Below the pieces are notes generated by a model. It saw only the letters and a list, made by a program, of their open reading frames with translations. It was not told the origin of the DNA and searched no databases. Below are positions 1 through 29,009 of a stretch of 29,009 bases of DNA, one piece after another; position 1 is the first letter of the stretch; the number at the start of each line of letters is the position of its first letter. Source of the stretch: an uncultured Cellvibrio sp. (GTDB taxonomy: Bacteria > Pseudomonadota > Gammaproteobacteria > Pseudomonadales > Cellvibrionaceae); assembly GCA_946481095.1 (NCBI GenBank), contig CAMLML010000062.1, positions 1 to 29,009 on the forward strand, written 5' to 3'. The translations under genes and the position numbers were made by a program.

Positions 1-3
1 TTT

Positions 4-161
4 ACCCCTCTCCCCTGCCCCTCTCCCACAAGGGGAGAGGGGAATTGGTTCTGTTCAAAGTTTTACCTGAACTCATTTCTTTCAAGCTTATCCATTTTTT
101 CCTTCAGAACTCAAAGCTGCTCCCTCTCCCTTGATGGGAGAGGGCTGGGGAGAGGGTGTTT
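4..161. repeat. Palindromic inverted-repeat element, copy 1
   Basis: First of three near-identical colinear elements in this window; it aligns base for base, without gaps, with 1954-2111. The left end has a perfect hairpin: CCCCTCTCCC at 18-27 pairs with GGGAGAGGGG at 33-42. The right end has another: CCCTCTCCC at 122-130 pairs with GGGAGAGGG at 136-144. The reverse complement of the right end (about 119-160) resembles the left end, so the whole unit is an imperfect inverted repeat with a variable ~75 bp middle. It may be cut by the window edge on the left. The right part overlaps the 3' end of the DUF559 gene. No target-site duplication is evident. Confidence 0.9.
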
Positions 162-507
162 TGCTTTGCAAAGCATTCCAAATTTCATCCAAGACATTTT
201 TTGTTTGCTTTGTTAACTGATGATTCCAAAATCGTAAAACGTTAAACCCTTGTTCCTTCAACCAGTAATCTCTATTTTCATCGTGACTTTTGTTCTCAAG
301 ATGCTGGGACCCATCCAACTCAATAATCAACTTTGCCTCATAACAAACAAAATCCACTATATATCTGGCAATAGGTTCCTGACGCTTGAATTTAAATCCT
401 GAGAATCGTTTTCCGCGTAAATAACGCCACAATTTTTCCTCGTATGGCGTTTGTGTTTTGCGAAGTTCTCTAGCTCTTTGTGCTGTCCAGGTTTTCAAAT
501 CATCCAT
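88..507 (-). CDS. DUF559 / Vsr-fold endonuclease-like protein
   Basis: A 139-residue protein of the DUF559 family, which shares the Vsr/restriction-endonuclease fold. Visible family features are TPYEEKLW (E24), RYIVDF (D52), a strongly conserved IIELDGSQH (E63, D65, H69), and the ending GFNVLRFWN near residues 87-95. E24, D52 and E63/D65 are the expected acidic metal-binding positions, so the nuclease core looks intact. Cellular function is not established for the family. The core ends near residue 114. Residues 117-139 (starting TPSPQPSPIKGEG) are translated from the right half of repeat copy 1, so the original stop was probably lost or replaced. It starts 11 bp after the thrC stop and probably shares the hom-thrC transcript. 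The assignment to the family is firm; any role in repeat movement is inference. Confidence 0.85.
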   Translation of the reverse strand: MDDLKTWTAQRARELRKTQTPYEEKLWRYLRGKRFSGFKFKRQEPIARYIVDFVCYEAKLIIELDGSQHLENKSHDENRDYWLKEQGFNVLRFWNHQLTKQTKNVLDEIWNALQSKTPSPQPSPIKGEGAALSSEGKNG

Positions 508-518
508 GATTTTCCGAT

Positions 519-1916
519 CTATTTCCTCACATTAGCCTTAATAAATTCCTGAACCTTTTTCAATTCCTGTGGCAGCACTGTGAAACGTTCTTCACGTTCA
601 AATAAATCTTTCATGTGATGCGGCAATGCCGGATCTTGATCTTGTCCTGCTTTGCGAACAGCTTCGGGGAATTTTGCCGGATGTGCAGTTGCCAAACACA
701 CCATGGGAATATCCTGACGACGACGGGTTTTGCGAGCAGCTTCAACACCAATTGCCGTGTGAGGATCAAGCAAGTAACCCGTGTTTTCAAATACATTCCG
801 AATCACATCAATAGTGACTTGATCGCTCACACCATAACTGGTGAACAATTCGCGTGCGCGTGAGAGTGCGGATTCTTTGAGAGTCATGCTGCCCGATTTG
901 AAATCGTCCATTAGCTGACGAATGGCATTGCCGTCGCGATCATATAAATCAAACAACATACGTTCGAAATTGCTCGACACCATAATATCCATACTGGGTG
1001 ACAAAGTATGTTGCAATTGATGTTTGCTGTGATCGTTGCTGCTGATGCAGCGATGCAAAATATCGTTGCTGTTGGTGGCAATCACTAATTGATCAATTGG
1101 CAAGCCCATTTTTTTCGCGAGATAACCTGCAAAAATATCACCGAAATTTCCAGTCGGAACAGAAAAAGCCACAGGCCGATGTGGAGAACCTAATGCGAGA
1201 CCTGCATAAAAATAATAAACAATTTGCGCCATGATGCGCGCCCAGTTGATTGAATTAACTGCAACCAACTGACGACCTTCTGGCAAAAAAGATTGATCAG
1301 CAAAACTGGCTTTCACCATATTTTGGCAATCGTCAAAATTACCTTTGAGTGCGATGTTAAACACATTTGGCGCTAACACACTGGTCATTTGACGACGTTG
1401 TACATCAGACACACGATTGTGCGGATGCATGATAAAAATATCGATGTTATCGCAACGGCGGCAACCTTCGATGGCAGCTGAACCTGTATCACCGGAGGTC
1501 GCACCCATCACCACTACTTTTTGATTGCGTTTTTTCAATAAATGATCAAGCAAGTGACCTAAAAATTGCAATGCAAAATCTTTAAACGCCAGTGTTGGAC
1601 CTTGAAACAATTCCAAAATCCATTCGTTGTGTGCAGTTTGCACCATGGGTGCAATCGCATCGTGACGAAAAGTTTCGTAAGCTTTGGCGATAATTGCTTT
1701 GAAATCAGCATCGCTAATCGCACCCGCGACAAACGGCTTCATTACATTAAAGGCTAAGTCTTGATAAGAAAGCCCTGCCCAGGATGCAATTTCTTCTTTG
1801 GAAAATTGCGGCAAGGTTTCGGGAACATAAAGCCCACCATCGGGTGCCAAACCTGTTAACACCACATCTTCAAAACTGAGTGCGGGCGCTTGGCCGCGAG
1901 TGCTGATGTATTTCAC
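519..1916 (-). CDS. thrC: Threonine synthase
   Basis: PLP-dependent enzyme converting O-phosphohomoserine to threonine, the last step of threonine synthesis, in the cytoplasm. The 465 residues match the usual length of bacterial class I threonine synthases. The N terminus (MKYISTRGQAPALSFEDVVL) is typical, PTLAFKDFALQ carries the PLP lysine K112, and GATSGDTGSAA is the phosphate-binding loop. The start codon is GTG, with AGG about 11 nt upstream. It follows hom in the same direction, separated by repeat copy 2; hom-thrC is a conserved pair in pseudomonads. The 3' neighbour is the DUF559 gene. Confidence 0.97.
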   Translation of the reverse strand: MKYISTRGQAPALSFEDVVLTGLAPDGGLYVPETLPQFSKEEIASWAGLSYQDLAFNVMKPFVAGAISDADFKAIIAKAYETFRHDAIAPMVQTAHNEWILELFQGPTLAFKDFALQFLGHLLDHLLKKRNQKVVVMGATSGDTGSAAIEGCRRCDNIDIFIMHPHNRVSDVQRRQMTSVLAPNVFNIALKGNFDDCQNMVKASFADQSFLPEGRQLVAVNSINWARIMAQIVYYFYAGLALGSPHRPVAFSVPTGNFGDIFAGYLAKKMGLPIDQLVIATNSNDILHRCISSNDHSKHQLQHTLSPSMDIMVSSNFERMLFDLYDRDGNAIRQLMDDFKSGSMTLKESALSRARELFTSYGVSDQVTIDVIRNVFENTGYLLDPHTAIGVEAARKTRRRQDIPMVCLATAHPAKFPEAVRKAGQDQDPALPHHMKDLFEREERFTVLPQELKKVQEFIKANVRK

Positions 1917-1953
1917 GATTGTTTAAACCTGTTAACTATATTGCAGATATTTT

Positions 1954-2111
1954 CCCCCTCTCCCCTGCCCCTCTCCCACAAGGGGAGAGGGGAATTGGTT
2001 CTGTTCGAATGATTACTTGAACTCGTATTTCTCAAGCTTATCTTCCATTTCTTTAAGAACTCAAATCTGCTCCCTCTCCCTTGATGGGAGAGGGCTGGGG
2101 AGAGGGTGTTT
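1954..2111. repeat. Palindromic inverted-repeat element, copy 2
   Basis: Same length and layout as copy 1, with both hairpin ends essentially identical and most differences in the middle (about 2007-2066). It fills nearly all of the hom-thrC spacer: its right end abuts the hom stop codon (2114-2116) within about 3 bp, and its left end is about 37 bp before the thrC start. Transcribed with hom-thrC, it would place a stable two-hairpin or one-long-stem RNA structure between the two cistrons. Confidence 0.9.
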
Positions 2112-2113
2112 GT

Positions 2114-3418
2114 TTACTTCAAACTCTCAACACGAATGCGCTGAACTTTACCGCTGATGCTATCCAAAGATTCGATGCTACGAATCGCAGCGGCCAATTT
2201 CTTTTCTTGCACAATGTTGGTCAACAAAATTAAGGGTACATTGGATTCGCCTTCTTTGGCTTCTTTTTGAATCATGGCTTCGATACTGATGCCGGAATCA
2301 CTCAAAATTGTCGCAATTTTTGAAAGCACACCGGGTTTGTCCAATACCAACATGCGCAAATAATTTGCACATTCAACATCATCAATTGGCAGAATCGGTT
2401 GTTCGGAAACAAATTCCGAACCGAAACCCAAGTAAGGTACGCGATTTTCCGGTGAAGCAGTCAAGGTGCGCGCAACATCAACAATATCGCCAACAATTGA
2501 TGATCCCGTTGGTTCGGCGCCTGCACCTGCACCGTAATAAAGTGTGGGGCCTACAGCGTCTCCTTTTACCAAAACAGCATTCATAACACCATCAACATTG
2601 GCGATTAAACGTTTTTCAGGAATTAATGTGGGATGCACACGCAATTCAATCCCTTTTGCTGTACGGCGAGCTATACCCAAACTTTTAATGCGGTAACCCA
2701 ACTCTTCCGCATAGGTGACATCTTCCGGTGCAATTTTGGTGATGCCTTCTGTAAACGCTTTATTCACATTTAGCGGGATACCGAATGCAAGCGAAGCAAG
2801 AATCACTAATTTATGTGCAGCATCTATGCCTTCCACATCAAAAGTAGGATCAGCTTCTGCATAACCCAATGCTTGCGCTTCTTTTAATACGTCATCAAAT
2901 GAACGACCTTTGTCGCGCATTTCCGTGAGAATAAAATTACCTGTGCCGTTAATAATGCCCGCTAACCATTCAATGCGATTGGCAGCCAAACCTTCACGAA
3001 TCGATTTAATAATTGGAATACCACCGGCAACAGCCGCTTCAAACGCCACTGTGACTCCACGTGCTTTGGCTGCAGCAAAAATTTCGTTACCGTGATGTGC
3101 AATCAGCGCTTTGTTGGCGGTAACAACATGTTTTCCGTTTTCGATGGCTTTGAACACCAGATCTTTTGCGATCGTAGTTCCACCAATAACTTCGACCACA
3201 ATATCAACATCGGGATTATTGACCACATCAAAAATATCGCGAGTGACTTGATAACAGGATGTATCGCAATTGGGGTTGTCGCGACGCGCACCAATTTGCG
3301 CAATGGAAATATCACAACCGGAACGGGCATTAATCATGTCTTTGTTGCGTGTGAGTATATTAACTGCCCCACTGCCAACGGTGCCAAGACCGCAAATACC
3401 TACTCTTACCGGTTTCAA
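2114..3418 (-). CDS. hom: Homoserine dehydrogenase
   Basis: Reduces aspartate semialdehyde to homoserine, the branch point to threonine and methionine; monofunctional enzyme of 434 residues. The N-terminal Rossmann motif GICGLGTVGSG lies at about residues 8-18, the central catalytic domain includes AGIINGTGNFILTEM, and a C-terminal ACT domain begins near LRMLVLDKPGVLSKIA, consistent with amino-acid feedback control. The start is TTG at 3418-3416, supported by AGAGGA 7 nt upstream and by the protein beginning directly with the dinucleotide-binding strand; I see no better start. It follows the terminator after dsbC, so it probably has its own promoter in the short 3419-3462 spacer. Its partner thrC is downstream. 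Confidence 0.97.
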   Translation of the reverse strand: MKPVRVGICGLGTVGSGAVNILTRNKDMINARSGCDISIAQIGARRDNPNCDTSCYQVTRDIFDVVNNPDVDIVVEVIGGTTIAKDLVFKAIENGKHVVTANKALIAHHGNEIFAAAKARGVTVAFEAAVAGGIPIIKSIREGLAANRIEWLAGIINGTGNFILTEMRDKGRSFDDVLKEAQALGYAEADPTFDVEGIDAAHKLVILASLAFGIPLNVNKAFTEGITKIAPEDVTYAEELGYRIKSLGIARRTAKGIELRVHPTLIPEKRLIANVDGVMNAVLVKGDAVGPTLYYGAGAGAEPTGSSIVGDIVDVARTLTASPENRVPYLGFGSEFVSEQPILPIDDVECANYLRMLVLDKPGVLSKIATILSDSGISIEAMIQKEAKEGESNVPLILLTNIVQEKKLAAAIRSIESLDSISGKVQRIRVESLK

Positions 3419-3462
3419 AATACTGTCCTCTCAAAAAGGTGATTATAAAAAGGGAATCCCAT

Positions 3463-3495
3463 AAAAAAGACGGCCACCATACTCATGGTGGCCGT
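3463..3495 (-). terminator. Rho-independent terminator after dsbC
   Basis: A perfect 11-bp stem, ACGGCCACCAT (3470-3480) with ATGGTGGCCGT (3485-3495) and a 4-nt loop. Read on the minus strand it is followed by CTTTTTTAT. It lies 24 bp past the dsbC stop, separating xerD-dsbC from hom-thrC. Confidence 0.9.
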
Positions 3496-3518
3496 GGGTG
3501 TCAATTCTGATTAAAACC

Positions 3519-4310
3519 TTAAATACCGAGCTTTTTAGCCATATCTTCCGGTGGGATATAACCCAGTTCCATAGTGCCATCGGCAAACAACAAGGCAGGG
3601 GTGGCGTTAACGCCCATACGGCCACCCAATTCAAATTGTTTGGCGACTGGATTATCACAACTCAGATTCGGGATGGATTCATTGTTTTTTACTTTTGTCA
3701 AAGCAGCTTTGGGATCTTTTGCACACCAGGCAGAAATCAATTTGTCAGCTGATGGACTGGGAATACCTGCACGAGGGAAAGCCAGATATCGAACTTCAAT
3801 CCCCAAGTCGTTATAGCCAGGCTTATCTACACCACCTTCATTGTATGTATGCATTTGCGAATGCAATTTTCTACAGTATCCACAATCAACATCCGTGAAC
3901 ACATAAACAACAGCTTTGGTTTTGGCTTTGGGTTTAAAAATAATGCTTTGTTTGGGATCTATAGAAGCAACAGATTTTTTTCGCTCTTCAAGTTGTGCGG
4001 GATCCTGCCAACGTTCAAAACCGTTGCTACCTATTACATAAGCTTCACCCATTAAAAAGTGTTGGCCATCCGCTGTTGCATAAATTACAGGGCCACCCGA
4101 TATCTGAATTTGATACAGCCCGCCAAAAGGTGATTTACGAGGTTGCCCGAAATTGATATCCGGACGCGCCTGTTGGAGTTTTTGCAATATGATTTCTTCA
4201 GGAGACGAGCGTTTTAACAGAGCACCCGATTCTGATTGTGCGAAAGATGATGCGCCTGTCACCAGCATCAACCCGCTAAAAAATACAGAAAATAACAATT
4301 TTTTATTCAT
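3519..4310 (-). CDS. dsbC: Thiol:disulfide interchange protein DsbC
   Basis: Periplasmic disulfide isomerase of 263 residues. A signal peptide spans about residues 1-24 (MNKKLLFSVFFSGLMLV..., cleavage near SSFA/QSE). The N-terminal dimerisation domain is followed by a thioredoxin-fold domain with active site CGYC at 143-146 and the cis-proline TP at 237-238. A second cysteine pair (C196, C218) corresponds to the structural disulfide known in DsbC. It lies 17 bp after xerD in the same orientation; xerD-dsbC-hom-thrC is a conserved order in pseudomonads. The terminator at 3463-3495 closes the unit. Confidence 0.97.
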   Translation of the reverse strand: MNKKLLFSVFFSGLMLVTGASSFAQSESGALLKRSSPEEIILQKLQQARPDINFGQPRKSPFGGLYQIQISGGPVIYATADGQHFLMGEAYVIGSNGFERWQDPAQLEERKKSVASIDPKQSIIFKPKAKTKAVVYVFTDVDCGYCRKLHSQMHTYNEGGVDKPGYNDLGIEVRYLAFPRAGIPSPSADKLISAWCAKDPKAALTKVKNNESIPNLSCDNPVAKQFELGGRMGVNATPALLFADGTMELGYIPPEDMAKKLGI

Positions 4311-4327
4311 ATAAAGTTCCTGACTGA

Positions 4328-5221
4328 TTAACCACGCGGATGATGCGCCGCATGTTGTTCTTTCATTCGCGCACGCGCGACGTGAGTGTAAATTTGTGTC
4401 GTGGATAAATCACTATGCCCCAACAGCAATTGTACGACACGCAAGTCCGCCCCATGGTTCAATAAATGAGTGGCAAAAGCGTGGCGCAGTGTATGGGGAG
4501 AGAGTGGCTTTTGTATAGCAGCAACTGCAGCCCAATGCTTGATCCTATGCCAAAATGTTTGACGAGTCATAGACTGCGCCCGATTGCTGGGAAACAAAAT
4601 ATCATTGGGTTGATGATTTAACAGGACTGGTCTCGACTCCCGTAAATATCGATCCAACCAAACAGCCGCTTCATCCCCCATAGGAATTAACCTTTCTTTA
4701 CTGCCCTTTCCCATCACACGAATTACATTTTGCCGCAAATTGATTTGCGGAACTGTTAACTCCACCAACTCTGTGACCCGCAAACCACATGCGTAAAGTA
4801 ATTCCAGCATGGTTTTATCTCGCAAACCTATTGGGTCTTCAATATCGGGAGCCGCCAATAAATTTTCAACATCGGTTTCACTGAGTGTTTTGGGTAAAGC
4901 GGCGGGCAGTTTGGGGTTATCAATTAAAGCAACAGGGTTATGGTTTAATAAATTTTCACGCAAACAAAATCGATAAAATCCGCGTAAGCAAGATAAAAAG
5001 CGCGCGGTTGATCGACTGGAAATTTTTTGTTGCAAACGTTTGGCGAGATAAATTTGTACATCCGAAGATTCAACTGCAAGCAAAGTTTTCGATTCAGATT
5101 CCAACCAATCAGAAAACTGCTGCAGATCACGCCCGTAAGATTCGCGTGAATGTTGACTCAAACCTTTTTCGAGCCAGAGGCTATCGAGGAATTCGTTGAT
5201 GAGTTGTTGGTTTGGAGTCAC
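4328..5221 (-). CDS. xerD: Site-specific tyrosine recombinase XerD
   Basis: Chromosome-dimer resolution recombinase that acts with XerC at dif. From the GTG at 5221-5219 the protein is 297 residues, the usual XerD length. The tyrosine-recombinase residues align: R148 (CGLRVTEL), K172 (GKGSKERLIP), H243 and R246 (SPHTLRHAF), H269 (LLGHSDL) and Y278 (TQIYTHV). The frame stays open to a TTG at 5308, but those 29 extra codons, including SPLPLWERGRGEG, are translated repeat copy 3 and are foreign to the family. The element end supplies a purine-rich GGGGAGAGGGGG just before the GTG. An annotation starting at 5308 should be treated with suspicion. dsbC follows in the same operon. Confidence 0.95.
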   Translation of the reverse strand: MTPNQQLINEFLDSLWLEKGLSQHSRESYGRDLQQFSDWLESESKTLLAVESSDVQIYLAKRLQQKISSRSTARFLSCLRGFYRFCLRENLLNHNPVALIDNPKLPAALPKTLSETDVENLLAAPDIEDPIGLRDKTMLELLYACGLRVTELVELTVPQINLRQNVIRVMGKGSKERLIPMGDEAAVWLDRYLRESRPVLLNHQPNDILFPSNRAQSMTRQTFWHRIKHWAAVAAIQKPLSPHTLRHAFATHLLNHGADLRVVQLLLGHSDLSTTQIYTHVARARMKEQHAAHHPRG

Positions 5222-5226
5222 AAGCA

Positions 5227-5377
5227 CCCCCTCTCCCCTGCCCCTCTCCCACAAGGGGAGAGGGGAATTGGTTTTGTTCAAAATCTTATTTGAACTCGCA
5301 TTTATCAAAACTTCTTATTTCGGAGGCACTATCTGCTCCCTCTCCCTTGATGGGAGAGGGTTGGGGAGAGGGTGTTT
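5227..5377. repeat. Palindromic inverted-repeat element, copy 3
   Basis: Same ends as copies 1 and 2: left hairpin with the ACAAG loop and right hairpin with the TTGAT loop. The middle is more diverged and about 7 bp shorter. Its right end lies about 5 bp after the trpA stop (5382-5384) and its left end about 5 bp before the preferred xerD GTG, so it makes up essentially the whole trpA-xerD spacer. Confidence 0.9.
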
Positions 5378-5381
5378 TGAT

Positions 5382-6182
5382 TCAAATCGCCCGACGAATC
5401 CCACTCACAATCTCACCCACTGCATTCGCAATTTCAGCAGCAGAATTTTTTTCCATTTGCCCCATCTTGTCGACGAGAACACTGCCGATCACAACACCAT
5501 CGGCTAATTCTGCAATGGCTTTTGCAGTGGCAGGATCTTTAATACCGAAGCCAACACACAAAGGCAGATCGGTTAATTCGCCAAATGCATTGAGTTTTTG
5601 TTTTACGTCGGCGACATCCAAATGGCCTGCACCGGTAACGCCTTTTAATGACACGTAATATAAAAATCCACTTGCGTGTGCAGCAATTTTTTTCGCGCGA
5701 TCAACGGTAGTCGTAGGAGCCAGCAAGAAAATATTATCCAGGCCGTTTGCATCCAATTCTTTTTTCAGATCAACCACTTCTTCGGGCGGCAGGTCGACAG
5801 TTAACAAACCATCAACACCCGCTTCGGCAGCGGCTTTAGCAAATGCAGAGTAACCGAAACGTTCGATTGGGTTAGCGTAACCCATCAACACAATGGGTGT
5901 CGTTTGATTGGTTTGGCGAAAAGTTTTTACCAATTCCAGCGTGCCTTTCAAACTGGTGTGATGCACTAATGCGCGCTCATGACCTTTTTGAATCACCGGG
6001 CCCTCGGCCATTGGATCAGAAAAAGGAACGCCTAATTCGATGATATCCACACCCTGCTCCACCATTTTGTGCAGAGTAGGCAGAGTGGCTTCTGGAAAGG
6101 GATCACCATTAACAACGTAAGCGACGAGAATTTTTTTTCCTGCTTTTTGTGCAGCCGATAAATGTTGCTGAATACGACTCAT
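5382..6182 (-). CDS. trpA: Tryptophan synthase alpha subunit
   Basis: Cleaves indole-3-glycerol phosphate and passes indole to the TrpB active site; 266 residues, TIM barrel. The catalytic glutamate E49 is in VDIIELGVPFSDP. The second catalytic acid of the Salmonella enzyme, Asp60 in the ADGP motif, is a glutamate here (MAEGPVIQ, residues 58-65; codon GAG at about 6004). Other family motifs are normal: GYANPIERFG, a GLLTVDLPPEE loop, GVTGAG and GFGIKDP. The ATG start has AGGA five bases upstream. It is 12 bp after trpB, giving trpF-trpB-trpA in one operon. Confidence 0.97.
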   Translation of the reverse strand: MSRIQQHLSAAQKAGKKILVAYVVNGDPFPEATLPTLHKMVEQGVDIIELGVPFSDPMAEGPVIQKGHERALVHHTSLKGTLELVKTFRQTNQTTPIVLMGYANPIERFGYSAFAKAAAEAGVDGLLTVDLPPEEVVDLKKELDANGLDNIFLLAPTTTVDRAKKIAAHASGFLYYVSLKGVTGAGHLDVADVKQKLNAFGELTDLPLCVGFGIKDPATAKAIAELADGVVIGSVLVDKMGQMEKNSAAEIANAVGEIVSGIRRAI

Positions 6183-6194
6183 GAATGTCCTGCC

Positions 6195-7421
6195 TTAAAC
6201 AGTAATGCCGTCGAGCGCGGCCACTGTCAGAATATCTTTGTCACCACGACCAGAAAGGTTGGCGATTATTATTTCGTCTTTGCCCATTTGCGGCGCGAGT
6301 TTTTCAACGTAAGCCATAGCGTGCGCTGATTCAAGCGCGGGCATAATGCCTTCAGTCAAGGTCAATTTGCGGAACGCAGCCAAAGCTTCATCGTCATTGA
6401 TCGCAACATAATTAACGCGACCAATATCTTTTAACCATGAATGTTCAGGGCCAACGCCAGGATAATCCAAACCGGCAGACACAGAATGGGTTTCGATAAT
6501 CTGGCCGTTTTCATCTTCCATAAGATAAGTGCGCGTGCCGTGCAATACACCTGGAATACCGCGATTGAGTGGCGCTGCGTGTTTACCAGATTCAAGCCCC
6601 AAACCGCCCGCTTCAACACCGTACATTTTCACGGATTTATCAGTCAGGAATGGATGGAATAAACCAATTGCATTTGAACCGCCACCAACACAAGCAACCA
6701 AGGCATCTGGCAATTTACCGGTTTGATCCAAACATTGTTGACGCGCTTCACGGCCAATTACGCATTGGAAATCGCGCACTAATTCGGGATAGGGATGTGG
6801 ACCTGCTGCGGTACCGATAATGTAAAAAGTATCATCGACATTGGTCGCCCAATCGCGCATGGCTTCGTTCATTGCATCTTTCAAGGTGCGCGAACCGGAG
6901 GTGACTGGAAATACTTCTGCGCCCAACAATTTCATGCGATACACATTCAATGCCTGACGCTTTACATCTTCAGCGCCCATGTAAACACGACATTGCAAAC
7001 CCAAACGCGCAGCAACTGTAGCTGTCGCCACGCCGTGCTGACCTGCACCGGTTTCGGCGATTACACGTTTTTTGCCGGTGAATTTTGCCAGCAGTGCTTG
7101 GCCAATAGTGTTGTTTACTTTGTGCGCACCAGTGTGATTGAGATCTTCACGCTTCAGAAAAATTTTGGCTCCGCCCAATTCGCGGGTCCAACGTTCTGCA
7201 AAATAGAGAGGTGAAGGACGGCCAACGTAATGAGCCAAATCCTTATCAAATTCGGCTTGAAAGCTTGGATCATCTTTCAAGCGGTAATAAATATCTTCCA
7301 GTTCATCAAGCGCGTGAATCAAGGTTTCGGATACAAATCGTCCACCAAAAATGCCAAAACGCCCTTCTTCATCAGGAAAATGTTTGTAATCAATCGCATC
7401 CAGATTTTGTTTGGTATTCAC
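6195..7421 (-). CDS. trpB: Tryptophan synthase beta subunit
   Basis: PLP enzyme condensing indole with serine to tryptophan; partner of TrpA. From GTG 7421 it is 408 residues, close to the family norm. The N-terminal [17 protein letters not shown] is typical, HTGAHKVNN carries the PLP lysine (K101), AETGAGQHG the catalytic glutamate (E123), and [10 protein letters not shown] the phosphate loop. The frame is open to an ATG at 7475, but that start would overlap trpF by 38 bp, lacks family similarity and has no clear ribosome site. The GTG has AGGTGA 7 nt upstream and follows the trpF stop by 16 bp. Confidence 0.96.
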
Positions 7422-7437
7422 AATCGCTTCACCTGTT

Positions 7438-8067
7438 TTATCCCGCCGTGCTGCGGGCATTTCGAATAAACGCACGAACTTTGTCAGGGTCTTTTACGCC
7501 GGGCGCTGATTCTACACCACCGCTGACATCAACCCCATAAATTCTTGTTGCCAAAACCGCTTGAGCAACGTTGTCTGGTGTGAGCCCACCCGCCAGCACA
7601 ATCGGCATGGAGCAATTTACCGGCACTCTTGCCCAATCAAAGGTATCACCCGTTCCGCCGGGAACACCGGGTTTGTAGGCATCCAACAAAATCCCCACTG
7701 CCGATGAATAAGCATCAATCGCCTGAAGCGGATCAAGTTCAGGACGCATACGCAAGGCTTTCAGGTAAGGTCTGTTGAATGACTCGCAATATTCGCGAGT
7801 TTCGTCCCCATGAAATTGCAATAAATGCAAAGGCACCTTCTGCAATACGCGATTCACCTCGGCTGGATCAGCATCTACAAATAATCCTGCGACAGTGACA
7901 AACGGCCCGACCGCCAAAGCAATTTCTCGAGCCATGTCGACTGACACAAATCGCGGGCTTTTGGGATAAAAATTCAGACCTATAGCATCGACGCCCGCAT
8001 CCAACAAAGTGAGCGCATCTTCGACTCGGGTAATACCGCAGATTTTAATTCGCATATTGGAAGGCAT
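7438..8067 (-). CDS. trpF: Phosphoribosylanthranilate isomerase
   Basis: Third-from-last enzyme of tryptophan synthesis; 209-residue TIM barrel. The N-terminal RIKICGITR holds the catalytic cysteine (C10), and DVSGGVE near the C terminus holds the catalytic aspartate. The start could be M1 or M5 ([10 protein letters not shown]); both have weak ribosome sites, so the longer form is given. The order truA-trpF is the pseudomonad order; here trpF is followed by trpB and trpA rather than accD. Confidence 0.96.
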
Positions 8068-8095
8068 AACATTAACTCAAAATCAAAATCCGATA

Positions 8096-9001
8096 TTAAA
8101 GCAATTCGCCAATCCCTTCCTCAATAAAAAAGGGGCCGGGTGATAATTGTGGGATCGCAAAATGTTCGGGATATTCAACGTTAACCAAATACAAACCATA
8201 AGGTTTTGCAGTGACAGCGCCCTTACTACGATCACAGGCAGCAAGTACTTCGGCAACCCATTCAACCGGTTTATCGCCAGTTCCAATCGTCATTAATACG
8301 CCAACAATATTTCTTACCATGTGATGTAAAAATGCGTTGGCTTGTACTTCCAAAATAATCAAATCACCACGACGAATCAAATGCAGATGATGAACGGTTC
8401 TTACCGGGCTTTTTGCCTGACATTGGGTTGCACGAAATGACGTAAAGTCATGCTCACCGATCAAGTATTGGGCTCCCTCACGCATTAGATCCAGATTCAG
8501 TTTTCGAGACGACCAGGTCACCTGATGTGCGACCAAAGCGGAAGCTGTCGATGCATCCGATAATAGATAGCGATAGGTACGATTCAGCGCACTGAAACGC
8601 GCATGAAATTGCGGTGAAACATTTTTTGCCCAGCGCACAATGACGCTATCAGGCAAATGCGATTTGGTTCCAAGAACCCAGGCTTTTTCCGGGCGAATAG
8701 ACAAAGTATCGAAATGAATAACCTGTTGTGTCGCGTGCACACCCGCATCAGTTCTACCCGCACAAACCAGCGTGATTTCTTCATCTGCTATTGCTGATAA
8801 TGCTTTTTGCAGAGCCTGCTGAACAGTTTTAACGCCGGACGGCTGCGTTTGAAAACCATGAAATTCAGTGCCTTTGTATTCCACCCCCAAAGCAATACGA
8901 TTCATTCCTTCAGGCCAAGGTGTAGTCTGCAGAATTTCACCATTGCGCTCATAGGGTTTGTGATCCGGAATATAATTTTGATTCATGATTTTTTCGAACA
9001 T
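8096..9001 (-). CDS. truA: tRNA pseudouridine(38-40) synthase TruA
   Basis: Isomerises uridines 38-40 of the tRNA anticodon stem. CAGRTDAGVHA contains the catalytic aspartate, and RIALGVEYKGTEFHGFQ is the typical first strand. LNRTYRYLL and AFLHHMVRNIVG further along are family hallmarks. The 301-residue form carries about 32 residues before the usual start; M33 at 8905 would give 269 residues, the length of the E. coli protein, but it has no well-spaced ribosome site. The exact start is therefore uncertain. It is the first gene after the fimV terminator and 28 bp before trpF, so truA-trpF-trpB-trpA is probably one transcript. Confidence 0.95.
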   Translation of the reverse strand: MFEKIMNQNYIPDHKPYERNGEILQTTPWPEGMNRIALGVEYKGTEFHGFQTQPSGVKTVQQALQKALSAIADEEITLVCAGRTDAGVHATQQVIHFDTLSIRPEKAWVLGTKSHLPDSVIVRWAKNVSPQFHARFSALNRTYRYLLSDASTASALVAHQVTWSSRKLNLDLMREGAQYLIGEHDFTSFRATQCQAKSPVRTVHHLHLIRRGDLIILEVQANAFLHHMVRNIVGVLMTIGTGDKPVEWVAEVLAACDRSKGAVTAKPYGLYLVNVEYPEHFAIPQLSPGPFFIEEGIGELL

Positions 9002-9021
9002 TGTTATTTTTAATCGATTTC

Positions 9022-9058
9022 AAATAAAAAAGCCTTGCGTGTTTGCGCAAGGCTTTTT
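9022..9058 (-). terminator. Rho-independent terminator after fimV
   Basis: A perfect 13-bp stem, AAAAAGCCTTGCG (9027-9039) with CGCAAGGCTTTTT (9046-9058), loop TGTTTG. On the minus strand it ends in a T-rich TTTTTTATTTG. It sits 17 bp after the fimV stop and separates fimV from truA. The A/T flanks make it symmetric, so it could also stop plus-strand transcription. Confidence 0.93.
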
Positions 9059-9074
9059 GATCCTATCACATCAA

Positions 9075-11912
9075 TCAGGCATCGATTCGACTCAGCAGAT
9101 CTTCCGCTTCTTTACGTTGCTCTCCAGTACCTTCACTGACTACTTCAGAAAGGATATCGCGCGCGCCGGTCATATCGCCCATATCAATATAAGCACGAGC
9201 CAAATCCAGTTTGGTTGCAGCCTCATCCGCTTCAGCGAGGAAATCAAGATCATCTGACTCCATATCCTGTTGATCAGCACCTGTATCGAAATCTGTTAAA
9301 GCAACATCATCCTGATCATCAATATCGGACAAGGCCTGTTCAAATAGCGACTCTTCACTAACGTCATCCGCTACGACCGGTGATTTTGTTTCAGCTTTTA
9401 CATCAGAACTGAAATCATCATCGAGGCTGAACTCAAGCTCATCCGTTTCAGTATCCAAATTGAGTTCTTCGCCAAGTGAAAACTCTTCTTCCGGTTCATC
9501 AATCAGCTCTGAATCTTCCAGGGTAAAGTTATCATCCAGATCTGTATCTGCAAAATCAGCATCCAGACTCGACATCTCATCATCAAGCGCTGCCAAATCA
9601 ACATTGTCAGTATCCAGATCCAGATTGAAATCATCGTCCAGATCCAATTCCTGACTAACTGCTTTGGTTGGTTTTAGAGAAGGCTCTTCTTCAGGTTCGA
9701 TTGGGAGCTGTATGTCATCTGATGAATCATCCAGCTCATCCAATGCTAAATTCATTTCGCCTATATCATCAGCTTGATCGTCAAGCTGGAATTCATCAGA
9801 TGAGTACTCATCAGCTTCCGGTTCGGTATCACCAAAATTCAAATCCAACTCAAGATCATCATCCGCCTCAACAGTTTCAGTTGCACGCGGTCTGTGCATA
9901 ATCACTGTATCGTCGGTGTGGCGCGGCTCATCCAAATCAAGAGTAAATTCATCATCCTGAAGATCAGACTTGTCATTACTTGAATAAATGTCATCGTCCA
10001 GATCCAGTTCCAAATCATCCAGAGATGCTGCTTGCTGGGCTTTTACTGCTGGTTCGTCGGAGAATTCCGGTGCGAAATCCGGCATATCGAAATCACCGGC
10101 ATCCGGAATATGTGAACGCAACTCCGAAGCACGCGAAAGAACAAGAGGTGCTGCAATAGGAATCAATGCTGCATAATGTTTATCAAATTTTGTTACGTCC
10201 TGTTTCTGCGCGTACACTTCCAACAATTTCAAACGAATATCGGACGAGTCAGGGTCTTTTTCCAAGCCTTTCAACAACAGATTTTCTGCTTTATCCAACT
10301 GTCCGTAAGCAATAAAGATATCAGCTTTATCTGCCGGATTAACTTCGTCATCAGCATCGGTATCGGATGTATCCAAGTCTTCAACCGCTTCGGGTTCCGG
10401 CTCTTGATAGGTTTCTTCCTGATCCAGTGAAGGGTTGTAATTCAGATCCAGGTCATCATCATTTGATTGGCTATCAAACAGATCTTCTTCCGTTTGTGAT
10501 TGTTTGCGGCGGCGATACAGTACAAAGCCAATTAAACCACCCAGAGCTACCACACCTATACCAATCCAGGGGGCATTGGCTATCAACTTGTCAACCAGAG
10601 TAGCTGGAGGTTTGGGTGTCACTTTTGGTTTTACAGGTTGTTTTTGTGGCTTGGTGTCAGGTTTTTTGACTTCAGGCTTTTCAGTTTCTGTCACTTCCGG
10701 AGTTTCTGTTGCCACCTCAGCCGATACAGACGAAGCCGTAGACTCAGGCATCACAGGAGTAACTGGCTCGGGCTCTACTTTTTCCTGATTAGCCTTCTCC
10801 TGATTTGACTTTTCCGCTGCCAGCTCAAGCGCGCGGAGGTTTTCATTACTGACTTCAACCATTTTTTCCATGGTTTGAATTTGCGATTCCAAATCACGAA
10901 CGCGGGAAGTCAACTCGGTATTTTCCGATTTAACCCTGTCCAATTCTTCCAGCGTTGACGCCAATTCGGACTCCAAAGCACGGCCACTGCCATTATCCGC
11001 GCCACTACCCTGGCCGGTAGCATCGGTACGATTTGTATTGGAAGCTGCCAGAGTTACACGACCTGAAACCTCCGAGGGTTCTGTTGATTCAGTGCTGGTA
11101 CGACGCGACGCAGTCAATTGCGCCCCCATACCGGATTCCAATTGAGCAAACTGACTGATCGCTTCCGATCTGGAAATGGATGTCATCTGCGATGCATCAG
11201 GCACACGAAGTACACGACCTTCACGCAAGCGGGAAATATTGCCGCCAATAAAGGCTTCCGGGTTAGCTTCGTACAAAGACACCATAGCCTGATGCACCGA
11301 AACCTCGGGACGCACTGCCTGGGCAATTTCCCAAAGAGTGTCGTTAGGACGAATTGTGTACTCACCGTTTTGTGCTGTACGCGGTGAAGTATCCAATCTT
11401 GAGCGGGTCGGCGCGGTTGCCGGAGGTACCCGACGATTCACAGTTCCTTGATTGGCGGGCGTTGTGTCAGTGACACTCGGCGTCACATTAGCCCTTACTT
11501 GCTTTTCATCATCGTATGTTGGCAAATCCATTAACAAAGTATATTCCCGTAACAAGCGACCAGCCGTCCAACGGGCTTCAATCAGGAAATTCAAATAGGG
11601 TTCGCGAACAGGGTTACGTGAAGTGATTTTAACTATAGGGCCACGGGGACTTTGCAAATCGATTTGAAATTGAAATTCTGTATAAAAGAATAAACGATCA
11701 ACGCCGTTGCGTTCAAAATCAGCAGGTGAGGCCAAGCTGACAACTATTTGTTCAGCCGTTAAATCCCGCGTATCCAATAGCTTTATTTCAGCATTCAAAG
11801 GCTGGTTCAGGGTTGAATTGAGTGTAACTTCTCCAAGACCCAAGGCATTCGTCAGGGACGATACCAATAGAGACGCCAAACCTAAAGCTAAGACCAACTG
11901 ACGAAGACGCAT
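9075..11912 (-). CDS. fimV: FimV-family polar/pilus assembly protein
   Basis: Inner-membrane protein needed for type IV pilus function and polar organisation (FimV/HubP family); 945 residues. A signal peptide spans about 1-23, followed by the FimV N-terminal domain (GEVTLNSTLNQPLNAEIKLL). A LysM peptidoglycan-binding domain lies at about 184-238 (EYTIRPNDTLWEIA). A predicted coiled coil spans about 312-378, a Pro/Lys/Glu-rich linker follows, and one membrane segment lies near 448-465 (WIGIGVVALGGLIGFVLY) with RRRK after it. The long cytoplasmic part is very rich in Asp/Glu, typical of the family, and the FimV C-terminal TPR-like domain ends the protein (LDLARAYIDMGDMTGARDIL). AAGGA lies 8 nt before the ATG. 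Confidence 0.96.
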   Translation of the reverse strand: MRLRQLVLALGLASLLVSSLTNALGLGEVTLNSTLNQPLNAEIKLLDTRDLTAEQIVVSLASPADFERNGVDRLFFYTEFQFQIDLQSPRGPIVKITSRNPVREPYLNFLIEARWTAGRLLREYTLLMDLPTYDDEKQVRANVTPSVTDTTPANQGTVNRRVPPATAPTRSRLDTSPRTAQNGEYTIRPNDTLWEIAQAVRPEVSVHQAMVSLYEANPEAFIGGNISRLREGRVLRVPDASQMTSISRSEAISQFAQLESGMGAQLTASRRTSTESTEPSEVSGRVTLAASNTNRTDATGQGSGADNGSGRALESELASTLEELDRVKSENTELTSRVRDLESQIQTMEKMVEVSNENLRALELAAEKSNQEKANQEKVEPEPVTPVMPESTASSVSAEVATETPEVTETEKPEVKKPDTKPQKQPVKPKVTPKPPATLVDKLIANAPWIGIGVVALGGLIGFVLYRRRKQSQTEEDLFDSQSNDDDLDLNYNPSLDQEETYQEPEPEAVEDLDTSDTDADDEVNPADKADIFIAYGQLDKAENLLLKGLEKDPDSSDIRLKLLEVYAQKQDVTKFDKHYAALIPIAAPLVLSRASELRSHIPDAGDFDMPDFAPEFSDEPAVKAQQAASLDDLELDLDDDIYSSNDKSDLQDDEFTLDLDEPRHTDDTVIMHRPRATETVEADDDLELDLNFGDTEPEADEYSSDEFQLDDQADDIGEMNLALDELDDSSDDIQLPIEPEEEPSLKPTKAVSQELDLDDDFNLDLDTDNVDLAALDDEMSSLDADFADTDLDDNFTLEDSELIDEPEEEFSLGEELNLDTETDELEFSLDDDFSSDVKAETKSPVVADDVSEESLFEQALSDIDDQDDVALTDFDTGADQQDMESDDLDFLAEADEAATKLDLARAYIDMGDMTGARDILSEVVSEGTGEQRKEAEDLLSRIDA

Positions 11913-12251
11913 AGGCGCTATCCTTTATTATTCAACAAGTTGCCGGAGGAAATCGGCAAATCACTCGAAGTCTAGCCCAATTAACCGACTTCGCTATAAA
12001 AACTATCGGTTACTCGATGCAGCCAAAAACCTCGAATCTATATTCAATATCTCACGCAAGTATTCATTATAAATAGGTTTTTTTCAATACTAACCCTTTA
12101 TCAAGGATTGTAATCTGTATCTTTTAGGGGTTTTCAGGCAAGGTTTTTTACAAAAATATGATTTTAAAGACGGTTTTTTAGAACCGGAGGTTAGAAAAAC
12201 AGATAAATATTTAACGCGCCAAATCCCCAAATCCATTTGGGGAAGACTCGA
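11913..12251. other. asd-fimV intergenic region (339 bp)
   Basis: No credible gene is seen on either strand. It is AT-rich and must carry the fimV promoter. A short hairpin just past the asd stop, CCCCAAA (12225-12231) with TTTGGGG (12236-12242), lacks a T-run on the minus strand, so it is at best a weak terminator. I could not pick a convincing -35/-10 pair. Confidence 0.5.
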
Positions 12252-13358
12252 TCATGAGCGTTCTTTCAGAATACGCAGCATACGGCGCAGTGGCTCAGCT
12301 GCACCCCACAATAACTGATCACCAATTACGAAAGCAGACAGATACTCAGGCCCCATATTCAATTTACGCACGCGACCCACACCGATTTTCAAACCACCAG
12401 TGATAGAAGCAGGCGTCAATTCCTGTTCGGTAATGCTGCGCTCATTCGGTACAAACTTAACCCAATCATTACCTGATTTGATGATGGATTCTATTTCCGC
12501 CAATGGCAGATCTTTTTTGAGCTTCACCGTCAAAGCCAAACTGTGACAACGCATCGCACCGATACGAACACACAAACCATCAACCGGAATAGTTTTATCA
12601 GTGCCCAAAATTTTGTTTACTTCAGCCTGACCCTTCCACTCTTCTTTGGATTGACCATTGTCCAATTGCTTGTCGATCCAGGGAATCAATCCACCCGCCA
12701 AAGGCGCCGGGAAAAATTCGCGCGGTACATCATTGCGAATTGTGCTGGCAACTTTTCTGTCAATATCCAAAATTGCAGAAGCGGGTGTCGCTAATTCACT
12801 GGCAACAGCGCTGTGAATTACGCCCATGCCTTTCAACAATTCGCGCATGTGATTGGCGCCACCACCCGATGCTGCCTGATAGGTCATTGAGCTAACCCAA
12901 TCCACCAAACCCGCATGGAATAATCCGCCCATACCCATCAACATAATCGAGTTGGTACAGTTACCGCCGATAAAATTCTTAATGCCTTTTTGCAAAGCAA
13001 AATCAATCACGCCACGGTTAACCGGATCAAGAATAATCACCGCATCTTTTTCCATACGCAAACTGGATGCAGCGTCGATCCAATAACCATCCCAACCGGC
13101 AGCGCGCAGTTTTGGAAAAATTTCAGCGGTGTAATCACCACCCTGGCAAGTAATGATCACATCCAATTTTTTTAATTCATCAATTGAGGATGCATCTTTC
13201 AGTGCTGGCAAATTACTCGCAACAGCGGGAGCGGCACCGCCAACATTGGAGGTAGTAAAAAATACCGGTTCTATATCAGCAAAATCATTTTCGGACTGCA
13301 TGCGCTCCATGAGCACCGAGCCCACCATTCCGCGCCATCCCACAAAACCTACTTTCAT
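12252..13358 (-). CDS. asd: Aspartate-semialdehyde dehydrogenase
   Basis: Makes aspartate semialdehyde for lysine/diaminopimelate, threonine and methionine, and so feeds Hom in this same window. From M at 13358 the protein is 368 residues, as in the E. coli-type enzyme. [15 protein letters not shown] is the NADP-binding loop, and [10 protein letters not shown] contains the catalytic cysteine (C134). An upstream in-frame ATG at 13376 would add six residues but has no ribosome site, whereas the chosen start has GAGAG at suitable spacing. leuB-asd-fimV is conserved order in pseudomonads. Confidence 0.96.
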
Positions 13359-13394
13359 TTCATTTCTCTCTATCATTCACATTCAAAATTTTTT

Positions 13395-13466
13395 GTAGGT
13401 TGGAAGAGCGAAGCGACTTCCGACAAATTACCAGCTGTCGGAAGTCGCTGCGCTCTTCCAAACTAC
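13395..13466. repeat. GTAG-type REP pair (inverted, REPIN-like)
   Basis: Two 31-bp arms, 13395-13425 and 13436-13466, are reverse complements at 29 of 31 positions with a 10-bp spacer. Each arm begins (or ends on the other strand) with GTAG and contains its own small hairpin (GGAAG...CTTCC). This is the architecture of REP sequences known to be mobilised by RAYT transposases. It lies 10 bp after the leuB stop and may end or attenuate leuB-asd transcription. No RAYT gene is in the window. Confidence 0.85.
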
Positions 13467-13476
13467 GATCAATTAT

Positions 13477-14553
13477 TTATTGCAACGCAGCGATAACCGC
13501 ATCACCCATTTCAGACGTGGAAACCTTTTTCATTCCGGGCGTGAAAATATCGCCCGTACGATAACCTTGATCCAACACTTTGCCAACCGCTTTTTCGATA
13601 GCATCGGCCACATCCGGCAGGGCAAGCGAATAACGCATCATCATGGAAACCGACAATATAGTCGCCAGTGGGTTTGCGATGTTTTGACCGGCAATATCCG
13701 GTGCCGAACCATGACAGGGTTCATACATACCACGACCATCTTTATCCAGAGATGCAGACGGCAACATACCGATGGAACCCGTCAACATAGCGGCTGCGTC
13801 CGACAAAATATCGCCAAACATATTGCCAGTGACCAACACGTCAAATTGCTTGGGTGCGCGTACCAATTGCATTGCAGCGTTATCGACATACATATGCGAG
13901 AGTTCAACATCGGGATATTCTTTGTGAAGAGTATCCATTACTTCACGCCACAACATAGTCGCTTCCAACACATTCGCCTTATCGACCGAGCAAACTTTGC
14001 GATTACGTTTACGCGCCATTTCAAATGCGGTGCGACCAATACGAATAATTTCGCTCTCGGAATATTTGTAAGTGTTGTAGCCTTCGCGCTCACCGTTTTC
14101 CAGAACGCGAATACCACGTGGCTCACCAAAATAAATTCCGCCTGCCAGTTCACGCACAATCAAAATATCCAAACCGGAAACCACTTCAGGTTTTAACGAA
14201 GAGGCATCCACCAATTGCGGATACAAAAGTGCCGGACGCAAATTCGCATACAACCCCAATTGCGAACGAATTTTCAACAAACCTTTTTCCGGACGAATGG
14301 AACGATCCAACTTATCCCACTTGGGGCCACCCACTGCTCCCAATAAAATTGCATCGGCCTTCCGTGCTTTTTCCAAAGTTGAATCCGCCAAGGGAACGCC
14401 GTACACATCAATCGCACAACCACCCATGTGATCACTTTCAAACGTCATTCCCAAATTAAATTTGGCATTCACCAAATCCAACACTTTTCGCGCTTCGCGC
14501 ACAATTTCCGGCCCAATGCCGTCACCTTCCAGAATTAAAATATGTTTACCCAC
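13477..14553 (-). CDS. leuB: 3-isopropylmalate dehydrogenase
   Basis: NAD-dependent oxidative decarboxylation of 3-isopropylmalate in leucine synthesis. From GTG 14553 the protein is 358 residues. [16 protein letters not shown] opens the family fold, [15 protein letters not shown] is the characteristic substrate loop, and [16 protein letters not shown] is the cofactor signature. An ATG at 14565 would add four residues but lacks a ribosome site; the GTG has GAGG about 6 nt upstream, so it is preferred. A toxin-antitoxin pair separates it from leuD. Confidence 0.96.
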
Positions 14554-14573
14554 ACTTAACCTCATTCAAATAA

Positions 14574-14966
14574 TTAAATAATTTCCATACCCAAGGTTTT
14601 AGCTTTTTTATCAAAGGTTAGTGTTTTTTCACAACCCGCTGTTTGAGCTAATGTATAAATTAATGCATCACTAAAATCGGCCTGACCAGCACGATATTTT
14701 TGTAACGCGAGATAGACCAAGTCAGCACGCTCGATAAGTAACTGCCTGGTGACAAGAAGACTCTCAATTACCTGTACCAGCGTTTCCTTTGGCTGCTCAT
14801 AGGAAAATTTCAACACCCAAATCAATTCCATCAAAACGGGATGAGAAATAAATCCCTGTTTTTTTTCGGACAATTCCCGCGAAATAATTTGGTTGGCCTT
14901 GGCAGATTGCTTTGGGTCATCCTGCGTTAAAAATCTCACCAACACATTGGTATCAAGACCTATCAC
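14574..14966 (-). CDS. vapC: PIN-domain toxin, VapC family
   Basis: Predicted PIN-domain ribonuclease of 130 residues, the toxin of a type II toxin-antitoxin pair. The metal-binding acids are visible: D5 (GLDTNVLVRF), E47 (LMELIWVL), D97/D100 (ADFSDALI) and D119 (TFDKK). The preferred start is the GTG at 14966, which has AAGGGG upstream and begins directly at the PIN strand. A longer frame to 15005 would overlap the antitoxin by about 50 bp without adding family sequence. The 14-bp overlap with the antitoxin stop indicates translational coupling. The RNA target cannot be told from sequence. Confidence 0.92.
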   Translation of the reverse strand: MIGLDTNVLVRFLTQDDPKQSAKANQIISRELSEKKQGFISHPVLMELIWVLKFSYEQPKETLVQVIESLLVTRQLLIERADLVYLALQKYRAGQADFSDALIYTLAQTAGCEKTLTFDKKAKTLGMEII

Positions 14967-15195
14967 CTGAAACCCCTTTTTTGATTGCCAATTCCATCTC
15001 TTCAAGGCTTACAACCTTGTTGGTTTTTATCATGCCTTTTAACTCGGATATCTCCCTGGTAGCTGCCACCACCTCAAAACGACCATCAGCGGTTTGCACA
15101 AACTCAATCCTGTCACCCACACCTACATGAAGCGCCTCACGAACAGCAGCCGGGATAGTAATTTGCCATTTGCTAGTTAATGTTGCTGTCGCCAT
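14953..15195 (-). CDS. vapB: AbrB/SpoVT-fold antitoxin, VapB family
   Basis: 80-residue antitoxin partner of the PIN toxin. The N-terminal swapped-hairpin DNA-binding motif TLTSKWQITIPAAVREAL is typical of AbrB/MazE/VapB proteins, and the C-terminal part would wrap the toxin. The start is placed at the ATG at 15195 because AAGGGG lies 7 nt upstream; the ATG two codons earlier (15201) is only one base from that site. The palindrome at 15222-15240 is a likely operator for autoregulation by the complex. Confidence 0.92.
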   Translation of the reverse strand: MATATLTSKWQITIPAAVREALHVGVGDRIEFVQTADGRFEVVAATREISELKGMIKTNKVVSLEEMELAIKKGVSGDRS

Positions 15196-15221
15196 AAACA
15201 TGCCCCTTACTTTTTACAGAT

Positions 15222-15240
15222 GCCTTACATCAGGTAAGGC
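15222..15240. promoter_or_regulatory. Candidate VapB operator palindrome
   Basis: A perfect inverted repeat, GCCTTAC-ATCAG-GTAAGGC, ends 27 bp before the vapB start and just after the leuD stop. Antitoxins of this type commonly bind palindromes in their own promoter. Lack of a following T-run argues against a terminator. Inferred from position only. Confidence 0.5.
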
Positions 15241-15253
15241 AAATATAAGCTAT

Positions 15254-15901
15254 TTACTTCACTACATCAAACAACCAGGGCGCTTCAATGCGTTTTTTCG
15301 CTTCATAAGCGCGGATCTTATCCGCGTGCTCAAGAGTAAGACCAATATCGTCCAAACCATTCAATAAACAATGTTTGCGGAAATCATCAATTTCAAAGCT
15401 AAAAGATTGTCCAGATGGCGTTTTGACGGTTTGTGCGGCCAAATCTACAGTTAATTGATAACCCTCAGTTGCATACATTTCGGTAAACAATTGATCGACA
15501 ATTTTTTCATCCAACACAATCGGCAACAAACCGTTTTTGAAACAGTTGTTGAAGAAAATATCGGCGAAGCTTGGGGCGATTACGCAGCGGAAGCCGTAGT
15601 CATCCAACGCCCAGGGCGCGTGTTCGCGGCTGGAGCCACAGCCGAAGTTTTCGCGTGCCAATAAAACGCTGGCATTTTTGTAGCGCGGAAAATTCAGCGG
15701 AAAATCCGGATTAATCGGGCGACCTTCACAGCTTTGATCGGGTTTGCCTTCATCGAGGTAGCGCAATTCGTCAAACAAATTTTTACCAAAACCTGTGCGC
15801 TTGATAGATTTCAAAAATTGTTTGGGGATGATCATATCGGTATCGACATTGGCGCGATCCATGGGGGCGACAATGCCGGATAAAATCGTAAAACTTTTCA
15901 T
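15254..15901 (-). CDS. leuD: 3-isopropylmalate dehydratase small subunit
   Basis: Swivel-domain subunit of isopropylmalate isomerase, partner of LeuC; 215 residues, usual length. Visible motifs are [22 protein letters not shown] at the N terminus and [21 protein letters not shown] start with AGGA about 9 nt upstream. It lies about 120 bp after leuC, separated by a REP-type pair. Confidence 0.97.
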
Positions 15902-15924
15902 AATTTTTCATCCTACAGGGAATT

Positions 15925-16009
15925 CGTCATCCTCGCGCAAGCGAGGGTCTATCCGATTAAAAAATTAAACCTCGTACAGCTGGATTCCTGCCTACGCAGG
16001 AATGACGAG
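15925..16009. repeat. Second REP-type inverted pair between leuC and leuD
   Basis: Two palindromes in inverted arrangement. One has the perfect stem CCTCGC-GCAA-GCGAGG (15931-15946); the other ATTCCTGC-CTAC-GCAGGAAT (15984-16003). Both are bounded by CGTCAT/ATGACG at the outer edges, so the pair forms one large imperfect palindrome. The sequence differs from the GTAG pair and from the GGGAGAGG elements. It occupies most of the leuC-leuD spacer. Confidence 0.8.
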
Positions 16010-16021
16010 AGGAAAACAAAA

Positions 16022-17446
16022 TTAATTAAAATTTCTCACATCCACAAAGTGACCAGCAATTGCCGCTGCCGCTGCCATTGCAGGGCTTACCAAATGCGTA
16101 CGTCCACCGTAGCCTTGACGACCTTCGAAGTTACGATTGGATGTTGATGCACAGTGTTCACCTGCACCTAATTTATCGGCGTTCATTGCCAAACACATGG
16201 AACAACCCGGCTCGCGCCATTCAATACCGGCATCGATAAAAATTTTGTGCAAACCTTCTGCCTCTGCTTGCGCTTTTACTGCGCCAGAACCTGGAACCAC
16301 AATCGCTTCTTTTACCGAATCCGCTTTTTTCTTTCCTTTGACAACTTCTGCTGCTGCGCGAATATCTTCGATGCGCGAGTTAGTACATGAACCAATAAAT
16401 ACACGATCAACATAAATTGATGTGATGGGCTGGTTGGGTTGCAATCCCATATATTGCAAAGCACGAATCATATCTTTTTGTTTGACGGGATCTTTTTCTT
16501 GCGCAGGATCGGGCACTTTATCTTCAACCGATACCACCATTTCCGGTGAAGTTCCCCAGCTCACTTGTGGTTTGATTTGTGCACCATCCAATTCGATGAT
16601 TGCATCAAAATTCGCGCCTTCATCACTTACATAATTTTTCCAATCAGCGACAGCTTTTTCCCACAAGTCGCCTTTCGGTGCATAGGTTCTACCTTTTACA
16701 TAATCGATAGTAGTTTGATCAACTGCGACCATGCCCGCGCGAGCACCGGCTTCGATGGCCATATTGCAAACTGTCATGCGCCCTTCCATGCTCATATCGC
16801 GAAATACCTGACCGCCAAATTCCATTGCGTAGCCAGTTCCACCGGCTGTGCCGATTTTCGCAATAATCGCGAGAACAACGTCTTTAGGTGTAACACCCAA
16901 GCCCAATTTGCCGTCGACTTTAATCAACATGTTTTTCATTTTTTTAGCGACCAAACATTGAGTCGCCATCACATGTTCAACTTCACTGGTGCCAATGCCA
17001 TGTGCCAAAGCACCGAGCGCACCGTTAGTGGCGGTATGCGAATCACCACACACGACCGTCATACCGGGCAAACAGGCGCCGGTTTCAGGGCCAATCACAT
17101 GCACAATTCCCTGACGGGCGTCGTTGATTTTAAATTCGGTGATACCGAATTCATCGCAATTGTCATCAAGTGTTTTCACCTGAATTAATGACACAGGATC
17201 TTGAATACCACTGACGCCATGTGCGCGTTCTTTTTGGGTGGTGGGGACGTTGTGATCCGGCGTTGCCAAAATTGAATCCACTCGCCAGGGCTTGCGGCCC
17301 GCTAAACGCAAACCGTCAAAGGCTTGGGGTGATGTCACCTCATGAACTATGTGGCGATCTATATAAATGAGAGAGGAACCATCATCACTTTGATGAACAA
17401 GGTGGGCGTCCCAAAGCTTGTCGTAAAGGGTTTTGGCAACAGACAT
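16022..17446 (-). CDS. leuC: 3-isopropylmalate dehydratase large subunit
   Basis: Fe-S aconitase-family subunit that isomerises 2- to 3-isopropylmalate with LeuD. From the ATG at 17446 it is 474 residues, the family length. [30 protein letters not shown] and [11 protein letters not shown] carry the active site and the three cysteines of the [4Fe-4S] cluster. The frame is open to 17581, but the extra 45 residues overlap the divergent lysR gene and are not family sequence; GGAGA lies 6 nt before the chosen start. The adjacent divergent LysR gene is a likely regulator. Confidence 0.97.
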
Positions 17447-17515
17447 TTCGTTCTCCGATTGCAGAAATGAAGCCAGTCTATTCGTCCACCAACCATAAAA
17501 CAAATTTATATTTTT

Positions 17516-17521
17516 TATAAT
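17516..17521 (+). promoter_or_regulatory. Possible -10 box for lysR
   Basis: A consensus TATAAT lies 35 bp before the lysR start, next to the CATTCC palindrome. No good -35 hexamer was found at the usual distance. Weak evidence. Confidence 0.35.
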
Positions 17522-17524
17522 TTG

Positions 17525-17541
17525 CATTCCCAAATGGAATG
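17525..17541. promoter_or_regulatory. Candidate LysR-type operator
   Basis: A perfect inverted repeat, CATTCC-CAAAT-GGAATG, containing a T-N11-A core (the LysR-family box), lies in the leuC-lysR divergent spacer 15 bp before the lysR ATG and about 80 bp from leuC. Its place would suit autorepression and control of leuC. Confidence 0.6.
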
Positions 17542-17556
17542 ATTTAAAAATAACGC

Positions 17557-18444
17557 ATGGACACACAACATCTGCAAGCATTTGTCGCTATAGCTGAACA
17601 TGGCTCTTTTTCAGCCGCAGCCGAAAAACTTCACCTGACCCAACCGGCAATCAGCAAGCGCATTGCATTGCTGGAAGACCAATTGTGCACACGGCTTTTT
17701 GATCGAGTCGGACGACAAGTTGCCCTGACTGCAGCCGGGAAAATACTGTTGAACAAAGCGCAACTTATCTTGTCCGAGGTGAGCGCAACCCGAAGGGCAA
17801 TCGCTGATTTACGTGGGGAAATACAAGGCCAGCTGAGTATTGCGACCAGCCATCATGTAGGACTGCATTATTTGCCCCCGGTGTTGCGTGAATTCTCCAG
17901 TCTATACTCCGAAGTAAAACTGGATTTGCACTTTCTCGATTCTGAACAGGCTTATGATGAAATACTCCAGGGTAGATACGACCTCGCCGTGGTTACGCTC
18001 TCGCTTGAGCAAGACCCGCGATTCCAAAACTATTCGATCTGGCACGACCAGCTCCACTTCGTCGCCGCGCCAGACCATCCGTTGGCAACGCAACCGCATC
18101 TTCAACTGGCCGATTTAACACAACATCAAGCCATTCTTCCTGATTTAAATACTTACACCACCAAACTGGTGAAGCATCTTTTTGATCAGGAAAATTTGCC
18201 ATTGAATATTAATATGGTGACCAATCATCTGGAGAGCATCAAAATGATGCTGTCGATTGGCTTGGGCTGGGGGGTACTGCCACATCGATTAATTGATCAT
18301 CAAGTGCAACGATTAAACGTTAAGCACCCGGCGCTCATTCGTCCGCTGGGCATTATTCATCACAAACAGCGCAGCCTGAGCAACACGGCAAAAGCATTCA
18401 TCGATTTGATGAAAACACAACTTATCGACGATCAACCCCATTGA
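17557..18444 (+). CDS. LysR-family transcriptional regulator
   Basis: 295 residues. The N-terminal winged helix-turn-helix (residues about 1-60: [20 protein letters not shown] then [14 protein letters not shown]) is classic LysR, followed by a coiled-coil linker and a periplasmic-binding-like effector domain. It is divergent from leuC with a shared palindrome between them, so leucine-pathway control is the likely role; the effector (perhaps a pathway intermediate) is unknown. No clear Shine-Dalgarno is seen before the ATG. Its 3' end overlaps the convergent dioxygenase gene by 13 bp. Confidence 0.93.
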
Positions 18445-19247
18445 TAGGCGGTAATTCGCGTATTAAATAAAAGTCCTGAAAATATTGACTCAGCATCAGG
18501 TGTCGATGCACAAGCTGCACCAAAACAAACATGCAGTGGCAGCAAATGCTCTTCACGGGGATGAGAAAATTTTGCTTCGGGCGCCTTGGCCCATTCGATT
18601 AATCGCTTCTCTTTTTCTTCAATATCCAATTGATGATCGGTCAAAGTTTCATGCAACCAGCTCGCAAAAATTTCACTTCGTTCTTTCACTCGACTATCAC
18701 TCGAAAAAAACGCTTTCATATTATGAAACGGCATTCCTGATCCAATAATTAATACACCTTGTTGCCGAAGTGCTGCTATAGCCTTCCCCAAATCAATATG
18801 GGCTGCAGGATCAAGCGATTTCAATAATGAAAGTTGCACTACGGGAATATCTGCTTTGGGATAGGCCAACATTAATGGAACAAAAGTACCGTGATCATAA
18901 CCACGCTTGCTATCTTGTGTTGCACGAATCGATTTTTCATCAAGCAGTTTTAATACTTTATTCGCGAGATCCGGATTACCGGGAGCAGGATAATTAAAAC
19001 GATAACTTTCTGGTGGAAAACCATAATAATCGTAAATCATTTCAGGTTTTGAACTACTGGAAATTGTGGCAATATTTTCTTCCCAATGCGCACTGATTAC
19101 TAAAATAGATTCAGGTTGCGGAACTGTATCTGCTATAGCCGATAAAAAAGCTGTCAGCTGAAAATGCTGCGGATCATCCAACAATGGCAAAGGTCCACCG
19201 CCATGAGGAACGAAAATAACAGGCATTAACGGTTGATTAACATTCAT
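18432..19247 (-). CDS. DODA/YgiD-type extradiol ring-cleavage dioxygenase
   Basis: 271-residue member of the LigB (class III extradiol dioxygenase) superfamily, close to the DODA/YgiD branch that opens the ring of DOPA-like catechols. Conserved metal-site histidines are in FVPHGGGPL (H15) and ISAHWE (H54), with further candidates in YDHGTFVPL and GSGMPFHNM. The physiological substrate is not evident from the sequence or its neighbours. It converges on lysR with a 13-bp 3' overlap and diverges from the outer-membrane protein gene. Confidence 0.88.
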   Translation of the reverse strand: MNVNQPLMPVIFVPHGGGPLPLLDDPQHFQLTAFLSAIADTVPQPESILVISAHWEENIATISSSSKPEMIYDYYGFPPESYRFNYPAPGNPDLANKVLKLLDEKSIRATQDSKRGYDHGTFVPLMLAYPKADIPVVQLSLLKSLDPAAHIDLGKAIAALRQQGVLIIGSGMPFHNMKAFFSSDSRVKERSEIFASWLHETLTDHQLDIEEKEKRLIEWAKAPEAKFSHPREEHLLPLHVCFGAACASTPDAESIFSGLLFNTRITAYQWG

Positions 19248-19443
19248 TTTCTAGTCCCCAAAATTATTTCAGAACAGATTAAAATCCAGACGGTATGTTA
19301 ACAATCCGATTGGCGCAATTTTTAACATGCGTAAGAATTGGATCACAGTACCGAAGCAATAAATCAGCAAACACAGACAAGCACCCGTCTTTTAGTCTAG
19401 AGTTAGTGTGCTATTACAACAGATCAACCTAGAGGACACACCA

Positions 19444-20190
19444 ATGAAACTCTCTTCTTTCTCAATGGCACTGGGATTAACGCTTTCAACGCTTGCCCCA
19501 ACAGCATTTGCCGACACAATTTTTGGTATCTATGCAGGTGCCGGGCAATGGACATCTGACTACTCAGGTAAAGCAGGTGATCCCGCTGTTACAGCCAAAG
19601 ATTTGGGGTTCACAGACAGTGATAACTCATTTTTTTATGTTGCAATTGAACACCCGATTCCTGTTTTACCCAACATAAAACTCTTACACCAGGAAATTAA
19701 AAGCAGTCAATCTGCAACGCTGGATCAAGTTTTCGGATTGGGTGACGTGAATTTTACCGGTGAAATTAATTCCGATTTCGATCTCAGTTCCAATGAAGCT
19801 ACTCTTTACTACGAACTGCTGGATAACTGGGTGAATATTGATTTTGGGGTAACACTCCGCCAATACGATGGTTATTTAAAAGCAGAAACTGAAAATAATT
19901 CGGCGAGTGAAAATGTTGATCTCGATGTAGCCATTCCATTAGTTTATGGAAAGTTTCAATTTGATCTGCCACTCAGTGGACTATCCGTCGCCGTAGAAGC
20001 CAACATGATTAAATATCAGGACAATCAACTGATGGATTACAACGCAAAAGTCGCCTATCTTTTTGATTCAGTATTGGATTTGGGCCTTGAAGCGGGATAT
20101 CGCAAATTAAGCTTGAAAGTCGATGACGATGATATTCAAACCAATCTTGATCTGGACGGCCCTTATGTAGGCGCCATGTTACATTTCTAA
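19444..20190 (+). CDS. Small outer-membrane beta-barrel protein
   Basis: 248 residues with a clear signal peptide at about 1-23 (cleavage at AFA/DT), then an acidic protein with alternating hydrophobic strands. It resembles the TIGR04219-type family of proteobacterial outer-membrane proteins, ending GPYVGAMLHF with a terminal phenylalanine as expected for BAM insertion. Function is unknown. The start is the ATG at 19444, supported by AGAGGA upstream; a longer frame to 19408 lacks support. Single gene, convergent with the HAD gene. Confidence 0.82.
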   Translation: MKLSSFSMALGLTLSTLAPTAFADTIFGIYAGAGQWTSDYSGKAGDPAVTAKDLGFTDSDNSFFYVAIEHPIPVLPNIKLLHQEIKSSQSATLDQVFGLGDVNFTGEINSDFDLSSNEATLYYELLDNWVNIDFGVTLRQYDGYLKAETENNSASENVDLDVAIPLVYGKFQFDLPLSGLSVAVEANMIKYQDNQLMDYNAKVAYLFDSVLDLGLEAGYRKLSLKVDDDDIQTNLDLDGPYVGAMLHF

Positions 20191-20228
20191 TTCAATCGAT
20201 TTTTTGCTGTGCAAGGATGCACTTGTCT

Positions 20229-21023
20229 CTAAATATTTTCGGGAAAAATCTGCGAGATGCTCGCAATAGAGTCCAAAATATAATCTGGCTTCACCGGGGA
20301 TTGGTCGGTATAAATCTGACGATATTTTCCTGTTTTAACCAGACATCCATGAATACCCATAGCCTGGGCACCTCCTACGTCTGTATCTATGTCATCACCA
20401 ATCATCAAGGTTTGCTCCGGAGCCAGGTTTACCGAATCAAGAACTCTTTGAAAAAAATCCCGATTGGGTTTACCCAAAACAATTGCCGATTTGTTACAAA
20501 CATATTCCAACCCAGCCACAAAAAATCCTATATCGGCTTTTAAACCCTGATCTGTTTGCCAAAAACGATTTTTATGTAACGCAATTAATTGAGCACCTGA
20601 ATGAATTGCATTAAATAAATTATTAATTAATGACAAACTCCAACGATCACCAATGTCACCTATAAGAATAAAGTCAGGCTTATTCTCATCCCACTCAAAA
20701 TCACTGAAATCAGATTTCACTGCATCCGCAATCAAAGGCCAGATTTTTAACGGGCGAGATATTTTCGTTTGCATTTCCATCAGTTCAAAACGTGCCGCTT
20801 GCGGAGCGCTAATCAATTCGTCGTCAAACAAATCAATTCCAATTGAACGTATTTGCGACAAAAGCTGGGCATGGGTTTTGGTTGTTGTATTCGTGAGAAA
20901 ACGCAGTTGCAAATTCCTATTCCGCAAGTATTTTATTGCCTGGCAAGCTCCGGGGACTTCCTGATTACCTATGTACAGGGTACCGTCCAGATCCAGCAAG
21001 ACCAATTCAAGTGATGATTTCAT
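20229..21023 (-). CDS. HAD-superfamily IIA phosphatase (LHPP/HDHD2-like)
   Basis: 264 residues. The HAD motifs are LLDLDGTLY (D11 nucleophile, D13), RFLTNTTTK (motif II Thr), VLGKPNRDFF (motif III Lys) and MIGDDIDTDVGGAQ (motif IV). The C2a cap lies between motifs II and III. It is closest in memory to the LHPP/HDHD2-like group (TIGR01458), whose bacterial substrates are undefined. A good AAGGAG lies 7 nt before the ATG. It is divergent from the DAHP synthase. Confidence 0.9.
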   Translation of the reverse strand: MKSSLELVLLDLDGTLYIGNQEVPGACQAIKYLRNRNLQLRFLTNTTTKTHAQLLSQIRSIGIDLFDDELISAPQAARFELMEMQTKISRPLKIWPLIADAVKSDFSDFEWDENKPDFILIGDIGDRWSLSLINNLFNAIHSGAQLIALHKNRFWQTDQGLKADIGFFVAGLEYVCNKSAIVLGKPNRDFFQRVLDSVNLAPEQTLMIGDDIDTDVGGAQAMGIHGCLVKTGKYRQIYTDQSPVKPDYILDSIASISQIFPENI

Positions 21024-21129
21024 CTGCCTGCTCCTTCCAAGTAATCACTTTTCGTAGTTAATACCGAAAACCCATCAAAGAAAACCTGTTTTTACGAAAG
21101 CTTGAAAACCGTTAACAAGTGAGACGTAT

Positions 21130-21178
21130 AGCCTTTTTTTATACAGAAAATTAATAATCTCATCACCACAAAAAGGCT
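21130..21178. promoter_or_regulatory. Inverted repeat upstream of DAHP synthase
   Basis: AGCCTTTTT (21130-21138) and AAAAAGGCT (21170-21178) form a 9-bp inverted repeat spaced by 31 bp, between the divergent HAD and DAHP synthase genes. A TATACT at 21187-21192 could be the -10 of the synthase gene. No TyrR-like TGTAAA-N6-TTTACA box was found. Low-confidence regulatory region. Confidence 0.3.
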
Positions 21179-21226
21179 TATTCAGGTATACTGGCCCAAA
21201 AATTGGCATTATTGCAGGATAGAATT

Positions 21227-22294
21227 ATGAGCAATGTACAAATCGACGACCTGAATGTCGTTTCCCAGGAATTATTGATCTCCCCTCAGGATTTAAAAAA
21301 CAAAATTCCACTGACTGACAAAGCACGCCAGATAGTTGCCCATGGCCGCCAGGTAGTGCGTAATATTCTTGATCGCAAGGATCACAGAATTTTCATGGTT
21401 ATTGGTCCTTGCTCCATCCATGACGTCAAAGCTGCCAAAGACTATGCGCAACGTTTGAAAAAACTGGCAGATGAAGTCAGTGATACCATCTACATAGTAA
21501 TGCGCGTGTATTTTGAAAAACCACGCACCACCGTGGGCTGGAAAGGTTTGATCAATGACCCCTATCTGGATGACTCCTTCAAAATGGAAGAGGGTTTGCA
21601 TATTGGTCGCCAGTTATTACTGGATATCGCCGAAATCGGTTTACCTACAGCCACTGAAGCTCTGGATCCCATTTCCCCACAGTACCTGCATGATTTGATC
21701 AGCTGGTCAGCCATAGGTGCCCGAACAACCGAATCGCAAACACACCGCGAAATGGCCAGCGGCCTGTCATCTGCTGTCGGATTTAAAAATGGTACTGATG
21801 GTGGTTTGACAGTTGCTATCAACGCTTTACAGTCTGTATCCAAACCTCACCGCTTTCTGGGAATTAACACCCGGGGACAAGTTGCGATTATCCATACACG
21901 CGGCAATCCCTACGGACATGTTGTACTGAGGGGCGGCAATGGCAAGCCCAACTACGACTCTGTGAGTGTTGCCCTCTGCGAACAGGATTTGGCCAAAGCA
22001 AAAGTTGCCCGAAATATTATGGTCGATTGCAGTCACGCCAACTCCAACAAAAACCACGAACTGCAAACTCTGGTAATGGAAAATGTGACCAACCAAATAC
22101 TTGAAGGCAATAAATCAATCATAGGCTTGATGGTGGAGAGCAATATCGGAGCTGGCAACCAAAGTATTCCGGCAAATCTGTGCGACCTGAAATACGGCGT
22201 TTCTGTGACTGATGCCTGTATTGACTGGGCAACCACGGAAAAAGCCCTCCGGCAAATGCACCTTGCACTGAAAGACAAACTCCCCAAGCGTTAA
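21227..22294 (+). CDS. aroF: 3-deoxy-7-phosphoheptulonate (DAHP) synthase, class I
   Basis: First enzyme of the shikimate pathway, condensing phosphoenolpyruvate and erythrose-4-phosphate; 355 residues as in AroF/AroG/AroH. VIGPCSIHD (C62 metal ligand), MRVYFEKPRTTVGWKGLINDP, GARTTESQ, VGFKNGTDG and DCSHANSNK are the family motifs. Positions after GARTTESQ (THREMASGLS) match the tyrosine-sensitive AroF more than AroG, so the symbol aroF is a best guess; the feedback amino acid needs assay. The start ATG at 21227 has AGGA 7 nt upstream. It supplies precursor for the trp genes in this window. Confidence 0.95.
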   Translation: MSNVQIDDLNVVSQELLISPQDLKNKIPLTDKARQIVAHGRQVVRNILDRKDHRIFMVIGPCSIHDVKAAKDYAQRLKKLADEVSDTIYIVMRVYFEKPRTTVGWKGLINDPYLDDSFKMEEGLHIGRQLLLDIAEIGLPTATEALDPISPQYLHDLISWSAIGARTTESQTHREMASGLSSAVGFKNGTDGGLTVAINALQSVSKPHRFLGINTRGQVAIIHTRGNPYGHVVLRGGNGKPNYDSVSVALCEQDLAKAKVARNIMVDCSHANSNKNHELQTLVMENVTNQILEGNKSIIGLMVESNIGAGNQSIPANLCDLKYGVSVTDACIDWATTEKALRQMHLALKDKLPKR

Positions 22295-22303
22295 CCCTGA
22301 AAG

Positions 22304-22336
22304 AGCGAGCAGAAACACTGCTCGCTTTACCTTTTC
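22304..22336 (+). terminator. Terminator after DAHP synthase
   Basis: Perfect 9-bp stem AGCGAGCAG (22304-22312) and CTGCTCGCT (22318-22326) with an AAACA loop, followed by a broken T-tract (TTACCTTTTC). It lies 9 bp past the stop codon. Confidence 0.75.
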
Positions 22337-22569
22337 AGCATCATCCACAATCGTCAATTTTTTGACTTTCCATGTAAAAATTATCGACATTTTTTCTGTT
22401 TTGATATGGTTATTTCAAACTGCAAATGTTAGATTTCTGCAATCACGGAATAGGATTCCTGGATGAACCACAACAAAAATGTGATCCTGAAGTTGCTGGT
22501 GATTAATCGGCAATCTACTGCAGCTTCCGTTACATACACCATTGCCGTTCCTGTTACCTGGAGCAAATC

Positions 22570-23004
22570 ATGGCGCTTTATCAAACTTCTGCATTGACCT
22601 CACTGTCCCAGCCAATACACGGCACAACCAGAGAGGAACAAACCAGCATTCAATATGACCGAACCTACCTGCTGGATGCGCTGAACAAGGGAAAACTGGC
22701 TCTAAGCGTGAGTCCTCTTCTGGGATGTGACTATGTATTTGTCAGGCAGGATCGGGATGAAATACTTTTCGATTCAGACAACATACAACGCACACTCAAC
22801 GATATTCTTCGACTTCTCACTGTGACACCCAAACAAACTATTTTTATTGCTGTCGTCGATTCTGTTGACGAACGTCCTCAATTTACGCGATATGATTTTG
22901 TATGGGGTAATCAGAATGCTGAATCCATCACAAAAATAGAGATCACACAAAATGAACAAATCGATTTTATGGATATGATTTATAACTGCAGCTCTCCGAT
23001 ATAA
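22570..23004 (+). CDS. Hypothetical protein, 144 aa
   Basis: I do not recognise this protein. It has no signal peptide or membrane segment and looks like a soluble alpha/beta protein, with hydrophobic strands such as QTIFIAVVDSV (after LLTVTPK) and a C-terminal helix ending in MDMIYNCSSPI. GGAG about 6-7 nt before the ATG and coding-like composition support a real gene. It is flanked by the DAHP synthase terminator and prc and may be a single-gene transcript. A shorter overlapping frame at 22463 was considered and rejected. Confidence 0.7.
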   Translation: MALYQTSALTSLSQPIHGTTREEQTSIQYDRTYLLDALNKGKLALSVSPLLGCDYVFVRQDRDEILFDSDNIQRTLNDILRLLTVTPKQTIFIAVVDSVDERPQFTRYDFVWGNQNAESITKIEITQNEQIDFMDMIYNCSSPI

Positions 23005-23067
23005 GCGTTGCCAACCGGCAGAGCTGTTTTACCAGTCTATTTCCGCTATAGTATCCCCCTCCTGCTC

Positions 23068-23073
23068 TATAAT
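23068..23073 (+). promoter_or_regulatory. Possible -10 box for prc
   Basis: TATAAT lies 42 bp before the prc start; no convincing -35 hexamer is at 16-18 bp upstream. Confidence 0.3.
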
Positions 23074-23114
23074 TTGACGAGCACCTGTTTCACTGACCTT
23101 TTTGAGACGAAAAC

Positions 23115-25211
23115 ATGTCAACTGTGGTTTCAAGATCCGTAAAATTTTTGTTTATTGGTTTTTATCTATTTTCTGTAGCATTTAGTTTTGCTGAAGCACC
23201 TGTAAAACTACTTCCGTCCAAAGAACAAAGCAAAGCAACCACCGAAATCGTTCAACGATTAAATGGCAATCATTTTCGGGATCAAGAGTTAAATGATCAG
23301 TTGTCTTCCCGCTTTTTTGATGAATACATTAAATCGCTCGACGGTTCACGCTATTTCTTTTTGCAATCCGACATCAATGAATTTGAGAAATATCGCAAAT
23401 CCTTTGATAACGATTTTAGAAATGGAAAACTGGAAAAAGCATTTGAAATTTACAACCGTTTCAATCTGCGACTGACTGAGCGTTTGGAAAAAGTCATCGC
23501 CGATTTGGAAAATCCACAAGTTGTTTTTAGTTTTGAATCTGATGAAATATTCAATTCAGATCGCGAAAATGAACCCTGGCCGGCCGATCACAAAGCTGCT
23601 GATCTTTTGTGGCATCAATATTTAAAATCCAACTTATTGAATTCAGTGCTGAATGGCAAATCTCTGGAAGACAACAAGAAAAATATGCGCAAGCGTTATA
23701 TTAACCAGCTACGACGCAACAAACGCATAGATTCAGAACAAGCCTATAGCATTGTCATGAACTCACTGACAACACTCTATGATCCGCATACAAATTACAT
23801 GTCTCCGGAAAATGCCGAAAACTTTGACATCAATATGTCACTGAAATTACAAGGAATCGGAGCTGAATTGCGCGGTGATGAAGAGTACACAAAAGTCAGT
23901 AGAATCATCCCGGGCAGCCCGGCAGCCAAACAAGGCGTATTAGCTCCCAACGACAGAATACTCGCAATTGCGCAAGGCGAAAAAGGTCAATTTGTTGATG
24001 TTGTCGGCTGGCGACTCGATGAAGTTGTGCAATTAATTCGTGGCAAAAAAGGCACCATTGTAAAATTGGAAGTTGCTTCTGCAAAATCAGATGATAGTGA
24101 TACGCATACTATTGTTATCAAGCGCGATGAAATTAAATTGGATGAACAGGCAGCCAAAAAAGCGGTGTTTGATATTTCTACAAAACGAAACAACTCCTAT
24201 AAATTGGGCGTAATTAATCTCCCAACTTTTTATATGGATTTTGAAGAAGCACAAAAAGGAAACCCCAATTATCGAAGTGCTACTGGCGATGTATTTCGTT
24301 TATTAAAAGAATTAACGGATGCAAAGGTAGATGGCATCATCATCGATTTACGTAATAACGGCGGCGGTTCATTAAGCGAGGCCGCCATGCTGACAGATTT
24401 ATTTGTTGATCCAGGCCCAGTTGTGCAAATTCGCCACGGCACTGAAATTACCCGTCAGCCACGCGCGCAATATCCGGCTTTTTATCGCGGCCCCATTATT
24501 GTTTTGGTGAATCGTTTAAGCGCTTCCGCATCTGAAATTTTTGCAGGTGCAATTCAGGATTACGGCCGAGGAATTATTGTAGGAGAAGATACTTTCGGTA
24601 AAGGCACTGTGCAAAACAAAATGGATTTATCCCATGGCGATTTAAAAATTACCGAAGCCAAATTCTATCGTATTTCAGGCGACAGCACGCAACATCGAGG
24701 TGTCGTACCTGACGTTAAACTTCCTGATCTTCTGGACTCAAGTGAAATTGGCGAAAGCAGTCTCGACAATGCTTTGCCCTGGGACACCATTAAACCCGCT
24801 CCGCATAGAACCTATTTTAAAATCAGTGATTATTTGCCACAAATAGAAACCGAACATCAGGAACGTCTGGCCAAAGATCCGGAATTTATATTTATCGGAA
24901 AACAACGTCAGCTATACGACTCTATCGCCAACAAAAAAGTTTTTTCATTGAATCTTGCAAAACGTAAAAAAGAGCAGGAAGAAATAGAATTATTATCCCT
25001 GCAAATGGAAAACCAACGTCGTTTGGCAAAAGGTGAAAAACCCTATGAAAATTATGCTGCACTTAAAGCAGAGAAAGATCCGGAAAATGAAGATCCTAAA
25101 CCCAGAGATGACACCATTAAACCCGCTGAAGACCCACACCTGATGGAGGCGGGACATATTCTGGCTGACTTTATTGACCAGATAGACAACACTAATTTGG
25201 CAAAACATTGA
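23115..25211 (+). CDS. prc: Tail-specific carboxy-terminal protease Prc
   Basis: Periplasmic S41-family protease of 698 residues, close to E. coli Prc (682). Signal peptide about 1-26. An N-terminal helical region, a PDZ domain (near [21 protein letters not shown]) and the S41 catalytic domain follow. The Ser-Lys dyad is in [10 protein letters not shown] (S471) and FGKGTVQ (K496), with the same 25-residue spacing as E. coli. The C-terminal DUF3340-like lysine/glutamate-rich part completes it. It processes PBP3 and degrades SsrA-tagged or misfolded periplasmic proteins in known cases. Its stop codon overlaps the xthA start. Confidence 0.96.
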
Positions 25212-26020
25212 TGAAAGCAATCTCTTTTAACGTCAATTCTGTTCGCTCTCGCCTACATCAATTGGAAGCACTTGTTGCAAAACATCAACCGGATTTTATT
25301 GGCTTGCAAGAAACCAAAGTGACCGATAGCGATTTCCCTTTGGAGGAAATCAGATCATTGGGATATGAGGTTGAATATTTCGGACAAAAAACCCATTACG
25401 GCGTAGCCATAATGTCACGCCATCCATTCCAGCGTGTCATCAAGGGTTTTCCCGGTGACACAGATGAAGCCCAGCGCCGTTTTATTGGTGGGCAATTTAA
25501 TACACCTATTGGTGAAGTCACTTTATTGAATGGCTATTTTCCTCAAGGCGAGAGCCGAAGCCATCCCATTAAATTTCCTAACAAAGAAAAATTTTATGCT
25601 GATTTGCAAAATTTTTTAAACAAAGAGTTTTCCGCGAATCAACAATTAATTTTAATGGGCGATATGAATATTTCACATCAGGATATTGATATCGGTATTG
25701 GCGAAGTCAATCGAAAGCGCTGGTTAAAAACCGGTAAATGTAGTTTTCTTCCGGAAGAACGCGAATGGTTAAACCGATTATTGTCCTGGGGATTGCACGA
25801 TAGCTTTCGCAATTTAAATCCCGATGAAAACAATTTATTTAGTTGGTTTGATTACCGCAGTGCCGGATTTGAAGATAACCCACGACGAGGTCTACGCATT
25901 GATCTCATATTAACTACTGAGTCTTTGTTAAAAAAATGCAAGGACGCTGGCATAGACTATGAAATCCGCAGTATGGACAAACCTTCGGATCACTGTCCTG
26001 TATGGGCTGAATTTGCATAA
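25211..26020 (+). CDS. xthA: Exodeoxyribonuclease III
   Basis: Exonuclease/AP endonuclease of base-excision repair; 269 residues as in E. coli (268). The EEP-family active-site residues are present: N7 (FNVNSVRSR), E34 (LQETKV), the [13 protein letters not shown] loop with catalytic Asp/Asn, GLRIDLIL and the C-terminal SDHCPVW histidine. The ATG overlaps the prc stop in a TGATG, indicating translational coupling, which is an unusual partner for xthA. A TTG one codon earlier was ignored. Confidence 0.96.
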
Positions 26021-26039
26021 TTATTGAGTGGAGTTATTC

Positions 26040-26483
26040 ATGGACTCAGGCATATCACCCGATCTCTACATTAATAATTTACTCTTTACCAGGATCCAAA
26101 AAAGTGCGGTGCATGGATATGGGTTGTTTGCCGGGCAAGATTTACATCCCTCTACCAATCTCGGAGAGCTGGATGGGCAAATTATGGCTTGGGATGTTTA
26201 CCACCAATTGCTCGAAACTTGTGAGAATTTAACAGCAGACTACAAACATTATTTTTTTATGGAATGGAATTGCATCAATCCGGATACCTTACTAGTCAGA
26301 CCATTTAGAACACGCTACTCACTCATTAATCACTCACGCAATCCTAATTTGGAAATTGCTTACAACCCGCTGCGGGTCATTGTCATTAGATTTATTCCTG
26401 CCGGCAGTGAACTATTACTTGATTATAGAAAAGAGCCATTACCTGCTCATTATTATCAAAACAATCAAAATTCTTTCTTATGA
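26040..26483 (+). CDS. SET-domain protein
   Basis: 147 residues almost wholly made of a SET domain, the lysine methyltransferase fold that binds S-adenosylmethionine. Visible features are KSAVHGYGLFAG (residues 21-32, N-SET), the NHSRNPN motif (97-103) corresponding to the family NHSxxPN, and AGSELLLDYRKE (121-132) with the catalytic-pocket tyrosine Y129. There are no post-SET cysteines. The preferred start is the ATG at 26040 with GGAG 6 nt upstream; a GTG at 26028 is open but weaker. The stop overlaps the next start (ATGA), so the two are translationally coupled. Substrate is unknown. Confidence 0.88.
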   Translation: MDSGISPDLYINNLLFTRIQKSAVHGYGLFAGQDLHPSTNLGELDGQIMAWDVYHQLLETCENLTADYKHYFFMEWNCINPDTLLVRPFRTRYSLINHSRNPNLEIAYNPLRVIVIRFIPAGSELLLDYRKEPLPAHYYQNNQNSFL

Positions 26484-27829
26484 AAACTTATCACTTGTCA
26501 TTTTATGATTTCCAGCCCATTGATTTGGGGATAGATTTGTTATTGATGTTATACCAACAGGATATTAGTATTCAAAAACTACAAGATAATTTTTTTTCAA
26601 CCCAGCAAAAACCGCAGTGGATGCAAAGATTTGATTCACTAAACGAAACTTTTCAACCTATTTATTCAATCCCGCTGGAAACACCTATAGAAAATGATTT
26701 GTTTTCAAAACTTGGCGCATCACTGAATCAACAAAATAATTTGCAATCCTCTTCCGTCAAAGCATTTCTGTTATTCGATCCAAGATTTATAAGCTTTATG
26801 TTAACGTTTGAGATCACCATTGATATACCGGAAAAATTTATCGCTGAATTAAATCAGGACGACGCCCCCAACCTTTACCTATCCATTCGTGAATTGCTGG
26901 TCGAGGACAATGCCAAAACATCAACTTACCAGTCCAACTGGTCAGTCGGAATAAAAGAACAAGCACTGCGCACTACCGAGCAAATATGCCAATTTATGAC
27001 AGGCAAAAAATTATCAGAAAAAACTCGCATACAAAATAATACTGGAAATATCAGTTGTGTAATAACAGCCTATAATAAACATGGTGAATTTTCTTATGTG
27101 CCCGATAGTGTACAAAAGTTTTTTGTTAACACCAATAAAAAGGCTGAACGATTGGTAACTGATTATCCCTCTATTAAATTATCCAATAAAATTCATAACA
27201 CCACCGACTTGTTTGATTTTAATGGCAGAATGCATACATTGGTTATCAACAATCCTGCAGATGAATATCGTTACCTGCCAATACTTTTTCATATGCAATT
27301 TATGTGGTTTTACATTAAAACCATATCACCCTATTTTTCGAGGAAAATCGTATCGATCATCTGCAACAATTCACAAAAAGGAAAGGCAGAGCTGGAAACA
27401 CACATTTATTCAATCATGAAAAGAATTGAAGTGCTTACTATTTATAACGAGCAATTTAAATTTTCTATTGAAATTGATAATGAACGTGTATATGACCGAA
27501 TTCAAAATCGATGGAGCATCGAAAAAACCCTTAAGCAGCTACAGAAAAATGCTGCTTCTTTTGGTGCGCATATCAGTCGGGATAACCAAAATATGCGAGA
27601 TAAGTCCGATCAATTTAAAAATACCATATTGGCAATTATCTCCATCATTCAGATTCTGGCTTTAACCAGCATCTGGAATGATCACCTCTCACTAATCGAC
27701 AGAACTGCCAGTAATGCCCAGCCTTTTTACCAACCCTGGCTTGACTTGATCAACTACAACCTATTGCCTTCGTTATTGATCATATCCAGCATTATTGGCC
27801 TGATATTTTTACTGACAAGGAAAAAATAA
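26480..27829 (+). CDS. Uncharacterised membrane protein with two C-terminal TM segments
   Basis: I do not recognise this 449-residue protein. It has no signal peptide. A long soluble N-terminal part (about 1-380) ends in a helical, charged region, followed by two hydrophobic segments near 382-398 and 426-446 separated by about 27 residues, with RKK at the end. This outline is that of CorA-like channels, but the GMN motif after the first segment is absent. The start ATG overlaps the SET gene stop by 4 bp, which suggests a functional pair. The region is more AT-rich than the flanking housekeeping genes. Confidence 0.85.
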   Translation: MKTYHLSFYDFQPIDLGIDLLLMLYQQDISIQKLQDNFFSTQQKPQWMQRFDSLNETFQPIYSIPLETPIENDLFSKLGASLNQQNNLQSSSVKAFLLFDPRFISFMLTFEITIDIPEKFIAELNQDDAPNLYLSIRELLVEDNAKTSTYQSNWSVGIKEQALRTTEQICQFMTGKKLSEKTRIQNNTGNISCVITAYNKHGEFSYVPDSVQKFFVNTNKKAERLVTDYPSIKLSNKIHNTTDLFDFNGRMHTLVINNPADEYRYLPILFHMQFMWFYIKTISPYFSRKIVSIICNNSQKGKAELETHIYSIMKRIEVLTIYNEQFKFSIEIDNERVYDRIQNRWSIEKTLKQLQKNAASFGAHISRDNQNMRDKSDQFKNTILAIISIIQILALTSIWNDHLSLIDRTASNAQPFYQPWLDLINYNLLPSLLIISSIIGLIFLLTRKK

Positions 27830-27884
27830 TCTCTTTACAGATAAATTATAAAAAGACATCTTTTAGCAGGCATTAACTTTTCAC

Positions 27885-29009
27885 ATGCAAAAAATAAATT
27901 TCGACAAACCCGTACAACGCAAAAACACTTACTCCACCAAATATGACGGAATGAAATCCATTTTTGGTCAGGATGATTTGCTGTCGCTTTGGGTTGCCGA
28001 TATGGATTTTGAAGTGCCTGCTTGTGTGTCGGATGCATTAAAAAAACATATTGACCACGCGGTGCTGGGCTACAGTTTTTATCCCGAGAGTTTGTATCAA
28101 TCCATCATTAATTGGTTTAGTCGTCGTCATCACTGGTCGATTGATCGCGATTGGATTTTAATGGTGCCAGGTGTGGTGCCTTCACTATATGCAACAGTTT
28201 TGGGAACAACCAATCCGGGTGATGGCGTGATTGTGCAATCACCGGTTTACTTTCCGTTTTTTTCAGCCGTCACGCACAATCAACGAAAGTTGTTAAACAA
28301 CACCTTGGTTAACCATAACGGCCATTATCAAATGGATTTTGCTTTGCTTGAAGAGCAAGCGAAATCGGCAAAGCTTATGATGCTTTGTACACCGCACAAT
28401 CCGGTTGGCCGCGTGTGGACTGAAGATGAATTGCAACAATGTATTGATATTGCAGAGCAACACAATCTTATTATCTTGTCGGACGACATTCACTGTGATT
28501 TGGTTTTTCCACCGCATCAACATACAGTCCTGCAAGAATTAGCAAAAGATCGCGTGAAAATTATCACGGCTATTGCGCCCAGCAAAACCTTTAATATTCC
28601 AGGTTTAGGCTTGTCAGCATTGATTATTCCCGATGCCGATATTCACAAATCTATCAAACGTGAATTCGATAAGCTTTACGTCAGCAATCAAAATCCTTTT
28701 AGCATTATTGCTTTTGAAGCGGCTTACAAGGGCGGTGATGAATGGCTGAATCAGCTATTGGTTTATCTCGAACAAAATTGCGATTATGTGTGTGATTTTT
28801 TTCAAACCCACATACCACAAATCAAAGTGCAAAAGCCCCAAGCGACTTACTTGATGTGGTTGGATTGTCGTAGCTTGAACATGAGTGATAAAGAACTACG
28901 TCAGTTTTTCATCGAAGATTGCAAACTGGCTCTGAGCCCAGGCGCGATGTTTGGTGAAGGGGGCAGCGGTTTTATGCGATTGAATATTGGCACTCGTCGC
29001 GAGTTAATC
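27885..29009 (+). CDS. MalY/PatB-type pyridoxal-phosphate aminotransferase (partial, 3' end beyond window)
   Basis: A frame open to the window end gives 375 residues of a family that is usually about 390. It resembles MalY/PatB C-S lyases (cystathionine beta-lyase type; class I/II fold). LWVADMDFEVP opens the protein, LCTPHNPVGRVWT is the substrate-binding loop, ILSDDIHCDL the PLP-aspartate region, and APSKTFNIPGLGLS contains the PLP lysine. The protein appears intact up to LNIGTRREL, so only the last ~15 residues are probably missing. Whether it is a lyase or a transaminase cannot be settled here. Confidence 0.9.
   Translation, partial: MQKINFDKPVQRKNTYSTKYDGMKSIFGQDDLLSLWVADMDFEVPACVSDALKKHIDHAVLGYSFYPESLYQSIINWFSRRHHWSIDRDWILMVPGVVPSLYATVLGTTNPGDGVIVQSPVYFPFFSAVTHNQRKLLNNTLVNHNGHYQMDFALLEEQAKSAKLMMLCTPHNPVGRVWTEDELQQCIDIAEQHNLIILSDDIHCDLVFPPHQHTVLQELAKDRVKIITAIAPSKTFNIPGLGLSALIIPDADIHKSIKREFDKLYVSNQNPFSIIAFEAAYKGGDEWLNQLLVYLEQNCDYVCDFFQTHIPQIKVQKPQATYLMWLDCRSLNMSDKELRQFFIEDCKLALSPGAMFGEGGSGFMRLNIGTRRELI

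Follow-up and report, generated by a model that had tools for sequence, protein, structure and literature searches.

DUF559 nuclease genes and boxC/PIT-type hairpin repeats: a candidate family of mobile elements

Near one end of the contig of an uncultured Cellvibrio sp. analysed here (29,009 nucleotides, hereafter the window), a small gene for a DUF559 nuclease runs into a hairpin-ended repeat that encodes its last codons, and further copies of the repeat lie close by. This arrangement raises the question whether nuclease and repeat merely meet at one locus or belong to a single element, and, in the latter case, whether the nuclease is what spreads the repeat.

The nuclease gene and the repeats of the window

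5..161, minus strand: copy 1 of the repeat doublet (tract-hairpin-spacer-hairpin-tract), located at the DUF559 gene's 3' end, with hairpins at 18-42 and 122-144; the window begins at its far end
88..507, minus strand: gene for a DUF559 (EDxHD/Vsr-like) nuclease of 139 aa; codons 507-166 form the core, and the tail below 166 is encoded by the repeat
519..1916, minus strand: threonine synthase gene (thrC), the neighbouring host gene, which lies 11 bp upstream of the start codon of DUF559
1955..2111, minus strand: copy 2 of the repeat doublet, in the thrC-hom interval, 2 bases past the stop codon of hom, with hairpins at 1968-1992 and 2072-2094
5228..5377, minus strand: copy 3 of the repeat doublet, 4 bases past the stop codon of trpA, with hairpins at 5241-5265 and 5338-5360

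An earlier note on this DNA had described an intact DUF559 core with a tail read from the repeat, and this description holds: PF04480 (DUF559) covers residues 9-114 of the protein (149.5 bits, E 3.6e-44, compared with a gathering score of 20.6; profile positions 4-109 of 109 matched), and the tail SKTPSPQPSPIKGEGAALSSEGKNG is translated through the element end, with the last ~23 codons inside an element of ~157 bp. The only Pfam matches of the protein are DUF559 and the related MTES_1575, and the HUH Y1 transposase domain was absent in the same search. The two further copies that the note placed near the gene are likewise borne out, 1955-2111 and 5228-5377 aligning with 5-161; the element thus measures 150-157 bp and is present in three alignable copies within the first 5.4 kb. 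No repeat lies on the 5' side of the gene, that is, between thrC and its start, and the window holds a DUF559 gene with a 3' doublet only, accompanied by two solo doublets within 5 kb.

Each copy contains two hairpins, CCCTCTCCC-TTGAT-GGGAGAGGG and CCCCTCTCCC-ACAAG-GGGAGAGGGG, in halves that are mutually inverted (stems CCCTCTCCC and CCCCTCTCCC), and every hairpin has, at its outer end, an extra tract that in all six cases is 8/8 pyrimidines or purines and 1-2 nt off. These six are the only hairpins detected in the 29 kb by a scanner for the pyrimidine/purine type. Folded as single-stranded DNA, copy 2 reaches -39.9 kcal/mol, compared with -20.2 +/- 3.1 for shuffled sequences, of which 0/200 were as low. 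The copies show traits of MITEs, namely, three 150-157-bp repeats with complementary ends and no encoded transposase. By eye, the three aligned copies lack GTAG at the bases of their hairpins, and no target-site duplication is evident at the window copies or at the metH site described below. An Rfam scan of the window yielded nothing exceeding the gathering score. Elsewhere in the window, at 13387-13474, there is a long inverted repeat (39-nt arms, 87% complementary, 10-nt gap) that is unlike the DUF559-linked hairpins.

Given the hairpin with a third tract, the CCCTCTCCC-type stems and the inverted pairs, the window element is, by its sequence features, a repeat of the boxC/PIT/TM "intrastrand triplex" type, with triplex formation putative here and known from the literature for the E. 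coli motif (PMC4666352). The boxC/PIT/TM(ECO) motif has been described in more than 260 genomes, with 23 copies and five inverted pairs in E. coli K-12 (PMC4666352, Holder et al. 2015); according to the same source, loci with the motif are rearranged more often and a link to transposons, phages or plasmids is absent, and its main text has 0 matches for endonuclease, DUF, ycjD, sapF and fabI. For Enterobacter sp. 638, 100 copies of CCCTCTCCC-loop-GGGAGAGGG are reported, often at gene 3' ends (PMC2869309). Among the open-licence literature matches listed, we found neither a named mobiliser of boxC/PIT repeats nor a link of DUF559 or YcjD with boxC, PIT or triplex repeats.

Compared with solved structures, the DUF559 family profile matches 3hrl, a DUF559 protein (E 2e-40), and 3r3p, a mobile-intron nuclease that we take to be I-Bth0305I (E 3e-4); Vsr (1cw0) reaches only E 0.28, and hits in the structure library with E values of 0.06 or higher (enterotoxin B chains, PvuRts1I, Vsr) were judged to be due to chance or too weak. 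Residues E23, R42, D52, E63, D65, H69, D76 and R79 are invariant across 51 aligned sequences including the window protein, and fold kinship suggests that these charged residues have a catalytic role. The EDxHD homing nucleases have I-Bth0305I as their type (PMC3943268), and cyanobacterial inteins contain a DUF559 gene that is likewise termed EDxHD (PMC9403480). E. coli YcjD, annotated as a DUF559 protein, has been described as a putative PD-(D/E)XK nuclease related to Vsr (PMC1189080).

Repeats beside DUF559 genes

A search with the core alone yielded 176 homologues at E 1e-10; among the 120 listed, a simple pattern found a repeat-like tail at the C terminus of at least 49 and at the N terminus of at least 4, such that the recurrence of these tails on DUF559 proteins, mentioned in the earlier note, is real. 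The repeats themselves were sought with two hairpin scanners, both designed after the motif had been seen. The first, which requires a perfect stem and a loop of 3-12, found no repeat in 14 of the 75 loci having both flanks; most of these 14 contain imperfect or long-loop repeats by eye (the reading was not blind), and for this reason a second scanner was added that allows one mismatch and loops up to 50 and requires the third tract, the union of the two being used.

The window core was aligned to 28 relatives having little or no tail, and this alignment served to search a species-level genome collection; the best 80 of the 588 confirmed matches were taken as a locus set that, being the best, leans to close relatives. 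In this set, a repeat lies within 200 bp of the DUF559 gene in 74/80 loci (upstream in 68, downstream in 64, on both sides in 58), compared with 36/594 control ORFs lying more than 2 kb away, and the repeat density is 2.70/kb within 300 bp of DUF559 versus 0.074/kb elsewhere. Repeats on both sides characterize 40/75 DUF559 genes versus 3/811 other ORFs of the same loci, and pyrimidine-first hairpins outnumber purine-first ones by 232 to 5. The arrangement is also polar: among these best 80 of 588, the third tract is on the gene side in 54/63 nearest upstream and 47/58 nearest downstream repeats (p 3e-14). The DUF559 genes of three Legionella/Fluoribacter loci (L004, L021, L028) have long-loop versions of the repeat, with loop sequence partly common to L004 and L021.

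Enrichment of the repeats near DUF559 genes, the check that the earlier note had proposed, was further assessed in three samples chosen independently of the repeats, that is, Pfam hits in genomes drawn evenly from one group, with control ORFs taken from the same loci at more than 2 kb from DUF559. A repeat was found within 200 bp of DUF559 in 14/17 cases in the order of genome G002 (all stand-alone hits; controls 10/150), in 40/43 in Pseudomonadota, the phylum of G003 (one hit per genome; controls 25/312), and in 24/31 in the phylum of G007 (a single strong hit from each genome; controls 11/200). Further paralogues gave 11/13 (controls 9/104). Pooled without these paralogues, the counts are 78/91 DUF559 genes versus 46/662 control ORFs (odds ratio 80), a strongly positive outcome in several groups. 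The Pseudomonadota sample comprises 43 of the 47 genomes with a match of at least 50 bits, omitting G003, G015, G087 and G211, in the last of which the gene is broken into two pieces; the sample from the phylum of G007 omits weaker matches, G320 (contig edge) and most second copies, and both this sample and that from the order of G002 include the centre genome, itself reached via its DUF559 locus.

Among the 13/91 sampled genes that were repeat-negative by the scanners, two are truncated by a contig end or by Ns (L188, L190), one belongs to an intein (L192) and one is a broken gene (L098), and some of the remaining ones have imperfect repeats by eye. In a contrast set of weak DUF559 matches in very long Pseudomonadota frames, a repeat was detected at 0/4; DUF559 domains in long frames from the phylum of G007 had one at 4/6. 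At another locus (L082), the DUF559 gene is bracketed by a direct repeat of ~80 bp and not by the usual inverted hairpins.

The association extends to whole genomes. In the order of G002 (119 genomes), a stand-alone DUF559 gene is present in 8/12 genomes with the exact repeat versus 6/107 without it (p 1.6e-6, kinship ignored), and in four of these six the scanner detected a variant repeat beside the gene (L083, L090, L093, L096), finding none in the other two (L082, L085). Across 200 Pseudomonadota genomes, DUF559 (at least 50 bits) was identified in 25/34 genomes with at least three exact copies versus 22/166 others (p 5e-12, again with kinship ignored); a reversed control pattern of the repeat occurs in 2/200 of these genomes, and Y1_Tnp is not linked to the repeats in them (20/34 versus 99/166, p 1). 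Counting any match, DUF559 is present in 23/119 genomes of the order and in 68/200 Pseudomonadota, with 10 matches in G146.

The earlier note had named genomes with many copies and no DUF559 gene as evidence that would go against a link, and such genomes exist, the enrichment near DUF559 genes nonetheless being found. Among the 34 Pseudomonadota genomes with at least three copies, nine have no stand-alone DUF559 gene (G140, G148, G170, G175, G209, G255, G266, G276, G119), and these nine count against strict dependence of the repeats on the nuclease. A looser profile, applied to eight of them (not G148) and to G074, a genome from another sample in which a 4.55-Mb contig carries 12 copies and no stand-alone DUF559 was found, detected fragments in frames of 1863-2404 aa (three genomes), a chance-level match (one) or nothing (five). 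In G255, G276, G119 and G074, there are 12 to 107 exact copies with no stand-alone DUF559 found, for which loss of the nuclease, incomplete assembly and another mobiliser are alternative explanations; nuclease loss could account for the repeat-bearing genomes without DUF559 more generally.

Repeat and protein also co-vary. In three genomes with multiple DUF559 genes (G146, G066, G284), the upstream repeat best matches its own downstream partner in 10/12 scored genes. The exceptions are L089, where the match is poor, and L147; the upstream repeat of L147 has a score of 0.87 against the downstream repeat of L145 versus 0.80 against its own, L145 and L147 being the closest proteins among the six scored G146 genes; the own match of L146 is poor (0.35) though the best in its row. 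Paralogues within one genome thus appear to carry, as a tendency, their own repeat variants. Across 117 loci, own repeat pairs average 0.61 and cross pairs 0.32, the own pair being best in only 49/117, and the Mantel correlation between repeat and protein similarity is 0.28 (0/999 permutations as high, kinship ignored). Relatives that share gene and repeat by descent may contribute to the genome counts and to this correlation.

Units inside host genes and the ycjD locus

The four repeat-bearing domains among the six in long frames from the phylum of G007 (L193, L194, L195, L198) proved to be units inserted in frame. In L193, L194 and L198, a repeat-DUF559-repeat unit lies in frame within metH; in L198, methionine synthase domains were identified by Pfam on both sides of DUF559, which occupies residues 743-850, with B12-binding_2 matched only from position 29. 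In L195, a DUF559 unit with repeats is in frame in a DUF1156 gene. A further unit, found in the Pseudomonadota sample (L112), lies in hsdM: the solved chain 3khk aligns as far as its residue 496 and again from 505, whereas in the query the first aligned part ends at 476 and the second starts at 636, the DUF559 matches lying between them. The boundary rests on this chain, since a motif search found the corresponding loop in 0/14 HsdM relatives. Since the repeats can be translated in frame with no stop codon, their insertion at the end of a gene or in a loop would be tolerated.

The metH site was surveyed in the family of G337, where 50/61 genomes matched and 30 loci were read, sorted by eye. 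The metH loop harbors a DUF559 unit in 8 of the 30 (L221 by its tail only), a solo doublet in frame in one (L204), one hairpin or a remnant in two (L201, L210), and short or unrelated linkers in 17, and two loci begin inside repeats near contig ends; nucleotide boundaries were read for 15 of the 30 loci. Altogether, DUF559 occupies this one site in at least nine genomes, and the series could reflect one old insertion with later decay. For seven of the inserted domains (six surveyed loci and L194, two others having been missed by the script), pN/pS is 0.13-0.44 over 21 pairs, values that are rough because pS is near saturation (mean 0.76) and that point to purifying selection on the domain.

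Three loci (L192, L196, L197) contain DUF559 within intein-like sequence, with Hint-like motifs on both sides by eye and no repeat within 200 bp, L196 and L197 being the two repeat-free members of the long-frame set from the phylum of G007; there, DUF559 is apparently the homing nuclease of the intein, a role predicted from sequence.

In E. coli K-12, the DUF559 gene ycjD ends in a degraded boxC (by eye), and a full-length boxC, whose stem has one mismatch (by eye), lies 166 bp past the gene end; between the two, the 3' end of ycjD is partly duplicated (L081, 6240-6420, by eye). At the 5' end of ycjD, at about 6765-6810 of the same locus, there is a different inverted repeat (CACCTCATTCTGACAA / TTGTCAGAATGAGGTG). 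The ycjD region is matched at a coverage of at least 80% in 3365/5426 E. coli genomes. The locus without ycjD was considered as a clean empty site and rejected as such: in all three strains read (L249, L250, L251), efflux genes, named eef (PMC12817139), occupy the same sapF-side place, which identifies a replacement.

A candidate mobile element and its known relatives

That DUF559 and the repeats reside together as a unit is well supported by these comparisons. Our preferred interpretation, which we consider probable, is that the DUF559 gene and the boxC/PIT-type hairpin repeats form one family of mobile elements spread by its nuclease, the loose repeats being non-autonomous or left behind. 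The repeats usually bracket the gene, and gene and repeats sit inside other genes in the manner of a mobile element, which makes the nuclease a strong candidate for the spreader. The full unit would be repeat-DUF559-repeat with the extra tract of each repeat toward the gene, and the scattered doublets of about 75-160 bp would be forms of it that are non-autonomous or were left behind, in the relation that REPINs have to RAYTs, or MITEs to a transposon. The EDxHD/Vsr-like nuclease would recognize its own folded repeat and nick or cut at or beside it, after which host replication or repair would copy or lose the unit or a lone doublet. The support from sequence includes the association itself, the polarity, the paralogue-specific tendency of the repeats, the in-frame units in unrelated genes, the metH series from empty site through hairpin and doublet to full unit, the enrichment of DUF559 in repeat-bearing genomes, the boxC copies at ycjD in E. 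coli and the pN/pS of the domains inserted in metH. Against it stand the repeat-bearing genomes with no stand-alone DUF559 gene, the one-sided repeat of the window gene and the lack of an evident target-site duplication. In experimentally evolved Legionella pneumophila, recombination hotspots were observed at repeated segments that carry both a transposase and a DUF559 gene (PMC12308824), which fits DUF559-driven mobility without assigning the cause to DUF559.

Several other explanations have to be weighed. The repeats could be fragile, recombination-prone sites at which DUF559 is one of many small genes that have settled as passive cargo; the more frequent rearrangement reported for triplex-motif loci (PMC4666352) is in line with this, as is the larger rearrangement that accompanies presence or absence of ycjD in E. 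coli. Other ORFs, however, have repeats on both sides far less often than DUF559 does (3/811 versus 40/75), and the paralogue-specific tendency of the variants, the polarity of the tract toward the gene and the units built alike that lie in frame in unrelated genes all make mere settlement quite unlikely. It is likewise unlikely that the pair serves the host, with DUF559 trimming its own repeats as a structure-specific, Vsr-like nuclease for repair or guarding, and the repeats as regulatory or terminator hairpins rather than transposon ends: the presence of DUF559 is patchy (23/119 and 68/200 genomes), some genomes have many paralogues (10 matches in G146), the domain resides within metH and hsdM, and doublets are scattered away from any DUF559 gene. 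Such service would nevertheless agree with the purifying selection on the domain within metH, with the Vsr-fold kinship (PMC1189080; weak in our structure match) and with the location of repeats at gene 3' ends in the window and in Enterobacter sp. 638 (PMC2869309).

DUF559 might also be an ordinary free-standing homing endonuclease that cuts specific empty alleles (metH, hsdM and others) and is copied by recombination, the hairpins being incidental. Simple homing predicts neither the same kind of repeat with DUF559 at unrelated sites in several phyla nor doublets scattered through genomes, and the scanner detected no repeat within 200 bp of the edges of any of the three intein forms; we regard this explanation as improbable, notwithstanding the match of the family profile to the mobile-intron protein 3r3p (E 3e-4), the DUF559 domains in intein-like sequence (L192, L196, L197) and the recurrence of one metH site in at least nine genomes. 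Least plausible, to the point of being very improbable, is the spread of the repeats by RAYT/IS200-type Y1 transposases or another enzyme with only an indirect link to DUF559, which the palindromic, REPIN-like form of the doublets and the 9/34 repeat-bearing Pseudomonadota genomes without DUF559 could suggest; no link to Y1_Tnp was found in the 200 genomes (20/34 versus 99/166), GTAG is lacking at the hairpin bases of the window copies, and RAYT mobilisation was rejected on these two counts.

We give roughly even chances to a broader proposal, namely, a widespread unnamed class of mobile elements in which a ~110-aa nuclease of the EDxHD/Vsr fold recognizes a folded, possibly triplex, doublet and spreads itself and the doublet via host replication or repair, without transposase chemistry; this would account for boxC/PIT in E. 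coli (with YcjD) and several phyla, and the elements would be able to live in frame in important host genes. The parts of this picture are known; the DUF559-repeat link, the unit and the in-frame residence appear to be new. Naming DUF559/YcjD makes the old boxC question directly testable in a laboratory strain and gives DUF559 a substrate hypothesis, the odd PSPxPSPxxGEG tails on many predicted DUF559 proteins are accounted for as translated element ends, and a possible route emerges for a hydrolytic homing-type nuclease to disperse short palindromes.

Among known systems, REPIN/REP-RAYT (TnpA-REP, "REPtrons") provides the parallel drawn in the earlier note: there, too, a gene is flanked by short palindromes dispersed in its genome, and repeat and protein co-evolve (PMC3733652, PMC8266576). 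The REPtron trait of a mobiliser flanked by its dispersed repeat is seen for DUF559 at large and on one side only for the window gene. RAYT, as described (PMC3733652), is an HUH tyrosine transposase acting with REPs that carry GTAG, in contrast to an EDxHD/Vsr-like DUF559 and repeats with a third tract and no GTAG; the comparison is apt as a functional analogy and fails as homology, since the nuclease is unrelated and the repeats lack GTAG. With I-Bth0305I, DUF559 shares a homologous nuclease core (3r3p, E 3e-4), but the former has added DNA-binding regions and a long target (PMC3943268), whereas DUF559 is a bare ~110-aa domain between hairpin repeats. The description of YcjD, Vsr and PD-(D/E)XK nucleases in PMC1189080 does not mention an association with repeats, and Vsr is a repair nickase. 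Compared by description only, Rickettsia palindromic elements (RPE) and in-frame MITEs are similar in being palindromic elements of ~150 bp inserted in frame, and differ in that no nuclease partner is described for them (PMC10969869), whereas the insert here can carry a nuclease domain. The closest kin of the repeat itself is boxC/PIT/TM, with which it shares the hairpin with a third homopurine/homopyrimidine tract, the short loops and the occasional inverted pairs; as described in PMC4666352, boxC is intergenic in K-12 and present in many genomes, whereas the repeats analysed here are tied to DUF559 genes and form the ends of an inserted unit.
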